In this document: piece by piece, positions 1 through 64,000 of the stretch
Layout: the number at the start of each line of letters is the position of its first letter
How positions within the stretch are numbered: position 1 is the stretch's first letter
Assembly: GCF_900110415.1 (NCBI RefSeq)
Contig: NZ_FODR01000002.1
Span: 186,001-250,000 of the forward strand
Length of the DNA: 64,000 bases
Source: Mucilaginibacter sp. OK283
GTDB lineage: Bacteria > Bacteroidota > Bacteroidia > Sphingobacteriales > Sphingobacteriaceae
Reading direction: 5' to 3'
The notes under the pieces: model-generated
The model's input: the letters and a program-made list of their open reading frames with translations, nothing else
The model's database searches: none
What the model was told of the DNA's origin: nothing
Made by a program: the position numbers and the translations under genes

Positions 1-1695
1 CTCCAGGTCGGATTTGGCCACAAAATTGGCATCTTTAAGGTAGCGTTTATCAACGCTCCACATATCAATTATAACAATAACAGCCAATAGCAGGGCGGCA
101 ATATTCGCTTTGATTTTTTGTTTAACAATTAACCATAACAGACCGGCTGTTAACAACACGAAAACTAACGAACGAATGGCATCTGCACGCTCCAAACTCA
201 CCCGGTCATCCACTACGGCGTTGGCAACCGAGTTTGCCATCCCTGTATCACCTTTAAAAATTTGTGTAAGGTTAGCCACAAACGCCTGGTGTTCATCTGC
301 CCTAAAGCTCAATAGCGCCTGCGGAATGGCTATCATCAGTAATAATAAACCGCCGGTAATGTAAAAGGCGATTTTAGCACGCTTTAAAATAAATGCTTTA
401 TCGGTATTGGTGATAACTTCGTTCACTGCAAGTAAAGCCAGTATTGGGAAACAAAATGCCGCTATCACCAGTGTCGACTCAACCGCCCTGAACTTGTTGT
501 ACATGGGTACGTAGTTGAAAAAGAAATCGGACAGGAAAGGCAGGTTTTTGCCAAAAGACAATAACATGCTCAGTAGTACTGCTCCTAAAACCCACCATTT
601 AATACGGTTTTTAACAATCAGCAGCCCTAAAATAAACAGGAAGCATATGGCAGCCCCAAAATACCATGGGCCAAATGTACTTGGCTTATTACCATAGTAC
701 ATTGATTGTGCAACAAAACCCTGTGCCTGGCCTGCATCAACACCTTTATCGGTTAATATTTTTACTGCTTTGGAGTCGTCATCAACAACTGTGCTGCTGC
801 CACCGCCATAGGCGTTTGGTACCAAAAAGGTAAGGCACTCGCCAACGCTCTGGCTCCATGTATAGGCATAATCTTTATCCAAACCATGGTTAGGGCCCGC
901 TGTGCCCTTGGCAGTTAAATTTGCTTTGCCCCTGATGGTATATTGGCTATATTCATAAGTGGTCCACAATGTACTTGCATTTACCGCGATGGCCAACACA
1001 ACGCCGGCTGCCAAAAAGCCGATAGCCTTTAAAAATGGCTTGGTTTGCTTGTCTTTTATAGCGTGATAAAGTTCGATACCCAATAATATAGCTATAGATA
1101 ACAGCAGGTAATAAGTCATTTGCACGTGGTTACTGCGGATTTCCATAGCAAGGAAAAATGCTGTAAGCGAAGCGCCCAAAAGGTAGCGGCCACGTAGGGT
1201 TAAGATAATGCCTGCCAGCAAAGGGGCAAAAAATGCTATAGCATAAGCCTGGTTACTATGGCCGGCGGTGATATAGATGAAGTTATATGACGAAAATGCA
1301 AAAGCTATTGCCCCTGCTGCCGCCAACCAGGGCGAAAGCCGCAATACGCTGAATAGCAGGTATGCCCCAAGCAAATAAAGCAATACCGTATCAACCGGGT
1401 TGGGGAACACGGTTTTCAAAACGCTAATCACATGTGTTGTGAGGTTTAATGGGAATGCGGCCCAGATTTGATAGGCAGGCATCCCGCCAAACATCTGATT
1501 GGTCCATAACGGCGCTTTACCGGTTGCCGCCCTAACATCGTTAATCTCTTTTTGCATGGACTGCGCCTGAGATACATCGCTTTGAAATAAAACCTTGCCC
1601 TGTGTTAACGGAGTGATGAAATAAGCAAAGGAAATTGCTATAAAAATTGCCGCAATAATGAGGTGAATACTATTGCGCTTGAACCAGTTATTCAT
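1..1695 (-). CDS. YfhO-family polytopic membrane protein (3'-truncated by window edge)
   Basis: Reading from ATG at 1695 toward base 1 gives 565 codons with no stop, so the C-terminus lies outside the window. The protein begins MNNWFKRNSIHLIIAA and has more than ten hydrophobic helices separated by a large extracytoplasmic loop (around residues 235-300, with a polar stretch containing STVVDDDSKAV). This layout matches Bacteroidota YfhO-type proteins, which belong to the GT-C-like membrane glycosyltransferase group; in Bacillus YfhO glucosylates lipoteichoic acid. The substrate here is unknown. It reads away from the next gene, and the 91 bases upstream hold no other gene. The family call rests on hydropathy, the N-terminal MFGGMPAYQIW segment and length, so the activity is inferred. 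Confidence 0.75.
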   Translation of the reverse strand, partial: MNNWFKRNSIHLIIAAIFIAISFAYFITPLTQGKVLFQSDVSQAQSMQKEINDVRAATGKAPLWTNQMFGGMPAYQIWAAFPLNLTTHVISVLKTVFPNPVDTVLLYLLGAYLLFSVLRLSPWLAAAGAIAFAFSSYNFIYITAGHSNQAYAIAFFAPLLAGIILTLRGRYLLGASLTAFFLAMEIRSNHVQMTYYLLLSIAILLGIELYHAIKDKQTKPFLKAIGFLAAGVVLAIAVNASTLWTTYEYSQYTIRGKANLTAKGTAGPNHGLDKDYAYTWSQSVGECLTFLVPNAYGGGSSTVVDDDSKAVKILTDKGVDAGQAQGFVAQSMYYGNKPSTFGPWYFGAAICFLFILGLLIVKNRIKWWVLGAVLLSMLLSFGKNLPFLSDFFFNYVPMYNKFRAVESTLVIAAFCFPILALLAVNEVITNTDKAFILKRAKIAFYITGGLLLLMIAIPQALLSFRADEHQAFVANLTQIFKGDTGMANSVANAVVDDRVSLERADAIRSLVFVLLTAGLLWLIVKQKIKANIAALLLAVIVIIDMWSVDKRYLKDANFVAKSDLE

Positions 1696-1786
1696 TTATA
1701 TTTTTTGAAATGGATATTAATTCCTCAAAAATAGAAATTTGAACGGGAATAGGAATTATTAGTTGTAAAGGAATTGCTTAACAGTT

Positions 1787-2074
1787 TCAGGAACGGCCGC
1801 GCATTACAAAAAAGAAAATAACCATGATAATCAAACTTAAAACATAAGCTATTACCTGTGCTTTATTGTAATCTTCCCGGTACTTGCGGATGTTAAAAAA
1901 ATTATAAACCGCCAGTGCGCCAACCACCACCCAAAAAAAAGTATGGATTTTGGCAGCAGATACAAACAACTGGGTAGCTACGGCAAAAACAATAAAATTG
2001 GCAATAATCAATGTTATCGACTCTGGTGTATTATTGTGGTTTGGGCGTCGTTTGTATACTTCGTCTGGCAACAT
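1787..2074 (-). CDS. Small three-helix membrane protein, hypothetical
   Basis: A 95-residue protein with three predicted membrane helices (about residues 20-40, 44-60 and 73-92) and a short charged loop RKYREDYNKAQ between helices 2 and 3. It follows the DUF4834 gene on the same strand after only six bases, so the two are probably co-transcribed. No catalytic motif is visible. The family is not recognised and no function is assigned. Confidence 0.7.
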   Translation of the reverse strand: MLPDEVYKRRPNHNNTPESITLIIANFIVFAVATQLFVSAAKIHTFFWVVVGALAVYNFFNIRKYREDYNKAQVIAYVLSLIIMVIFFFVMRGRS

Positions 2075-2080
2075 ACGGGG

Positions 2081-2329
2081 TTATTTTACTTCTTCATAAT
2101 CAACAAATTCGCCTTCGGTATCCGGCAACTTACCTTTTTTGCCTTCGGGAATATAGTCAACCTTTACAGTGCCTTCCGGCTTTCTTTGCTGATAGTTTTG
2201 CTGCTGCTGCGCCTGTTGCTGTGCTTTATTGATAACGTTTTGAAACAAAGCAGGTATCAGGTACCGCATTAAACTGCGGATAATGTATAAAACACAAATT
2301 GATATGATCAGGAAACGAATAAGTAACAT
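2081..2329 (-). CDS. DUF4834-like small membrane protein
   Basis: An 82-residue protein with one N-terminal membrane helix (about residues 2-22), a Gln-rich stretch (residues 36-48, QQQAQQQQNYQQ) and an acidic tail ending EFVDYEEVK. This helix + Q-rich linker + VDYIPE + acidic end pattern is that of the Bacteroidota DUF4834 family of unknown function. It is the first gene of a likely two-gene unit with the three-helix protein downstream. Confidence in the family is moderate. Confidence 0.7.
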   Translation of the reverse strand: MLLIRFLIISICVLYIIRSLMRYLIPALFQNVINKAQQQAQQQQNYQQRKPEGTVKVDYIPEGKKGKLPDTEGEFVDYEEVK

Positions 2330-2391
2330 CTGATTAATTTTAAGCTTACAAATATAAGTATATAACGGATAAATTGTTTTTTAGATGTGCA

Positions 2392-2521
2392 GATGTGCAA
2401 ATTTCAGATGTGCAGATGTTTTTTATGTATAAAGATGGAAAAATCTTGCAATCATTTTACAATCAATACATTGTCGTCGGTGTTTAAAATCACTCATCTG
2501 CATATTTGAAATTTGCACATC
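2392..2521. repeat. Hairpin-forming intergenic repeat with GATGTGCA arms
   Basis: Arms at 2392-2418 and 2495-2521 are 27-bp inverted repeats with two mismatches, starting GATGTGCAAATTTCA on one side. The left arm also carries a second GATGTGCAGATG just upstream. The right arm ends three bases before the uvrB stop codon. It could act as a terminator for uvrB or be a miniature palindromic mobile element; the 76-bp central segment shows nothing else. Confidence 0.7.
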
Positions 2522-2524
2522 CAA

Positions 2525-4549
2525 TCAAAACTTCTCCTCCATCATTTTCTCCAATGCAAACATTTCATCGCGTAGTTTGGCTGCCAACAGGAAGTCCATA
2601 TTTTTGGCGGCGGCCAGCATTTCTTTTTTGGTATTGTCTATCGATTTTTTTAGATCAGGTTTGGTCATATACTGAACAATAGGATCGGCCGCCAACGTGG
2701 CCATATCTGCTTCTATATAAGCCTTTTGTACCCCGCCTTTAAAGTCGACAACCGATGTTTGTTCCATGATCTCTTCGCGGGATTTGCCTACTGTGGTTGG
2801 TGTAATGCCATGTGCGGTATTGTATGCAATTTGGATTTCACGGCGGCGGTTAGTCTCATCCATCGTTATCTGCATCGAATCAGTAATCTTATCGGCATAC
2901 ATGATAACCCGGCCGCGATCATTACGGGCGGCGCGGCCAATGGTTTGAATCAACGAACGTTCTGACCGTAAAAAGCCCTCCTTATCAGCATCCAGGATGG
3001 CAACCAGCGATACTTCCGGTAAATCCAGGCCCTCACGTAATAAGTTAATCCCTATCAGTACATCAAACTCACCAAGGCGTAACCCCCTCAAAATTTCTAC
3101 CCTTTGCAGGGTTTTTACTTCGGAGTGAATATATCGACATTTAATACCCAGCCTGTCCATGTATTTAGCCAATTCTTCAGCCATACGTTTGGTGAGAGTA
3201 GTTACCAGGATACGGTCGCCCATTTTTATGGTGCGGTCAACTTCATCTAACAAATCGTCAACCTGGTTTATTACCGGCCGTATTTCTATAACCGGATCTA
3301 ATAACCCCGTGGGGCGTATCACTTGCTGAACCACTACGCCTTCCGATTTTTCCAACTCAAAATCGCCGGGAGTTGCGCTTACATAAATCGTTTGCGGCGC
3401 CAGCTTTTCAAACTCCTGGAAGTTGAGCGGCCGGTTATCCAATGCGGCCGGCAACCTAAAACCATAATCAACCAACGACATTTTGCGCGACCTATCGCCA
3501 CCATACATCGCCCTGATCTGGGGGACCGTAACGTGGCTTTCATCTATAACCATCAGGTAATCATCCGGGAAATAATCCAATAAACAGAAGGGCCTTGCCC
3601 CTGGCAAACGGCCATCAAAAAAGCGCGAATAATTCTCGATACCAGAGCAATAGCCCAGTTCGCGGATCATTTCCAGGTCGTAATTAACCCGCTCTTCCAG
3701 GCGTTTGGCTTCCAGGAAACGGCCATCGTTTATGAATTGCTTTTTGCGGGTTTCCAGTTCCTCCTGTATAGCCCAGATAGATTGCACAAAGCGTTCGCGT
3801 GGCGCCACATACAGGTTGGCAGGGTAAACCACCATGTGCGTCATTTTCTCGATGGTTTTGCCGGTGCTTACATCAAAGGTTGTAAGTTCCTCAATATCAT
3901 CGCCAAAAAAGGAAATGCGGTAGGCGTGGTCCATATAGGCCGGGAAAATATCCACCGTATCGCCCTTAACCCTGAAGGTACCACGCTTAAAATCGGCGGT
4001 AGTGCGGGCGTATAATATTTCAACCAGCCTATGCAAAAATGCATTCCTGCTGATGCGCGTACCCACCGCGAATTTAAATACTGATTGCGCAAAATCCTCC
4101 GGGTTACCCATACCATAAATGCACGATATAGACGACACCACGATCACATCCCTGCGCCCCGACATCAGGGCTGAAGTGGTACGCAACCGTAGCTTTTCAA
4201 TCTCTTCGTTTATCTGTAAGTCCTTCTCAATGTAGGTGTTAGTAGTGGGTATAAAAGCCTCGGGCTGGTAATAGTCGTAATAGGATACAAAGTAGTTAAC
4301 CGCGTTCTCCGGAAAAAACTGCTTAAACTCGCCATAAAGCTGGGCCGCAAGGGTTTTATTGTGGCTTAGTATCAGCGTGGGTTTTTGCGTTTGCTGGATA
4401 ATATTGGCCACCGTAAATGTTTTGCCCGAGCCCGTAACGCCCAAAAGAGTCTGGAACGGATCGCCATTGTTTACGCCCTCAACCAGTTGCCTGATGGCCT
4501 CGGGCTGATCGCCGGTTGGGAAGTATTGGGAAGTTAAATTAAAATCCAT
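2525..4549 (-). CDS. uvrB: UvrB, excinuclease ABC subunit B
   Basis: UvrB is the DNA-damage-verifying helicase-like subunit of nucleotide excision repair. It is loaded by UvrA and then recruits UvrC. The protein starting at ATG 4549 is 674 residues, the usual length, beginning MDFNLTSQYFPTGDQPEAI. An in-frame ATG at 4729 would add 60 residues unlike any UvrB, so it is rejected. Visible motifs are Walker A GVTGSGKT (37-44), the beta-hairpin region YYDYYQPEAFIP, the DEAH-like box VIDESH, helicase motif V GINLLREGLDLPEVS, motif VI QTIGRAARN, and the C-terminal UVR/UvrC-binding motif in the last 40 residues. It appears monocistronic and intact. Confidence 0.98.
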   Translation of the reverse strand: MDFNLTSQYFPTGDQPEAIRQLVEGVNNGDPFQTLLGVTGSGKTFTVANIIQQTQKPTLILSHNKTLAAQLYGEFKQFFPENAVNYFVSYYDYYQPEAFIPTTNTYIEKDLQINEEIEKLRLRTTSALMSGRRDVIVVSSISCIYGMGNPEDFAQSVFKFAVGTRISRNAFLHRLVEILYARTTADFKRGTFRVKGDTVDIFPAYMDHAYRISFFGDDIEELTTFDVSTGKTIEKMTHMVVYPANLYVAPRERFVQSIWAIQEELETRKKQFINDGRFLEAKRLEERVNYDLEMIRELGYCSGIENYSRFFDGRLPGARPFCLLDYFPDDYLMVIDESHVTVPQIRAMYGGDRSRKMSLVDYGFRLPAALDNRPLNFQEFEKLAPQTIYVSATPGDFELEKSEGVVVQQVIRPTGLLDPVIEIRPVINQVDDLLDEVDRTIKMGDRILVTTLTKRMAEELAKYMDRLGIKCRYIHSEVKTLQRVEILRGLRLGEFDVLIGINLLREGLDLPEVSLVAILDADKEGFLRSERSLIQTIGRAARNDRGRVIMYADKITDSMQITMDETNRRREIQIAYNTAHGITPTTVGKSREEIMEQTSVVDFKGGVQKAYIEADMATLAADPIVQYMTKPDLKKSIDNTKKEMLAAAKNMDFLLAAKLRDEMFALEKMMEEKF

Positions 4550-4718
4550 GTGTAATGTAAAAATACAAATAATCCCGCAATAGGGTTTACAGATCAAATT
4601 AAGCAGGCAATAATGACAACAGTATGTCAACAGCGTTTGATGCCGATTTTTATATCTATTTACAACAGGTATTCCCGGTTTATGTTCGATGTGGACGGTG
4701 GTAAAACAATCAATCCAC

Positions 4719-5198
4719 TTACTTCTCACCCTTTAACCGCTGCGCCCTTGCGAAAAAGCTTTGCAGGTTTATTTGTTCCTCTACCTCGTCAATGGCTTTC
4801 ATGAGGTTGTTTTGAGTGTTGGTAAGTTCGGTGGCAGCGGCTTTGATGATGTCCCAAACGGGGCGCATGCGCTCCACCAGTTCCTGGCCTTTGGCGGTGA
4901 GCAGGACCAGCCGTTTGCGCTCGTCGGCCTTGTCCTTCTTCGACCGGATGAGCTTTTCCTTCTCCAGCTCTTTGAGCAGGCTGATGGTAGAGGGGTGGGT
5001 GTACCCAATTTCATTAGCCAGTTCCACCACGCTTAGCACAGGTTTAAAATGCAGGGTATAAATAACCGGGAACCACTTCGGTTCAAAATCAATATTGTTA
5101 GCCTTGTAAATCAGCACGCCGTCCTTGCGCAGCGTATCGGCCAGGCGCTGCAGCCGGGTGCTGATGGCTAAAATGCCCGATTCATCAATAACGTTCAT
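4719..5198 (-). CDS. MarR-family winged-helix transcriptional regulator
   Basis: A 159-residue protein with an N-terminal dimerisation helix region, a winged-helix core (SVVELANEIGYTHPSTISLLKELEKEKLI, about residues 55-80) and a wing with the MarR-typical charged turn KKDKADERKR followed by VLLTAKG. MarR proteins are dimeric repressors that bind palindromes and are often released by small ligands. It is the second gene of an operon with a GNAT acetyltransferase 10 bases upstream. The operon promoter contains a perfect 12-bp palindrome between its -33 and -7 boxes, so it probably represses itself. The ligand is unknown. Confidence 0.9.
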   Translation of the reverse strand: MNVIDESGILAISTRLQRLADTLRKDGVLIYKANNIDFEPKWFPVIYTLHFKPVLSVVELANEIGYTHPSTISLLKELEKEKLIRSKKDKADERKRLVLLTAKGQELVERMRPVWDIIKAAATELTNTQNNLMKAIDEVEEQINLQSFFARAQRLKGEK

Positions 5199-5208
5199 CC
5201 GCTTGTGG

Positions 5209-5706
5209 TTAATTGTTCAAATGTAGCTCATAAAAAATATTATCGGCGCCCATCAGCGGGAACGATGGCGGCAAATCCTGTTTGGCCAGTTGCGTAAAGC
5301 CATTTTTTTCGTAAAACCTGTGGGCGGCTTTCAGCATATCCACCGTACCCAGGTATATAGCTGTAATATCATGTAGCCTGCAATAAGCAATCAATTCATC
5401 CAGCAAACGCTGCGCAATGCCCAATTCTTTGCCCCGGTACTCTTTGCGTACAAACATTTTGCGCAATGCACCGGCATTGCAGTCAATAGCAATAAGGGCT
5501 ATGGTGCCCACCAGTTCGCCATCAATTTTGGCGCCCAGGAAAGTGCCGCCGGTTTGGTGGTAATTGCTTTCAATATCCAGCAAATCGGGCTGGCCTTCCA
5601 GCGTTACGGGTACGTTAAATTCTATCTGCTGTATGGGCAGTATAATGTCAATAATCTGCTCACAGTAAGCATTGTCAAGAGGGGTAATTTCAAGCGAAGT
5701 ATCCAT
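5209..5706 (-). CDS. GNAT-family N-acetyltransferase
   Basis: A 165-residue GNAT-fold enzyme that would transfer an acetyl group from acetyl-CoA to an unidentified amine. The core contains the beta4/beta5 segment GALRKMFVRKEYRGKELG (around residues 83-101), where RGKELG is the pyrophosphate-binding loop, followed by AQRLLDELIAYCR and the C-terminal AAHRFYEKNGF motif typical of small GNATs. It is the first gene of the operon and is followed by a MarR regulator 10 bases later. MarR-GNAT pairing is common in detoxification settings. The substrate cannot be read from sequence. Confidence 0.9.
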   Translation of the reverse strand: MDTSLEITPLDNAYCEQIIDIILPIQQIEFNVPVTLEGQPDLLDIESNYHQTGGTFLGAKIDGELVGTIALIAIDCNAGALRKMFVRKEYRGKELGIAQRLLDELIAYCRLHDITAIYLGTVDMLKAAHRFYEKNGFTQLAKQDLPPSFPLMGADNIFYELHLNN

Positions 5707-5723
5707 AATAGTTAATTTATGTA

Positions 5724-5756
5724 TAAATCTACGTAGTTAACTACATATATTGCAAA
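5724..5756 (-). promoter_or_regulatory. Promoter of the GNAT-marR operon with embedded palindromic operator
   Basis: On the minus strand, TTTG (5753-5756) and TAGATTTA (5724-5731) fit the Bacteroidota -33 and -7 boxes, separated by 21 bp. The perfect palindrome GTAGTTAACTAC (5733-5744) lies wholly in this spacer, 27 bases before the GNAT start. A repressor bound there would block the polymerase, so this is the likely MarR operator. Confidence 0.7.
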
Positions 5757-6131
5757 TAAAAATTTACTTGTGATGCATTTTATGACATAACACTAATAAA
5801 TGATGGCTAAAATCACGCTCTTTTTAAAGCCTGATTTTACCAGGACCAAATTAACCGGTTGTGGGGAGAGTACCAGATTTTGATATCAAAACAACAGAAA
5901 TTTAAAAATTAGATAGGGGCAGAATCGGGGCCTTGTAGGGAGTTCCGGGAAATGGCGTAAATAATATTGTTGTACATTGATTATGCTCCGGCAAAATTTA
6001 ACTCCGGTGTTTTGCTACCGCAACTTCATTGCCCGTTAATCAAATAACGTGCATCCGGCCGTGTTTTAACGATATATCGCAGCACTGTTATAAAACAATA
6101 TTAATTAACTATTTGATTTTTAGGTATTTGA
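5757..6131. other. Intergenic stretch with no recognised gene
   Basis: No credible coding region or strong secondary structure was seen. It is A/T-rich at both ends and lies between the divergent GNAT-marR promoter and a weak small reading frame. Confidence 0.5.
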
Positions 6132-6407
6132 GTGGATGGCATTTATTTGGTAATCATGGGTGTAAACAAAAAAATATTTACACTTAACACTATCGCCATG
6201 AACACATTTTTTTTACTCACCCACATTACTATGGCTGTATGCATGTTCGCTATTATATATACATCCGCATTAAAGGACGCAAATCCGCATACCGAAATAA
6301 AACAATGGCTTGCGCTTTTTGCCTCGTTCAAATTGAAACCTATCCGGTTAACCCGGCTCCAGCTTTATCGTGCGGCCATAGGGCTTATTACGATAATTAT
6401 GAGGTAA
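6132..6407 (+). CDS. Possible small membrane protein (weak call)
   Basis: A 91-codon frame with a hydrophobic segment (about residues 23-43 of the long form) followed by a polar, basic region with KLKPIRLTRLQLYRAA. An internal ATG at 6198 would give a 70-residue protein starting MNTFFLLTHITMAVCMF, which looks more natural. No motif and no neighbour supports it, and codon use is only mildly coding-like. It may be a chance frame. Confidence 0.25.
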   Translation: MDGIYLVIMGVNKKIFTLNTIAMNTFFLLTHITMAVCMFAIIYTSALKDANPHTEIKQWLALFASFKLKPIRLTRLQLYRAAIGLITIIMR

Positions 6408-6507
6408 CATAATGCCTTAAATACACAAACTGCAAAATAATGCGATTAGTAGGCAGAAAATCAACTACTCAAAACTTGTGTAAGAGAGGGCGGGCTTTCC
6501 GTGAAAA

Positions 6508-7008
6508 TTACTCCCGGGTTGCAATTACAGCCGACTGTTCTGCGTTATCAAAATTTTCCCAGGTATACTGTATGTTTTTCATCTTGATATAATAGGGAAT
6601 AATTGCAATTAACTCCAGTCGAAGGTTAAATCCGTGATTGGGTCCAACAATCGACAAAATCATGGCTACACAACAAATAACTATGCTCAGAAGTGCGTCA
6701 ATTTTGGCTACCCCCACAGCCCATTTTTTTTCGGTCCACAATCCAAAGGCTACAATGCCCTTAAATGTAAATAAAAGCATCAGGCACAGGCCAATGATTG
6801 AAAAGGGATCGTTAGTAGAGAAGCCAAGCAACGATATTAGAAAGATACGATGCAATAATCCAAAAACAATGGCTACGGGCATCATAACTAAAAATGCTAT
6901 AAAAATCCATAAAAAACAGGTTACCCACCAAGGCAGTAATTTTCTTCGGCGCGAAGGCTTGGCTATATTTTCAGAAATTGGCTGGCGGGTTAATTCATCC
7001 TCGTGCAT
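6508..7008 (-). CDS. Four-helix membrane protein, hypothetical
   Basis: A 166-residue protein with a basic N-terminal cytosolic stretch (KPSRRRKLLPWW, residues 17-28) and four predicted membrane helices (about 30-52, 68-88, 97-118 and 128-145), ending in a soluble tail. No enzymatic motif was recognised. It stands alone, with about 220 bases on one side and 480 on the other before the next supported gene. The length and helix pattern resemble general small integral membrane proteins of Bacteroidota; the family is unknown. Confidence 0.65.
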   Translation of the reverse strand: MHEDELTRQPISENIAKPSRRRKLLPWWVTCFLWIFIAFLVMMPVAIVFGLLHRIFLISLLGFSTNDPFSIIGLCLMLLFTFKGIVAFGLWTEKKWAVGVAKIDALLSIVICCVAMILSIVGPNHGFNLRLELIAIIPYYIKMKNIQYTWENFDNAEQSAVIATRE

Positions 7009-7231
7009 ATCAGGTTTAGTATTGATATGCTAAATATATCAATAAGTATGGATTTTGTAGAAAAATTAAGGTTAAAAAGCAAGGTTTGGGATTGTTTTGA
7101 TATCGCCACACTCCCTGTATATGCCTTATGAAGTTAGTGGGCAAGCACCTAACCCAAGGTAAGGGCCGTGTTAACTGAAAATTTATTGCTGGTAAGCAGC
7201 CTGGCAAAGCCAGCCATAGCAGGATAAATAC

Positions 7232-7744
7232 TTATTTAACATCGACGTTAAATTTGCCGTTGGTAATTGTTTTGGTTGCGCCGGAGTTGTCGGCTGCTAT
7301 TAAAGTTCCGTTAAAAGCGCCCTCTATATTGGTGCTGCTGATGGATGATACGGTTATAGATGCCGGATGGTTGCCGGTGTAATCAATAACATAATCATTG
7401 GCAAAATTACTACTGCCGTTAATTTTATAGATGATTAAAATTCCGAATGGCGGGTTGTAATTTTTAGTTAGGCTGTATGTGCCCACGGCAATGGCATTTG
7501 GCGAATATATATCCAGTTCCATTTTATCGGCGGTAGCGGAGGTGGAGGTTTTTGCCGAAATAAAAGCCGAGTAATATGTTGCTGTATTGCGATACCCCGA
7601 ACTATCAATAGTATTGAAACTTTCATTGGCTCCGTCGATAGTTGCCGATATAGCACTACTGGCAGCCACCACAGGCGCGGTGTTTTTGTTGCACGATTGC
7701 CAAATAAATGCCAAACAAACAGCAAAAAGGAATAGTTTTTTCAT
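7232..7744 (-). CDS. Secreted lipoprotein, DUF6252-like
   Basis: About 170 residues. The chosen start (ATG 7744) gives MKKLFLFAVCLAFIWQSC, a clean lipoprotein signal with the lipobox WQSC; upstream ATGs at 7750 and 7759 are in frame and possible. The mature part is Ser/Thr-rich with predicted beta strands (YSPNAIAVGTYSL, IEGAFNGTLIAAD, ITNGKFNVDVK). The closing pattern EGAFNGTL...TNGKF is that of Bacteroidota DUF6252-type lipoproteins of unknown role. It is likely anchored in the outer membrane or periplasm. No operon partner is evident. Confidence 0.75.
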   Translation of the reverse strand: MKKLFLFAVCLAFIWQSCNKNTAPVVAASSAISATIDGANESFNTIDSSGYRNTATYYSAFISAKTSTSATADKMELDIYSPNAIAVGTYSLTKNYNPPFGILIIYKINGSSNFANDYVIDYTGNHPASITVSSISSTNIEGAFNGTLIAADNSGATKTITNGKFNVDVK

Positions 7745-8060
7745 CTGCATTGCTTTCATTTTCGGGTTGATTTATTAGTATGAATGTAAGCTTTTTTTAA
7801 TTCAAAAATAACGAGTGTCCACGTAAATTATTCCTTGCAGAACAGTGGATGCCAGCAACAACAGCGCCCTCAATAAAGTCTGGTAAATGAACTTTGCCGG
7901 CATTGCAATGAGTTAAATTCGGGAGGCTATGATGTTATAATTGAAAAAGATATTATAAAAAACATTGCTTTGGTGGCATACGTAAGAAGGTATGACGACG
8001 AAGCTTATACTTTTATTTTATTGATGAGTAACCTTCGGGATAAAAGGTAACTGCTTTTTT
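7745..8060 (+). other. Gene-free stretch with a possible coding remnant at about 7885-8049
   Basis: Most of this stretch shows nothing. From about 7885 to the TAA at 8047-8049 one plus frame stays open and reads protein-like (GGYDVIIEKDIIKNIALVA, then RRYDDEAYTFILLMSNLRD) but has no start codon in a sensible place. It may be the tail of a decayed gene. Confidence 0.3.
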
Positions 8061-8150
8061 GTATACCCATTAAATCACAAAGCCTCACGTACGTACGTGA
8101 GGCTTTGTGATTTAATCCGCTAATGATTATAATTTACCGCTTGGGTATAC
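8061..8150. terminator. 48-bp perfect palindrome nested in an outer 9-bp inverted repeat
   Basis: Bases 8069-8116 form a perfect palindrome with no loop; the core reads AAAGCCTCACGTAC and its complement. An outer inverted repeat, GTATACCCA at 8061-8069 and TGGGTATAC at 8142-8150, encloses it. It sits just past the stop of the IPT lipoprotein gene (8159). The AAAGCCTC...GAGGCTTT stem with A/T flanks is typical of a bidirectional terminator. Confidence 0.7.
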
Positions 8151-8158
8151 CCTTCACG

Positions 8159-9961
8159 CTATTTAACATACACAGAAACAACCTGGTTAGCCGATGTACG
8201 CGCACAACCTGAGCTCAGTACGGTGCATCCGGGATCCATTTCAACAAAACTGCCATTTTTCCAGTAACCGTTTTCGCCCGATGACGATGATGCACCGCCC
8301 GCATACAAATCGGTGTTATTGTATAAGAACAGCGAAGATACGTTTTCGGCAACTGCATAGGCCGATGGAGCAAGCATGGTGCCATTTTTCCAAACTGCCC
8401 CTGCCCCATTGTATTGCCCGCCTACATATACATCACTGCCCGCTACCAGTATGCTGGAAACGCTGTTGAATAAACTGTTGCCAGGTGTGTTTAACGGGAT
8501 AGAAACGCCATTTTTCCAGAGGCGTGGTGCTTTATTTATGATTCCGCCCGTACCAGGGTCCCTTATTTCTTCAGTGCCGGCCACGTAAACGGCGCCGCCC
8601 GAAACAGCTATTGCCGTTGCCAGCGCGTTACCTGAGTGTATGCCATCGGTTATGTCAATTGGAGTGCCGTTTTTCCAGTAAGTGGCTTTTAAAATGGTAG
8701 AAGTTCCCAGGTATCGCGCCCCTGCCACGTATGTGTCGCCATTGCTCACGGCTAAAGCGTTGTTTAAATAATTACTTGTACCCGAGCCTCCGATATTAGT
8801 GACTGTTGTAGTTGTTAACTGGGTAGCCGTGCCATTTTTCCATACATAGTAAGTACCATTAATCTGGCCAAGGCAATAAACATCGGTACCCGAAACAACT
8901 ATCGAAAACGTGTACCCTGTTTGTGAAGATAGATGCACAGCTGTGCCATTTTTCCAATAAATTGGTGTATTCGTAGATGCAGGCCCGGCTACATAAATAT
9001 CGGTACCCGAGCCAACCATAGCGTAAGGGGTTGTACAATCGGTTATGGCCGTAAAGGATGAGTTTTTCCAATAACCAAAGCCTTTGACGATATCAGACCC
9101 AAGTACATACACACTTGGGCCGGCTACAGTATAAGTAAAAGCTAAGCCATTAGATGTGCCGCCAACAGTGGTAACGGTTACATTACCCGAACTGCCGCCG
9201 CCTGGCACTTTAACAACCAGTTGCGTAGTACTTGCCGTGGTAACGGTGGCAGCGGTCCCGTTAAATTTAACCGTATTATTAGCAGCTACGGCATCAAAAT
9301 CGGTCCCTGTAATGGTAACTGATGCTCCTTCGGCAGCCGAGGTTGGATTAATTGCCGTGATAGTTGGGGCTACAATGTAGGTAAATACAGGCCCGGTAGC
9401 GGTTCCGCCCGATGTGGCTACAGTTACGGCCCCGCTGGTGGCCGCAGCCGGCGCGGTAACCACCAATTTTGTGGCTGTAGCCGATGTAACAGTTGCTGCC
9501 ACACCGTTAAATTTTACGGTGTTATTAGCAGCAGTTGCATCAAAGTTTGTCCCGGTAATTGTTACGGCAGCGCCTGCTTTGGCCGAAACAGGGCTGATTG
9601 TGGCAACTGTTGGCGCCATTAAGTAGGTAAATACCGGCCCGGTGGCGGTTCCGCCGGTTGTGGTTACGGTTATGGCCCCTGTGCTGGCAGCCGCGGGCGC
9701 TGTTACAACCAAAGTACTTGCGGTAGCCGATGTAACACTTGCAGCAGTTCCGTTAAATTTTACGGTATTATCGGCGGCCGTAGCGCTGAAGTTTACTCCG
9801 CTGATAGTAACAACAGTGCCTGCTATGCCGGAAGCGGGGCTGATGGTATTAACCGCGGGCAGTTTTATAGGTATGATTATCGGGCTGCTTTTTTTACAGC
9901 CAGGCGAAACAAAAAGTATCGCAAAAAATATACAAATGGAGTAGCTGAGCTTTGTTTTCAT
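8159..9961 (-). CDS. Lipoprotein with three IPT/TIG domains and a predicted seven-bladed propeller
   Basis: A 600-residue surface-type lipoprotein with signal and lipobox ending SPGC (Cys22). Residues about 35-276 hold three near-identical IPT/TIG immunoglobulin-like repeats (each with ATISP, AGAAVTITGTNF, NTVKFNG, LVVTAPA, GGTATGPVFTY). Residues about 280-600 contain seven copies of a short unit with YWKNG or a variant, spaced about 45 residues and each preceded by a DVYVAG-like strand. Seven such units suggest a seven-bladed beta-propeller. The IPT DNA repeats are so similar that recent internal duplication is likely. It follows a propeller histidine kinase and response regulator on the same strand (130-bp gap), so it may be their target. 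Function unknown; adhesion or glycan binding is a guess. Confidence 0.85.
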   Translation of the reverse strand: MKTKLSYSICIFFAILFVSPGCKKSSPIIIPIKLPAVNTISPASGIAGTVVTISGVNFSATAADNTVKFNGTAASVTSATASTLVVTAPAAASTGAITVTTTGGTATGPVFTYLMAPTVATISPVSAKAGAAVTITGTNFDATAANNTVKFNGVAATVTSATATKLVVTAPAAATSGAVTVATSGGTATGPVFTYIVAPTITAINPTSAAEGASVTITGTDFDAVAANNTVKFNGTAATVTTASTTQLVVKVPGGGSSGNVTVTTVGGTSNGLAFTYTVAGPSVYVLGSDIVKGFGYWKNSSFTAITDCTTPYAMVGSGTDIYVAGPASTNTPIYWKNGTAVHLSSQTGYTFSIVVSGTDVYCLGQINGTYYVWKNGTATQLTTTTVTNIGGSGTSNYLNNALAVSNGDTYVAGARYLGTSTILKATYWKNGTPIDITDGIHSGNALATAIAVSGGAVYVAGTEEIRDPGTGGIINKAPRLWKNGVSIPLNTPGNSLFNSVSSILVAGSDVYVGGQYNGAGAVWKNGTMLAPSAYAVAENVSSLFLYNNTDLYAGGASSSSGENGYWKNGSFVEMDPGCTVLSSGCARTSANQVVSVYVK

Positions 9962-10091
9962 AAGGTATAGTTTGACGTTTTAGCGCGAAGTGTTAAAACC
10001 GCATTTACTTGCCTATGAAATTGAGCATATTTAGGATGGTGGTCAATCCTCTTTTTGAGTGAATTGCGGGCAAACCTTCCTGATCAGCCTA

Positions 10092-10718
10092 TTACAATAT
10101 TTTTTCCTTCAGCGCCTTGGCTATCGCTTCTTTGCCACAGTTTACATGAAGTTTTAGATATATTTTTTTGAGGTGCGAGCGTACGGTGTCAAAAGCCATA
10201 TTCAGCTCATCGGCTATTATTTTAATACTGTTCCCTTTTATTAAAAGCTGCAGCACATCAGTTTCGCGCAAGGTGAGGTTGTATTGGTTGTCGTTTTTTT
10301 GCTGAAATGACATGAGCACTTTTCTGGCAATTACGGGCGACATGGGCGCGCCGCCATCCAATACCTCGCGGATAGCATCAAACAGCCGGGCCGGCGGCGT
10401 TTTTTTTAATAAATAACCGTTGGCCCCGGCGCAAAGGCACTGAAAAAGCTTCTCATCATCCTCAAAAACAGTATACATGATTACGGCAGTTTCAGGGTGG
10501 GCTTGTTTTACCATAGCAACCCCGCTTATACCAGTTTTGCCCGGCATATCTATATCCATCAGCACAACATCAGGCTTAAGCCGTTCTATGATCTCTGCCG
10601 CCTGGTTGCAATTATCAAAATCGCCTTTAACTGCGTACTCAGGGTCGCTGTTAAGCAGGTAGGCCAATGATTCGCGCAGGCGGTCATTATCTTCAAATAA
10701 AACTATACTTACCGGCAT
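10092..10718 (-). CDS. NarL/LuxR-type response regulator
   Basis: A 208-residue two-domain regulator. The receiver domain (residues 3-120) has the acidic pocket E9-D10, the phospho-acceptor D55 in VVLMDIDMPG, the Thr in MYTV and the Lys in LLKK. The LuxR-type HTH (about 145-205) reads LTLRETDVLQLLIKG, then IIADELNMAFDTVRSHLKKIY, ending in the usual KLHVNCGKEA. It lies 52 bases downstream of a propeller histidine kinase on the same strand, its likely phosphodonor. The lipoprotein gene beyond it is a candidate regulated gene. Confidence 0.95.
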   Translation of the reverse strand: MPVSIVLFEDNDRLRESLAYLLNSDPEYAVKGDFDNCNQAAEIIERLKPDVVLMDIDMPGKTGISGVAMVKQAHPETAVIMYTVFEDDEKLFQCLCAGANGYLLKKTPPARLFDAIREVLDGGAPMSPVIARKVLMSFQQKNDNQYNLTLRETDVLQLLIKGNSIKIIADELNMAFDTVRSHLKKIYLKLHVNCGKEAIAKALKEKIL

Positions 10719-10770
10719 AGGTGCTAAATTACGGTTTACTATTCAACAGGCCTATCACTCTTTTGAGTGA

Positions 10771-13700
10771 TTAAAGCAGGGGTATTATAATGGTAAGTAA
10801 AGTACCTTCATTGCTGGCCGACAAAATTGAAATACTCCCTTTCCACTTTGCTAACCTTATTTTCATGTTTTTTATACCGTTACGTGCCGTAGGCTGTGTT
10901 GTATCAAAGCCTTTGCCATTGTCTTTAATAATCATTTGCAAATGGTTTTGGTTGGTTTGCAGGCTAATGTCGACATACGTTGCGGCGGCGTGTTTGTAAA
11001 TGTTGTTTACCGCCTCTTTAAATACCAGGTAAATATCTTTTCTTTTTTCCATGTGCAGCTTTTTGTGGGCTATCTTTTCGTCAAAATGGAAATGATAGGC
11101 AATGTTTGCACCTTCAAACAATTCGGCGGTGTATCTTTTCATCCGCGCCACGGTTTGCTCATAGCTGTCATTTAGGGTGTTTATACTCCACACAATATCA
11201 TCTAATGATTGGTTGGATGTATTTACTTCTTCGGTTATCCGCTTCAAAAATCGCCGGGCTTGTTCTGGTGCCGATAGGTTGGCGTTGCTGAGTTCGGTAA
11301 GTATATTGATGTTGCTGAGGGTTGAGCCGATGTCGTCATGTAAATCTGTGGCGATACTATTGCGGATAGCCTGAACCCGCAATAGCTGCCTGATGCGGTT
11401 AAGGTAGACGAAATAAATAATGCCGCCGGCGGTTATGATTGCTAAAACGATAAACCACCAGCTTTTATAATAAGGAGTTTGCACCGAAAAAAGCAAAGTG
11501 GCCTGGTTTGTACTCATTGTACCATCTGCCATTTGTGCTTTAACCCTGAAAGTGTAATTGCCCGATAGCAGGTTTGAAAACGATATTTGCCGGGTTCGAC
11601 CTACCGAGATCCAATTTTTGCTCAAGTTATTAAGCCGGTAATAATATCGGTTCTGCATGCCGTCAACCAGGTTAACCGCGCTAAAAGCAATACTGATATT
11701 ATTGTCGTTTGCCGGCAGGCTAATGCTTTGGGCCGGATTTAAATTATTGCCCGATGAAGTTACAGCGGTAATTAATACGCCCGTGGCACGGCGCGGCCGC
11801 AGCAATTGGTTTGGTATTGCACTGTAAAATATATGTGCGGTATTAAAATACACCTTATTTACGGTGCTATCGTACTTTACGCTTAACACAGGATCTTCTG
11901 ACGATGGGTAGTAACCGCCAAATAAAAAAAAATGGCCGGTACCGGGTTCCATGCAGTTTAACCCGTTTTTAGTGCCAATCCATAGGCGGCTTTTATTGTC
12001 GGCAGCAAGGCTGTAAACGGTGTTTGATGATAGGGTTTCGGGCATATCAACCTTTTTAAATTTTTGGCTGCTGATGTCAAATTTCACCAGGCCCGCATTA
12101 GTGCCCATCCATATTTTACCCCTGCCATCTGCATAGATGGCGTTGATAACGCCATTATCAAAATCGGTATTATAAGCCGTGGGGAACAGCACAAATTTAT
12201 GATTAGCACGACTCCATTTTACCAGCCCGCGGCCTTCGGTACCGCCCATCCACAGGTCGCCAAATTCATCCTCGGCAATACAAACGGGGAACCTGATGGG
12301 CAGTGGATTGTTTTTATCCTTTTTTGAATAAAGCTGCAGCCTATTATTGGTTAAATTATAAGCGGCAAGACCATTCCCTTCGCCAAGGCCCATCCAAAGT
12401 AAGTTTTCTTTGTCGGTAAATTGGGTTACCACGGGGCATTTTCCAATCAATAGCACATTTACCGGCCGGGGCACGGCCTGGCCTTTTTTCCATTCATATA
12501 TACCTCTTTGCGTACCTATCCAAAATTTATCCCTGCCCGCAGCCCTGATATTCCAGGTATCATTTACGCCGGCAGTTTCCCCCATTAATATTTCCTTCCA
12601 TGGCGAATTGATCTGATTGGTGTAAAATAACCCGCCACCGGTGGTGGTTAAAAAAATATGGTCCTTAACCACAAAAGTGCCCGATAGATCTATCCCCCGC
12701 TGATCTTCGGCGTTATATGCCGGCAGCTCAGTTGTAGAAACCCCGTTGGCTATCAGCGTAAACTTATACAAACCATTGTTGGTGCCCACCCAAAGGTTGC
12801 CTTCGGTATCAAACAACGTGCAAAACACATGTTGTTTGGGTAATAATATGCCGCTTTTAAAGCCGCTATGCCCAATGGCCGGTGTATCGGTGTTCCAGTA
12901 CGCCAGCCCACCATCGCTTAGGGTACAAGTTGCAAGCCCATTGTTTAGCAGGTTGATGTGCGTGTTATAATATATCTGGCCTTTTCCGGGCAAATGATTG
13001 AAAGTTGAGGCCGTTACCTGGCCTGATATGGAATTCAAAAAGAAAACACTATCAACCATGTGTTTCACAAACCACAGATTTCCGTTTTTATCAAATGCGA
13101 TATCCCTGACATTTAAACTATCTATCACCGATAGGGGATACCCCTTTAACTGGTTTAACGGAATAATTTTATTGCTTGTGGGAGTATAAATATGATATTG
13201 AATTTTTTTACCCTTCACCAATCTGAAAAGAACGCTCCCGTTGGGTAGGGCGTGGATGCTTTCTACGAACATAACCCAGGTTGCTCCCTGGTCATTAGGC
13301 CCTTTGATAAATTGAAGTATGTTAAGGTTTTGATCAAGTTTATAAAGTCCCGTTTGCGAGGCCGCCCATATATTATTTTGCTTATCTACCGATACGATAT
13401 AGAAATTATTTTCGAAAGGGAACATTTTTGCCGAAGCCGGCACCAGCAGGTTTTTAAATGTATTGGCCCTGGTATTAAACATGCATAAGCCGGTTGATGT
13501 GGCTACCAGTAACCGGTGCCCGGGGAATTTTTGTACGGAGATGATATTATTGCCCGGCAGCGAGCTTGTTGCTCTGGAATGATGAAAATTTTTAAACTCA
13601 ACCCCGTCATACCGGCTTAAGCCGTAGTTGGTACCCAGCCATAAGAAGCCATCATCGTCCTGGCAAATTGTATTGATAGTGGCATCAGGCAAACCATCTT

Positions 13701-13800
13701 TTACAGAAATATATGTCGGCAGAAGTTTGTCCAGCTTTTGTGAGTGGGCAGCAGGTACCATACCATTCAGTAATAAAAACAAGATTAGTTTTCGGTACAT
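10771..13800 (-). CDS. Propeller-domain sensor histidine kinase (HisKA_3 type)
   Basis: A 1009-residue membrane kinase with a signal sequence (MYRKLILFLLLNGMVPAAHSQ), then a large periplasmic double propeller of reg_prop repeats (LWLGTNYGLSRYDG, IWMGTNAGLVKFD, LWIGTKNGLN and others, residues 25-690), a Y_Y_Y immunoglobulin-like domain (about 700-770, RYYYRLNNLSKNW), one membrane helix (about 783-800), the HisKA_3 phospho-acceptor motif DLHDDIGSTLSN (about 825-836) and an HATPase with N-box KEAVNNIYKHA and G-box DNGKGFD. It has no receiver of its own and is followed by a LuxR-type regulator, so the pair forms a classical two-component system. The stimulus is unknown; such sensors often respond to glycans or their breakdown products. 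Confidence 0.93.
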   Translation of the reverse strand: MYRKLILFLLLNGMVPAAHSQKLDKLLPTYISVKDGLPDATINTICQDDDGFLWLGTNYGLSRYDGVEFKNFHHSRATSSLPGNNIISVQKFPGHRLLVATSTGLCMFNTRANTFKNLLVPASAKMFPFENNFYIVSVDKQNNIWAASQTGLYKLDQNLNILQFIKGPNDQGATWVMFVESIHALPNGSVLFRLVKGKKIQYHIYTPTSNKIIPLNQLKGYPLSVIDSLNVRDIAFDKNGNLWFVKHMVDSVFFLNSISGQVTASTFNHLPGKGQIYYNTHINLLNNGLATCTLSDGGLAYWNTDTPAIGHSGFKSGILLPKQHVFCTLFDTEGNLWVGTNNGLYKFTLIANGVSTTELPAYNAEDQRGIDLSGTFVVKDHIFLTTTGGGLFYTNQINSPWKEILMGETAGVNDTWNIRAAGRDKFWIGTQRGIYEWKKGQAVPRPVNVLLIGKCPVVTQFTDKENLLWMGLGEGNGLAAYNLTNNRLQLYSKKDKNNPLPIRFPVCIAEDEFGDLWMGGTEGRGLVKWSRANHKFVLFPTAYNTDFDNGVINAIYADGRGKIWMGTNAGLVKFDISSQKFKKVDMPETLSSNTVYSLAADNKSRLWIGTKNGLNCMEPGTGHFFLFGGYYPSSEDPVLSVKYDSTVNKVYFNTAHIFYSAIPNQLLRPRRATGVLITAVTSSGNNLNPAQSISLPANDNNISIAFSAVNLVDGMQNRYYYRLNNLSKNWISVGRTRQISFSNLLSGNYTFRVKAQMADGTMSTNQATLLFSVQTPYYKSWWFIVLAIITAGGIIYFVYLNRIRQLLRVQAIRNSIATDLHDDIGSTLSNINILTELSNANLSAPEQARRFLKRITEEVNTSNQSLDDIVWSINTLNDSYEQTVARMKRYTAELFEGANIAYHFHFDEKIAHKKLHMEKRKDIYLVFKEAVNNIYKHAAATYVDISLQTNQNHLQMIIKDNGKGFDTTQPTARNGIKNMKIRLAKWKGSISILSASNEGTLLTIIIPLL

Positions 13801-14162
13801 GTTTTGAGATAGTTAAAGATATGATATTCAGTTAATTGTTTGGCTGGTAAAAAAATATTTTAACCCACAACAGCCTGGTACCGTCAGGGTAAACGCATCT
13901 AACCGGGTTAACATAACTTAACACGTTATAAAAAATATTTTTTATAAGTACTTTATAATCAATGTTTTGTATTCAGTTATGGTTAGCGCTAAACTGAGCG
14001 TACAATTTAGAAGCATCTAAATATTTGTGCCTGTTGTTGGCCAATGCAAGTCCCTTTGGTGCCTGGTGCATTTAACCGGTATCAGCCAATAAAAACAAGG
14101 TATAGTTTGATGCTTATATCTTCCCGGTTGTCCGTAGTCTACCGCTATTGGAATGTCTGGCA
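13801..14162. other. Gene-free stretch upstream of the kinase gene and the first cassette repeat
   Basis: No gene recognised. A 22-bp perfect A/T palindrome is at 13926-13947 (TTATAAAAAAT and its complement). It lies about 130 bases upstream of the kinase start and could be regulatory, but A/T-rich palindromes of this kind also occur by chance. Confidence 0.4.
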
Positions 14163-14399
14163 AGCTACCACAAGTGTTTTTTGCCGCCTTCAGCCTTATG
14201 GCCCGCTGATAGGTAAACGCCATGCTAAGTAATGATATGCAAATCCAGGGTGCGCGTTTCATCCGGGATTTTGTATTTTTAAAGGGAGCAAAAGAGTAAT
14301 ACAAGAGCGTAAGGTTAAATAACAAACATGGTTGATTGGCCTAAAGGTATGGCGTATACTTAGCATGTGGGCCACAAGGCTGGAGCCTTGCGGCAGCGG
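14163..14399 (+). repeat. Cassette repeat, copy A (~240 bp, hairpin ends)
   Basis: First of three related copies (others at 15093 and 16123). Its left end (about 14163-14230) and right end (about 14350-14399) are inverted relative to each other and share GGCCC and CATGCTAAGTA or GCATG-type blocks. The right end carries a CAAGGCTGGAGCCTTG hairpin. Inside, at 14239-14280, a dyad (AAATCC... / CATCCGGGATTT) followed by TATTTTTAAA looks like a terminator. Confidence 0.85.
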
Positions 14400-14400
14400 G

Positions 14401-14470
14401 TGGGGGAAACAGGATGATAACAGATAAAAAAGAAATAGCAGAATTTGTTAAACAAGCAAAAAAGAAATAA
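14401..14470 (+). pseudogene. Short coding remnant ahead of the first cassette gene
   Basis: Directly after repeat copy A, the frame ending at TAA 14468-14470 reads MITDKKEIAEFVKQAKKK, a typical charged helical protein end. It is only two bases from the ATG of the next gene. No proper gene start exists, since the frame runs back into the repeat. By position it looks like the surviving 3' end of a gene, such as a toxin, once coupled to the downstream gene. Too short to identify by itself. Confidence 0.45.
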
Positions 14471-14472
14471 TA

Positions 14473-15054
14473 ATGAAGCGACGCCTATTTTTTATACTAT
14501 TCTTTTGTATAGGAATGTATAAAACATCTTTTGGACAATATTTTAAGATAATAGAATTTGATTATAGTTACAAAGATGGTTTTTCCATTAAGAGTAAGGA
14601 TCATTCATTTAAAATTCAAAATAGAAAGAGTAAAACCGTTGAAATGTCTTATCCGATAAAGATGGGTATTGATATATACTCCGAAAAAGACACGATTGCA
14701 ATGATTAGTGAATTGTTAAAAATTGAAGGAGATAAAAGACCTTGTATTTTACCAGTCATTTGCTATAATTCTTTGAGGTCTGAGATCTTCATGGGCGAAA
14801 CAAAGCAATACTCGTTGCAGGTTGAGGCTTTGTTCATAATTAACCAATTATATTTTAGTCACCCATTTAATTACTCTCCATTTCCGGCATTGTTTGATGA
14901 AAGAGATGAGTCTATATTAACGATGAATGAAAAAGGTATAGCTAAGGCTTATGCTCAATATCGACAGTGGTTTGCCGAAATTAAGACTGTAGGATTGTCT
15001 GTCGCAAGGGAAAGGAAAATTTATCCCTTAAATGGTTCAATCAGGTGGTATTGA
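14473..15054 (+). CDS. Exported immunity-like protein, cassette gene 1 (hypothetical)
   Basis: A 193-residue protein with a signal peptide (MKRRLFFILFFCIGMYKTSFG, cleavage near residue 21-22), so it acts in the periplasm or beyond. The mature part is mixed alpha/beta with KPCILPVICYN-like and QVEALFIINQLYFSHPF segments and a C-terminal helical AYAQYRQWFAEIKTVG. The family is not recognised. It is markedly more A/T-rich than its flanks, begins two bases after a protein-tail-like remnant and is framed by repeat copies A and B. This setting is like displaced immunity genes of polymorphic toxin systems, hence the tentative label. No function is proven. Confidence 0.7.
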   Translation: MKRRLFFILFFCIGMYKTSFGQYFKIIEFDYSYKDGFSIKSKDHSFKIQNRKSKTVEMSYPIKMGIDIYSEKDTIAMISELLKIEGDKRPCILPVICYNSLRSEIFMGETKQYSLQVEALFIINQLYFSHPFNYSPFPALFDERDESILTMNEKGIAKAYAQYRQWFAEIKTVGLSVARERKIYPLNGSIRWY

Positions 15055-15092
15055 TTAGATTGGTTGTAAACGGCGGCGTGACCGCTATCTCC

Positions 15093-15379
15093 AGCTACCG
15101 CAAGCGTTTTTCGCTGCTGCAAGCCTCCATGCTTGTGGCCCGCTGATAGGTAAACGCCATGCTAAGTAATAAATATGCAAATCCCGGATGTTTAATTTCA
15201 TCCGGGTGTTTGTATTTTTAAACGGAGTAAAGAGTAATACAAGAGCTTTAAGGTTAACAATAAACATTGTTGATTATCCTAAAGGCATGGCGTGTACTTA
15301 GCATGCGGGTCACAAGCCAGGAGGCTTGCGGCAGCGGGGGGCTTGCGGTAGCTGAGGCACAAGCCAGGAGGCTTGCGGT
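15093..15379 (+). repeat. Cassette repeat, copy B, with extra hairpin units at the right end
   Basis: The core copy runs 15093-15337 and matches copies A and C along its length. After it, the block CACAAGCCAGGAGGCTTGCGG occurs a second time (15358-15378), so the right-end hairpin is duplicated. The internal dyad CCCGGATG (15183-15190) and CATCCGGG (15199-15206) is perfect and is followed by TGTTTGTATTTTT, a terminator-like arrangement for cassette gene 1. Confidence 0.85.
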
Positions 15380-15381
15380 GC

Positions 15382-15495
15382 GAAGGATCAACTAAAGGGA
15401 ATGCAGTTGACGATGAAAACGAAATTCGGCAAGATCTCAACCTACCTTTAAGACCGTTTGATCCCTTGCATAAAGAAAGTAACTTCAATCATTAG
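15382..15495 (+). pseudogene. Protein-tail remnant ahead of the second cassette gene
   Basis: An open plus frame without a start codon, 37 codons then TAG at 15493-15495. It reads STKGNAVDDENEIRQDLNL, then RPFDPLHKESNFNH. The mix of charged and aromatic residues looks like real protein and not like the repeat around it. It ends 20 bases before cassette gene 2. Most simply it is the last part of a toxin-type gene cut off by the repeat. Identification would need a database search. Confidence 0.5.
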
Positions 15496-15515
15496 TTTTA
15501 ATATGTATTTAGAAT

Positions 15516-16112
15516 ATGAAAAAAAATGTTTTTTTTTATTTGGTTTTATGCACGTTCATGGCCTCATGTAATTTCGCAACTCCTAAAAAAGAAGTAAGGC
15601 AACGCCGCGTTTCATTATTCTGCCTCAAAGAGAATGATACGGTTTATGTTAAGATTACAAATAACACCGATAGCACCATTTATATCCCGGGAAAATATAT
15701 GCCGGACTTTACAAACAATGATGATACGCTTCATTTTGAAACGATTAACAAATTTAAATATGGTGTTACCCGTTATTATCGATATAAGCATGTATTGGCT
15801 TTTGAGTTTTATACAACCCGGGAAATAAATGGCATTAAAGCCGATTCTGTAGAAGAATATAAATCGCAGGTAACATTTTTTAATCAATTTCGGGTTCTGC
15901 CAATGCGCGATATAAAACCTGGATCGTCATTTATTGAAAGGCTCGAGTTTGACGTCCCCCGATATGTAACTGTGGGGCAAGCCGTATATTATAAGAGTCC
16001 ATTTTTTCAGAAAAATCAAATTAATTCTCAATATTTATATAAAGATTTTCTGCTTTTTGACAGTTTGCGTGCAAACTACGTTAATGCTCCGGTTTTGAAT
16101 AGATATCGATAA
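15516..16112 (+). CDS. Lipoprotein, immunity-like, cassette gene 2 (hypothetical)
   Basis: A 198-residue protein with a lipoprotein signal (MKKNVFFYLVLCTFMASC, lipobox MASC, Cys18). The mature part is beta-rich: VSLFCLKENDTVYVKITN and TIYIPGKYMPDFTNNDDTL suggest an immunoglobulin-like fold, followed by an FIERLEFDVPRYV strand pair. The family is not recognised. It is A/T-rich like cassette genes 1 and 3, lies between repeat copies B and C and follows a coding remnant. If it is an immunity protein, its lipid anchor means the matching toxin would act in the envelope. Confidence 0.7.
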   Translation: MKKNVFFYLVLCTFMASCNFATPKKEVRQRRVSLFCLKENDTVYVKITNNTDSTIYIPGKYMPDFTNNDDTLHFETINKFKYGVTRYYRYKHVLAFEFYTTREINGIKADSVEEYKSQVTFFNQFRVLPMRDIKPGSSFIERLEFDVPRYVTVGQAVYYKSPFFQKNQINSQYLYKDFLLFDSLRANYVNAPVLNRYR

Positions 16113-16122
16113 ATATTCCCCC

Positions 16123-16367
16123 AGCTATCGCAAGCGTTTTTCGCTGCCTCCAGCCTCCAGCCTTGTGGCCCGCTGATAGGTAAACGCCATGCTAAGTAAT
16201 GAATATGCAAATCCTGGATGCACGTTTCATCCGGGATTTTGTATTTTTAAACAGAGCAAAAGAGTAATATAAAAGTATTAAGGTTAAACAACAAACATGG
16301 TTAATTGGCCTAAAGGTATGGAGTATACTTAGCATGTGGGCCACAAGGCTGGAGCCTTGCGGTAGCG
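16123..16367 (+). repeat. Cassette repeat, copy C
   Basis: Third full copy. Left and right ends share GGCTCCAGCCTTGTGGCCC in opposite orientation (left near 16149-16170, right near 16338-16361), so this copy shows the inverted-repeat ends best. The internal terminator-like dyad lies at 16206-16249 (ATCCTGGATG / CATCCGGGAT, then TATTTTTAAA). Left of the inverted repeat is ATCGCAAGCGTTTTTCGCTG, also present in copies B and D. Confidence 0.85.
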
Positions 16368-16370
16368 GTA

Positions 16371-16574
16371 GCAAAGGTAGTTGTGAAAGCTGCCCATGAC
16401 GGTAGTGCTCCTGTGCTTGCGACCAACAAGAGTCAAAATAGGGCGTACGTGAAATACTATACCATGATGGGAATCTAAAACAATAATGGAAAATATATTG
16501 CGACTGATATTTTTATGATAAAGGGCCTCAAATCGGCAACTGTGGTTCCTTTGCATCCTGCCACAAAAAAATAA
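16371..16574 (+). pseudogene. Broken toxin-like 3' end with an in-frame stop, ahead of cassette gene 3
   Basis: One plus frame runs 67 codons from the repeat edge to TAA 16572-16574, interrupted by a single in-frame TAA at about codon 35. Before the stop it reads AKVVVKAAHDGSAPVLATNK then SQNRAYVKYYTMMGI; after it NNNGKYIATDIFMIKGLKSA then TVVPLHPATKK. Both halves look like one continuous protein, so this is a decayed gene end inactivated by a nonsense change. It ends ten bases before cassette gene 3, the position a toxin C-terminus would occupy before its immunity gene. Confidence 0.6.
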
Positions 16575-16584
16575 TAATTACACT

Positions 16585-16908
16585 ATGAATAAAGAAGAAA
16601 AGATATACGAACTTTCAGGGATAGTATTGCGATATCTAACAAAAAAGATAACCGAAAACCTTCGAAGACTATATATGGATGTTGATTTTCAGGAAAACAA
16701 CATAATCTTGACGGCGTATTTCGAAACAGAACCTAGTTGCATCGAGTTAGACTTACTAGATGATATTGTTACGAACAGTATGGTAGCAATTGCCGATTTT
16801 AGCGTCGAGGCGAGGGTTAAATTATTTGAGGATTTCAGGTACGATGAAAAACACGACGACCTCATCTTCGCTTTTTTTGATGAAACCGAATACGACTATG
16901 ATTTGTGA
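16585..16908 (+). CDS. Small acidic immunity-like protein, cassette gene 3 (hypothetical)
   Basis: A 107-residue, strongly acidic cytoplasmic protein with no signal. An N-terminal helix (residues 3-28) is followed by beta strands (MDVDFQENNIILTAYFE) and an acidic end (FFDETEYDYDL). Small size, high negative charge and a position right after a broken toxin-like tail are what immunity proteins of contact-dependent or Rhs-type toxins usually show. The exact family is not recognised. It lies between repeat C and the partial repeat D. Confidence 0.7.
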   Translation: MNKEEKIYELSGIVLRYLTKKITENLRRLYMDVDFQENNIILTAYFETEPSCIELDLLDDIVTNSMVAIADFSVEARVKLFEDFRYDEKHDDLIFAFFDETEYDYDL

Positions 16909-16956
16909 CAGAAGCCGGCAAGCAAATTTTTTTTGCCTAGTTGTAAATAGTTTCCC

Positions 16957-17010
16957 TGTATCGCAAGCGTTTTGTCGCTGCCGCCTTCAGCTACTGCAAG
17001 GTCTTTTGCT
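16957..17010 (+). repeat. Partial cassette repeat, copy D
   Basis: Only the left end is present: TATCGCAAGCGTTTTGTCGC at 16959-16978 matches the left ends of copies B and C, followed by GCCGCCTTCAGC as in copy A. The rest is missing, so the array ends here with a truncated unit. Confidence 0.7.
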
Positions 17011-17060
17011 GGTATTAATTTATGATATTTTGTTTTACTTAAAAATATAAACTACCAGTT

Positions 17061-17153
17061 GTGTACCACCCCGTACCAGGGTGTACCAGGGTGTTTCAGG
17101 GTGTACCAGGGCGTACCAGGGTGTTTCAGGGTGTCTCGTCCGTAGTGGTACAC
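17061..17153. repeat. Tandem 10-bp repeats enclosed by a 9-bp inverted repeat
   Basis: From 17071 to 17130 six decamers follow each other as variants of GTGTACCAGG and GTGTTTCAGG. The first unit GTGTACCAC (17061-17069) is the inverted complement of GTGGTACAC at 17145-17153, so the block could fold. A frame through it would encode VFQGVPGRTRVFQGV-type repeats but has no support as a gene. Confidence 0.8.
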
Positions 17154-17234
17154 ACACTTTGGTACCAAAGCCAGCCTCTATGTTGTAAGTTTAGTTCTGC
17201 TCCATGGCTGTTTCTCAAATCTAATTTAAAAAAA

Positions 17235-17288
17235 ATTTGCGCAAGTAAAAGCTTGCATTTATATTTGCAAGCAAATACTTGCGCAAAT
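17235..17288 (+). promoter_or_regulatory. Promoter-operator of the arsR-like operon: near-perfect 54-bp palindrome
   Basis: ATTTGCGCAAGTA (17235-17247) is a perfect inverted match to 17276-17288, and GCTTGCA (17251-17257) to TGCAAGC (17266-17272). A textbook Bacteroidota promoter lies inside: TTTG at 17236-17239, 20-bp spacer, TATATTTG at 17260-17267. The palindrome includes the ATG at 17287, so the mRNA leader is very short. Dimers of the ArsR-like protein bound here would cover the whole promoter. Confidence 0.85.
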
Positions 17289-17628
17289 GAAAACCAGACG
17301 AGATGTTTACCAGGCCATAGCCGACCCTACCCGAAGGGCTATAATTAACATGATTGCTACACAGCCGCATAATGTAAACACTATAGCTGCAAACTTTGAT
17401 GTTACACGCCAGGCTATATCGTTGCATATCCAGATCCTGGCCGATTGCGGCCTTATTAACGTTAAGCAGCAAGGGCGCGACAGGTTTTGCGAAGCCCGGC
17501 TCGATCAGCTCAGCGAGGTATCGGCCTGGGTAGACCAGTACCGCCAGCATTGGGAAAGTAAATTAGATAACCTTGAAAACTATGTAGTACAATTAAAAAA
17601 TGAACGAAATGGAAAACACAACAAGTAA
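17287..17628 (+). CDS. ArsR-type winged-helix repressor
   Basis: A 113-residue single-domain regulator. The core starts DVYQAIADPTRRAIINMIA, has the recognition helix region TIAANFDVTRQAISLHIQIL and a wing LINVKQQGRDRFCEA, all typical of the ArsR/SmtB subgroup paired with AHSA1 proteins. No CxC-type metal site is visible, so it is probably not a metal sensor. The next gene, an SRPBCC protein, overlaps its 3' end by 29 bases. The promoter is a 54-bp palindrome that includes the start codon, pointing to tight self-repression. Confidence 0.93.
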   Translation: MKTRRDVYQAIADPTRRAIINMIATQPHNVNTIAANFDVTRQAISLHIQILADCGLINVKQQGRDRFCEARLDQLSEVSAWVDQYRQHWESKLDNLENYVVQLKNERNGKHNK

Positions 17629-18067
17629 CACTGCCGACCGCGAATTACGCTTGACACGCACATTGGATGCCCCGGTTGAACTGGTATGGGAGGTATGGAC
17701 CCAGCCCGAACATATTGCCCAATGGTGGGGCCCCGATGGCTTTACCAACACCATAAGTAAAATGGATGTTGAACCCGGCGGCGAATGGGACCTGGTAATG
17801 CATGGCCCCGACGGAACAGATTATAAAAACAAAAGCATATTTAAGGAGGTAGTGCCGCTCAAAAAAATTGTATATGAGCATATTAGCAGCCCAAAGTTTG
17901 TTGCCACTATTGAATTTGAGGCACAGGGCGACCAAACATACCTGAGCTGGCATATGCTGTTTGAAACGCACGAGCAATTTATACAGGTGGTAAAAACCTT
18001 TAAAGCCGATGAAGGATTAAAGCAAAATATAGAAAAGCTAAACCAATACGTAAAAGGTATAAGTTAG
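17600..18067 (+). CDS. SRPBCC/AHSA1-domain protein
   Basis: A 155-residue START-like (SRPBCC) fold protein of the AHSA1 (activator of Hsp90 ATPase-like) family. It has the characteristic LTRTLDAPVELVWEVWTQPE, QWWGPDGF and VEPGGEWDLVMHGPDG segments. These proteins enclose a hydrophobic ligand; the ligand and role of this branch are usually unknown. It overlaps the ArsR-type gene and is translated with it, an arrangement common in many bacteria, suggesting the repressor responds to the same compound. A second in-frame ATG is at 17609. Confidence 0.92.
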   Translation: MNEMENTTSNTADRELRLTRTLDAPVELVWEVWTQPEHIAQWWGPDGFTNTISKMDVEPGGEWDLVMHGPDGTDYKNKSIFKEVVPLKKIVYEHISSPKFVATIEFEAQGDQTYLSWHMLFETHEQFIQVVKTFKADEGLKQNIEKLNQYVKGIS

Positions 18068-18106
18068 TTTTAAACGTAGCCTGTGGCGAAACACCTTAAA
18101 AAAAGG

Positions 18107-19768
18107 CTAATCGCGCAACTTTACTGCATTTTTGGTAGCCCCGGCCGCGAAGGATAAGGGGCTGCCGGCTTTTGAAATGTCGCCGCCGTCAATTTTAATA
18201 TTACTGCAGGCGGCGCCTTCAACCCGCATAAAAACAGCTGCCGGGCTAAGTACACGCGTTGCGGTTAGTAAAACATCCTGCGCGTTAATCATCCGCAGTA
18301 CCGATTCGGCGTCTTTATTGCCCTGCGCGCTGAGGCCGTTTATTGCTGCATCTGTTACCTGGTCAAAAACAAGGGCGGGCCTTAATTCGGGCGTGGCAAC
18401 TTCAAACCTTACATTATTTAGTGTAAGGCCTTTGGCATAACGGGCATATAAACCATAAGCCGGAAAAACTCCGTCGGCATAATATTCGCCCGCGTTTTTA
18501 GGTACATCGCGTACGGCCGCGTCTTCTGCAGTTCCCCCTCCGGCAAAGGTGATATGAACATCGTTAAAGCTAATGTTTTCGAGCAAAAAGCCATCGGCGC
18601 CGTTAATGGCTATACATGATTTGATTTCGCCGGGGTGATAGTTGCTGGTAAATTCGGCATCGGCAAGTTGCACCGGGACAACCACATTGGCATGAATGCC
18701 ATTGAAAGATATATTACGCGCAGTACCCGGATCATCTATCGAGCCCATGCCGATTGATATGGGCCCCGTTACCTTATGCATCACCAGGTTGGAGAACGAG
18801 ATGTTTTCTATCCGCGAGTGCCGTTCGCAACGCATTTTTATAGGGCAGCCGTAGGCTTCTAAAATGATGCAGTTAGAGATGGTAATATTTTCGGCAACCC
18901 CGCCGCCAAAACGGAAAACCGACCAGCGTGTGCTAAACGTACAATTGGTAATGGTTATAAACCTGCAACTGCCAAACAGCGCGCAGGCATCATCCTGCGA
19001 TTGCACATCGCAGTTAACCATATGAACATAATGACAGCTGATGAAATGAAAGCCATCGTTATTATGGATAACCCGGCCACGGATGTGGATGCCATCGAGC
19101 TTTACATAACTGCTTTGAATAATGCGTACAGAGTGATAGGCGCAGTCTTTAAGATATATATCATTAACGACAAGATTTTGGCATTGGTAAAAAAGCAGGT
19201 GATAGGGGCGGTGATTGCCGCTGATGCCGGCCGGCGATGGCGCGCCCTTTGTGGGGCTACGGAACTGCGCACCCTGCCCGTCAATAGTGCCCGGGCCTTC
19301 AACGCGGATGTTTTCGGCCTTTACGGCAAATAACAAGCCTACATTGCCATCATTTAATGTGGTATCGCCGGTAATTGGGATGGCCTGGGCGGCGTAGTAT
19401 TGTTTGCCATCTGCACTGCCCAGTAATTTGCCTTGCTGGGCAATATACAGGGTTACATTGCTTTTCAGCTCAACCGTGCCGATAACAAACACCCCGGCCG
19501 GCACCAGCACGGTGCCACCCTGATCTTTATTACAGGCATCAATGGCTGCCTGCAGTGCTTTGGTATTAAGTGTTACACCATCGCCTTTGGCGCCATAGTC
19601 CATAATGTTATAAATGCGGGTACCCAACATCGGATCGGCTTTTTGGATGTTTGCAGGCTGTGCGTGTAAAAAAGTGGGCGCTACTGCAATCATGCCGGCA
19701 CCTGCGGATGCTTTTGTAACTGTTTTTAACCAGTTGCGCCTTGAAAAATTATCGTCGTGAGGTTCCAT
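18107..19768 (-). CDS. GH28-like right-handed beta-helix glycosidase, Tat-exported
   Basis: A 553-residue protein with a twin-arginine signal (FSRRNWLKTVTKASAGAG, residues 8-25) and a parallel beta-helix starting with the pectate_lyase_3 pattern NIMDYGAKGDGVTLNTKALQ. GH28 polygalacturonases act on pectin-type polymers with Asp residues in NTD, DD and a GHG motif. Here NNDGFHF and SQDDACALF keep the acidic residues, but the usual GHG is absent and the later RIK is not obvious, so substrate and mechanism may differ. It lies downstream of a 7TM hybrid AraC-type sensor on the same strand, a likely regulator in a small polysaccharide-use locus. Confidence 0.85.
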   Translation of the reverse strand: MEPHDDNFSRRNWLKTVTKASAGAGMIAVAPTFLHAQPANIQKADPMLGTRIYNIMDYGAKGDGVTLNTKALQAAIDACNKDQGGTVLVPAGVFVIGTVELKSNVTLYIAQQGKLLGSADGKQYYAAQAIPITGDTTLNDGNVGLLFAVKAENIRVEGPGTIDGQGAQFRSPTKGAPSPAGISGNHRPYHLLFYQCQNLVVNDIYLKDCAYHSVRIIQSSYVKLDGIHIRGRVIHNNDGFHFISCHYVHMVNCDVQSQDDACALFGSCRFITITNCTFSTRWSVFRFGGGVAENITISNCIILEAYGCPIKMRCERHSRIENISFSNLVMHKVTGPISIGMGSIDDPGTARNISFNGIHANVVVPVQLADAEFTSNYHPGEIKSCIAINGADGFLLENISFNDVHITFAGGGTAEDAAVRDVPKNAGEYYADGVFPAYGLYARYAKGLTLNNVRFEVATPELRPALVFDQVTDAAINGLSAQGNKDAESVLRMINAQDVLLTATRVLSPAAVFMRVEGAACSNIKIDGGDISKAGSPLSFAAGATKNAVKLRD

Positions 19769-20071
19769 TGGTTATTAGGTAATAAAAATAAAATGTTTTC
19801 CCGGCCTGTTTAACTTGCTATAATTGGTTATTAAGGTATCGGCCAAAATCAAAATTAGGTTTATTTTGATGGGGATATTAACCTGTTTTGGCTAAACAAT
19901 AATCCCGATTGTCATAATTAAGGCGGGCCGTATTTTTTTTCTGCCGGGCAATATATTGGGGGGCATTTTTAGGAGAGAAGCCTTAAATGGCGAAAATTGG
20001 CAAAGTATATTCGTGTGCGTTGCAAATGCTATCGGGTTTGTTGCAAATTGCAGATCGGCAACCCGCGACAA
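19769..20071. other. Intergenic stretch between the hybrid sensor and the GH28-like gene
   Basis: About 300 bases with no credible gene. It must hold the promoter of the GH28-like gene; no clear TAnnTTTG box or strong dyad was picked out. Confidence 0.4.
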
Positions 20072-23002
20072 TTACATTACCCCCACAGTTTTGGGCGCAA
20101 AACCGAAGTGGCGGGAAAAACTGGCCGAAAAACTGGCCGGGCTGCTGAAGCCAACCATATAAGCCACCTCAGATACGGTGGCAACGCGGCGCTGGAGAAG
20201 ATTATGTGCGTATTGAAGGCGAATAATACGGATCAGTTCGCCCGGCGCCTGGCCGATAAGGCCCTTTAATTTGCGATGCAGCTGTGTGCGGCTGAGGCCT
20301 ATGTCGCGGGCAAGTTGGTCGGCGCTGTAGCCCTCCTCATCCAGGTGGCTTTCTACCGCGTTGCGTACCCGGGCGATAAAGTCCTGCTCAATTGAGGGCA
20401 TCGATAGTACATCGCTAAACCAGAGGTCGCGGCTGCTATAGTGTTCGCGCAATTGATTGCGCACATTGATCAGGTTTTCTATAAGGGCAAATAATTCGCG
20501 TTTATCAAAAGGTTTGCCCAGGTAGGCATCCGCACCGGTTTCGATACCCTGCACCTTACTGTCCATATCAGCTTTCGCTGTGAGGATGATGATGGGTATA
20601 TGGCTGGTTTTTTCATCTTTTTTGAGTGTGGCGCTCACCTGGTAACCATCTTTCCGGGGCATCATCAAATCGGTAATAACAAGGTTGGGGATGTGCTCCA
20701 ATGCTAAGGCAATGCCTGCATCCCCGTCGGCCGCGCTTATAACCCGGTATTTACCGGTAAGCGATTGCTGCATAAATTCCCTCAGCTCATCATGATCTTC
20801 GATGAGCAGTACCAGTGGTTTGTCGGTGTCGACAACCGGCAGAGCGCTGTCGTCCGCATTGGTGGAATATAATGCTTCACTGTACACGGTTTCTGCCAGC
20901 GGGCTCCCGCCGGCTTCGGCAACCTGGTAGGGCATGCGGATATTAATTTCTGTAAACAGCCCTTCCATGCTTTCTGCCCTTATCTGGCCTCCCATCAATT
21001 CTACCAGCTCCTTAGCTACGGCCAACCCTATGCCCGTACCTTCTGCCGATCGGGTATCTGAAGGATCGGCCTGGTAAAACCGGCTAAAAATGTACGGCAG
21101 TTTTGAAGCAGGAATGCCGCGCCCGGTATCCCTTACAGTTATGCTCAAAACATTACCAGGCGCACCGGTATCTTTTTGCAGCAATACTTCTACCCGGCCA
21201 TTGTCGGTAAACTTGATGGCATTTGAAAGTATATTGAGGATAATTTTATCCAGCTTGTCGCGGTCGCCCGATATCCAAAGATTATCCCAGTCTGATGCAA
21301 AATGCAGCCTGATCCCCTTTTGCACAACCAATGATTCGTATGAGTGTATATGCATCCTGATAAGGGCCACAAAATCTAATGGTTCCCTGCTCACTTCCAT
21401 TAAGCCGCTTTCCAGCTTACTCAGGTCAAGCAATTGGTTGATAAGCCTGAGCAACCGCGCGGCGTTACTCAGGATGAGCCGTATGTATTTTGTGGCATCC
21501 GTGCCGGTGGCGACAGATAGCAGCTCATTGGCCGGATTGATAATAAGTGTTAGCGGTGTTTTAAACTCATGGGTTATATTGGTAAAAAAACGGGATTTAA
21601 CTACATCCATTTCCCGCAGCTTATCGGCCTTTTCGCTAAGTTCGGCTGTACGTTGTTGCACAATTTCCTCAAGCCGTTTAGCTTCAGCTGCTATTCGTTC
21701 CCTTTTTTCGGTTTCCTGTGCAAGCGCCTGGGCAGATAGCTTTTCTACTTCGGCCAGTTTAGCTGCCAGGTTTTGGTTGGTGCGGGCAAAATCAAGCGCC
21801 AGGTAAAGTGACAAGCAAAGCGGCAGAATCAATTGGCCTATGCTCATTACAAACACCCGTACAGAATTGAGTTCATAGGTCCATAGATGAAACACATCGG
21901 ACCAGGCAAAAAAGTAAACCAGTACAACTGCTACCACGCCTGTAGCGATAAGCCATACACCCCGCTGCTTTTTTTTGATTAGATGGAATGCAGACCAAAA
22001 ACCATCCATGATGCAAACAAAGAAAACCACAGAAAAATAATCGTCGTGTACATTGGCCCGTAAAATAAAATAATTTAAAAAGTACCCTATGAAATAAAGC
22101 ATGTTCACGCCGGTTAATGCAACCACACGCCAACGTGGTACCCTGCCATAGTCCAGCACATAAAGTAGCATCACGGCTCCCCACATCATCAAAACTTTGC
22201 ATTCTTGTGTTAAAAAGTCGGCATAATACTGCACCAACGGAAAACTTGTAAAATAAAACAAGTAAATACATATGCTGTTAATACCCACCAATAGCACAAA
22301 AAGTGCATAGTATAAATTTAGTTTTTGCCTGGGATAAAAAAGGAACAACAAAAAATGTAAAACGCCCAATATAATTTCGGCAGCCGCGCACATGGGCACA
22401 AAGCTAAAAAGTTGCCTGCTGTGGGTAATGTGTTTTGAAAACGGTTCATAGTCGCCTATCAAAGCCTCAAACCCCCAAAAGTTGGCGTAAACGCCAAAAT
22501 AATTGGAGTAATGCATGGTGATGAGATGGGGGCGTGTGTCATTGAACCACAGCGGGATAAGGTCTCTTGGGGCGCGTATAGCTTCCATTTGCTGCGCCGA
22601 ATGGCCAACCTTACCATAGCCCCCTACTTGTTTTCCGTCGATAAATATTTCAGATGCCCCATCGTGATTGATGCGGAAGGAGAGTTTTTTGCCTACCAGG
22701 TTTGTGTCAACTTTTAGCCACAGGCCAAACCAGCCAAGCCCCTGCCACCCAGGTGGTGGATCAGATTTTCCGAAAGCAGTATAGTGCAACGCATTCCAGC
22801 CGTTGGTGCTGTTTAAGGACCGTTTCCCCTGGGGCAACTCTCCGGCATGAAAAAACCATAGGGAATCGCGAAGGGATACTTCGTGTAATGTTCCAAAACT
22901 GCTGCCGCGTATTACCACAGTATCCTGCCCGTATGCCCCGTTAGCGGCGCACAGCAACATACACCACAGCAGGGTGCGCCATAAAGGCTTGCTTAAAAAC
23001 AT
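20072..23002 (-). CDS. Hybrid two-component sensor with 7TM input, receiver and AraC-type HTH
   Basis: About 976 residues. The chosen start (ATG 23002) gives a standard signal peptide (MFLSKPLWRTLLWCMLLCAANG); an in-frame ATG at 23044 would add 14 residues. Order: periplasmic jelly-roll-like domain, seven membrane helices (7TMR-DISM type, about 200-400), a coiled coil (LAAKLAEVEKLSAQALAQET), HisKA with ITHEFKTPLTLI, HATPase with NILSNAIKFTDNGR and DTGRGIP, a receiver with LVITDLMMPRKDG, and a C-terminal AraC HTH (YSADQLARDIGLSRTQLHRK, then VAYMVGFSSPASF). One protein thus senses, relays phosphate and binds DNA. The GH28-like gene downstream is the obvious target; the signal is unknown. Confidence 0.93.
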   Translation of the reverse strand: MFLSKPLWRTLLWCMLLCAANGAYGQDTVVIRGSSFGTLHEVSLRDSLWFFHAGELPQGKRSLNSTNGWNALHYTAFGKSDPPPGWQGLGWFGLWLKVDTNLVGKKLSFRINHDGASEIFIDGKQVGGYGKVGHSAQQMEAIRAPRDLIPLWFNDTRPHLITMHYSNYFGVYANFWGFEALIGDYEPFSKHITHSRQLFSFVPMCAAAEIILGVLHFLLFLFYPRQKLNLYYALFVLLVGINSICIYLFYFTSFPLVQYYADFLTQECKVLMMWGAVMLLYVLDYGRVPRWRVVALTGVNMLYFIGYFLNYFILRANVHDDYFSVVFFVCIMDGFWSAFHLIKKKQRGVWLIATGVVAVVLVYFFAWSDVFHLWTYELNSVRVFVMSIGQLILPLCLSLYLALDFARTNQNLAAKLAEVEKLSAQALAQETEKRERIAAEAKRLEEIVQQRTAELSEKADKLREMDVVKSRFFTNITHEFKTPLTLIINPANELLSVATGTDATKYIRLILSNAARLLRLINQLLDLSKLESGLMEVSREPLDFVALIRMHIHSYESLVVQKGIRLHFASDWDNLWISGDRDKLDKIILNILSNAIKFTDNGRVEVLLQKDTGAPGNVLSITVRDTGRGIPASKLPYIFSRFYQADPSDTRSAEGTGIGLAVAKELVELMGGQIRAESMEGLFTEINIRMPYQVAEAGGSPLAETVYSEALYSTNADDSALPVVDTDKPLVLLIEDHDELREFMQQSLTGKYRVISAADGDAGIALALEHIPNLVITDLMMPRKDGYQVSATLKKDEKTSHIPIIILTAKADMDSKVQGIETGADAYLGKPFDKRELFALIENLINVRNQLREHYSSRDLWFSDVLSMPSIEQDFIARVRNAVESHLDEEGYSADQLARDIGLSRTQLHRKLKGLIGQAPGELIRIIRLQYAHNLLQRRVATVSEVAYMVGFSSPASFSASFSRHFGFAPKTVGVM

Positions 23003-23510
23003 ATTTTCGATAATAGGCAGAAAATGAGAAATAATTCTTATCACTCAAAAATAATACTTTCGGCCCGGGAATCAAAGGCATTTTATAAACAGGCTGGTTT
23101 AACTGGTAGTTATTTTTTTTTACCATGCCCTTTCTGTGGAGTTTTTATTGTACGGCCAGTGTCACAGCCTTTTGTTTAATCAATCATGTTTAATGTGATA
23201 ATTCCAGCGTCGCTGTCAGGTGGGTGTAGTCATGTCAACTTTGCATATAATAATTTATTAACCGGGTATGGGCATTGTTTGAATTGCCGCGCTATAAATA
23301 TTAATATTTATTTATTGCTTCCAATGAAAAAGATCAGGCAATATAACCTGTTACTGGCTTATCTTAGTTTAAAATAGCAGGCCTTCGCACAGATTTGGTT
23401 CAATAAAGTAAATAGGATAGCCTTATCTTTAAGCGCACATTTTTATCTGCGGGTTAATTTAAACAGTAGTTTGCTGTTTAACATGACTTTAAGGAATATT
23501 AAGCCAACAT
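23003..23510. other. Gene-free stretch between divergent regulators
   Basis: About 500 bases with short frames only. It holds the divergent promoters of the hybrid sensor (minus) and the Crp/Fnr gene (plus). No strong inverted repeat was seen. Confidence 0.4.
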
Positions 23511-23513
23511 GTG

Positions 23514-24095
23514 ATGACAACCCTTCTAAAGAAAAATATAAACACACACATCTCGCTTTCGGATGCCGAAATGGAGTCGTTCTGTGATTTGTTTCAACAT
23601 AAAACCATCAAAAAGAAAAGCTTTTTATTGCGTGGGGGCGAAGTTTGCAAATTTGAAGGCTTTGTTGTGAAAGGGCTTTTTCGCGTTTATCATATTGATA
23701 AAAATGGCTTCGAACAAATACTATATTTTGCAATGGAAGATTGGTGGATAACAGATATTGATAGCTTCACCAATGGTTTACCATCTCAACTTTATATTGA
23801 GGCGCTGGAGGATAGTGAAGTGCTTTTAATTTCTAAAAAGGATAAGGAATTTGCCTACATAAATTTGCCTAAAATAGAGAAGCTGTTCAGGGTGATGACC
23901 CAAAAAACACATGTTGCCTTACAACGCAGAATGATTGACAACCTGGGTAAAACCGCCGACCAGCTTTATCTTGACTTTATCGAAAAATATCCGGGCCTGT
24001 ACCAGCGCCTTTCTAACCTGCAAATAGCTGCCTACCTGGGTATCAGCCACGAATTTTTGAGTAAAATAAGACGGAAAATTGCCGGTAAGAAATAA
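23514..24095 (+). CDS. Crp/Fnr-family transcriptional regulator
   Basis: About 193 residues. ATG at 23514 is preferred over the in-frame GTG at 23511. The N-terminal cyclic-nucleotide-binding-like beta-roll (FLLRGGEVCKFEGFVVKGLFRVYHID, about 38-65) lacks the usual Arg-Ser cAMP contacts, and no Cys cluster for an Fe-S centre is present. The C-terminal winged helix reads LSNLQIAAYLGISHEFLSKIR. Such Bacteroidota proteins often control a neighbouring gene; here an MBL-fold and an NTF2-like gene follow on the same strand. The effector is unknown. Confidence 0.92.
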   Translation: MTTLLKKNINTHISLSDAEMESFCDLFQHKTIKKKSFLLRGGEVCKFEGFVVKGLFRVYHIDKNGFEQILYFAMEDWWITDIDSFTNGLPSQLYIEALEDSEVLLISKKDKEFAYINLPKIEKLFRVMTQKTHVALQRRMIDNLGKTADQLYLDFIEKYPGLYQRLSNLQIAAYLGISHEFLSKIRRKIAGKK

Positions 24096-24176
24096 GCCGT
24101 ATTTCATTTATTGAACTTGTTCAATGTTTTTGAGCTGTGGATGATAGCATCTTTACAGCATTATTAAAACGATAAA

Positions 24177-25067
24177 ATGAAACACATTCTTTCTGTAATA
24201 TTCTTAACAATCCTAATTTCATTCAAAATGGACGTACAAGCACAAAGTTTCAAAACTATTGAAACAGGCAGTTTTAAACTCGAGGTATATAACGCATCAG
24301 AAAACAGTTTTGGGGTAGCATCAGTCATCGTATCAGGAAAAAAAGACGCTGTTTTGATTGATGCGCAATTTACATTGCAAGATGCCGAAAAAGTAGCCGG
24401 CGAAATCAAAAAATCAGGTAAAAAACTAACAACTATTTATGTTTCCCATGGCGATCCTGATTTTTACTTTGGCCTGGAAGTATTCAAAAAGTATTTTCCC
24501 GAAGTTACCGTTTATGCAGCGGCTGCAACGGTTGAGCATATTAAAGCTACAGCACAAAAAAAATTAGAAGTGTGGGGCGAGCGGCTGGGCAAAGGCATTA
24601 CATCCAACGTAGTTTTGCCACAGGTATTAAAAGGCAACAGCATCGAACTGGAAGGTGAGAAATTAGAAATTATCGGACTGGAAGAATTTCCTTCCAAAAC
24701 CTTTGTCTGGATCCCGTCGGCCAAAGCGGTTGTGGGGGGCATCAACGTATTTGGAACAACTTTCCATCTTTGGATGGCCGATGCGCAAACAGCCGATGCC
24801 CGTAAACAATGGATAAATGTTTTGGATAAAATTGAAGCGCTACAGCCGGTTATTGTAGTTCCGGCCCACGCTAAATCTGAAAGTGCGTTTGACATGAGCG
24901 CTGTGCAGCATACTAAAAGCTATATCCAGGTGTATGAAGAAGCTTTAAAAACCAACAAAACTTCTGAAACATTAATTGCCGCTTTAAAAGCCAAATATCC
25001 TGCCCTTACTTTCGACATTGCCTTGCAAATAGGCGCGAAAGTAAACACCGGCGAAATGAAATGGTAA
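24177..25067 (+). CDS. Exported MBL-fold protein with altered metal motif
   Basis: A 296-residue protein with signal peptide (MKHILSVIFLTILISFKMDV...). The metallo-beta-lactamase fold is visible in VIVSGKKDAVLIDAQFT and in the strand before the metal loop. The canonical HxHxDH is replaced by SHGDPDFYFG, so the second His is Asp and the last His is Phe. The later conserved region PAHAKS keeps one His. It may bind one metal or none, or use a different site. It follows a Crp/Fnr regulator gene by about 80 bases. The substrate is unknown. Confidence 0.85.
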   Translation: MKHILSVIFLTILISFKMDVQAQSFKTIETGSFKLEVYNASENSFGVASVIVSGKKDAVLIDAQFTLQDAEKVAGEIKKSGKKLTTIYVSHGDPDFYFGLEVFKKYFPEVTVYAAAATVEHIKATAQKKLEVWGERLGKGITSNVVLPQVLKGNSIELEGEKLEIIGLEEFPSKTFVWIPSAKAVVGGINVFGTTFHLWMADAQTADARKQWINVLDKIEALQPVIVVPAHAKSESAFDMSAVQHTKSYIQVYEEALKTNKTSETLIAALKAKYPALTFDIALQIGAKVNTGEMKW

Positions 25068-25134
25068 AATCAGTATTCACATTTAGCCTGGCGGCGCCAA
25101 AAGCATCGCCATGCTGTTTTTAAGCAAACATAAA

Positions 25135-25524
25135 ATGACCAATCTGGAAATTATAAAAAGCACTTATGAAGGCAAAACTTCAAAAGAGAATGGAAGAAAT
25201 TTAGCTATGTACGTAGCAGAAAACCTTGCGTGGACAGAAGCCAAAGGCTTTCCCTATGCCGGAACATATATTGGTTTGGCCAGTGTTGAAAAAAACGTTT
25301 TCAGCCGTTTAGGAAGCGAATGGGTGGATTATAAGTTTACGCCCGAAGATTACGTGGCCAGCGAGGATAAGGTTGTTGCCTACGGCACTTATACCGGCAC
25401 GTACAAAACTACCGGAAAATACTTTGAAGCAAGGGTAGCCCATGTTTGGAAATTAAAAGACGGAAAAATTACGGGCTTTGAACAGTTTGTAGACAGCCAG
25501 CCTGTAAACAATGCCATGAGGTAA
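25135..25524 (+). CDS. NTF2-like (SnoaL-type) domain protein
   Basis: About 129 residues. ATG at 25135 (MTNLEIIKSTYEGKTS) is the natural start of a SnoaL/NTF2-like cone-shaped domain; an ATG at 25111 is in frame. Diagnostic parts are IIKSTYEGKTSKENGRNLA, the central strand VVAYGTYTGTYKTTGKYFEA and the final VWKLKDGKITGFEQFVD. Proteins of this fold bind or isomerise small hydrophobic molecules; many have no known role. It follows the MBL-fold gene by about 70 bases and may be co-expressed with it. Confidence 0.88.
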   Translation: MTNLEIIKSTYEGKTSKENGRNLAMYVAENLAWTEAKGFPYAGTYIGLASVEKNVFSRLGSEWVDYKFTPEDYVASEDKVVAYGTYTGTYKTTGKYFEARVAHVWKLKDGKITGFEQFVDSQPVNNAMR

Positions 25525-25713
25525 ACTAACCATTCACGGTTATCCAACCCTGGTAATGCCGGCCGGTAACTTACACCTAAGGCGGCCGAAAAAGCCTCCA
25601 TAAAATATCCGGATACAACAGTTATTTTGGCAGAGTACACCATGGTATCACCAGCCAATTACTTTGATCATAGCCTAAACCTGGCGGCTTACATAGATAT
25701 CCGATTTACATTA

Positions 25714-27402
25714 CTATTTCAACTGGCTGCAGAATTTAGCCATCGATTTGGGTGTCATACTCCAGTCAGGCGCTTTAATGCTGCCCCATGCTTTAGGGTT
25801 ATCATATAAGTTAAAGTAGCATACACCAAAAATATGCGGATTGGCATTTATTGTTTTGGCGGCATTGGCAAGCCACTGGTCCTGAAAACTTTCCGGGCCT
25901 TTAACGCCAAACTCGGTTATAAATAAAGGCTTGTCCAAAAATCTCATCCTAAAATATTTGCGGTTAAATATGGTGCTGAATGCCTCCTGCTTATCCGGGT
26001 CGGTTATGTTTTTATCAGGCAGGCCATAAATAGCTATGCTTATATAATCAACTACATCGCTGCCGGGCCAAAAATCAGCCGATCCTCTGTCGCCCGCGGG
26101 ACCCCAAACCTTTTTTACATTTTTGCCTGGCCCGCCGTTAAACTGCATAAAATAGCGGTAGGCGGCAATGTAGGTAACCGGGTCCTGGCTTTGCCATGCA
26201 TAACGGTGAATCGGAATCTCCATTTCGTGCATCCACCGCAAGTAAACCGTTTGATCGGTTGCCGAAATAATGTTGAATAATTTCGTTATCTGCTTATCAA
26301 AAGTACCATTTAGTATCCTTTCCAATGTAAGGGTATCGGCTTTGTGGGCAGCATCTTTCCAGGGCTCCATAGTAACAATAACACCATGGTGTCGGCCGGT
26401 AACCTCCAAAAAGCTTTTTTCAAATTCACCGCGCTCTACTTGTCCCAAATCGGTAAACAAATGTTCAACGCTGATGGTTTTTTGATCAAGCAATCGTTTA
26501 TTCGGATCAAAAACGCCAACCTGCAGCACTTTTCTGATGGGCTTTGCTTTGCAGCTATCGGTATAATTACTATCGGAGTATACCGTTTGGCGGTATTTGT
26601 TAATGTAGGCCTTCTCTTCGGCCAGCCATGATGCATTGAAAGCGCCTTTGGTAATGTTCCAAACATCCACAATTAAAACCGGCTTATTAATAAACCGTAA
26701 GCGGTGCAATTTCTGCCTCATCATCTCCTGTGGTGTTTTCACCATCGGAAAATAATTAAGGCTATATTCAGATGGACTGCCAAGGGTGATGCTTACATAA
26801 TCAACATTTTTATTCCCGGGCCAGTATTCGGTATCGCCGGGGTAGCCGGATGGGCTCCACACTACTTTAGCGTTGGGTGCATACTGCTTTAGCTTTTTTG
26901 CAAAATAATTAAATGAGGTAATGTACGATGCCGGCGATTGATATTGCCAGGGATAAAAATTTGTGGGCACCTCCATATCCGGGTTCCAGCGGATGTATGC
27001 CTGGTGGGGTACTTTTACAATGATGGACGCTAATTCGCGTATCTGGTCGTCAAATTTTCCTTTTTTTAACTCTGTTAAAACATCTGTATTATAGTTTACG
27101 CCCGATAGCCAGGTTTCAACAGTTAACATTACATCGTGCTTTGCCAGCTCGTTTTCAATATCACCCTTGTCCGACCATAGTGCGTTGTTTCGCCAAACTA
27201 CCTTATATGCTGTTGTACTGCCCGGTTGCAAATCGGTGCCCGGATTGTTAGCGTTAAAAACGGCAAGTAAACGATCATCGGTCGGATAATAAATGTTAAG
27301 ATAATAAGAGCGGTACCAGGGGTTAAGCAGCCAAAGCGCCACCACCAGCAATACAATGCCCAAACCAATAAATAAATAACGTTTTGAACGGGTACTTTTC
27401 AA
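25714..27402 (-). CDS. Membrane-anchored tandem GH26-like glycosidase, first domain degenerate
   Basis: A 562-residue protein with one N-terminal membrane helix (about 10-27) and two homologous TIM-barrel domains (about 35-290 and 300-560). Domain 2 has the GH26-type acid/base region YLRWMHEMEIP and the nucleophile region PLFITEFGVKGP. In domain 1 the same places read YIRWNPDMEVP and PVLIVDVWNITKG, so both catalytic Glu residues are replaced and it is probably inactive. GH26 enzymes cleave beta-mannans or related beta-glucans. It is the third gene of a tight operon (5-bp gap) with a GT2 synthase, so it probably trims or guides the exported polymer. Confidence 0.85.
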   Translation of the reverse strand: MKSTRSKRYLFIGLGIVLLVVALWLLNPWYRSYYLNIYYPTDDRLLAVFNANNPGTDLQPGSTTAYKVVWRNNALWSDKGDIENELAKHDVMLTVETWLSGVNYNTDVLTELKKGKFDDQIRELASIIVKVPHQAYIRWNPDMEVPTNFYPWQYQSPASYITSFNYFAKKLKQYAPNAKVVWSPSGYPGDTEYWPGNKNVDYVSITLGSPSEYSLNYFPMVKTPQEMMRQKLHRLRFINKPVLIVDVWNITKGAFNASWLAEEKAYINKYRQTVYSDSNYTDSCKAKPIRKVLQVGVFDPNKRLLDQKTISVEHLFTDLGQVERGEFEKSFLEVTGRHHGVIVTMEPWKDAAHKADTLTLERILNGTFDKQITKLFNIISATDQTVYLRWMHEMEIPIHRYAWQSQDPVTYIAAYRYFMQFNGGPGKNVKKVWGPAGDRGSADFWPGSDVVDYISIAIYGLPDKNITDPDKQEAFSTIFNRKYFRMRFLDKPLFITEFGVKGPESFQDQWLANAAKTINANPHIFGVCYFNLYDNPKAWGSIKAPDWSMTPKSMAKFCSQLK

Positions 27403-27407
27403 GATTG

Positions 27408-30392
27408 TTAATTTTTAAGTGGAGTATTTAATGTAACATAATCATCGTTGACATTGGTGCCGTTTACAGCCACCATGTATAAACGGTAGTTGTTGTTATT
27501 TGGCGGTATATTAACATAAACGGTAGGGCCTTCGCCAACTTTGCTCATATTAGTAGCTGTGCCAAGCGCATTGGTTTTAACCAGGTACCATTCAAAACGC
27601 AGGTTAGTTTTTAAAAAAGTGGCAACATTCCATTTATCATACGCATATACCAACGCGCTATAGGGCAATAAGGCGCCTGTGGTAGTTGTTAAAGCAGGTC
27701 TTAAAATCCTTACCGGTGGCAAATCATTACCATGTATTTTACCGTGCCAGGTTGCGCTTATTTGATACAAATAGGGCTTGTTGCGACCCCATACATCTTT
27801 CAACCCGTCAAAAGTGGTAACCGAACCGCTTTGCTGGTCCTGCCAGCTGGCATAAAAAACACCTGTTCGCGGCCATACGGCTTTTTGTAAACCTTTTGGA
27901 TTTACATTGCTCATAAAGTAAGAGGCCCCGATACCGGTGGTAACATATTTTAACGATTGTTTATCCTTAACAATAAGGCCAAAAGCATCTATGGCTGGTA
28001 CTTGGGCGTGCAGTAAATTTACGGTAGTTGCCAATTCAGGTACCGACAGTACATCAAACGTTACGGGCCGCGCCGGATCTGCAAGTTTAATATCGTTAAC
28101 CAAATGTTTTAACCACCTGATGTAGCGGTATTGGGCATAAAATATTTGCGGCGCATGATAAAAACGGTTTAATTGCTGGTAGCTGTAATTGGCCAAATTC
28201 CAGGCCGTGATACTGGTATTGGTTTTGTTTTTATTTACGGTTTTTAAAATGAGCGAGGCTACGTCGTTTAAATTGTCGGCGTCATCAATAAAGTTTTGGG
28301 CATCGGGTATCCAAAAACTATAATGAATTTTAAGCCCATGTTGCGCGGCAGCATCAAAAGTAGAGTGATCGTAAATATTGGGCCCGTATATTTTTACGGT
28401 ATTTACACCAGCCTTACGCATCTCGTCAAAATCATTGACGATTATATTTTTTGTGAGCGGCGATATGTTTTTATACCAATAGTGGCCCTTTGGATAAATA
28501 ACGCCCTGAACATCGGTAAATACACGGGGATTTAACAGGATGTTCTTCACTTCGGCAAGCCTGTCGTTTTCGGCTTTAACACTATCTGTAGATGAAGCCA
28601 GCCTTGCAACGGGGGCGTACAACTTGTTTTGATTAACAACTTGCCATAAACCGGCTGTATCTGTGGTAGTATTTTTAATAATGGAGTTTTCGCCGTTATG
28701 CACCCCTTCAAAATTGATATTACCCATGTCGGCATCATCATCGTTGTTCTTACTTGATACATAAACGCTGATGCAGATAACAAGTACAGTAAGTATCATG
28801 CTTACTTTTCGTACGCCAGTATAAATTTTCCTTCGTAGCAGCCAAAAATATTTTTTTCCGGTTTTTACGTTACTTGCAATATTGAACATGGTGCTATGGT
28901 TGCCCAAATACATCTGCAGCTTAAGCTCAGAACTGGCTATCAGCATAAATACCATAAACATGCAATTTAACAACGCAATTGCCGACATGAAAAATGTAAA
29001 CGGGCTCCAGTCGGTATAAAGGCCATAAGCTATGGCCACCAGTGACACCACCAGCACGGCAATGTTAGGCAGGTTGTTTTTTAAATTTTTCTCGTCCTTA
29101 ACATCTTTAGGGGTTGGGATGTACGGAACATTTTTACGGATGATGGTGTATACAAAACCTAATATAAAAATCCACCAGGTGCCGATGAGTAACAGCCCGC
29201 CCACTAAATGGAAGCCCCTTTCGTTATCCTCCATTACCCATTCCTGTACAAAGTGTCTTATCAAAACAACCGATGTAATAAAAGGAATACTGATAACCAA
29301 AAATTCCGAAAAGTCCATTTTTAACGGATACACATCCATGAACAGCGATAAAATGGGGATGGAAAAATTGATTAAAAATATAAAGCCCGATAAGTAAAAA
29401 AGGGGCAGCAACCCGTAATGGATTTTTTGCCGCCAGGTAAATTTTGTAAACAGCTTTACATATGAAGTAACCAGTAGCTCGAAAACCCCGCGCGACCATT
29501 TTATTTGCTGCTTATAATAGGCTGATAATGTAGCAGGCACCAGGCCTCGGGCCAGTACCTGCGGCACATAAACAGATTTCCATTGTTTGGCGTGTAGCTG
29601 CATAGCGGTATGCATATCTTCGGCCAGCCCAGCGGCATGTCCGCCTATTGACTCCAGCGCGGTGCGCCTGAAGGTACAATTGGCCCCGATAGCTTGCGCG
29701 GTACCATAGCTGTTCATACACATCATCATGGGCCCGTAAAAATGGTAGGTTTGTTGCGCCGCACCCTTTGCAATCCAGCCAATGCGCTGGTTATAATACG
29801 CCTGTACTACCTGCACATATCCTATTTCGGGATCATCAAAATGCGCCACAATAGGATCAAGAAATTCGGGGAAAGGTACATGGTCAGGATCAAGCACCAG
29901 GCACAACTCGCCTGATGATTGTGCCAAAGCATTATTGATATTACCCGCTTTGGCATTTACTTTTTTAATACGGGTAACATGGTGTACCCCCAATTGCTCG
30001 CAAACCGACTTAAGGTACGGATCGTCGGCCTCATCGCATAAATAAGTTTGATGCGGGTAGGTTATATTTTGTATGGCGGTAAGCGTTTCTAAAATCATTT
30101 CGTAGGGCTCGCCCGCGCAAAATGTTGTAAAAATATCTACCGTATATTGTTTGGTAACCGGCGGCGTAGCCGGTACGCTGATAGACCAATAGTGGTACCA
30201 CTCATAAATTACTTTAAAAAAGGTATAAACAAAGGTTACAATAAGCAACCAGTAAAGGGGCTTATAACCAATAACCGATTCGTGAAGTAAGCTATACATG
30301 AAAAAAAACATGCAGGCCAGCCCTATCACAATCATCAGCCTTAAATTAAGCAGTTGCTTTTTTGAAGGTGGTTTTATATTACTACTATTCAT
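27408..30392 (-). CDS. GT2 polysaccharide synthase fused to a glycosidase-like barrel
   Basis: A 994-residue fusion. Two N-terminal helices (about 19-36, 45-65) precede a processive GT2 domain: CDEADDP (119-125), DPD (168-170), AED (257-259, in place of TED) and QQIKW (295-299, the QxxRW position). Five or six further helices (about 320-550) would form the polymer channel. No PilZ domain is visible. Residues 560-994 are periplasmic with a TIM-barrel-like region (YPKGHYWYKNISPLTKN, VNTVKIYGPNIYDH). At the GH2-like acid position it reads AWNLANYSY instead of WNLGNE, so this domain is probably non-catalytic. It overlaps the upstream gene by 4 bp. It likely makes and exports a beta-glycan. Confidence 0.9.
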   Translation of the reverse strand: MNSSNIKPPSKKQLLNLRLMIVIGLACMFFFMYSLLHESVIGYKPLYWLLIVTFVYTFFKVIYEWYHYWSISVPATPPVTKQYTVDIFTTFCAGEPYEMILETLTAIQNITYPHQTYLCDEADDPYLKSVCEQLGVHHVTRIKKVNAKAGNINNALAQSSGELCLVLDPDHVPFPEFLDPIVAHFDDPEIGYVQVVQAYYNQRIGWIAKGAAQQTYHFYGPMMMCMNSYGTAQAIGANCTFRRTALESIGGHAAGLAEDMHTAMQLHAKQWKSVYVPQVLARGLVPATLSAYYKQQIKWSRGVFELLVTSYVKLFTKFTWRQKIHYGLLPLFYLSGFIFLINFSIPILSLFMDVYPLKMDFSEFLVISIPFITSVVLIRHFVQEWVMEDNERGFHLVGGLLLIGTWWIFILGFVYTIIRKNVPYIPTPKDVKDEKNLKNNLPNIAVLVVSLVAIAYGLYTDWSPFTFFMSAIALLNCMFMVFMLIASSELKLQMYLGNHSTMFNIASNVKTGKKYFWLLRRKIYTGVRKVSMILTVLVICISVYVSSKNNDDDADMGNINFEGVHNGENSIIKNTTTDTAGLWQVVNQNKLYAPVARLASSTDSVKAENDRLAEVKNILLNPRVFTDVQGVIYPKGHYWYKNISPLTKNIIVNDFDEMRKAGVNTVKIYGPNIYDHSTFDAAAQHGLKIHYSFWIPDAQNFIDDADNLNDVASLILKTVNKNKTNTSITAWNLANYSYQQLNRFYHAPQIFYAQYRYIRWLKHLVNDIKLADPARPVTFDVLSVPELATTVNLLHAQVPAIDAFGLIVKDKQSLKYVTTGIGASYFMSNVNPKGLQKAVWPRTGVFYASWQDQQSGSVTTFDGLKDVWGRNKPYLYQISATWHGKIHGNDLPPVRILRPALTTTTGALLPYSALVYAYDKWNVATFLKTNLRFEWYLVKTNALGTATNMSKVGEGPTVYVNIPPNNNNYRLYMVAVNGTNVNDDYVTLNTPLKN

Positions 30393-31714
30393 GGATTATA
30401 CAGCACGTAAAAAGGGACATTAGCAGTGGCGAAATAGCCGTTATCGTTATATACATATACATATAAGCGGTATGGGCCTTCGGTTTCCGGTACTTTAAAT
30501 TTAATTATAGGCCCATTATTTTCGGTAACTGCGTTTTTGATATCCTTCAACGGCTTATCGTTAAAAATACCATTTGGCTTAAACCAATCCTCGGCAAACA
30601 GCTGCCACTTATAGGTAAGTTTAGCTGTACCAGGTTCATTCATATAGGCAATTGCAAAAGAAGTGGTTTTAGGGCTAAGCAAAATGTTATCGCGCCCGCC
30701 TTTATTCTCCACCAGCATGTATTTTATATCAGGCGCCTTGACGGGCGGCTTTTTTCCCGTCCATAAATATTGCATGGCGTTAACTATTTCGGTTTGCCCG
30801 CCATGCTCATCAAAAAGGCTAAACCAGGTGGGGGTAAGCTCCTGCTTTTGTCCCCAGTAAAAAACCATCGAACCTAAAAATCTTGGGTTATCAACCGGCA
30901 TATAGTTACTATAGGTGGCTAAATATTGTTCTGCTTTTTTTGTGCTGGTATTTTCTACATAAGCGCCCCATACATTTTGGCTGGCTGCCACCCAAGGGCC
31001 TTCAACAGACCACTCTGTTATTAAAAACGGACCGTTCCATAGCCATTTGAAATCCTGCAGATCCTGCTTTAAGGTTTGTATCGAGCCAAAAATATTGAAA
31101 GATATAAAATCAATTTTTGTACGGTACCGTATATTAAAAATATTTTCTTTTTGAAACGTCATAACGGTTGTGGTAACCGGATGTTGCGGATCGTTGTAAT
31201 GAATGCTGTCAACCAGGTTATTAAAAACAGTATAAAACTGGTTAAACCTGGGCCTGAACGGGAATGTGAGCTCGTTACCCAGGCACCAGCATAAAAGGGC
31301 AGGGTGGTTTTTATATTTATTAATTACAGAGGTGATTTTTTTTGTAAAAGCGGCAGCCTGCGGAGTATTGTAAAACTCATCCATCCTTAGGCTTGGCGGC
31401 ATGGGCAAACCCACTATTACCGCTAAATTGTTTGCCTGTGCCGAGTCTAAAATATTGGCCAGGTGCACAGTATCCCAAACCCTTATGGTATTGCCGCCTG
31501 CTTCTTTTAAACGTTTAAGATTGGTATGGCCCGCTGCTCCTTTTACCAAAAAAGGCTGGCCTTGGCGGTATAAAGTATACTTGCCGTTTTCATTTTTAAT
31601 GTAAACTGTTTTGCCGGCGTTATCAGCAGGTTGCGCTTTATTACAGCCAAAGGAAAAAAAGCAGGATAATAAAATTAAATGAATGACGACTAATCTGAAA
31701 GAGTAAAATATCAT
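30389..31714 (-). CDS. GH2/GH5-like glycosidase lipoprotein of the polysaccharide operon
   Basis: A 441-residue lipoprotein (lipobox FSFGC, Cys24) with a TIM barrel opening QPFLVKGAAGHTNLKRLKEA and VKGAA/NTIRVWD strands, an acid/base motif LLCWCLGNELTFP and a nucleophile region PFLITEWSVEGP; both Glu residues are present, so it should be active. A C-terminal beta-sandwich (about 335-441) ends the protein. It is first in the operon, and its stop overlaps the start of the GT2 fusion (ATGA). Cleavage or transglycosylation of the newly made glycan is the likely job. The CAZy family cannot be fixed by eye. Confidence 0.87.
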   Translation of the reverse strand: MIFYSFRLVVIHLILLSCFFSFGCNKAQPADNAGKTVYIKNENGKYTLYRQGQPFLVKGAAGHTNLKRLKEAGGNTIRVWDTVHLANILDSAQANNLAVIVGLPMPPSLRMDEFYNTPQAAAFTKKITSVINKYKNHPALLCWCLGNELTFPFRPRFNQFYTVFNNLVDSIHYNDPQHPVTTTVMTFQKENIFNIRYRTKIDFISFNIFGSIQTLKQDLQDFKWLWNGPFLITEWSVEGPWVAASQNVWGAYVENTSTKKAEQYLATYSNYMPVDNPRFLGSMVFYWGQKQELTPTWFSLFDEHGGQTEIVNAMQYLWTGKKPPVKAPDIKYMLVENKGGRDNILLSPKTTSFAIAYMNEPGTAKLTYKWQLFAEDWFKPNGIFNDKPLKDIKNAVTENNGPIIKFKVPETEGPYRLYVYVYNDNGYFATANVPFYVLYNP

Positions 31715-31982
31715 AAATTTTAGGCCAATTCGCTCACAAATGGAGTTTTGGTTAGTGTTTAAGGTTGATTTTAGACGTTACATTCTTGAAACTAAACATA
31801 CGGCTTTTTACGGAATTTAAACGTTTTATGTTGTGATTGGGTTTTGCGGGGCTCATGTTTATAAAAACCAAATAATTGCCGATTTAATACAACGCTCTAC
31901 TTTGATTTGAATAAGGCACCCGCTAAGTGGTTATTCCGAAATAAATCGCCCGGTTTTCATACAAAATAACTTAATTTTAAAC

Positions 31983-32627
31983 ATGATTTTCGTCCTCGAT
32001 AAAACCAACACTATTGCCAACCAGTTTTTGGCCGAATTACGTGATGCCGAAATACAACAGGACAAAGCCCGCTTTAGGCGTAACCAGGAAAAACTGGGCC
32101 AAATTTTGGCCTATGAAATCAGCAAAACCCTCCACTATGAAACTAAAGGGGTACAAACACCCTTAGGCATAGCCAACGTTAATACCCCTGCCGACCAGCC
32201 TGTGTTAGGTACCATTCTGAGGGCCGGGCTTCCATTTCATCAGGGTTTTATGCATTATTTTGATCAGTCCGAATCGGCATTTATAACCGCTTACCGCAAG
32301 GTAAAAAGGGGAGGCTCGTTCCTGATCCAGGTAGACCATATCTCGACCCCGAACCTTGACGACAAAATCCTGATCCTGTGCGATACCATGCTGGCTACCG
32401 GCCAAAGCCTGGTATCTGTTTGCAAGGAGCTGATGGCACAATATAACATTAAAGAGCTGCACATAGCCGCCGTAATTGCCAGCACCGTAGGCATAGCTCA
32501 TGTACGCGCCAACCTGCCTAAAGCCAAACTATGGGTGTGTGCTATTGACGAGGAAATGACCAGCAAAGCCTATATTGTACCCGGCCTTGGCGATGCGGGC
32601 GATTTGGCGTTTGGCGAGAAGGTGTAG
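31983..32627 (+). CDS. upp: Uracil phosphoribosyltransferase
   Basis: A 214-residue cytosolic enzyme that converts uracil and PRPP to UMP in pyrimidine salvage. Key motifs are GTILRAGLPFHQGF, the PRPP-binding loop LILCDTMLATGQS (about 130-142) and the C-terminal uracil-binding loop YIVPGLGDAGDLAFG, all intact. Length is normal. It reads divergently from the polysaccharide operon, with 268 bases between, and is followed 120 bases later by an antiporter gene. Confidence 0.97.
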   Translation: MIFVLDKTNTIANQFLAELRDAEIQQDKARFRRNQEKLGQILAYEISKTLHYETKGVQTPLGIANVNTPADQPVLGTILRAGLPFHQGFMHYFDQSESAFITAYRKVKRGGSFLIQVDHISTPNLDDKILILCDTMLATGQSLVSVCKELMAQYNIKELHIAAVIASTVGIAHVRANLPKAKLWVCAIDEEMTSKAYIVPGLGDAGDLAFGEKV

Positions 32628-32747
32628 AAGGGATTTCGGAACTGGGATTTTCGATATTGGATTTTCAATTTTTTAAAAAAGGGGCTAATCTCCATAAATT
32701 ACATCCGCATTTTTTATAAATTAGGCTGTAGCTTAAATATTGTAAAA

Positions 32748-34322
32748 ATGCTGGACGATTTTCCGTTTTATTTATGCCTGGTAATTGTGATATTATTATT
32801 GATCATGCTGAGCAGGAAAATAAAAGTTGCCTATCCTGTTTTGCTGGTATTAGCCGGATTAGGGATTAGTTTTATCCCGGGCCTGCCTACATTGCATATC
32901 GAATCGGAACTGATCTTTATTTTGTTTTTACCTCCGCTGTTATATGACGCGGCATGGCATATTTCATGGAAAGAGCTTTGGCACTGGCGGCGGATCATCG
33001 GAAGTTTTGCCTTCCTGGTTGTGTTTTTTACAGCGTTGGCGGTTGCATTGGTTGTTAATCATTTTATTCCCGGCTTTACGCTGGCCCTGGGTTTTTTATT
33101 AGGCGCGATAGTTTCGCCGCCGGACGCGGTAAGCGTAGGGGCTATTTTAAAATTTGTAAAAGTACCCAAACGGCTATCTTATGTTTTGGAGGGCGAAAGC
33201 CTTTTAAATGATGCGTCCTCGCTCATTATTTTCCGCTTCGCACTTATAGCGGTAGCAACGGGCAGTTTTGTTTGGCACCAGGCTGCTTTAAGCTTTGTGT
33301 GGATGCTGGCGGGCGGTATAGGCATCGGCCTTATTGTAGGCTACGCATTTATGAAAACGCATAAATACCTGCCAACAGATACCAATACAGATATTGCATT
33401 ATCGCTGTTAACGCCGTATATCATGTATATAGCTGCCGAAGCCGTGCATAGTTCGGGCGTGCTGGCTGTGGTGAGTGGCGGCCTGCTGCTATCCAACTAC
33501 CGGCTACGTTACCTCAGCAGCAGTTCAAGGCTGGGTGGTTTAAACGTTTGGGACAGCCTTAGCTTTGTGCTCAACGGTTTGGTGTTTATGATCATAGGGC
33601 TCGATCTGCCCCAAATTACGGCCGGGCTCGAACGTGTGTCTATTGCTACAGCTATTGGTTACGGTTTATTGGTAACCGGGGTTTTAATTGCCGGGCGCAT
33701 TTTATCAGCCTTCGCTGCCGTGCTGGTTACCCTGGTAGCCCGGAATTTTATAACTGTTGCCGATAGTAGAAATCCTGGCTTTAAGCTTCCTTTTTTGATT
33801 GGCTGGTCGGGTATGCGGGGCGTAGTGTCATTGGCATCCGCTTTATCGATACCGGTTTACATGGCCAACGGATCGGCTTTTCCGCAGCGGAACCTCATTT
33901 TGTTCATCACATTTGTAGTCATCTTAACCACCTTATTGCTGCAGGGTCTAACGTTGCCTTACCTGATCAGGAAACTAAATTTGACCGACCCCGATGAAGT
34001 GGCGCCCGATGAGGAAGTTTATAACGATATCAGGAAACAATTAAACCAGCATGCGCTGCTGTACTTAAATTCAAACTGCTGCGAGCAAGTGAGCAGGCAG
34101 CCAATGCTTCAGCAAATGGCGCTGAAGTGGCAAAATAACGATCAATTAGCCGATGGTTTATTGATGACCGAAGAATCTAAATCCGTTTACCGCGATGTGC
34201 TGGATCTGCAAAGGAAATGGCTGATAAACAAGAACAAGGAAGATGTGAATATTGACGAAGAGATTATCCGGCGGCACCTCTTGTACCTTGACCTGGAAGA
34301 AGAAAAACTGCAATTTATTTAG
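32748..34322 (+). CDS. CPA1-family Na+/H+ antiporter
   Basis: A 524-residue membrane protein with about twelve helices in the first 415 residues and a soluble acidic/helical C-terminal tail of about 110 residues. Diagnostic CPA1 motifs are VSPPDAVSVGAI (transport Asp region, about 123-134) and EGESLLNDASSLIIFR (about 148-163). Such proteins exchange Na+ or K+ for H+ to set cytosolic pH. It resembles NhaP/YjcE-type antiporters. It appears monocistronic. Confidence 0.93.
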   Translation: MLDDFPFYLCLVIVILLLIMLSRKIKVAYPVLLVLAGLGISFIPGLPTLHIESELIFILFLPPLLYDAAWHISWKELWHWRRIIGSFAFLVVFFTALAVALVVNHFIPGFTLALGFLLGAIVSPPDAVSVGAILKFVKVPKRLSYVLEGESLLNDASSLIIFRFALIAVATGSFVWHQAALSFVWMLAGGIGIGLIVGYAFMKTHKYLPTDTNTDIALSLLTPYIMYIAAEAVHSSGVLAVVSGGLLLSNYRLRYLSSSSRLGGLNVWDSLSFVLNGLVFMIIGLDLPQITAGLERVSIATAIGYGLLVTGVLIAGRILSAFAAVLVTLVARNFITVADSRNPGFKLPFLIGWSGMRGVVSLASALSIPVYMANGSAFPQRNLILFITFVVILTTLLLQGLTLPYLIRKLNLTDPDEVAPDEEVYNDIRKQLNQHALLYLNSNCCEQVSRQPMLQQMALKWQNNDQLADGLLMTEESKSVYRDVLDLQRKWLINKNKEDVNIDEEIIRRHLLYLDLEEEKLQFI

Positions 34323-34374
34323 GTCGGTTTTTCTATCATAACATAATCCCCGCTTAGCCCATTCATGGGCGATT

Positions 34375-34411
34375 GTTTGAATATTGTAACTTTTGGTTTG
34401 AATATTGTAAC
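34375..34411 (+). promoter_or_regulatory. Two perfect 16-bp direct repeats upstream of the molybdoenzyme operon
   Basis: GTTTGAATATTGTAAC occurs at 34375-34390 and again at 34396-34411, a 21-bp period equal to two DNA turns. The repeats end 63 bases before the first gene. They look like tandem sites for a transcription factor. A TATATTTC at 34443-34450 could be the -7 box. Confidence 0.6.
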
Positions 34412-34474
34412 CCCTAACGTGTTCAATTGCTTAGCTTTATAGTATATTTCAACTTACTTCCAAATTAACCAATT

Positions 34475-34951
34475 ATGGATAGTTTAACTATTACTATTAA
34501 CGGAAAGCAGCAAGAGGTGAATGCCGATCCTAACATGCCCCTGCTCTGGGTCATTCGTGATCTGTTAGGGCTCACCGGTACCAAATTTGGCTGTGGCGTA
34601 GCACAATGCGGCGCGTGTACTGTTCACCTGAATGGTGAAGCCGTACGTTCCTGTGTAACCAAAGTGAGCCGTGCGGCAGGCCAGCAGATAACCACCATCG
34701 AGGGACTTTCGAAGGGCAACGACCACCCTTTGCAAATAGCATGGGCCCAACTGGATGTACCGCAATGCGGTTACTGCCAATCGGGGCAATTAATGTCGGC
34801 AGCGGTATTGCTGAGAGAAAACACTAACCCGACCGATCAGGACATCGATGACGCTATGTCGGGCAATATCTGCCGCTGTGGTACCTATCCGCGTATTAGG
34901 GCCGCCATACATAAAGCTGCTCAAATGCAGCGGGAAGGAGTAAAATCATGA
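34475..34951 (+). CDS. iorA: [2Fe-2S] subunit of an isoquinoline 1-oxidoreductase-type molybdoenzyme
   Basis: A 158-residue small subunit with a plant-type ferredoxin domain (C40, C45, C48, C60 in [16 protein letters not shown]... region) and a helical [2Fe-2S] domain (C98, C101, C133, C135 in QCGYCQSGQ and [11 protein letters not shown]). It carries electrons from the molybdopterin subunit encoded next, whose start overlaps its stop by 4 bp. It lacks a signal; partner subunits are exported by Tat, so the complex probably travels folded. The real substrate is unknown, and the name describes the family. Confidence 0.93.
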
Positions 34952-37092
34952 ACCGTCGCGCATTTTTACAATCGGGTACTATTCTGGGCGGAGGATTGCT
35001 TATTTCTTTTACCATACCACAAGCCAATAAGCTGGCAGCGATGGTCAAAACAACGGCCGACGCGGGTTTTGCACCCAATGCTTTTTTAAATATTGCAACA
35101 GATAACACCATAACCGTATACCTAAGCCATGTGGAAATGGGCCAGGGTATATGGACAACGCTGCCAATGTTACTGGCCGACGAACTGGATGTAGACCTGG
35201 GGCAGGTAACTGTTAAACACAGTGGCGTTGGCAAGGCATATAATCATACCGTATATGGTATCCAGATAACCGGTGGCTCCAGCTCTACCTGGTCGGAGTT
35301 TGACAGGTACCGCAATGCAGGCGCAACCGCCCGGGTGTTGTTAACACAAGCGGCCGCCAAACGATCTGGCGTTGCGGTTGAAAACTGTAAAACCGAAAAT
35401 GGACATGTTATTGCTGCCGGCAAAAAATATACCTACGGCGAACTGGCGGCAGAAGCTGCACTTTTGCAGGTACCCCAGCAGGTACCCTTACGGCCCAAAA
35501 AAGACTGGAAATACATAGGCAAAGGCGCCGGCCGTATGGATGCTATTGTAAAAACCAATGGTGAAGCCAAATTTGGCCTTGATATCCAGTTCCCGGGCTT
35601 ATTAACCGCGGTTGTGGCGCACGCGCCGGTTTTTGGCGGTAAAGTGAAATCGTTTGATGCCGGCAAAGCGATGGCGATACCCGGCGTAGTACAGGTAGTA
35701 CAAATTCCAACAGGCGTTGCCGTAATTGCCAATCATTTTTGGGCGGCGCAGCAGGGGCGCAAAGCCTTGCAGGTAAACTGGGATAATGGAGCCGGTGCAG
35801 ATTTATTTACAACCAAACAAACAGAAACATACAAAAAGCTGGCAGCTACCAACGGGTTGGTGGCCCAACAAAAAGGAGATGCCGCGGCTGGCTTAATCAA
35901 AGCAAGTAAAGTAATTTCGGCACAATACGTGTTTCCGTACCTGGCGCATGCTCCCATGGAACCCATGAATTGCACCGTAAACCTGCAAAAAGATAGCTGT
36001 GAAATATGGACCGGCACGCAGTTACCGGGCGTTGACCAGTTAGCAGCTGCCAAAATACTGGGCATGAAGCCCGAACAGGTAACAATGAATGTTGCTTTCC
36101 TGGGTGGCGGCTTTGGCCGCCGGGCTACGCCAACTTCCGACTTTGTTTCTGAAGCTGTTCATATTGCCAAAGCCAGCGGTAAGCCGGTAAAAATGGTGTG
36201 GACACGTGAAGATGATATGAAAGGCGGCTATTACCGCGGGGCTTGTGTGCACGATGTTTCGGTGGGATTGAATGAGCAGGGGCTGCCTGTAGCCTGGAGG
36301 CATAATATAGCGGGGCAATCTATTATGGCTGGTGCTCCAATGTTTGGCCCCCCTCCGGCTGTTGATGATACCTCTGTAGAGGGCGTAAAAGGTTCGCCTT
36401 ATCTTACTACTGTACCTGATCATTTTATAGGGCTGCATACCACCAAAGAGGTAGTGCCTATCCTGTGGTTTCGTTCTGTAGGAAATACCCACACCGGCTA
36501 CGTAATGGAAGCCATGCTTGACGAACTGGCACATGCTGCGGGCCGCGACGCGGTAGTTTACCGCCGGGCGCTGTTTAAAGATCATCCACGCCACCTGGCG
36601 GCGCTCAATTTGGTTGCCGATAAAGGCGGTTGGGAAAAACCGGCACCCCAGGGGCGGCATAAAGGTGTTGCCGTACACGAAGCTTTTGGCAGCTATGTAG
36701 CCATTATTGCCGAGGTTAGTATTAATAATGGCCAGGTGCGTGTGCATAAAATTGATTGCGCTATAGATTGTGGTTTGGCCGTTAACCCCGATGGCGTGAA
36801 AGCGCAGATGGAGAGTGGTATCATCTTTGGCCTCACCATGGCCTTATATGGCGAAATAACGCTGGAAAACGGCAAAGTACAGCAAAGTAATTTTTATGAT
36901 TACCGCATTGCCCGGATGAACGAGTCGCCGGAGATTAACGTGTTTATTGCAGACAGTAATGAGAAAATGGGAGGTGCCGGCGAGTGCGCAGTGCCGCCAA
37001 CGGCGCCCGCTATTGTCAATGCTATTTTTGCTGCTACCGGTAAACGGATATATAATTTGCCTATCATGAACCATAAATTAACTCAGGCATGA
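34948..37092 (+). CDS. iorB: Molybdopterin-binding large subunit, isoquinoline 1-oxidoreductase type
   Basis: A 714-residue subunit of the xanthine dehydrogenase family. The N-terminus [19 protein letters not shown] is a Tat signal. Aldehyde-oxidase-type cofactor motifs include [35 protein letters not shown], the [15 protein letters not shown] region and the catalytic Glu in [15 protein letters not shown] near the end. It oxidises aldehydes or N-heterocycles by hydroxylation with water; the substrate here is unknown. It overlaps both neighbours by 4 bp: IorA upstream and a diheme-type cytochrome downstream. Confidence 0.94.
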
Positions 37093-37685
37093 AAAAACTA
37101 ATTTTCATCAGCATTACTTTATTTATCGCAGGCTCAATAGTATTATCCTTTAAGGCCGATGATGCTAAACCGGTCAGCGAGCCGGTGGTTATCAAAGATA
37201 GCATTGCCTCTGTTAAAGCCTTTAAGCAGGTATATACCGTATTAATGAGCGCTCGCTGCATGAATTGCCATCCCTCAGGAAACATTCCGCTGCAAGGCGA
37301 TGATAATCATCTGCACACCATGTCGCCCCAAAGGGGAGTTGATGGTAAGGGCGTTTATGCCATGAAATGTTCTAATTGTCATCAGTCAACCAATACACCC
37401 GGGCTGCATACGCCGCCGGGCAATCCCAACTGGCATTTACCACCGGCAGATATGAAAATGGTTTTCCAGGGCAGAACGCCGCGCCAACTGGCTAAACAAC
37501 TTATAAACCCCAGGCAAAACGGCCATAAAGACCTGAAAAAACTGATTGCCCATGCTGATGATGGCTTAGTACTATCTGGCTGGAACCCCGGCGAGGGCCG
37601 TACGTTGCCGCCTATGAGCCATGCTGCATTCAAAAAAGCGTGGATAACATGGCTTACAACAGGCGCTTACGCTCCTGCTAAATAA
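37089..37685 (+). CDS. Cytochrome c-type protein of the molybdoenzyme operon
   Basis: A 198-residue exported protein (signal [21 protein letters not shown]) with two CxxCH haem motifs, CMNCH (about 57-61) and CSNCH (about 97-101), and later Met and His residues (LPPMSHAAF) that could be axial ligands. Its start overlaps the large-subunit stop by 4 bp. It should accept electrons from the molybdoenzyme in the periplasm and pass them to the respiratory chain. The class is not a standard mono-haem cytochrome c; the fold is inferred only from motifs. Confidence 0.88.
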   Translation: MKKLIFISITLFIAGSIVLSFKADDAKPVSEPVVIKDSIASVKAFKQVYTVLMSARCMNCHPSGNIPLQGDDNHLHTMSPQRGVDGKGVYAMKCSNCHQSTNTPGLHTPPGNPNWHLPPADMKMVFQGRTPRQLAKQLINPRQNGHKDLKKLIAHADDGLVLSGWNPGEGRTLPPMSHAAFKKAWITWLTTGAYAPAK

Positions 37686-38427
37686 CTTATGTTTAATTTA
37701 ACAATTGCCTGTGTTGATACAATCATCAGCATGGGCAATATCATTAAGCAGCAATAACCCTCATTGCCAAATTTAATCGCCTTTTTCCGAATTAGACGAC
37801 AGCACCAGGAACCGGCCGTAGTTTTGGTTTAATAATTAAGTACAATTAGATATCATGGTTAAAATGTCTAATTTATAAGCGTGAAGCCATATCCCCGGTG
37901 CCGCGCATTATCTGATATTATGTGTACACCTGTTTTGCCGGGCTTAATAGCATTAGGGGAACTGCCTTGGGTATCAACCATAGTTATCATGGTTTTTTAG
38001 CAGTTAAATAGGGATATGATTGCTTTTGCAGTACTAAATATATCGCCTTGCAATTTCTTTTGCCGAAATTTAGCGCGACTATGTTTAAACTGCTTGTAAA
38101 TTAAATAATTATCAAGTTAAATAAAGGCATGCTTTTAATGTTATATGAAACTATTTGGCATGAAAAACGTATAAACAGAAACCAAACAATCTTAAAATAA
38201 TCTTTTGGGCTATTGGGGGTTGGTGATAAATATTAAACGATGGGGTGATCAATAACAAATGAGAACATGCCAGACGGTAGAATTGCTGAGATTAAATTTC
38301 CGAACCGAATTAATAATCCAACCACAATCAAAAGTATTATTTTACTGAAGCAGCGCTTTTGTTTTGACTTATAAGGTTTACGATATTAATAAAAAATAAT
38401 CTGCAGTAAAAGTATCAACACAGCAAA
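37686..38427. other. Long intergenic stretch, no gene recognised
   Basis: About 740 bases, strongly A/T-rich toward the kinase gene. No credible frame and no strong dyad were seen. It must contain the terminator of the molybdoenzyme operon and the promoter of the hybrid kinase. An unannotated small RNA cannot be excluded. Confidence 0.4.
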
Positions 38428-41400
38428 ATGAGGCGAATTTTTCTTTTTATTTCGTGTTTATGCCAGCTTTTTTTCGGATTGTGTTATTCGCAAACACGCG
38501 ATCTTAAATTTAAACAACTTAGTACAAACGAAGGCCTTTCCCAAAGCCATGTAGTAACCATCATTAAAGATAGCCGTGGCTTTATGTGGTTCGGGACCGA
38601 AGATGGCCTTAATAAATACGATGGTTATAAATTTACCCATTATAAGCACGATCAGAATAACAAAGCAACCATCATTGACAATTATGTACTATCTATAATG
38701 GAAGACGGTTCCCATAATTTATGGATTGGGACCGAAAGCGGGCTTGACAGATTTGACCGCGCCACAAACACGTTTATTCATTATTCCGATCATTCAACTT
38801 TCTCCGTAAGGTCTGTTTTTTTGGATAGCAAAAAGAGGATATGGCTGGGTACCAGTAAGGGTTTATATTTATTTAATGCTGCAAATGGTTCATTTAAAAA
38901 AATTACGTACGCAGGCAAAAATACAAGCGGTTTAATTAACGGGTTTATATACCAGGTTACCGAAGATAATAATGGCTGGTTATGGATAGGAACTGATGAT
39001 GGCCTGTGTCATTTTAATCCCCAAAACGGTGAGTTTATCCGTTATGTTCATGATGCTGCAAACAACAACAGTATTGGCGCCAGTTGGATAAAAGCCGTAT
39101 ATAAAGATAGCAAGGGTAATATTTGGGTGGGTACTCATGGCGGAGGGCTGGCATTGTATAATAGTAAAAATGATTCATTTATAAATTTTAAACACGACCC
39201 TAATAATAGTAACAGTATTTGCCATAATGATATTCTTTCGATGCTGGAAAGCGATGGGAAATTGTGGATAGGGACCGAAAATGGCGGAATAAGCGTGCTC
39301 GATTATCCGGCCAACAAGTTTGTTTGTTACAAATTTGATGCAAATGATCATTACAGCCTTAGCAGTAACTCTGTTTACTGTTTATATAAGGATGATGTGG
39401 GAAACACCTGGATAGGTACTTATTCGGGCGGAGTTGATTTTTTACCGGGGTTGGGCAACAAATTCAATTCATACAGCCAAAACCCAAACAACCCAAATAG
39501 TTTAAGCAACAATAATGTGCTGGCCATATCCGGCGATGATACCGACGAAAATATTTGGATTGGCACCGATGGAGGTGGCCTGAATTTATTTAACCGAAAG
39601 AAAAAGACCTTTGTTCATTACCTGCATAATGATAATAATACCAACACTATAAGTAATAATTATCCAATGGCTATAGTGCCGTTAGATAAAAATCTTATTG
39701 CCATTGGTTACCATATTGGCGGGCTCGACTTGTTTGATAAAAAAAAGGGGACTTTTATACATTATATGCCCCAGGCAAATAATATGCGCAGCCTTTCCCT
39801 TTCAGATATTAACAATATGTATAAAGACCATGATGGCAACATATGGTTAGGTACCTGGAAAGGGGGGCTTAATTATTTTAATGTAAAAACCGGTCTCTTT
39901 ACCCGATACAGGAACAATCCGCTTGATGATAACAGCGTAGGCAGCGATATTGTTACTACCGTATACCAGGATAAACAGGGCAATATGTGGATAGGTACCG
40001 ATAATGGCCTGGATATATTAAACCCTAAAACCGGCCGTTTTACACATTACAGGCACGATGAGGGAAAGAAACACAGCTTATCAAACAACACTGTCGAGTC
40101 GATTACCCAGACTGCTGACGGTGATATGTGGATAGGTACAAACGGCGGCGGGCTTAACCTTTTTAACAAGCGCAGCCAAACATTTACGATATACACCGAA
40201 AGGGAGGGCTTGCCGAATAATGTGATTTACACTATTTTGAAAGATCATAAGGGAAACTTTTGGCTAAGCACCAACAAAGGGATTGCCAGGTTTAATCCAA
40301 AAACTAAAGTCGTCAGAAACTATGGCATTTCTGACGGGTTGCAGGGAGATGAGTTTAAAGGTCACTCCGGTTTTCAAACTGCAGATGGGCAAATGTTTTT
40401 TGGTGGCGTAAACGGATTCAGCACTTTTTATCCTGATAGTTTAAAAGATAATGACTTTATTCCTCCTGTTTATATAACCGGGCTGCAGATTTTTAACAAA
40501 CCTGTTATCCCTGGCGATAAAAACTCACCGCTTCAAAAAGATATCAGCGAGACAAGCGCTATAAACCTTTCCTATAAACACTCGGTACTTACATTTGAAT
40601 TTGCGGCACTGAATTATACCATTCCCGAAAAAAATCAATATGCTTATAAGCTGGATAACTTTGATAAGGACTGGAACTACGTTGGCACTAAGCGGACAGC
40701 CACTTATACAAACCTTGATCCGGGTACATATACATTCAGGGTTAAGGCATCAAACAACGACGGAAAGTGGAATAACAAAGGCACAGCCATTACTATTTAT
40801 ATTGCGCCTCCTTTTTGGCTCACCTGGTGGTTTAAATTAATTGTGGCTTTAGCTTTTATTATTAGCGGACCGGCATTTTACGTTATCCGCACACGTTCTA
40901 TATTAAAACAGAAAGCCGAGCTTGAGCGCCAGGTAAAAGAACGTACCGAGCAGCTGGCACGGGCAATAGAGGTGGAGAAAAAATCGGCCCTTGAAGCCGA
41001 GGAGGCCAATAAGGCTAAAAGTATATTTTTGGCTACCATGAGTCACGAAATCCGGACGCCTATGAACGGGGTGATCGGGATGGCTTCCTTACTTGCCGAA
41101 ACACCTTTGGACGACGAGCAGCGGACTTTTACCGAATCGATACAAACCTGTGGCGAAGATTTGCTGGCGGTTATCAACGATATTTTAGATTTTTCTAAAA
41201 TAGAATCGGGCAATATGGAGCTTGAGGAAAAAGATTTTAGCCTGCGTACCTGTATTGAGGAAGTTTTTGACGTTTTTGCTTTAAAGGCCGCCCACTTAAA
41301 GCTCGACCTGGTTTACCAGATTGACTATGATGTACCGGCTCAAATTATTGGCGATAGTTTAAGGCTTCGGCAAATCCTGATTAACCTGATAAGTAACGCT

Positions 41401-42582
41401 ATCAAGTTTACCAAAAAGGGCGAAATTTATGTTGCTGTACATTTGCTTGGTACTTCAGAAGATAATGATATCGAATTAAATTTTGAGATAAAAGATACCG
41501 GCATTGGTATTTCTGCCGATAAGCTTCACCGGTTATTTAAAGCGTTTTCCCAGGTTGATTCTTCAACCACCCGTCAGTACGGAGGTACCGGCCTTGGGCT
41601 GGTTATAAGTGAGCAGCTGGTGAAGCTAATGGGCGGTAAAATTAGCGTGGAGAGTGAAATTGATAAAGGGAGTACTTTCAGGTTTAATATTCATACGCAA
41701 AGGAGTTTACTGCAAGATGCCGTGCAAATAAACCATAGTATGAATGGTTTTGAAAAAAGCGAGATTTTGATTGTTGACGATAACGATACCAATTGCCGGA
41801 TTTTAAAAGGCCAGCTGGAGCAGTGGCAGCTAAGCCCTGTAGTAGCAAATTCAGGCGAGCAGGCGCTTGACATCTTGTCGCGTCCCCATAATTTTAAGCT
41901 GGTTATTACCGATATGCAAATGCCGTTTATGGACGGAATTGAGTTGGCCAATTTAATAAGGGCCAAATTTCCAGATTTACCAATAATGCTTTTAAGTTCG
42001 ATAAGTTATATTTTCCATAAGGATAATCCGGGTCTTTTTTGTTCCATATTAACTAAACCCGCCAAGCAAAACAATTTATATAAACACATCATAAAAGAGC
42101 TTGCCAGGCATGTAAATTCAACCAGTAACGAACCACTGCAGGCCGATATCGCCAAACATAAACTGTCCGATAATTTCTCGGAAAGGTACCCATTGCATAT
42201 TTTGGTTGCCGAAGACAACCAGATGAATCAGAAATTAATTATGAAGGTTTTGAGTAAACTGGGATATGAAGCCGATTTGGCGGCCGATGGCCTGGAAGCC
42301 CTCGATTTGGTTAATAAGAAAACATTCGATGTGATTTTGATGGACGTACAAATGCCCAAAATGGATGGACTGGAAGCCACGCGAATAATAAAAAAACGTT
42401 TCCCCGAACGTCCTTTTATTATTGCGATGACAGCCAACGCGCTGCAAACCGACCTGCAAATTTGTATAGACGCCGGTATGGACGACTATATAAGCAAGCC
42501 ATTTAAACTGGATGATTTGGTGAATAAGCTGGAAAAATGGGCTTTGAAGGATAGTGTAGATATTAAGCCAGGCAAGTTTTGA
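38428..42582 (+). CDS. Hybrid propeller histidine kinase with two receiver domains
   Basis: A 1384-residue membrane sensor. It has a signal peptide ([21 protein letters not shown]), about fourteen reg_prop units forming two propellers ([20 protein letters not shown] and many [17 protein letters not shown] copies, residues 30-690), a Y_Y_Y domain (to about 795), a membrane helix (about 805-825), a short coiled coil, HisKA with [18 protein letters not shown], HATPase with [14 protein letters not shown], and two receivers: [12 protein letters not shown] and [12 protein letters not shown]. The first receiver has [11 protein letters not shown] where the Lys loop normally follows, but keeps TKPAK. 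No DNA-binding domain is present, unlike typical HTCS proteins, so output must pass to another protein. Confidence 0.93.
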
Positions 42583-42681
42583 ATGGCTGAATATTGAATG
42601 ATTTGCGGGATGTGGTAATTGGCAATTAATAACATTCCAAATAGTTCCGGCTTGTTATGCAGGGTTGCCTGCCGGGGTGTA

Positions 42682-42975
42682 TTAATCGCCCTCGGTTAAA
42701 AATCCCTTATCAACTATTTTGAACTTTGCTATAGTTTCAGATAGGGTTTTTCTTTTGTCCAAAGTTGCTTCTTTCATGCTTTCGGTCATAAAAGAAACAA
42801 GCAGTTCAACATGGTTCCTGTAAATTCTGCTTTTGCCATAAGCATCTATATACACGCCTGTTTTTTTCCTGAGGCGTGAAAAAGCAAATTCAATTTCATC
42901 AAAATCATCCTGGCTGATTTCAAATAATATCTTTTTTTTATTCGTGTCCAATAAATCATAAAAATCTATAGCCAT
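42682..42975 (-). CDS. Small hypothetical protein downstream of the nucleotidyltransferases
   Basis: A 97-residue soluble, charged, largely helical protein (ISQDDFDEIEFAFSRLRKKT, then MTESMKEATLDKRKTLSE). No family is recognised. It begins 43 bases after the second nucleotidyltransferase gene on the same strand, so it may be the third gene of that operon. It shows no signal peptide or membrane segment. Confidence 0.6.
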   Translation of the reverse strand: MAIDFYDLLDTNKKKILFEISQDDFDEIEFAFSRLRKKTGVYIDAYGKSRIYRNHVELLVSFMTESMKEATLDKRKTLSETIAKFKIVDKGFLTEGD

Positions 42976-43018
42976 ATTTTTTACTCACTATAAGTGGCAA
43001 TTTAAGTTGTTATTAAAC

Positions 43019-44089
43019 TCAGCCTTTATAAAAAGCCTCTCTTATCTGCACTAAAAGCAATTCGGTTTTATCCATATCCGGCCTTTCGGGCAGGGTTGAT
43101 GTTTCATAGGCCGCTTTTACACTTTCCATTTTTTCTTCCACCATTTTCATCAGTTCATCAAACTCAAATTCGCCGTTGCGGATCCTGAGTAAAAAATCCC
43201 GGTCGTTGCGTTTTACTATTACCTGCTGAGATACAGCTATTTCTTCGGCCATATTGAGCAGACGGAAGGTGTGCATCATATTTTTGGCATCGTAACTTTT
43301 GCCGTGCGACAGCGTACTTTGATATCGCAAATCGTTCCGTTTATCTTCCCACTCCTGGTACTCCTTATATTCCCGGCAGTAAACGGAATAGCTATCTTTA
43401 TTAAAATTCATCACAGCCAGGTTTTCAATCCCTTTAGGCACCGAACTTAGCTGCACGTCATCAGCTCCGGCGCCAGAGATAAGCCCTTTTAGCCGGCCTT
43501 CCGTAAGCTGGCTTTGATGATATAATAAATACACATTCCTGAAATGGTCCAGGTTAATAAGGCCGCATTGCTCCTGGGTGTAGTTGTTTTCACTTAGCCA
43601 TTCCTTTAGCAGGATACTGCCGTTGTTGTGTATCACATAGCAAAAATCCAATACCGATTTCCGTTCGCTATCCATTGGCCGGTTTATCTTTTTGTTGAGG
43701 CCCCGCGCCTTTTTTATTTGCGTTTGCGCATAGCCTGCAAAGGTATCCATGCACAGTTTTGATAAAAAATCGGCAGGTTTAACCCAATCCATTAGCGGAT
43801 GGCGAAACAAAACATGTTCGGCCGGGGTATTTAGCAACTCCAGGATATTGGGGTTGTTTTTAACCAGCAGATCAAGAAAACGGCCAATTTCAAAATAAAC
43901 CTCGTCGTTGGTAGCATTGGCTATCTGCTCCTGCCGTTCAAACCCGTACAATTGTTTTTTCGGCATCATGAAGATGCCCTTCTTGTCCACGTCCGACCCG
44001 GCCACGTTGAGGTTATAAGCGGTGCTGCCGCTTACACAATCCAGCAGGATGAGGTCTTTACGTAGTTTTAATTCCTTGTAGTCCATCAT
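43019..44089 (-). CDS. Nucleotidyltransferase (Pol-beta superfamily), larger paralogue
   Basis: A 356-residue protein with the minimal Pol-beta nucleotidyltransferase motif: VSGSTAYNLNVAGSDVDKKG (about 19-38), that is GS followed by DxD, plus a later acidic strand. It belongs to the YcgL-like predicted nucleotidyltransferases. A long helical C-terminal part (about 130-356) has KKARGLNKKI and other basic stretches suited to RNA binding. Its start overlaps the previous gene's stop by 4 bp. It sits beside the pnkp-hen1 RNA-repair genes, so adding nucleotides to damaged RNA ends is a fair hypothesis, not a demonstrated role. Confidence 0.85.
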   Translation of the reverse strand: MMDYKELKLRKDLILLDCVSGSTAYNLNVAGSDVDKKGIFMMPKKQLYGFERQEQIANATNDEVYFEIGRFLDLLVKNNPNILELLNTPAEHVLFRHPLMDWVKPADFLSKLCMDTFAGYAQTQIKKARGLNKKINRPMDSERKSVLDFCYVIHNNGSILLKEWLSENNYTQEQCGLINLDHFRNVYLLYHQSQLTEGRLKGLISGAGADDVQLSSVPKGIENLAVMNFNKDSYSVYCREYKEYQEWEDKRNDLRYQSTLSHGKSYDAKNMMHTFRLLNMAEEIAVSQQVIVKRNDRDFLLRIRNGEFEFDELMKMVEEKMESVKAAYETSTLPERPDMDKTELLLVQIREAFYKG

Positions 44090-44838
44090 CGTATATGCCT
44101 CCTGAATAGCTCATTTAACGGCTGCGCCGGTTGCTGTTCTGATGTAAATTGTTGTAGCTGCTCTTTGCATTTTGCAAGCGTATCGCCAAGCCATTCATTC
44201 AATATAGCAACAGGCGCTATCATTGCTTTTTCATCAGCGAACTTCTTCTGTTCCAGTAAGCCGTCTATTTCGGCCTGCACCTTGTTATCGGCTAACAATA
44301 CCCGCAGCTTATCAAACTCCATAGGCGGTACGGTGTGCTTCTCCACTATCCACCGGCAAGCAAGCGCCGGGCGCAACGCGTAAAAATATCGTTTAAGTTT
44401 TACCTCTTCAGCCTGTAAATCATCCCGCAGGGTATTATGTGCCATAGATAAATAGTGGTTCCCGGCAGATCGTAAGGAAAAATAGCCGGGCATCAAGCTC
44501 CGCAGCTCATCAGCAAAAACATCATCCTGCCGGTATACTATCGGCGATTGCAGCCACTCGTACAACGGCGCGTTTGATTTCATGAACAGCTTTAAAGTTT
44601 TCTTTAAATCCCAGCCGCCTATGTCCAATACCTCGTTAACCGGCAGGCCAACCACATCGGGCATTTCAACAATGCTCAAATAATCGCCGGCAGGGCGGGA
44701 GTAGATAAACCGCACATCAAAATCACTATCGGGCGAGGCAAAGCCCCAGGCCCGGCTACCCGATTCGCAGACGTACAGGATTTTTATATTTTCCGACTGC
44801 TCCAGTTCGAGCAGTTTTTGGAGGATGGTTTGTTTCAT
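44086..44838 (-). CDS. Nucleotidyltransferase (Pol-beta superfamily), YcgL-like
   Basis: A 250-residue protein with a clear catalytic loop CESGSRAWGFASPDSDFDVR (about 24-43; GSxxWG and DxD) and a third acidic position in the EVLDIGGWDLKKTLKLF strand, diagnostic of the YcgL-type branch. It probably transfers NMP to a nucleic-acid or protein acceptor. It is first of a two- or three-gene operon with the larger paralogue (4-bp overlap). A TACTTTG box at about 44862-44868 on the minus strand may be its -7 element. It is separated from pnkp by a hairpin repeat, so it is probably transcribed on its own. Confidence 0.88.
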   Translation of the reverse strand: MKQTILQKLLELEQSENIKILYVCESGSRAWGFASPDSDFDVRFIYSRPAGDYLSIVEMPDVVGLPVNEVLDIGGWDLKKTLKLFMKSNAPLYEWLQSPIVYRQDDVFADELRSLMPGYFSLRSAGNHYLSMAHNTLRDDLQAEEVKLKRYFYALRPALACRWIVEKHTVPPMEFDKLRVLLADNKVQAEIDGLLEQKKFADEKAMIAPVAILNEWLGDTLAKCKEQLQQFTSEQQPAQPLNELFRRHIR

Positions 44839-44935
44839 GGTGGTGACTATATAATCAAAGTATAGATATTCTTGTCAGCTTTAGTTTTTACTCTGGTGTG
44901 TTTAGTTTTATACAAATATTCGGATGAACGCTGAC

Positions 44936-45112
44936 TAAGACTCACCCGGCGAGGCTGCGCCCGCCACCCTCTCTTCGGCTTCGCCGGAAAGAGGGGCTTG
45001 AAAATTTATTATTTATTTTTTTTCAAATATATTGATATTGAGCGTTCAAACCCCTCTTTCCACCGCAGGTGAAGAGAGGGTGGCGGGCGTAGCCTCGCCG
45101 GGTGAGTCTTTG
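44936..45112. repeat. Inverted-repeat element, GACTCACCC family, copy 1
   Basis: Arms at about 44937-45004 and 45044-45111 are complementary over nearly their whole length (outer part GACTCACCCGGCGAGGCTGC). Each arm also folds on itself (CCCTCT...AGAGGG). A related copy lies at 47942-48091, and both are preceded by GAACGCTG. It resembles a miniature mobile element (MITE). The rest of 44839-45282 shows no gene. Confidence 0.85.
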
Positions 45113-45282
45113 CCGTCATGCGATATGAGTCATTCTTCCTTCAGAATTTCGCGAAATTTTACCGCTCGGGATGACCAGAAAATGGGATACTTCATAGGTA
45201 GGAACGAAGCATCCATTGGCCGACATGCATCGCCGACGGAATAGTTGGCGAATAGATCCTTCACTATGACAAATTTTCAAAA

Positions 45283-47844
45283 TTACAACCTCGGGTCAAC
45301 CGGCTCGCTTTCCATGGCCAGTACACCAAACACGCACTGGTGCACGCGCCTTAATGGCTCGTTATCGGTAAAACGCTGCAGCCCTTCAACGCCAAGTAAA
45401 AACTCGCGTAATGCCAGGCCTCTTTTGGCGTTTAGCCCTCTTGATTTTAGCCGTTCCATATTTTCGGGCGCGGTATATTCCGGGCCGTAAATAATGCGCA
45501 GGTATTCCCTGCCCCTTATTTTGATGGCGGGTTGTATCAGCCCCTTTTTATCTTTTTCGATAAAATGATAGGGCTTCACTACCATGCCCTCGCCCCCATT
45601 AGCTGTTAATGTCAACCACCATTCTGTAGCCTCGTTTATGCTGGCAGCATCGTTCAGGTCCACAACTTTATAAGGCGTTGCCAGCAATATGGCGGGGTCA
45701 TGTGAACAGATCTTCGCAATCTGCTCCATATGCCACTCGTGGTTTTCATCCGTCCATAGCTTGCCTTCGGATGCCATGATGTGGAAGGGCGCCAGCTTGT
45801 AATCGTCCAAACTGTTTACCGGCCAGCAATAGCGTTGGTAGGCGGCAGTAAATTGTTCTGCCTCTTTTTGCCTTTCACCGTACTCAACCAAAAGAGTTTC
45901 GCCATTGGCATCTCTGGCGGCCAGTTGCTTTAAAGCGCCGGTTACTTCTGCTAAAGCATGCGTGGCGGCCGTACCCACAGCGGCATACTGTGTTTGCAAT
46001 AAAGCTTGCGCTTTGGCGCTCCAGGGCATTAGTTCGGTATCCAGGCAAACCCAATCGGTATCAAAACACTCGTAAAACCCCGAATTGATCAGCGCTTCAT
46101 TCAGCCTGCTTAACAAAGCCTGCTCGGTATCTTTATCATTAAAAAATGCCCGGCCCGTACGGGTATAAATAGTACCGATACCCTCATTGCTGATGCCAAA
46201 AGCTTTGCTGATTGCCGCCTCGTTTTTACCCACAATAACCACTGCCCTTGATCCCATATGTTTTTCCTGGCAAACTACCCGGCCAATTTCTGCAGCCTGG
46301 TAATAATCAAAAGCTTCGGTCGGGAACTCCAGGTAATCATCCAAAATGCTGGTTTTGCCTGGACTCATGGTTGGCGGCAAATAAATGAGCCATTTTGGGT
46401 TGATGGCAAAGCGGTTCATCACTTCCAACGCTGCAATGGCATTCTCTTCCCTGATGGTGATATTGTTGCCCAGCCGGGTTTCTACAATTTGTTTCCCCAT
46501 AAAATCGGCAATATCCAGTGCCTGGTCGTTTTCCTGTTGCAGGGTTAAGCTTTCTGCCGATGGCTTAACATAGTTTAAGGGCTTTGCAGGTTCGCAGTAA
46601 ACCTCCTTAGCCTTTACGGCAACCAGTTCCCGCTCGGGATAGCGTAACGCCGTAAGCGAGCCGCCAAATACGCAGCCGGTATCAATATCGATGGTATTAT
46701 TTAACCACTGCGCCTGCGGTACAGGTGTATGCCCGTAAACCACCATGGCCTTGCCGGTATATTCGGCAGCCCAGTTAAGCCTTACGGGTAAACCAAATTC
46801 ATCTATCTCGCCCGTTGTATCGCCATATAAACAAAATTCGCGCACCGCGCCAGATCCCCGGCCCTGCATGCTTTCTTTTAACCCGGCATGGGCAACCACC
46901 AGTTTGCCATCGTCAAATACATAATGGCTTATTAAGTCATCTATGAATTTGCTAACCTTATTCTTAAACTCAGGTGTTTCCGTACTCAATTGCTCAATTG
47001 ATTTTTCTAAGCCGTGCTTAGCCTGTACATTTTTACCATTAAGCCAGCGCATCAGTTTAACATCATGGTTGCCGGGCACGCAGTAAGCCGTGCCGGCTGT
47101 TGTCATCGCCATTACTAATTTTAACACTTCGGGCGTTTTAGGGCCGCGGTCAACCAGGTCGCCTGCAAATACAGCTTTTCTGCCTTCGGGGTGCGCCCAG
47201 GTTTCTGCATTGTTTACATAGCCTAATTTACCCAACAGGGTTACCAGTTCGTCATAGCATCCATGGATATCGCCTATAATATCCAACGGGCCGTTTTCAT
47301 GCTTTTTGTTATTATACAATGGGTCGCGGACGATGCCGGTTATGGCATCCACCTCCTCTGGCGACCTTAATTCGATAATATTGCGGAAACCTTCATACTT
47401 CAGCTTTTTAAAACTGCGCTTTAACTGCGAGATATGCTGCGGGATAACATGAGCGCCAAAATTACGGTCGGGCCGCAGAGCGTTCCTGGCGGCGCAAACT
47501 TTTTCGGGCATATTCAGGATGATGGCCACCGGCAGGCAATGATACTCTTTGGCCAGTTTCACCCAGTCGCGTCGTGCTTCTTCCTGTACGTTGGTAGCGT
47601 CTATCACGGTAAGCAAGCCGTTTTTTAAACGCAGGCCGGTAATATACCTTGCCAGGGCAAAAGCATCTGCCGATGCAGCCTGGTTATTTTCATCATCGCT
47701 TACCATGCCACGGCAGGTATCCGACGATATGATTTCCGTAGGCTTAAAATGCTTTCGGGCAAAACTCGATTTCCCCGAGCCGGTTGCACCTATCAGCACT
47801 ACTAAAGCCAATTCGGGTATTTTTATATTTTTATCTCTTGACAT
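45283..47844 (-). CDS. pnkp: Pnkp, bacterial RNA-repair kinase-phosphatase-ligase
   Basis: An 853-residue three-part RNA repair enzyme. The N-terminal 5'-OH kinase has the P-loop GATGSGKS (19-26). The central metallophosphatase (about 186-400) shows GDIHGCYDEL, GDLVDRGP, GNHD, VVAHAG and YGHTP, and removes 2',3'-cyclic phosphate or 3'-phosphate. The C-terminal ligase-type adenylyltransferase has CQEKHMGSR, with the likely AMP-accepting Lys528. Such Pnkp proteins work with Hen1, which marks the 3' end and allows sealing of tRNAs cut by ribotoxins. The hen1 gene lies upstream on the same strand. A hairpin repeat stands on each side of this gene. Length is normal. Confidence 0.96.
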   Translation of the reverse strand: MSRDKNIKIPELALVVLIGATGSGKSSFARKHFKPTEIISSDTCRGMVSDDENNQAASADAFALARYITGLRLKNGLLTVIDATNVQEEARRDWVKLAKEYHCLPVAIILNMPEKVCAARNALRPDRNFGAHVIPQHISQLKRSFKKLKYEGFRNIIELRSPEEVDAITGIVRDPLYNNKKHENGPLDIIGDIHGCYDELVTLLGKLGYVNNAETWAHPEGRKAVFAGDLVDRGPKTPEVLKLVMAMTTAGTAYCVPGNHDVKLMRWLNGKNVQAKHGLEKSIEQLSTETPEFKNKVSKFIDDLISHYVFDDGKLVVAHAGLKESMQGRGSGAVREFCLYGDTTGEIDEFGLPVRLNWAAEYTGKAMVVYGHTPVPQAQWLNNTIDIDTGCVFGGSLTALRYPERELVAVKAKEVYCEPAKPLNYVKPSAESLTLQQENDQALDIADFMGKQIVETRLGNNITIREENAIAALEVMNRFAINPKWLIYLPPTMSPGKTSILDDYLEFPTEAFDYYQAAEIGRVVCQEKHMGSRAVVIVGKNEAAISKAFGISNEGIGTIYTRTGRAFFNDKDTEQALLSRLNEALINSGFYECFDTDWVCLDTELMPWSAKAQALLQTQYAAVGTAATHALAEVTGALKQLAARDANGETLLVEYGERQKEAEQFTAAYQRYCWPVNSLDDYKLAPFHIMASEGKLWTDENHEWHMEQIAKICSHDPAILLATPYKVVDLNDAASINEATEWWLTLTANGGEGMVVKPYHFIEKDKKGLIQPAIKIRGREYLRIIYGPEYTAPENMERLKSRGLNAKRGLALREFLLGVEGLQRFTDNEPLRRVHQCVFGVLAMESEPVDPRL

Positions 47845-47941
47845 TTCTTCTTTTTATTTTAATTCCTATGCCGCCATTCTTAAGCGAATTATGCACGAGG
47901 TGTTTCGGTTCAAATAATTATTGGCTTTGAACGCTGGCCAC

Positions 47942-48091
47942 GACTCACCCCGGCTACGCTTCGCTGGCCGACCCTCTCTCCGGCTAAAGCCGCATAGAGG
48001 GTAACCCGTTTTTATTTTTTTCTTTTTTTGCCCCCTCTATGCGACGCAGTCGGAGAGAGGGGTGACGGGCGCAGCCTCGTCGGGGTGAGTC
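47942..48091. repeat. Inverted-repeat element, GACTCACCC family, copy 2
   Basis: Arms 47942-48001 and about 48032-48091 match imperfectly (outer GACTCACCCCG; inner CGCATAGAGGG). Same family as 44936-45112 but more diverged. It lies between hen1 and pnkp, in the middle of an otherwise expected operon, and could weaken or stop transcription from hen1 into pnkp. Confidence 0.8.
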
Positions 48092-48131
48092 GTCGCCATG
48101 CGTAAACTTCATCCCCGTTATTATTTCGAGT

Positions 48132-49544
48132 TTACAACCCACTTTCTCCTTGCTTAAATACCGCCATTTGGCTTAATGCACCTACCTCGGGGTCAACCTC
48201 ACCAACGGGTTTAAATGATACGGCGTAGCCAAACTGTGTGGCCACCCGGTTTGCCCATGCTACAAATTCAGGCCTTGTCCATTCAAAGCGGTGATCGTTA
48301 TGGCGCATTTTACCTGCTTCATGATTGGCAAAGCGTACATTATATTCGGCGTTGGGCGTGGTTATTACTACCACTTCTGGTTTGGCGTATTCAAACACCG
48401 ATATTTCCAGCGTGGTTAAACGTTGCTCGTCCAGGTGTTCAATTACTTCTACCAGGGCAGCGCCGTCAAAGCCTTGCAGGCGTTTATCGCGGTAGGTTAA
48501 TGAGCCCTGGATCAGTTGTATCCGTTGCAGCTGCCTTTCGGTCATCCGGTCCAGCTTCAGCCTATCTTTGGCAATTTCCAGCGAGCGGTAGCTTACATCC
48601 ATCCCCAAAACAAACTCAAATTGCTTTTCGGCTAATAACAGTTTGATGAGGCGGCCCTCTCCGCAACCTAAATCAACCACGCGTTTAGCGCCGGCAGATA
48701 GTAATTCATCTTTGGCAGCCTGTAAACGCAGGTCATGAATGCGCAACTGCGGCTCTTCCGCATCATTTATTCGGGGAGTTTCCATTTCAGCAGTATCGGG
48801 TTCAACCTGGTCTTTACTCAGTAAAACATCCAGTGTTTGGTTTGCCAGTGAACGCTGGCCTTTCATGTGCCGGCGAACGATGAGTTCGCTTGCGGGATGT
48901 GTTTCCAACCAGCCCTTGCCTTTAGCCAGCAACTTTTCTACCTCTTCCTGGTTTACCCAATAGTGTTTATCATTATCACATACCGGGATTAACACATACA
49001 GGTGAGATAGCAATTGCTGCAGCGTTACCTGGTTGCTTAACTCTACGGTAAAATACCGGCTATTGCCCCAATCAGGGTAAGTTGTATCCAGTGGATGCTG
49101 TACCGCATTAATGGTATATCCCAAAGGTTCAAAAAGCGCTTTCAATAGTACTTCGCCTCCTTTAACAGGCAATACGGCCAGCTTTGCGGTAAAGGGCATG
49201 GCTATATCAACCAGTTCGGGTTTGTCCTTACAACGGCCGTTAAGGGCTGATGAATAGGCCCTGGCTATGGCTGCGCTCATGAACGAACTGGCTACATAAG
49301 GCCTGTCGTTCACGTATTGCTCCAGTGCAAAATCGTTCCCTTTCGGGCCTGCGCTGCGTACCAGGCCTACAGGATCTATATCCAGCAGCAAAGCGGCAGT
49401 ACATTTTTGCGCGCTTACCTCCGGGTAAAATATATGGGCCTTGCCCGAAGAAATATCGACTGACTGGATCTTCGCCGGATGCTTATGCAGCAAAAAGCTC
49501 AGCTCATCGGCCGGAAAATGGGTGGTGGATATAGTGAGTAACAT
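48132..49544 (-). CDS. hen1: Hen1, RNA 3'-terminal ribose 2'-O-methyltransferase
   Basis: A 470-residue protein. The N-terminal half (about 1-245) is the bacterial Hen1-specific domain that activates Pnkp ligase. The C-terminal half is a SAM methyltransferase with DLGCGEG (291-297), the metal-ligand segment VEVIEHLDEQRL (E366, E369, H370) and HNDHRFEW (H415-H418 region), the set that binds the 3' end with Mn2+. It methylates the ribose 2'-OH at a cleaved RNA 3' end before Pnkp seals it, so the repaired site resists the same ribotoxin. It is first of the hen1-pnkp pair, and its promoter carries a TGCGCA-type dyad also found before rtcB. Confidence 0.95.
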   Translation of the reverse strand: MLLTISTTHFPADELSFLLHKHPAKIQSVDISSGKAHIFYPEVSAQKCTAALLLDIDPVGLVRSAGPKGNDFALEQYVNDRPYVASSFMSAAIARAYSSALNGRCKDKPELVDIAMPFTAKLAVLPVKGGEVLLKALFEPLGYTINAVQHPLDTTYPDWGNSRYFTVELSNQVTLQQLLSHLYVLIPVCDNDKHYWVNQEEVEKLLAKGKGWLETHPASELIVRRHMKGQRSLANQTLDVLLSKDQVEPDTAEMETPRINDAEEPQLRIHDLRLQAAKDELLSAGAKRVVDLGCGEGRLIKLLLAEKQFEFVLGMDVSYRSLEIAKDRLKLDRMTERQLQRIQLIQGSLTYRDKRLQGFDGAALVEVIEHLDEQRLTTLEISVFEYAKPEVVVITTPNAEYNVRFANHEAGKMRHNDHRFEWTRPEFVAWANRVATQFGYAVSFKPVGEVDPEVGALSQMAVFKQGESGL

Positions 49545-49595
49545 AAATTGATAGCTGCGCTTAATGTATAATTATTTATTGATGTTTTGTAATAG

Positions 49596-49636
49596 GATAC
49601 AAAGTAAGGAGGGCAGTGCGCAGCCTTTTTGCGTAG
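49596..49636 (-). promoter_or_regulatory. hen1 promoter with RNA-repair operator
   Basis: On the plus strand GTGCGCA (49616-49622), GCCTTTT, TGCGTAG (49630-49636) is 19/21 identical to the dyad before rtcB. Eight bases nearer hen1 is the block 49596-49607, which reads TTACTTTGTATC on the minus strand (TTATTTTGTATC before rtcB) and fits a -7 box. The -33 TTG is missing and the dyad takes its place, pointing to an activator-dependent promoter. Confidence 0.8.
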
Positions 49637-49740
49637 TGAGGGTGGGTTTTGAAATAGTGAATTTTATTTGGGGTAACACAGGCGTAGTGCTGGTTTGAAA
49701 CCTTGGGTATTTAAAAGAAAAAAGAGGTGTGGCCTGTGCG

Positions 49741-49872
49741 ATTCCTTCCTCGGGGAAGGGAAGGTAGGGGTTAAATCAGGCGTTCAATCCGCTTTATAAC
49801 TCGTCGCTCATATAAACCCCTCCCTGCCTTTGCGCTCATTTCCAACCGCACCCCTCCCGTGGGGAGGGAATT
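49741..49872. repeat. Hairpin-rich repeat between hen1 and the GH130-like gene
   Basis: It contains two self-complementary blocks, CCTTCCTCGGGGAAGG near 49744-49759 and CCCTCCCGTGGGGAGGG at 49852-49868, within a larger imperfect inverted repeat (AAGGTAGGGGTT against AACCCCTCCCTGCCTT). Probably another miniature palindromic repeat. The remaining bases up to 49997 hold nothing else. Confidence 0.65.
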
Positions 49873-49997
49873 AAAAATCGTTCAAACACTCAAAGTTTCA
49901 AACCCAATCGCTATATATCCCCCCTCCCACACACTCACACTTTTAATTTTTATTCCCCGCAATACCACGTACTATTGTAAACCAATATAACCCGTTT

Positions 49998-51155
49998 ATG
50001 AAACCAATTTTTAAAATAGCCAGGGCTTTTGTTTTGCTGCTGTTAAGCCAGGCATGTTTTGGGCAGGCTACCACCAATGTACTGCCCGACTGGGCTTTTG
50101 GCGGTTTTGCACGCCCGGCAAAGTTGAACCCTATTATATCGCCCGATACCAGCCTCACGTTTATTGACCCGATGAGTAAAAAGCCGGTGGCCTGGGAGGC
50201 TAACGATACTTTTAACCCGGGCGCGGCGGTTAAAAATGGCAAGGTGGTGGTTTTATACCGGGCCGAAGATAAGTTTGGTATTGGCATCGGTTTCCGCACA
50301 TCGCGGCTGGGTTATGCCGAAAGCCGCGACGGGCTGCATTTTACCAGGCGAAAAGCCCCGGTGCTTTACCCGGCCAATGATGCTGCCAAACCCTATGAAT
50401 GGCCCGGTGGCTGTGAAGACCCGCGAGTGGCCGTTACCCCCGGCGGTACTTACGTTGTGTTTTATACCGAATGGAACCGTAAACTGCCCCGCCTGGGCGT
50501 AGCTACCTCAACCGACCTTATCCACTGGAAAAAGCACGGGCCTATTTTTGAAACGGCTTACCATGGTAAGTTTTTTAACATCGCCAGTAAATCGGCATCG
50601 ATACTCACCAAAGTAGTGAATGGCAAACAGGTGATCATTAAAATAAATGGCAAGTACTGGCTGTATTGGGGCGAGCAGCATGTATATGCAGCAACATCAA
50701 CCAATTTGGTTGACTGGGCGCCGGTGGTAGATAAAAACATGGAATTAAAACAACTGATATCGCCACGCCCCGGCTATTTTGACAGCGACCTTACCGAATG
50801 CGGCCCGCCTGCGTTGATGACCCATAAGGGAATCATATTGTTTTATAACGGTAAAAATAAACCCGCCGAAGGCCGGGATACCAGGTTTAACCCAAACTCG
50901 TACTGCGCGGGGCAGGCCTTGTTTGATAGTAAAGACCCGGCGAAGAACATCACCCGGCTCGACCTGCCCTTTTTAAGGCCGATGGAGCCTTTTGAAAAAA
51001 GCGGGCAGTATGTTAACGGAACGGTGTTTATTGAGGGGATGGTTTACTTTAAAAAGAAATGGTACCTGTACTACGGCTGCGCCGATTCGCGGGTAGGAGT
51101 TGCGGTTTATGATCCGGCCAGTCCGGCTAAGCCCGATCCGGTTGGGGGGAATTAG
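49998..51155 (+). CDS. Exported GH130-like glycosidase/phosphorylase
   Basis: A 385-residue protein with signal peptide (MKPIFKIARAFVLLLLSQACFG) and a five-bladed propeller of the GH43/GH130 type. GH130-like features are NPGAAVKNGKVVVLYRAEDK, the GGCEDPRVAV loop, LTECGPPAL and the final YYGCADSRVGVAVYD. GH130 enzymes act on beta-mannosides, some by phosphorolysis and exported ones by hydrolysis. It is on the opposite strand to the RNA-repair genes on both sides and seems unrelated to them. No sugar-use neighbour is next to it. Confidence 0.88.
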   Translation: MKPIFKIARAFVLLLLSQACFGQATTNVLPDWAFGGFARPAKLNPIISPDTSLTFIDPMSKKPVAWEANDTFNPGAAVKNGKVVVLYRAEDKFGIGIGFRTSRLGYAESRDGLHFTRRKAPVLYPANDAAKPYEWPGGCEDPRVAVTPGGTYVVFYTEWNRKLPRLGVATSTDLIHWKKHGPIFETAYHGKFFNIASKSASILTKVVNGKQVIIKINGKYWLYWGEQHVYAATSTNLVDWAPVVDKNMELKQLISPRPGYFDSDLTECGPPALMTHKGIILFYNGKNKPAEGRDTRFNPNSYCAGQALFDSKDPAKNITRLDLPFLRPMEPFEKSGQYVNGTVFIEGMVYFKKKWYLYYGCADSRVGVAVYDPASPAKPDPVGGN

Positions 51156-51158
51156 TGT

Positions 51159-51284
51159 TAAGTCTTGAGTTCTAAGTCGAAAGTCAATTTAAGGATTTCG
51201 AAGAAAGGCGTTTAATAGTATTAAAGTGTATAATCAAAAGTTAAATTAATTCTTTTTGACTTAGAACTTAAGGCTTTAGACTAA
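51159..51284. repeat. Intergenic hairpin repeat, AAGTCTTGAGT family, copy 1
   Basis: Left part 51159-51187 (AAGTCTTGAGTTCTAAGTC) is inverted relative to 51258-51282 (GACTTAGAACTTAAGGC). A related element is at 55491-55560. It probably acts as a terminator after the GH130-like gene or is a dispersed repeat. Confidence 0.6.
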
Positions 51285-51385
51285 AAATTTAAGGGCGCAT
51301 ACTTTTTAAGCACTAAGTGTGCACCCTTAAACACACAGACCAAGGGATGGCCTGCCTGCGCAAAGAGGTCGTTATAAAGTTCTCT

Positions 51386-51565
51386 CTAAAACGATAACGG
51401 TCCGTGGCTGCTGCCGAACGGAAATTTATTAACCCGCCCATGCGAATGATCACAACGCGTATGATCGCGATACATTTTGGGGTTAAAACTTTGGCAGGGT
51501 ACTGATTCAGATTTTGTAGCCTCCGCCTTCTCGGGCTGATTAACTACAGTGACATTTTTCTTCAT
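51386..51565 (-). CDS. Small Cys/His-containing peptide, 59 residues (hypothetical)
   Basis: A 59-codon frame from ATG 51565 to TAG 51386-51388, preceded by AGGAG about eight bases upstream, an unusually good ribosome site for this genome. It encodes MKKNVTVVNQPEKAEATKS, then a part with two Cys and several His (YRDHTRCDHSHGR) and a Gly/Ser end (FGSSHGPLSF). The charged N-terminal half and compositionally distinct C-terminal half resemble leader-core peptides, but no modifying enzyme is adjacent. It could also be a metal-binding peptide. Confidence 0.45.
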   Translation of the reverse strand: MKKNVTVVNQPEKAEATKSESVPCQSFNPKMYRDHTRCDHSHGRVNKFPFGSSHGPLSF

Positions 51566-51720
51566 GACGACTTCTCCTGTATATTTGGTTTATTTGAAAT
51601 TGGTAGTATGAAGTTAAGCACAAAATAGCTCATTTACAATAGCGTTAGGAAGAAAAAAATAGTATTAAATAATATGGGTTTCCGGCTTACAAAAGTCGAT
51701 CTACAATAAACGGGCTGGAC

Positions 51721-52218
51721 TCACTTAACAGGATTTTGTAACAGCCATTGAACAAAGTAATCGTGAATGATGGAATCGATATCGCTGTTGCCTTTAGATG
51801 TAAAATACCATTGAACTCCATCATTAAGTAGCTCCTCCTCCTTAGCATAATAAAGATGAGCAAAGTCTTCAAGATACGATCCCTCGTCGAGTTCGAAATA
51901 GATGTCATAAAATATCTTTAATACCTTTATCGTTGGCGTAATCCCATCTAAAGAAAGCAAAATTAAATAGCTTACATAATTCCTGATTATTTGGTGCTTA
52001 TCTGTATAATCAAGGTTTAATTCATCTAAAGCTTTAGTGGTTAAGGGCTGCAACTCAAAATGACTATCATGAACGCTTGCACCGGCCAGTTCTACCAGGT
52101 GTTCTGTATCAAACCCTGCCATTAACATATTAACGGCCCATCTGATCCAGATTTCGTCAATATTTCTGTTTAGAACTTTATAAGCCAATATTTCGGTAGT
52201 TGATGGGATAGGTTTCAT
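51721..52218 (-). CDS. Hypothetical protein downstream of rtcB
   Basis: A 165-residue soluble, mostly helical, acidic protein (IPSTTEILAYKVLNRNIDEI, FYDIYFELDEGSYLED, HLYYAKEEELLND). No motif is recognised. It starts 83 bases after the rtcB stop on the same strand, so it may share the rtcB transcript. A good start ATG and coding-like composition support it as real. Confidence 0.7.
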   Translation of the reverse strand: MKPIPSTTEILAYKVLNRNIDEIWIRWAVNMLMAGFDTEHLVELAGASVHDSHFELQPLTTKALDELNLDYTDKHQIIRNYVSYLILLSLDGITPTIKVLKIFYDIYFELDEGSYLEDFAHLYYAKEEELLNDGVQWYFTSKGNSDIDSIIHDYFVQWLLQNPVK

Positions 52219-52301
52219 CGTAAATAAAATTAGCGCTGGCCCGTGAAACGAACCAACGCAGGTTTAGGAATTAATTTGTTAATAATCGTATAAGATATGC
52301 C

Positions 52302-53756
52302 TCAATCCTCGGGTTTCTCCGTTGCATCTGCCATCCTTACAATCCTCGGCTCAAACTTGGCCAGTACTTCAACCAGGTCGCTTTGGGCGGCCATTACGGT
52401 GTGGATATCCTTGTAGGCCATCGGAGCTTCGTCCATATCGCTCCCCATCAGGGTGATGCGTTTATCAATTAGGTTGGCGGCAATGGCTGCTTTATCAAGC
52501 GTTTTAAAAGCGGCGCTCCGGCTCATTAACCGGCCTGCGCCGTGCGATGCCGAGTTGATGCTGGCCGCATCGCCTTTACCACGTACCACAAAACCAGGCG
52601 TACTCATTGATCCGGGGATGATACCCAACACACCTTTGCCTGCCGGCGTTGCCCCTTTACGGTGAACCATTACTTCGGTGCCATCGGCCAGCTTTTCTTT
52701 CCAGGCGAAATTATGGTGGTTTTCAATCATCATAACCGGTTGCTGGTTAAGCGCGCGGGCTATTTTGTTATGTATCTCGTGGTGGTTGGCGCTGGCATAC
52801 TCGCCGGCAAGGTTCATGGCAATCCAGTATTCATGCCCCTCCTCCTTATCCAAATCCAGCCAGGCCAGGTGCTTGGCTTCGGCAGGCAGCCTGGTTTTGT
52901 CCATGGCTATTTTAGAGTAATGATTGGCCACGCTACCCCCAAAGCCCCGCGAACCGGAGTGCGATAACAAAGCCAGGTAATTACCAGCAGGTATTCCGTC
53001 CAAAACACCATCGGCAATGCTTAGCTCGCCCCACTCCACAAAATGGTTACCTGTTCCGCTGGTACCCAACTGCGCGTACGCCTTGTTTCTTAACGAACGG
53101 ATCATCCTGGTCTCACCCCAGGTATTGCTATCAAACAATGAGCTGTCAAAATGCGATTTTGTAGTACATCCCATGCCAAAAAAAGTATGGTCGCCCAGCA
53201 TGGTTTTTAATTTATCCGTTTCGGTATCTATCATTTGGGCCGGCAAATCAAAAATGCTCAGGCACATCCGGCAGGCAATATCCACGCCCACCGCGAAGGG
53301 TATAATGGTATTGGCTGTTGTAGCCAGCACACCGCCAATAGGCAGGCCATAGCCTTGATGGGCATCGGGCATTAAAGCGCCTGCAACAGCAACCGGCAAC
53401 TGCACAGCCGAACGCATTTGGGCCATCGCGCCTGCATGAATATGCTCTGCTCCCCAAACCGGGAAATCGGTAACGGCCTCTTTCAGCTTAAACTCGTCCT
53501 GTAGCTGTTTTAAAAAACGGCCCTCTTTACGCAAAGCGATAACATTTTCGGCAAGGTTTTTAAACTTGCCATCGTTGTTAAACAGGTAGGTTGCCGGGTC
53601 GTTAATTAAAGCTTCCAGGTTGGCCAGTATATCGGTTTTGCTCATTACCTCGTTTTTCAATAAGCCCGATGCCACACGGCCAAAGCTTACCAATATATCC
53701 ACGTCATTAATACCCAGGTCTTTTAAGTTGTTGTTGCTGATCTTTTCTTTTTCCAT
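52302..53756 (-). CDS. rtcB: RtcB, 3'-phosphate RNA ligase
   Basis: A 484-residue enzyme that joins RNA 3'-phosphate or 2',3'-cyclic phosphate to 5'-OH using GTP and Mn2+. All hallmark motifs are seen: MPDAHQGYGLPIGGV, VGVDIACRM (metal Asp and Cys), GTSGTGNHFVEWG, LLSHSGSRGFG, ENHHNFAW, MVHRKGATPAGKG, IPGSMSTPGFVV and the guanylylated His in SHGAGRLMSR (near residue 405). ATG 53756 (MEKEKI) is preferred over 53762. It is divergent from a WYL regulator and shares its promoter design with hen1. No archease gene is adjacent. It gives the cell a second sealing route beside Pnkp. Confidence 0.97.
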   Translation of the reverse strand: MEKEKISNNNLKDLGINDVDILVSFGRVASGLLKNEVMSKTDILANLEALINDPATYLFNNDGKFKNLAENVIALRKEGRFLKQLQDEFKLKEAVTDFPVWGAEHIHAGAMAQMRSAVQLPVAVAGALMPDAHQGYGLPIGGVLATTANTIIPFAVGVDIACRMCLSIFDLPAQMIDTETDKLKTMLGDHTFFGMGCTTKSHFDSSLFDSNTWGETRMIRSLRNKAYAQLGTSGTGNHFVEWGELSIADGVLDGIPAGNYLALLSHSGSRGFGGSVANHYSKIAMDKTRLPAEAKHLAWLDLDKEEGHEYWIAMNLAGEYASANHHEIHNKIARALNQQPVMMIENHHNFAWKEKLADGTEVMVHRKGATPAGKGVLGIIPGSMSTPGFVVRGKGDAASINSASHGAGRLMSRSAAFKTLDKAAIAANLIDKRITLMGSDMDEAPMAYKDIHTVMAAQSDLVEVLAKFEPRIVRMADATEKPED

Positions 53757-53777
53757 GACCATTATTATCTTTTTGAT

Positions 53778-53818
53778 GATACAAAATAAAAGCCTTGCTG
53801 CGCAGCCTTTTTGCGCAG
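53778..53818 (-). promoter_or_regulatory. rtcB promoter with RNA-repair operator
   Basis: A perfect dyad: CTGCGCA (53798-53804), spacer GCCTTTT, TGCGCAG (53812-53818). Then exactly eight unconserved bases lead to 53778-53789, TTATTTTGTATC on the minus strand, a -7-like box. Spacing and order are the same as before hen1. The site also lies 71 bases upstream of the divergent WYL-regulator start. Confidence 0.85.
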
Positions 53819-53888
53819 TAAAAAATATTTTATAAATTCATCCAAAATAAATCCGAAATCGAACATCCGAATTCCGAAATCAACAAAT

Positions 53889-54932
53889 ATGCCTGTAAAC
53901 CGCAATGCCCTTATCCGCTATCGTACTATTGACAATTGCCTGCAAAACCGCTATAAAAAATGGACGCTTGACGATTTGATTGATGCCTGCTCAGACGCCT
54001 TATACGAATTTGAAGGCATTGATAAAGGCGTGAGCCGCCGCTCGGTACAGGCCGATATCGAGATGATGCGCAGCAATAAGCTGGGTTATGAGGCTCCCAT
54101 TATAGTGGTAGATAAAAAGTATTATACCTATGCCGATAAAAATTACAGCATTACCAACAGCCCCATCAACCAGCAGGATTTAAAAGTTTTGAGCGAGGTA
54201 TCGAGCCTGCTAAAACAATTTAAAGGCTTTAACCACTTTACCGATCTGAACGAAATGGTGAGCAAGCTGGAGGATAAAATCTATTCCCAAAAAACGCACA
54301 GCGCGCCGGTTATCGATTTTGAAAAGAATGATAACCTGAAGGGGCTGGAGTATATCGAGGTTATCCGTAAGGCCATCGTAGCTAAAAAGACCATGTGCAT
54401 TACCTACCAATCGTTCAAAGCGCGCGAGGCTAACACCTTTTGCTTTAGCGGGTACCTGTTAAAAGAATACCGTAACCGCTGGTTTGTATTGGGCATGCCA
54501 CATAAAAGAAATGCCCAAATGTTAAACCTGGCACTCGATAGGATTCAAACCATAGAAGAGCATTCCGATGAGTACCGCGAAAATAAATCGATAGATTTTG
54601 GCACTTATTATAGTGATGTTATCGGTGTAACCAAATCGCCGGGACAGCGCGATACACAGGTTGTGTTCTGGATTGATGATGCCAACGCCCCCTACGTGAT
54701 TACCAAGCCCCTGCACCATACTCAAAAAGTAGTGAGCGAAGAGAACGGCGGCAAAGTTTTTACTATCCGCGTAATCATGAATTTTGAGCTGGAACGCGAA
54801 CTGCTGGGTTTCGGCCCCAAAATAAAGGTATTAGGACCCAGGATTTTGGTTAAACAGATGAAGATATTATTGCAAAAATCGCTCAACAGATATGAAGTTC
54901 CCTCGGCTATACAGGTTAGTTCGGAAGAATAA
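53889..54932 (+). CDS. WYL-domain transcriptional regulator of the RNA-repair island
   Basis: A 347-residue regulator starting at ATG 53889 (MPVNRNALIRYRTIDNCLQ); an in-frame ATG at 53811 lies inside the operator and is rejected. The N-terminal winged helix (about 1-75) includes WTLDDLIDACSDALYEFEG and GVSRRSVQADIEMMR, the DeoR-like recognition helix. The WYL domain (about 160-260) shows KTMCITYQSFKAREANTF and LKEYRNRWFVLGM, followed by a WCX-like C-terminal region (about 265-345). WYL domains are known or proposed to sense nucleic-acid ligands. Placed back to back with rtcB, it takes the position RtcR holds in enterobacteria. It is the best candidate for the factor binding the shared dyad. 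Confidence 0.92.
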   Translation: MPVNRNALIRYRTIDNCLQNRYKKWTLDDLIDACSDALYEFEGIDKGVSRRSVQADIEMMRSNKLGYEAPIIVVDKKYYTYADKNYSITNSPINQQDLKVLSEVSSLLKQFKGFNHFTDLNEMVSKLEDKIYSQKTHSAPVIDFEKNDNLKGLEYIEVIRKAIVAKKTMCITYQSFKAREANTFCFSGYLLKEYRNRWFVLGMPHKRNAQMLNLALDRIQTIEEHSDEYRENKSIDFGTYYSDVIGVTKSPGQRDTQVVFWIDDANAPYVITKPLHHTQKVVSEENGGKVFTIRVIMNFELERELLGFGPKIKVLGPRILVKQMKILLQKSLNRYEVPSAIQVSSEE

Positions 54933-54980
54933 AGGGCAATGTTCAGTTGTAAAAGTTTTCCTCCGGTTTGTATCCCTTTC

Positions 54981-55078
54981 CATCGGTTTGTGTCCTCACA
55001 AACCACTATTCCGATGGCAGTTTGTTCGGACTGGGCAACCGGACTATATATTGGGAAGATGCCTGTGAGGACACAGTT
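54981..55078. repeat. Hairpin element with two mutually exclusive pairings
   Basis: GGTTTGTG (54985-54992), loop TCCT, CACAAACC (54997-55004) forms a perfect short hairpin, extended by CATCGG/CCGATG (54981-54986, 55011-55016). The overlapping TGTGTCCTCACA (54989-55000) pairs instead with TGTGAGGACACA at 55064-55075. It lies between convergent genes, so it is probably a two-way terminator or a palindromic repeat. Confidence 0.7.
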
Positions 55079-55113
55079 TTCGGGAAAACATTTTGACCTT
55101 TTGCCCATCACCT

Positions 55114-55470
55114 TTAGCCTTTCCCCTTTCCTCCCCGCTTCTTCGATGCCTTAGCTACCTTATTAAACTCCAAAGCCAAACCTATCCAATAGTCAAATTT
55201 TTTATTGGAGCCAATGTCGTCTCCATCAACCCAAACATAATCCTTCATTACCCGGCCGCCGTTTATCATCTGGCGGCAATCGCCATTTTCCAGTTCAACA
55301 GCTGCCTGGTTTTGGCCAATGCGGAAAAGCAGGCCGGTATCGCGCACACAAACGCACATTTTATCATCAACCATAAAGCACAACCCCTGGAACATTTTTA
55401 TCTCGGCAATTTTGGGCTGTTCGCTTAGCGCTTCGCGCACGCGGTTGGTTAATTGTTCGTCGTAGGCCAT
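55114..55470 (-). CDS. TfoX N-terminal-domain protein
   Basis: A 118-residue protein matching the TfoX/Sxy N-terminal domain: MAYDEQLTNRVREALSEQP, then IKMFQGLCFMVDDKMCVCV and RIGQNQAAVEL. Full TfoX regulates competence in Gammaproteobacteria, but stand-alone N-terminal versions in Bacteroidota have no known role. The C-terminus is basic (KKRGGKGKG). It is convergent with the WYL gene and separated from it by a hairpin element. Confidence 0.88.
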   Translation of the reverse strand: MAYDEQLTNRVREALSEQPKIAEIKMFQGLCFMVDDKMCVCVRDTGLLFRIGQNQAAVELENGDCRQMINGGRVMKDYVWVDGDDIGSNKKFDYWIGLALEFNKVAKASKKRGGKGKG

Positions 55471-55490
55471 GTTGTGTTAAGTTAATAGTA

Positions 55491-55560
55491 CTAAGTCTTG
55501 AGTCAAAAGTCAAATTTCTCCTTTTTTTTACCGGCAATTTAAGACTTTCGACTAAAGGCT
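55491..55560. repeat. Intergenic hairpin repeat, AAGTCTTGAGT family, copy 2
   Basis: Left arm about 55491-55514 (AAGTCTTGAGTCAAAAGTC) is complementary to 55538-55556 (AAGACTTTCGACTAAAG). It is the shorter relative of the repeat at 51159-51284. Confidence 0.6.
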
Positions 55561-55630
55561 ATCCATCATTACATGATTAACAAAGCAATAGGTATCATTA
55601 TATATAGGCATAAATTTAACGAAAATCAGG

Positions 55631-56860
55631 TCACCTTAATTGCGCTAAATCTTTTTTGATGCGGCTTTTCTCGCTTGCTGTTTTGGCCAGGTTTAGCGCG
55701 GTTTGCAAATGAGCTATGGCAGATGTGTTATCTGCATCTTTATACAAATGGCCCAATAACACGTGGTACAGGTGGTTATCGTTCAACTTTAGTTTTTCGG
55801 CTTCAATAATGGCATCCTGTTTACCGCGGGCTTTGTACAGAGCATAGGTACGGTTGAGTGCGGCTGCGGGCGAATAGGCAATTTGCAGCAGGCGGTTGTA
55901 TAACTGCAGGATGCTTTCCCATTTATTTATCGTATCCTCTTTTACAGTATGCCAGTAGGCAATGGCCGCTTCCAGGTGGTATTTGTTTACCTGGTTACCT
56001 TTAGATGCGAGTTCCAGGTAGTGTTTTCCTTTATCTATCAACTCATCAACCCAAAGGCTGGTATCCTGATCGTCATACCGCACCATTTCGCCATGTTCAT
56101 CGGTACGGGCATCAAAACGCGAGGAATGGAAACACATCAGCGCCATCAGGGCATAAGTTTCGGGCAGGTTGGTCAACTCATTTTCAATGAGCAGGTAGGT
56201 AAGGCGCATGGCCTCTAAACAAAGGTCTTTGCGTAAAGGGGCATCCTGACTGGTAGAGTAATAGCCTTCGTTAAACAATAAATACAGGGTAGTTAAAACC
56301 GCCTGCAGCCTTTTGCTTATTTGGGAAGTGGCCGGGAATTCAATCTTCACTTTTTCTTCCCGTAATTTTTCTTTCGCCCTGAACAGGCGTTTATTGATGG
56401 TGGCTTTGTTGGATAAAAAAGCGTCGGCAATTTCATCAATCCCAAACCCGCAAAGAATTCTCAACGCCAGGCTCACTTGTGCTTCGGCAGGCAACACCGG
56501 CTGGCAAATGGCAAACATCAGCTGTAGCTGGCTGTCATTAATGTGTTTGTCCGACAGGTCTATTTCAAACTCCGCGTAATCCGACTGTGCCGATTGCAGG
56601 ATGGGGGTAACTTTTTGGTCGAAGATCTTATTGCGTTTTAAATAATCTTTGGCCCTGTTGCGGGCAACAGCGTAAAGCCAGGCTACCGGATTTTCGGGCA
56701 GGCCCTTAAGTCCCCAGGTTTCGGCGGCGCTTAAAAAAGTTTCGCTGGCTATATCTTCGGCAATTTCGGGATGCTCAAAACCAAAGTGCTTGTATAGCAC
56801 CGATACTATTTTACGGTACTCGGTACGGAATAAATGCGGCAGCAGTTCGGTATTGTTCAT
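55631..56860 (-). CDS. ECF sigma factor with TPR-like C-terminal extension (ECF42 type)
   Basis: About 409 residues; ATG 56860 (MNNTELLPHLF) is preferred over 56869. The N-terminal third has sigma region 2 (HLFRTEYRKIVSVLYKHFGF, PVAWLYAVARNRAKDYLKR) and region 4 (LRILCGFGIDEIADAFL, then ATINKRLFRAKEKLRE). The rest is the long helical DUF6596-type extension (LYLLFNEGYYST, QLYNRLLQIAYSPAAALNRT), which replaces a separate anti-sigma factor. ECF42 genes are regularly paired with a DGPF/YCII protein, and that gene lies just upstream here. The regulon is unknown. Confidence 0.92.
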   Translation of the reverse strand: MNNTELLPHLFRTEYRKIVSVLYKHFGFEHPEIAEDIASETFLSAAETWGLKGLPENPVAWLYAVARNRAKDYLKRNKIFDQKVTPILQSAQSDYAEFEIDLSDKHINDSQLQLMFAICQPVLPAEAQVSLALRILCGFGIDEIADAFLSNKATINKRLFRAKEKLREEKVKIEFPATSQISKRLQAVLTTLYLLFNEGYYSTSQDAPLRKDLCLEAMRLTYLLIENELTNLPETYALMALMCFHSSRFDARTDEHGEMVRYDDQDTSLWVDELIDKGKHYLELASKGNQVNKYHLEAAIAYWHTVKEDTINKWESILQLYNRLLQIAYSPAAALNRTYALYKARGKQDAIIEAEKLKLNDNHLYHVLLGHLYKDADNTSAIAHLQTALNLAKTASEKSRIKKDLAQLR

Positions 56861-56907
56861 GGCAAGCATAATGCCACCTCCCGCATGCAGGAGGTGGCAG
56901 CATAAAA

Positions 56908-57261
56908 TTACATATTCATGGGTACAATCTGGCGCACCTCAACATTACCGCCAACCAGCAAAATTGGGCAGCCTTTTGAAATTTCGGTAGCCTCTTCCAA
57001 AGTATCGCACTTGATGATGGAGTAGCCGCCAATTAATTCTTTAATTTCAACATAAGGGCCGTTGGTAACTATCCCATCTGGCCTTATTACAGATCCTGTG
57101 CCGTTATACAGGCGGTTGCCATTGGTAACCAGCTTGTTTTGTGCGGCAACACCGCCCAGCCAGTCCATCCATAATTTCATGGTTGCCTGCATTTGCTCTG
57201 GCGACCGTGACTCTGTAGCGTTTTCCTCAACTTGTCTGAAGATCAATAAAAATTCGTTCAT
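56908..57261 (-). CDS. DGPF/YCII-domain protein paired with the ECF42-type sigma
   Basis: A 117-residue ferredoxin-like-fold protein of the YCII/DGPF family: MNEFLLIFRQVEENATES, then GPYVEIKELIGGYSIIKCDT and the terminal VEVRQIV strand. In the diagnostic DGPFxExKE stretch it has TNGPYVEIKE. These proteins accompany ECF42 sigma factors, and their biochemical function is unsettled. It precedes the sigma gene by about 47 bases on the same strand, consistent with one operon. Confidence 0.9.
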   Translation of the reverse strand: MNEFLLIFRQVEENATESRSPEQMQATMKLWMDWLGGVAAQNKLVTNGNRLYNGTGSVIRPDGIVTNGPYVEIKELIGGYSIIKCDTLEEATEISKGCPILLVGGNVEVRQIVPMNM

Positions 57262-57442
57262 GATGATTTAAATTTTGGTGATTAAAGCTATAAGACGATC
57301 AGGTTTTGCCGGATAGGACAACGGTCCGAAAAATATTTATATATTTCAATTACCGGTTCAAGATACGCCAAATTTGCAATCGAAAAATAAATGTAGCATT
57401 TTAAAAAATCCAGTATCTAAATAATCGAAACAAAACAAGTGC

Positions 57443-57919
57443 ATGTCGTTCGAAGAAATTTACGATACCTATTACAGCAAAATCTTCCGTGTATGCATGG
57501 GGTATATGAATGATCACGACCGTGCCCGCGATGTTACGCAGGATACATTTATTACCGTTTGGCAAAAGCTCGATCAGTTCAGGAACGAATCGGCCATAGG
57601 TACGTGGATTTTCCGCATCGCATCAAACCATTGCCTGCGCCAGTTAGAAAAACAAAACCGGATGCCACCAGGCGAGATGCCGGCCGAACTGGAAGATAAA
57701 CCACCACCCGATACAGAAGGCCAGGTGCAATTGCTGTATAAATGTATAGCCCAACTGCCCGAGATTGACCGCATCATCATTTCATTAGAACTGGAAGATA
57801 TAAAGCAAGCCGAAATAGCCGCTATTACTGGTCTTTCTGAAACCAACATCAGGGTAAAGGTTTACCGGATTAAAGAAAAACTATCTCGAAAATTTAAAAA
57901 GTATGAGCAGCAATATTGA
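57443..57919 (+). CDS. ECF-type RNA polymerase sigma factor
   Basis: A 158-residue ECF sigma factor. Region 2 is EEIYDTYYSKIFRVCMGYMN plus VTQDTFITVWQKLDQFRNES, with the typical GTWIFRIASNHCLRQLEK end. Region 4 is RIIISLELEDIKQAEIAAIT plus SETNIRVKVYRIKEKL. The next gene overlaps its stop by 17 bases and encodes a membrane protein that probably acts as its anti-sigma partner. The transcript starts divergently from the DGPF-ECF42 pair. Confidence 0.95.
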   Translation: MSFEEIYDTYYSKIFRVCMGYMNDHDRARDVTQDTFITVWQKLDQFRNESAIGTWIFRIASNHCLRQLEKQNRMPPGEMPAELEDKPPPDTEGQVQLLYKCIAQLPEIDRIIISLELEDIKQAEIAAITGLSETNIRVKVYRIKEKLSRKFKKYEQQY

Positions 57920-58511
57920 TTTAAAAACGCTTTGGCAACAGCAGCCCGCCGGCAATAAGCCCGATATTAACGCGGTGATAAAAAAAGCGATTGATTTAAA
58001 ACGTAAAACAAAAAACAAGTTAATATGGGCCAACCTGGTATTAATGGCAACTGCCATTTTTGTAATTGTAATATGGGCCAATTTGAGTACGCGGGTATTT
58101 ACAACCACCGCAGGTATTATCCTGATTGTATGTTCGATAGTTGCTTTTGTGGCGGTAAGCAGCGGTTTGCATATGGGGCTGTTTAAAAGCCATCCCGAAG
58201 CTGATACTTTTACTTACCTGAACGAATTGATTTCGATACAAAAAAAACAGCAGTTCATCCAAACCAAAGTAATGAGCTTATACTTTGTGTTTTTGAGCTT
58301 TGGCCTGTTTTTGTACATGATGGAGTTTGAAAATAGGATGAGCGTTTTATGGGCAAGTATTACTTTTTTATGCTCTTTTGGCTGGATGGCCTTTGCTTAT
58401 TTTTATTTAGGCCGAAGGCGGTTTAAAAAACAACAGGCCGAAATGAGCGGCGCTATCGAAAAATTGCAGGCTATAAATAAGCAATTGGAGGCATCTAAAG
58501 AAACGGAGTAA
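57903..58511 (+). CDS. Membrane protein, probable anti-sigma partner (hypothetical)
   Basis: A 202-residue protein overlapping the ECF sigma gene. It has a soluble N-terminal part (SSNIDLKTLWQQQPAGNKPD, residues 2-40), four membrane helices (about 42-62, 68-88, 122-140 and 146-166) and a C-terminal coiled coil (KKQQAEMSGAIEKLQ, AINKQLEASKE). Translational coupling, cytosolic N-terminus and membrane anchoring fit a negative regulator of the sigma factor, but no ZAS or RskA-type motif is seen. The anti-sigma role is inferred from position. Confidence 0.75.
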   Translation: MSSNIDLKTLWQQQPAGNKPDINAVIKKAIDLKRKTKNKLIWANLVLMATAIFVIVIWANLSTRVFTTTAGIILIVCSIVAFVAVSSGLHMGLFKSHPEADTFTYLNELISIQKKQQFIQTKVMSLYFVFLSFGLFLYMMEFENRMSVLWASITFLCSFGWMAFAYFYLGRRRFKKQQAEMSGAIEKLQAINKQLEASKETE

Positions 58512-58531
58512 GTTGTTCGCGATTAAATCTC

Positions 58532-58564
58532 TTGTCGTCCTTTTCGCTTTTTGTACTAATTTTG
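58532..58564 (+). promoter_or_regulatory. Bacteroidota-type promoter for the DUF6427 gene
   Basis: TTG at 58532-58534, a 22-bp spacer and TAATTTTG at 58557-58564, an exact TAnnTTTG match. It gives an mRNA leader of about 15-20 bases before the ATG at 58587. Confidence 0.7.
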
Positions 58565-58586
58565 CCGCTGCAAATTATCGCCCGCT

Positions 58587-59573
58587 ATGATCCAGGTTTT
58601 CCGGTCTTTTAATCCTTTGAATGTTTTGTGGCTGGTGGTTGTGCTTTTTATCACCCGGCTTGGCTATATCATTCATGTACCCGATAAACTGGAATTTGTA
58701 TTTGTTGAGCCGTTTGCACGCCTGCTGGTACCTGTTGCTTACGAATATGCGCTATCGCCCGGGTTGAATATATTGATTGCAGGCGTGTTGATACTGATAC
58801 AGGCAATGCTGCTTAACTATTTAATAAACCACTATAATTTATTAAGCAAGCCCTCTTTTTTGCCTGCATTGATGTATGTAACGCTTTCGGGCCTGTTTTC
58901 GCCTTTTTTAATATTAAGCGCGCCGCTAATATGTAATTTTTTGCTGATATGGATGCTATTTAAGCTATTTAGCCTGTACAAAGGAGATAATGCCAAATCA
59001 ATATCCTATGATGCAGGTATGATAGTTGCCCTTGGCTCGCTTATTTACTTCCCGTTTATTTATTTGTTTTTGGCTATTTGGATAGCGCTCATATTATTTA
59101 AACCGTTTAACTGGCGCGATTGGGTATCGGGCATTTTAGGGTATGTCACCATCTTTTTCTTTTTAGCGGTGTTTTACTATCTGAATGATAAGATTGCTGT
59201 TTTTTATAATATCTGGTTGCCACTGGGTAAAAAATTTCCTGATCATATCAGCATCAACTCCTATAATTACCTGCTGCTGATACCCGTTTTGATGATATTG
59301 GTACTTTGCATTTTTAAATTGCAGCAAAATTTCTTTAAAAGTTACGTGCAAACCCGTAAATCTTTCCAGCTGTTATTTTTTATTTTTTTGATTGCAGGAT
59401 TTTCATTTTATGTAAATGCTTCTTTTCACATTAATCATTTTTTATTGTGTATAGCACCCGCCGCAGTGTTTTTTGCCTATTATTTTTTATACGCAACCAA
59501 AAAATGGTTTTACGAAAGCTTGTTTTTATTGCTGTTAATCAGCATTATCTACTTTCAGTTTAACAATTTTTAA
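58587..59573 (+). CDS. DUF6427-like polytopic membrane protein
   Basis: A 328-residue very hydrophobic protein with about nine or ten helices. The start MIQVFRSFNPLNVLWLVVVL and the segments RLGYIIHVPDKLEF, YDAGMIVALGSLIYFP and KPFNWRDWVSGILGY fit the Bacteroidota DUF6427 family of unknown function. It has its own promoter and lies just before the purQ-coaX run. No catalytic signature is seen. Confidence 0.85.
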   Translation: MIQVFRSFNPLNVLWLVVVLFITRLGYIIHVPDKLEFVFVEPFARLLVPVAYEYALSPGLNILIAGVLILIQAMLLNYLINHYNLLSKPSFLPALMYVTLSGLFSPFLILSAPLICNFLLIWMLFKLFSLYKGDNAKSISYDAGMIVALGSLIYFPFIYLFLAIWIALILFKPFNWRDWVSGILGYVTIFFFLAVFYYLNDKIAVFYNIWLPLGKKFPDHISINSYNYLLLIPVLMILVLCIFKLQQNFFKSYVQTRKSFQLLFFIFLIAGFSFYVNASFHINHFLLCIAPAAVFFAYYFLYATKKWFYESLFLLLLISIIYFQFNNF

Positions 59574-59606
59574 CTTTTACATTCGTCCAAATTTCAGCGG
59601 TTATAT

Positions 59607-59614
59607 TAGTTTTG
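59607..59614 (+). promoter_or_regulatory. -7 promoter element upstream of purQ
   Basis: TAGTTTTG is an exact TAnnTTTG match, 87 bases before the purQ ATG. The -33 region has no clear TTG. Confidence 0.5.
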
Positions 59615-59700
59615 TAGCGTGAAACTATTATTGGCTGCTGTTTAAACAAACAACCAGGCGATTGTAGTATCATAAAAACTTACACAAAAAAACAAATCAG

Positions 59701-60393
59701 ATGAAATTTGGCGTAGTTATATTCCCGGGCTCTAACTGTGATGAAGACATCATATATGTATTAGAAAAAATAATGGGTCAGCAGGTTGTAAGGTTATGGC
59801 ATAAAGACCATGACCTGCAAGGTGTAGACTTTGTTGTTTTACCCGGCGGTTTCTCCTTTGGCGATTATCTTCGTTCAGGTGCTATTTCGCGTTTTTCGCC
59901 AATCATGCAGGAGGTTATCCAGTTTGCAGCAAAAGGCGGTTATGTAATGGGTATTTGCAACGGTTTCCAGATATTGGCCGAAGCGGGCTTATTGGATGGC
60001 GCTTTATTGCATAACGAAAACCGTAAATTCATTTGCCGCAACATTTACCTTAAACCGCAAACAACCCAATCGTTGCTTACTGTTGGTTTAGAGCAGGAAC
60101 AGGCATACAAAATCCCTATTGCCCATGGCGAGGGCAACTTTTTTGCCAGTGCCGATGTGATAAAACGCTTAAATGATAACGACCAGGTAATGTTCCGCTA
60201 TTGCGATGAGGCAGGTAATATTACAGCTGATGCCAATCCGAACGGATCATTGGAAAATATTGCCGGTATTACCAATGCAACACGCAATGTATTTGGTTTA
60301 ATGCCTCACCCGGAGCGTGCTGCCGATGCTTTGTTGGCTAACGAAGATGGACTGGCCATTTTTGAATCAATACTATCAGTAGTTAGGGCCTGA
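59701..60393 (+). CDS. purQ: PurQ, glutaminase subunit of FGAM synthase
   Basis: A 230-residue class I glutamine amidotransferase that supplies ammonia for formylglycinamidine ribonucleotide synthesis in purine biosynthesis. Motifs are FPGSNCDED at the N-terminus, VLPGGFSFGDYLRSGA, the nucleophile Cys86 in GICNGFQILAEAG and the HxE pair in LMPHPERA. Stand-alone PurQ implies separate PurL and PurS, outside this window. The coaX start shares its last bases with the purQ stop, so the two are co-translated. Confidence 0.96.
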   Translation: MKFGVVIFPGSNCDEDIIYVLEKIMGQQVVRLWHKDHDLQGVDFVVLPGGFSFGDYLRSGAISRFSPIMQEVIQFAAKGGYVMGICNGFQILAEAGLLDGALLHNENRKFICRNIYLKPQTTQSLLTVGLEQEQAYKIPIAHGEGNFFASADVIKRLNDNDQVMFRYCDEAGNITADANPNGSLENIAGITNATRNVFGLMPHPERAADALLANEDGLAIFESILSVVRA

Positions 60394-61136
60394 TGACCAG
60401 CCTGGTTATCGATATTGGTAACACATTTACAAAGATTGCCGTATTTGAGCTGGACGAGTTGCTTGCGGTTGAACAATTTGAAGATGTGCCCATGACCAGG
60501 CCGGATGAACTGATCAGTGAGTATAAAGTTGACAGGGGAATTGTATCGTCGGTAAAAAAAAATGTGGAGCCCTGGCAAAAAAGCTTAACATCGAAAATAC
60601 CGTTGGTTACATTTAACAACACCATGACCAGTGGAATACAAAACCACTACCTAACCCCCGAAACACTTGGTACTGATAGAATGGCTGCTGTTATAGGGGC
60701 GAGCCATATATACCCCGGACAAAATAGCCTGGTAATAGCAGGCGGCACCTGCATAACCTACGACTATGTTGATGCCAACCGGAATTATTTTGGAGGCAGC
60801 ATATCACCGGGTTTAAATATGCGTTATAAGGCTGTAAATTATTATACCGCCGGTTTGCCGCTAATAAATGCCGATGCGGGGTTTACGCCGGGCTACGGAA
60901 ACAATACCGAAACCGCCATACGTTCGGGGGTGCAAAACGGTATAAAATATGAGTTAACAGGGTTTATTGAAAGTTATAAAGCCATTGATAACCAACTAAA
61001 TATTGTGCTAAGCGGGGGCGACAGTATTTTTTTTGATACGCTGTTAAAAAATAGCATCTTTGCCCCCTACATAAAAATTGAACCTTATTTGGTTTTAAAA
61101 GGATTAAACGCAGCTATACAAAAGCATAATGATTAA
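60393..61136 (+). CDS. coaX: Type III pantothenate kinase
   Basis: A 247-residue ASKHA-fold kinase that phosphorylates pantothenate, the first step of CoA biosynthesis. Motifs are DIGNT (7-11, phosphate 1 loop), the central GTDRMAAVIGA, AGGTCITYDYVD (phosphate 2) and GGSISPGLNMR; the C-terminal adenosine motif LSGGDSIFF is present. Length is normal. It overlaps the outer-membrane gene downstream by 8 bases and the purQ stop by one base. Confidence 0.96.
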   Translation: MTSLVIDIGNTFTKIAVFELDELLAVEQFEDVPMTRPDELISEYKVDRGIVSSVKKNVEPWQKSLTSKIPLVTFNNTMTSGIQNHYLTPETLGTDRMAAVIGASHIYPGQNSLVIAGGTCITYDYVDANRNYFGGSISPGLNMRYKAVNYYTAGLPLINADAGFTPGYGNNTETAIRSGVQNGIKYELTGFIESYKAIDNQLNIVLSGGDSIFFDTLLKNSIFAPYIKIEPYLVLKGLNAAIQKHND

Positions 61137-62445
61137 ATATACCAGGTTTCTTTTAACACTTCTATTTTCTGCAGTAATTGTATTTGCAGCAAACGCGCAA
61201 TCTACCACCAGCTCTCCATATTCAAGGTTCGGTTTGGGCGATATCAGCCCACAGTCAACAGCCCAAAGCCTTGGTACTGGCGGTATTGGCGTTGCAACCA
61301 ATAGGATCAGCTTGTTTAATAACATCAACTTCCTTAACCCGGCATCATACGCGGCTATTAATTTAACTACTATTGATATTGGTATCTATAGTAATTTTTC
61401 AACCCTGAGCCAAACCGGGCAAACCAGCCAAAGCAATAAAAACTTCAGGTTAAGCCACATCGCTTTTGGTATTCCTGTTAGTAAGCATTCGGCATTGAGT
61501 TTTGGCTTGTTGCCTTACAGCGAACGTGGCTATAACTATAAAAAGTCGGTTAGCAGTTTAGGCACTTCGTCGCCTGCCGATACCAATGTAACCAACTATA
61601 GTTATAATGGTGATGGCGGCTTATCAAAAGCCTATATAGGTTATGGTTTTACAATAGCCAAGCACCTGTTAATAGGAGCTAATGTATCGTATATATTTGG
61701 TAATCTTAAAGATAATACCACCACCGAAACACCCGACCTGGCCGGATTTTTAAATACCAAAATTGAACAAACTAATTCAATCGGCGGTTTAAATTACGAT
61801 TACGGCCTGCAATATTCCATTGATCTTTCCCAAACAAAGCACGTTATTTTGGGTTACTCGGCATCGGCAGGGTCAAAGCTTAATTCACAATCCAGCTTTA
61901 TTGTAAGCCATTACACCAATGATGCCAATGGCAACCCTAACATTGCGGTTGATAGCGTTATAAACAAACAAGGCTCATCAGTAAAGCTGAAACTTCCTCA
62001 AATAAACAGGTTCGGGATATCGTTCCAAAATGATGGCAAGTTTTTAGTTGGCGCCGATTATTCAATGGGGCAATGGTCAAACTACAGCATTGATGGTCAA
62101 AACCAGGGTTTGGTAAACAGTCGCACCATTAATGTTGGCGCGCAAATTACCCCAAACATTGGTACCATCCGCAACTACCTGGCCACTGTTGATTACCGTA
62201 TTGGGGGTATTTATGATGAAACCTACATGGTTGTAAATAATACCCGGATAAAAAGGGTAGCTGTTACCGCCGGCTTTGGCTTGCCATTACGCCCTAACAA
62301 CGGTAGTTTTTACAAAATAAACTTCTCTGCCGAGGTTGGTAAAAGAGGTACGCTGGCTAATGGCCTGGTTAAAGAAAACTATGTTAACCTGCACTTAGGC
62401 TTTACGCTTAACGACAGGTGGTTTACCAAATATAAATTCGATTAA
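61129..62445 (+). CDS. Outer-membrane beta-barrel protein
   Basis: A 438-residue exported protein (signal MIKYTRFLLTLLFSAVIVFA) with the FadL-like start SSPYSRFGLGDISPQ and SLGTGGIGVATNRISLFNNIN, followed by amphipathic strands and the final LHLGFTLNDRWFTKYKFD, ending in Asp after an aromatic-rich strand. It resembles the Bacteroidota outer-membrane proteins commonly found next to coaX and lptC. A transport or assembly role is inferred from the fold only. The lptC-like gene starts five bases later. Confidence 0.85.
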   Translation: MIKYTRFLLTLLFSAVIVFAANAQSTTSSPYSRFGLGDISPQSTAQSLGTGGIGVATNRISLFNNINFLNPASYAAINLTTIDIGIYSNFSTLSQTGQTSQSNKNFRLSHIAFGIPVSKHSALSFGLLPYSERGYNYKKSVSSLGTSSPADTNVTNYSYNGDGGLSKAYIGYGFTIAKHLLIGANVSYIFGNLKDNTTTETPDLAGFLNTKIEQTNSIGGLNYDYGLQYSIDLSQTKHVILGYSASAGSKLNSQSSFIVSHYTNDANGNPNIAVDSVINKQGSSVKLKLPQINRFGISFQNDGKFLVGADYSMGQWSNYSIDGQNQGLVNSRTINVGAQITPNIGTIRNYLATVDYRIGGIYDETYMVVNNTRIKRVAVTAGFGLPLRPNNGSFYKINFSAEVGKRGTLANGLVKENYVNLHLGFTLNDRWFTKYKFD

Positions 62446-62449
62446 TAAC

Positions 62450-63034
62450 ATGATGTACCACGGGGCAAAATATGTAAAAGGCTTAGGCCTGCTGTTATTG
62501 CCCCTGCTTGCCTTTTCCATATCATCCTGCGAAAATGACCTGAACAAGGTTAAAGAGATTGCATCTAACGAAGTAGGGATAGTAGTTGAACCAACAACCG
62601 GGGTTGATTTGATTATGAGCGACTCGGCAAAAGTAAAGCTGCACTTGTTGGCCCCGCTTATGTTGCAGTACCAAACAAAAGATCCTTACAAGGTAATGCC
62701 CAAAGGCGTAAAGGTTATACTTTACGATAAACAAACCCAGCAGGAATCGGGTAATATTGTTGCAGATACGGGTATTTCCCGCGATACTAAAAAGCTTATT
62801 GAGTTTCACAAAAACGTAGTGGCAACCAATGCCAAGGGCGAAACCTATAAATCTGACGAGCTTTACTGGGACCAGACTACAAAAAAAGTTTATTCGCACA
62901 AACCTGTACAGGTAACCATGAACGGGGGGAACGTAATGAACGGCGATAGCTTTGAAAGCGATGACGCTTTCCTGCACCCTACACTTAAAAGTAGTACCGG
63001 CATATTTCATGTGGACGAAAAAGTGACACAATAA
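62450..63034 (+). CDS. lptC: LptC, LPS export periplasmic protein (lipoprotein form)
   Basis: A 194-residue protein with a lipoprotein signal (LLLLPLLAFSISSC, Cys27 in the SISSC lipobox). It belongs to the Bacteroidota LptC group with GVDLIMSDSAKVKLHLLAP, MPKGVKVILYD and the final GDSFESDDAFLHPTLKSSTG, which form the beta-jelly-roll of the Lpt bridge that carries LPS between membranes. It is co-transcribed with the outer-membrane protein upstream. A peptidyl-prolyl isomerase gene follows after about 95 bases. Confidence 0.9.
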   Translation: MMYHGAKYVKGLGLLLLPLLAFSISSCENDLNKVKEIASNEVGIVVEPTTGVDLIMSDSAKVKLHLLAPLMLQYQTKDPYKVMPKGVKVILYDKQTQQESGNIVADTGISRDTKKLIEFHKNVVATNAKGETYKSDELYWDQTTKKVYSHKPVQVTMNGGNVMNGDSFESDDAFLHPTLKSSTGIFHVDEKVTQ

Positions 63035-63129
63035 TGTTGTTTTTTTCAGGAAAATTTTGTGTTATAGAATTTTACTAAAAATTGTATCTTGCGCCCTCTT
63101 TTAAAAGAATATAATAATTACAGAAGTAT

Positions 63130-64000
63130 ATGGGTATAATGGGTTTCTTGCGCGAACGGATGGGAAAAATCCTGGCAATCTTTATTGGGGTTGCACTTTT
63201 TGCATTCATCGTGAGCGAGGTAGTAAGATCAGGTGGGTCTTTTTTTAGAGACGACCGCAACGAACTTGCCGAAGTAAACGGCGAAAAGGTTCAATTAGAT
63301 GAGTTTAATAAAAGGCTCGACCAAAACACAAATCAGTTTAGGCAACAATCAGGGCAGAGTCTTTCGCCCCAGATATTAAACTATGTTCAGGAAACTACCT
63401 GGAACCAGGTGATAAGCGAACTGTTGCTTAATAAAGAGATTGAAAAATTGGGCTTAACGGTTGGCGACGATGAAGCTGCAGCTATGGTAACCGGTAACAA
63501 CCCCGACCAGCAGATAACCCGCGTACCCCAATTTGCCGATCAGCAAACCGGGCAGTTTGATAAAAACAAGCTAAACCAGTATTTAAGCTTTATATCGTCA
63601 TCAAAGGCCGATACCGCTTCAAAACGCCAGTGGGGGGAATTCCTGAAGCAGGTATTCGAGGCCAAACAAAAAACAAAGTACATGGCTATTGTTACCAATG
63701 GCTTGTACGTAAACTCGTTGGAAGCCAATGATGATTACCGGGCAAAAAACAAGTTGGTTAGCTTTAAATATGCTACACTTGATTACGCATCAATCCCCGA
63801 TGCTAAGGTTACTTTAACTGACGCCGATTACAGTGCCTACTATGATGCACACAAGGCTGAATTTAAAAATCAGCAGGAAACAAGATCATTTGATTACGTT
63901 GCTTTTAATGGATCACCTTCTAAAGAGGATAGCGCTGCCATTAAAACCGAAGTAAACAAATTGGTTGACAGTATAAAAGTAAGTACCAACGATTCGCTTT
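63130..64000 (+). CDS. ppiD: PpiD-like peptidyl-prolyl isomerase (3'-truncated by window edge)
   Basis: From ATG 63130, 290 codons are open to the edge. The protein starts MGIMGFLRERMGKILAIFIG, has one membrane helix (about 13-30), then the SurA_N/PpiD-type chaperone region (ELAEVNGEKVQLDEFNKRLD, ETTWNQVISELLLNKEIEKLG). The parvulin catalytic domain must lie beyond the window. PpiD is a membrane-anchored periplasmic foldase near the translocon. It follows the lptC-like gene on the same strand. Confidence 0.92.
   Translation, partial: MGIMGFLRERMGKILAIFIGVALFAFIVSEVVRSGGSFFRDDRNELAEVNGEKVQLDEFNKRLDQNTNQFRQQSGQSLSPQILNYVQETTWNQVISELLLNKEIEKLGLTVGDDEAAAMVTGNNPDQQITRVPQFADQQTGQFDKNKLNQYLSFISSSKADTASKRQWGEFLKQVFEAKQKTKYMAIVTNGLYVNSLEANDDYRAKNKLVSFKYATLDYASIPDAKVTLTDADYSAYYDAHKAEFKNQQETRSFDYVAFNGSPSKEDSAAIKTEVNKLVDSIKVSTNDSL

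Follow-up and report, generated by a model that had tools for sequence, protein, structure and literature searches.

The WYL-domain protein encoded beside rtcB probably binds a common site upstream of hen1, rtcB and a Ro60-like gene and activates all three upon RNA damage, a reading drawn from comparative sequence analysis. The same site stands at a fixed promoter distance before these three RNA genes, so they are likely switched on together. Two of them lie in the window, the 64,000-nucleotide stretch of DNA analyzed here (Table 1), where the bacterial Hen1-Pnkp domain set is complete by Pfam: Hen1_L, plus the kinase (AAA_33), phosphatase (Metallophos) and PNKP_ligase domains. The third, on another contig (C23) of the window's genome (G000), encodes a Ro60-like protein with TROVE (PF05731, E 6.3e-30) and vWA (PF25045, E 1.1e-7) domains, both above cut-off. 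The small ORF that follows rtcB is a possible operon member; a Pfam search assigned it to no family. An ORF resembling it, judged by eye on the sequences, follows rtcB in G003 (L258), and another look-alike, again by eye, is found in G058 (L263) with a one-mismatch site upstream.

Table 1. Genes and promoter elements of the window; element sequences are those of the minus strand, in the order dyad, gap, -7 block
Feature	Coordinates	Strand	Basis or sequence
hen1 (Hen1_L + methyltransferase), 470 aa	48132..49544	-	ORF; Pfam PF12623 E 8.6e-106
pnkp (kinase-phosphatase-ligase), 853 aa	45283..47844	-	ORF; Pfam AAA_33, Metallophos, PNKP_ligase
RlaP nucleotidyltransferase of RNA-repair cluster	44086..44838	-	Pfam PF10127 E 2.3e-83
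Second RlaP-related nucleotidyltransferase	43019..44089	-	Pfam PF10127 E 5.5e-19
rtcB RNA ligase, 486 aa	52302..53762	-	ORF; Pfam PF01139 E 1.8e-82
Small ORF, 165 aa, 83 nt after rtcB, same strand	51721..52218	-	ORF
WYL-WCX regulator, 347 aa, proposed activator	53889..54932	+	Pfam WYL E 1.4e-10, WCX E 1e-10
hen1 dyad, proposed operator	49616..49636	-	CTACGCA-AAAAGGC-TGCGCAC; CTACGCAAAAAGGCTGCGCAC
hen1 gap between dyad and -7 block, 8 nt, unconserved	49608..49615	-	TGCCCTCC
hen1 -7 block	49596..49607	-	TTACTTTGTATC
rtcB dyad, proposed operator, also upstream of divergent WYL gene	53798..53818	-	CTGCGCA-AAAAGGC-TGCGCAG; CTGCGCAAAAAGGCTGCGCAG
rtcB gap, 8 nt, unconserved	53790..53797	-	CAAGGCTT
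rtcB -7 block	53778..53789	-	TTATTTTGTATC

The initial annotation had proposed a promoter architecture shared by hen1 and rtcB, and its comparison of the two was accurate: the dyads agree at 19/21 positions and the -7 blocks at 11/12. Other parts needed redrawing once 71 distinct promoters were aligned. The gap of exactly 8 nt holds for hen1 and rtcB, but across the larger set the unconserved stretch is ∼12 nt (gap information content <1 bit), and little more than TTTG is invariant in the -7 block. In the dyad spacer of these 71 promoters AAWA is kept beside the promoter-distal arm, which gives the site a direction.

Taken alone the dyad is not rare, with 5 matches in the window at ≤3 mismatches where 2.8 were expected. 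The 7.19-Mb genome was scanned with the composite pattern TGCGCA-N7-TGCGCA-N13-TTTGTA, using the reversed pattern as control. This gave 14 matches at ≤3 mismatches against 1 for the control, and at ≤1 mismatch exactly three positions in the genome, upstream of rtcB, hen1 and the TROVE gene, each of them concerned with RNA repair or RNA quality. In this genome the composite scan rules out a general motif abundant at unrelated genes, in keeping with the switch first proposed. A fourth perfect dyad (contig C15) lies upstream of a DUF4209-like gene, where the -7 box is degenerate.

The arrangement is conserved in Mucilaginibacter relatives, where we compared the best 30 matches to each of the rtcB, TROVE and WYL queries and 12 hen1 loci. 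A dyad was found within 600 bp upstream at 12/12 hen1, the best 30/30 rtcB and the best 30/30 TROVE loci. Relatives retaining the WYL gene have it upstream of hen1 and rtcB. It also lies upstream of WYL in 27 of the 29 loci that could be oriented by script among the 30 best matches. The 19-nt dyad core is followed after 13 nt by the first TTTG in 11/12 hen1, 29/30 rtcB and 30/30 TROVE promoters, totaling 70/72. A promoter-free query of 100 genus genomes returned 35 sites, against 1 with the reversed pattern, and TTTG was again at +13 in 17 of the 21 genus sites located elsewhere than before rtcB, TROVE or hen1.

For the -33 element we used the rule TTG-N17-23 to the -7 box. No promoter of the 72 has a TTG at this spacing, which bears out and extends the earlier claim that those of hen1 and rtcB lack one, and only 1/72 has the TA of the sigma-A box; the promoters therefore look weak unaided. 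The Bacteroidetes box TAnnTTTG sits at -12 to -5 (PMC9723704).

The putative regulator consists of WYL and a C-terminal WCX domain, both above Pfam cut-offs. Pfam finds only these two domains; the RtcR hallmarks (CARF, sigma-54 AAA+) are absent, and no HTH is called. At the N-terminus, where a winged helix-turn-helix would be expected in such a factor, the structural model, whose pTM is only 0.51, has helices at 5-19, 27-42 and 50-61 and strands at 71-74 and 78-81. A Foldseek search with it placed DriD on top (E 1.6e-15), with an alignment covering nearly the whole chain of this low-pTM model, then PafBC, then BrxR and CapW. Three features support activation, as suggested by the initial annotation: the constant spacing between dyad and -7 box, the lack of a -33 element, and this modeled closeness to DriD and PafBC. 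Some WYL orthologs bear a KptA or PhyH domain. PF01885 marks WYL-KptA fusions in 13 of the best 120 homologs listed, three of which were checked by Pfam, and in some genomes the WYL gene is instead adjacent to KptA.

What the protein senses is the part of the reading that meets the most serious competition. To our knowledge the known WYL activators have ssDNA, not RNA, as ligand, which counts against an RNA signal. It is conceivable, if on balance unlikely, that the regulon is as described but that its signal is ssDNA or another DNA-damage product, with RNA repair as one arm of a wider reaction to genotoxic damage. Indeed, the relatives that match best among those solved are reported to be ssDNA-activated (PMC12340889, PMC11804915). 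On the other side, the Pfam-named targets are mostly RNA-repair or RNA-quality genes, and the partner by fusion or adjacency, KptA, is an RNA 2'-phosphate enzyme. Since only part of the unnamed targets was scanned, these may include a DNA-repair gene.

We consider it less probable still that WYL is a repressor of the BrxR/CapW type, occupying the dyad to block sigma at -33 until a ligand releases it. Solved relatives include BrxR and CapW, the dyad does overlap the -33 position, and WYL factors of ADP-ribose operons are treated as negative regulators in a passage of PMC9503650. However, with no -33 TTG in any of the 72 promoters and the TA in 1/72 they look weak unaided, a simple block has no need of so strictly fixed a distance from dyad to TTTG, and DriD and PafBC outscore BrxR and CapW.

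The link between site and WYL gene extends across the class. Scanning 395 genomes gave 52 sites, against 2 with the reversed pattern. TTTG was at +13 in 27 of 45 class-level sites, and at 32/45 a WYL, RtcB, TROVE, Hen1 or RlaP gene was recognized by blastp within 2.5 kb or up to the end of the locus; 2 further sites are upstream of RNA ligases (Pfam). The remaining 11/45 have neither a blastp-recognized core gene nor an RNA ligase nearby, which counts against a WYL regulon. By genome, the site is present in 50/53 with WYL and 4/37 without. The divergent partner of WYL varies by family (TROVE, RtcB or the Hen1 cluster), and WYL keeps its place near the dyad through these changes. At the level of gene order, this supports its earlier nomination as candidate regulator. 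Where WYL is missing, the dyad tends to be missing too: the close rtcB of G001 has none, nor is there one near hen1 in G534 and G542 (60% complete), the class-sample hen1 genomes in which no WYL ortholog was found. Co-occurrence with WYL (29/53 vs 4/37) is also seen for a distant rtcB paralog that carries no site in the window's genome, so the co-occurrence partly reflects RNA-repair-rich genomes.

There are exceptions in both directions. The dyad is absent from the second rtcB copies of two WYL-bearing genomes (G002, G035), and G648, which has WYL and a dyad at rtcB, has none within 1.5 kb of hen1. Among eight class-level WYL orthologs tested, that of G110 (L233) adjoins rtcB and lacks the dyad (score 6); the class-level ortholog of G120 (L232) has it, at a score of 10/12. 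A profile search found no WYL ortholog in six site-bearing genomes (G040, G056, G058, G084, G087, G407). G058 is 71% complete and has its single site at the end of a contig, the site in G087 is on a TROVE remnant, and one of two sites in G040 is on a truncated ORF, but the other G040 site and those of G084, G407 and G056 are upstream of apparently intact ORFs. Of seven WYL paralogs of ≤40% identity none has the dyad, the best arm score being 10/12, reached once (L239). An eighth paralog, from G080 and outside that test (32% identity), stands divergent to a near-dyad that has TTTG at +13; similar sites may therefore be recognized by related regulators.

The dyads kept before HEPN-like or other ORFs in G040, G084, G407 and G056, and the near-dyad beside the G080 paralog, would fit a reading in which the dyad is recognized by another DNA-binding protein, WYL being only a frequent neighbor and itself a target. 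We judge this very unlikely, given the recurrence of WYL beside the dyad across families as rtcB, hen1 and TROVE alternate, the 50/53 vs 4/37 split, the dyad-free hen1 neighborhoods of the genomes without WYL (n=2, one 60% complete), and the 0/7 count in other paralogs. Chance likeness or recent duplication of an upstream region, which the mere two copies in the window and the commonness of the dyad at 3 mismatches might suggest, is refuted by the genome, genus and class scans, since the same geometry is repeated before another gene not linked to these two, and again across dozens of genomes, the gap varies where dyad and TTTG are kept, and reversed controls gave 1 vs 35 and 2 vs 52.

Further sites were found upstream of HEPN-like ORFs. 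These, like the Ro60-like third target and the WYL-KptA fusions, go beyond the initial annotation. For one 171-aa target family the single model made gave no significant Foldseek match that would establish a HEPN fold; HepT and HEPN chains merely tied with unrelated helical bundles. NCBIfam and PADLOC, each applied to 10 non-core target proteins, recognized almost nothing: the DUF4209-like protein of G000 matched PADLOC PDC-S39, L158 matched HepT below cut-off, and the remaining matches were weak and taken as chance. Repeated tRNA-like noncoding units follow 30/30 of the best-matching TROVE loci, with 2–7 core matches each. At 8 loci no known Y RNA family was detected near TROVE at the Rfam gathering threshold, the matches being tRNAs and one Flavo-1 RNA, and in a crude stem-pairing test 137 candidate units near TROVE paired no better than shuffles.

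For the WYL-activated regulon we propose the following mechanism. By analogy with DriD and PafBC, WYL would bind the pseudo-palindromic 21-bp site as a dimer, centered near -31. The dimer would replace the missing -33 contact and bring in RNA polymerase where the -7 box is poor. The signal, the least certain step, may be a broken-RNA end or fragment held in the WYL domain. Hen1-Pnkp, RtcB and Ro60 would be produced in response, and in some genomes also KptA, RlaP and small HEPN-like proteins. Overall this would be the RNA counterpart of WYL-run DNA-damage responses, an emergency reaction to broken RNA. We offer a broader version tentatively, at somewhat less than even confidence: that the Bacteroidia possess an SOS-like RNA response, in which a WYL master regulator, KptA-fused in some species, senses broken RNA and, from promoters silent without WYL, turns on Hen1-Pnkp, RtcB, Ro60 with its Y-like RNAs and also, in many of the genomes, HEPN-type ribonuclease-like proteins.

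If true, a large bacterial class has a dedicated RNA-damage response joining Hen1-Pnkp, RtcB and Ro60, with a concrete operator that is now testable. The WYL activators known so far run DNA-damage responses, whereas the described RNA-repair regulator is RtcR. The unnamed HEPN-like genes listed may make or answer RNA damage, and the fusions provide a new handle on the role of bacterial KptA, whose function is called a longstanding conundrum in PMC6333775. In the literature searched we did not find a WYL regulon of hen1, rtcB and Ro60; the gene neighborhood itself may be in print already, in the most pertinent survey (Burroughs and Aravind 2016, 10.1093/nar/gkw722), and PMC9503650 states in general terms that RNA repair may be under the control of some CARF/WYL factors.

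Among known systems, BrxR and CapW resemble the present case as WYL factors adjoining defense genes, and differ in being weaker structural matches to the WYL model than DriD and PafBC. They bind inverted repeats and, unlike the proposed WYL activator, repress the adjacent operon. RtcR, in a role like that proposed here for WYL, controls rtcB in response to damage and has a Ro60 ortholog in the operon that it regulates; the RtcR-controlled rtcBA of Salmonella is described as accompanied by Ro60 and Y RNA genes (PMC7790460). RtcR, however, belongs to the sigma-54 activators and carries a CARF domain; the present case has a one-component WYL factor, a sigma-A type promoter and a dispersed regulon that includes Hen1-Pnkp. 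PafBC, a mycobacterial WYL factor acting by sigma adaptation, opens promoters that lack the usual -35 contact to the housekeeping polymerase, as proposed here for WYL, but as described in PMC11804915 it is an ssDNA-activated heterodimer with a -26 motif, where we find one gene and a palindrome centered near -31. The promoters studied here share the traits of the DriD/PafBC type, an operator at fixed distance to the -7 box (70/72) and no -33 TTG (0/72). DriD, the top Foldseek match, is a wHTH-WYL-WCX-like protein with a small and scattered regulon like the one proposed here, and its 20-bp pseudo-palindrome is likewise at constant distance to the -10, overlapping a poor -35 (PMC12340889). According to the same source it has ssDNA as ligand, and its named targets are didA, bapE, recJ and dnaG plus a site at the gene of DriD itself; the regulon proposed here has RNA-repair and RNA-quality targets, a Bacteroidetes-type -7 box, and a KptA or PhyH domain in some orthologs of its regulator.

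The initial annotation had claimed that the hen1 and rtcB promoters share a 21-bp pseudo-palindrome (dyad), an 8-nt gap and a -7 block, and this was borne out: the dyads, at 49616-49636 and 53798-53818 of the window, are identical at 19 of 21 positions, both gaps are 8 nt, and the -7 blocks agree at 11 of 12 positions. A dyad query without the -7 block and allowing three mismatches gave five matches in the window against 2.8 expected, so that the dyad alone is not rare, unlike the composite of dyad and -7 block. Throughout the 7.19 Mb of the genome (G000), TGCGCA-N7-TGCGCA-N13-TTTGTA with at most one mismatch occurs at only three places: at rtcB, at hen1, and on contig C23, 47 bp upstream of a gene whose product has TROVE and Ro60-vWA domains. 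The remaining 11 of 14 composite matches in this genome carry three mismatches; one of these, C15:57159, combines a perfect dyad and correct spacing with a degenerate -7 box, and the DUF4209-like protein encoded downstream contains an RNNIAH motif.

WYL regulators running damage regulons are already known; the proposed operator and regulon of hen1, rtcB and TROVE appear to be new. Neither was described in the full-text literature searched, a scope that left outside the survey of Burroughs and Aravind (2016); PMC9503650 states in general terms that WYL-type factors may regulate RNA repair.

Coordinates of RNA-repair genes, distant rtcB paralogs and WYL fusion genes
Feature	Coordinates	Strand	Source
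hen1	48132-49544	-	window
pnkp	45283-47844	-	window
RlaP-type nucleotidyltransferase 1	44086-44838	-	window
RlaP-type nucleotidyltransferase 2	43019-44089	-	window
rtcB	52302-53762	-	window
WYL-WCX gene, divergent from rtcB	53889-54932	+	window
distant rtcB	G000:C14:697064-698356
distant rtcB	G026:C13:90679-91974
distant rtcB	G067:C1:5267924-5269213
WYL fused to KptA/Tpt1 (RNA 2'-phosphotransferase)	L176:2764-4362
WYL fused to KptA/Tpt1 (RNA 2'-phosphotransferase)	L177:14602-16203
WYL fused to KptA/Tpt1 (RNA 2'-phosphotransferase)	L181:3869-5458
WYL fused to PhyH-type dioxygenase domain	L229:1504-3216
WYL fused to PhyH-type dioxygenase domain	L305:3199-4917
WYL fused to PhyH-type dioxygenase domain	L307:3097-4815

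Among 100 genomes of Mucilaginibacter relatives (the genus set), 69 had matches to the composite pattern at up to two mismatches. Full-length hen1 was present in 12 (a thirteenth match, in G407, spans only residues 281-375); the close rtcB clade and TROVE were commoner. A dyad lay within 600 bp upstream of hen1 in 12/12 loci, of rtcB in 30/30 and of TROVE in 30/30, the latter two being the matches closest to the query; for remoter copies the comparison used coordinates alone. Past the dyad core, TTTG first appeared at +13 in 11/12 hen1, 29/30 rtcB and 30/30 TROVE promoters. The exceptional hen1 promoter (G015) has TTTA at that position, and the exceptional rtcB promoter has TTTG at +13 as well as an earlier one within a T-run. 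Most arm positions, the spacer A-A-W-A and TTTG carried about 2 bits of information per position, compared with less than 1 bit at every one of the 12 gap positions. Because of its spacer the site has a direction, one that these promoters all share.

The geometry also emerged from a query without the promoter part. Across the 100 genomes, exact TRCGCARATAGRNTGCGYA matched at 35 sites and the reversed pattern at 1; of the 35, 14 lie before rtcB, TROVE or hen1. At the other 21, TTTG stood exactly at +13 in 17, and since the query left TTTG out, the dyad-TTTG geometry is an independent result.

Across Bacteroidia, exact TRCGCARAWASRNTGCGYA gave 52 sites in 35 of 395 genomes, and the reversed pattern 2. 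DNA was examined for 45 of these sites, three of them from the genus, including the hen1 site of the window. TTTG stood at +13 in 27 of the 45. WYL, RtcB, TROVE, Hen1 or RlaP was encoded within 2.5 kb or before the locus end at 32; among these, the WYL gene of G483 does not face the site and terminates just ahead of it. Another two sites lie upstream of RNA ligases (Pfam), and the other 11 lie upstream of different genes, for example bpX4, or are unexplained. The WYL gene stands opposite TROVE in G129, G135, G133 and G145, opposite RtcB in G107, G120 and G110 (with two small ORFs intervening in G110, where no dyad was found beside WYL), and in G127 RtcB is the second gene across from it. Six genomes of the class sample have hen1, and three have a dyad near it (G000, G505, G552). 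WYL in G505 and G552 is opposite a short gene followed by hen1, the dyad being 0.6-0.7 kb upstream of hen1 beyond that gene. G534 and G542 (60% complete) showed neither a WYL ortholog nor a dyad near hen1; in G648, which has WYL, no dyad lies closer than 1.5 kb to hen1.

Site and WYL gene co-occur in the genus. Sites with at most one mismatch were found in 50/53 genomes with a WYL ortholog versus 4/37 without (90 genomes covered by both searches; Fisher 9e-17, overstated, as are the other co-occurrence p-values, because the genomes are related). The hand-compiled lists count intact, cut and broken orthologs as WYL-positive; G027, where WYL survives as decayed fragments, and G029, with a 28% match, count as WYL-less. 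For G031 the score came from its rtcB locus, and G029, with a single match at up to two mismatches whose place was not listed, was scored as site-less. Genomes with and without WYL likewise differed in TROVE (32/53 vs 1/37), close rtcB (46/53 vs 1/37) and hen1 (10/53 vs 1/37). A distant rtcB paralog (~49% identity), at whose G000 copy the genome scan found no site, tracks WYL as well (29/53 vs 4/37), so part of the pattern is due to an abundance of RNA-repair systems in some genomes. The copies of this paralog in G026 and G067 lie divergently from hen1, roughly 0.5 kb away from the dyad of that gene. The 9-kb stretch with the only close rtcB of a WYL-less genome (G001) is free of dyads, and the second rtcB copies of G002 and G035 lack one too. 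WYL in the genus is mostly opposite rtcB; in G083, G063, G069 and G024 it is opposite hen1, with the dyad in between.

The main contrary evidence to the WYL link is the presence of sites in WYL-less genomes: G040, G056, G058, G084, G087 and G407 have them despite a negative WYL profile search. G058 is 71% complete, with one site at a contig end; the G087 site sits on a TROVE remnant, and one G040 ORF is truncated. The remaining sites are unexplained. In G080 a WYL paralog (32% identity) diverges from a near-dyad that has TTTG at +13 (L165, G080:C1:1644500-1650500), so a similar site may serve a related regulator; seven other WYL paralogs checked had no dyad.

In some genomes a frameshift, a stop or decay has disrupted WYL or rtcB, as in L183 (G063), G027:C12:591454-591826 and L261 (rtcB of G002); in G027 and G038 decay extends to two or more parts of the module.

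Targets outside the core were read as HEPN-like and, since a fold search with a model of one target family gave no significant match, short of proven RNases. Taking for each non-core TRCGCARATAGRNTGCGYA site the longest ORF with a start within 450 nt, R-[NDH]-x3-4-H occurred in 13/21 versus 20/313 background ORFs; the 13 include three members of a single 171-aa family, a pair from a single DUF4209 family and an ORF of just 85 aa. Pfam assigned some of the targets to DUF4209, HEPN_Cthe2314, DUF5677 or bpX4; the remaining non-core targets scanned gave no convincing match. A single HEPN-like ORF (R-N/D-x3-4-H) lies right behind the dyad and -7 box in L156, L157, L158, L160, L161, L163, L169, L172 and L222. 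In G045 the protein encoded directly behind rtcB matches HEPN_Cthe2314 below the cut-off (E 2.6e-5). Homologs of the 171-aa MTGLQEM family number 649, and a Pfam domain is present in none of the 120 listed. Genes for bpX4, of MoxR-vWA-beta-propeller ternary systems, were seen behind the dyad in two families, L167 (G047) and L308 (G142).

Noncoding units sharing a TACTTCG core are repeated in tandem downstream of TROVE, at L037:6885-7926 (G000:C23) and in L127-L155, with two to seven core matches per genome. Rfam at gathering threshold did not find them in the loci searched, and a simple stem test on them was no better than shuffles; a tRNA-like T-arm sequence occurs in 102/137 units and a D-arm sequence in 42/137. 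These are possible Y RNA arrays.

The WYL protein itself is fused to PF01885 (KptA/Tpt1) in 13 of the 120 top-ranked homologs listed, confirmed by Pfam in three (G057, G060, G024), and kptA is the gene next to WYL in G067. The fusion sequences examined retain LRH and two further arginines, which we take for the KptA catalytic tetrad outlined in PMC6333775. Beside the G057 fusion (L176:407-2744) are two ORFs resembling, by eye, nicotinamide phosphoribosyltransferase and PRPP synthetase, neighbors that would fit an NAD-dependent step. In other families Pfam places a PhyH-type dioxygenase on the WYL protein; those of L231 and L310 have further C-terminal extensions matching no Pfam family.

A profile search against solved chains found DriD-type, PafBC, BrxR and CapW chains. 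For the model of the WYL protein (mean pLDDT 79, pTM 0.51) the top match was DriD (E 1.6e-15), followed by PafBC and, behind it, BrxR and CapW. Positioned by the flavobacterial sigma-A box, at -12 to -5 in PMC9723704, the dyad spans about -41 to -21. The initial annotation's observation that a -33 TTG is missing extends to all 72 hen1, rtcB and TROVE promoters of the genus set (0/72 at that spacing), and just 1/72 has the TA of the -7 box. This position and these two deficits favor activation over repression: the WYL protein would bind the dyad, dimerize and activate. PafBC, according to PMC11804915, sits between the promoter and the sigma domain that normally touches -35. The ligands known for the closest relatives, DriD and PafBC, are ssDNA (PMC12340889 and PMC11804915), whereas for the WYL protein encoded beside rtcB we propose, from its target genes and the KptA fusion, that the ligand would be RNA ends.
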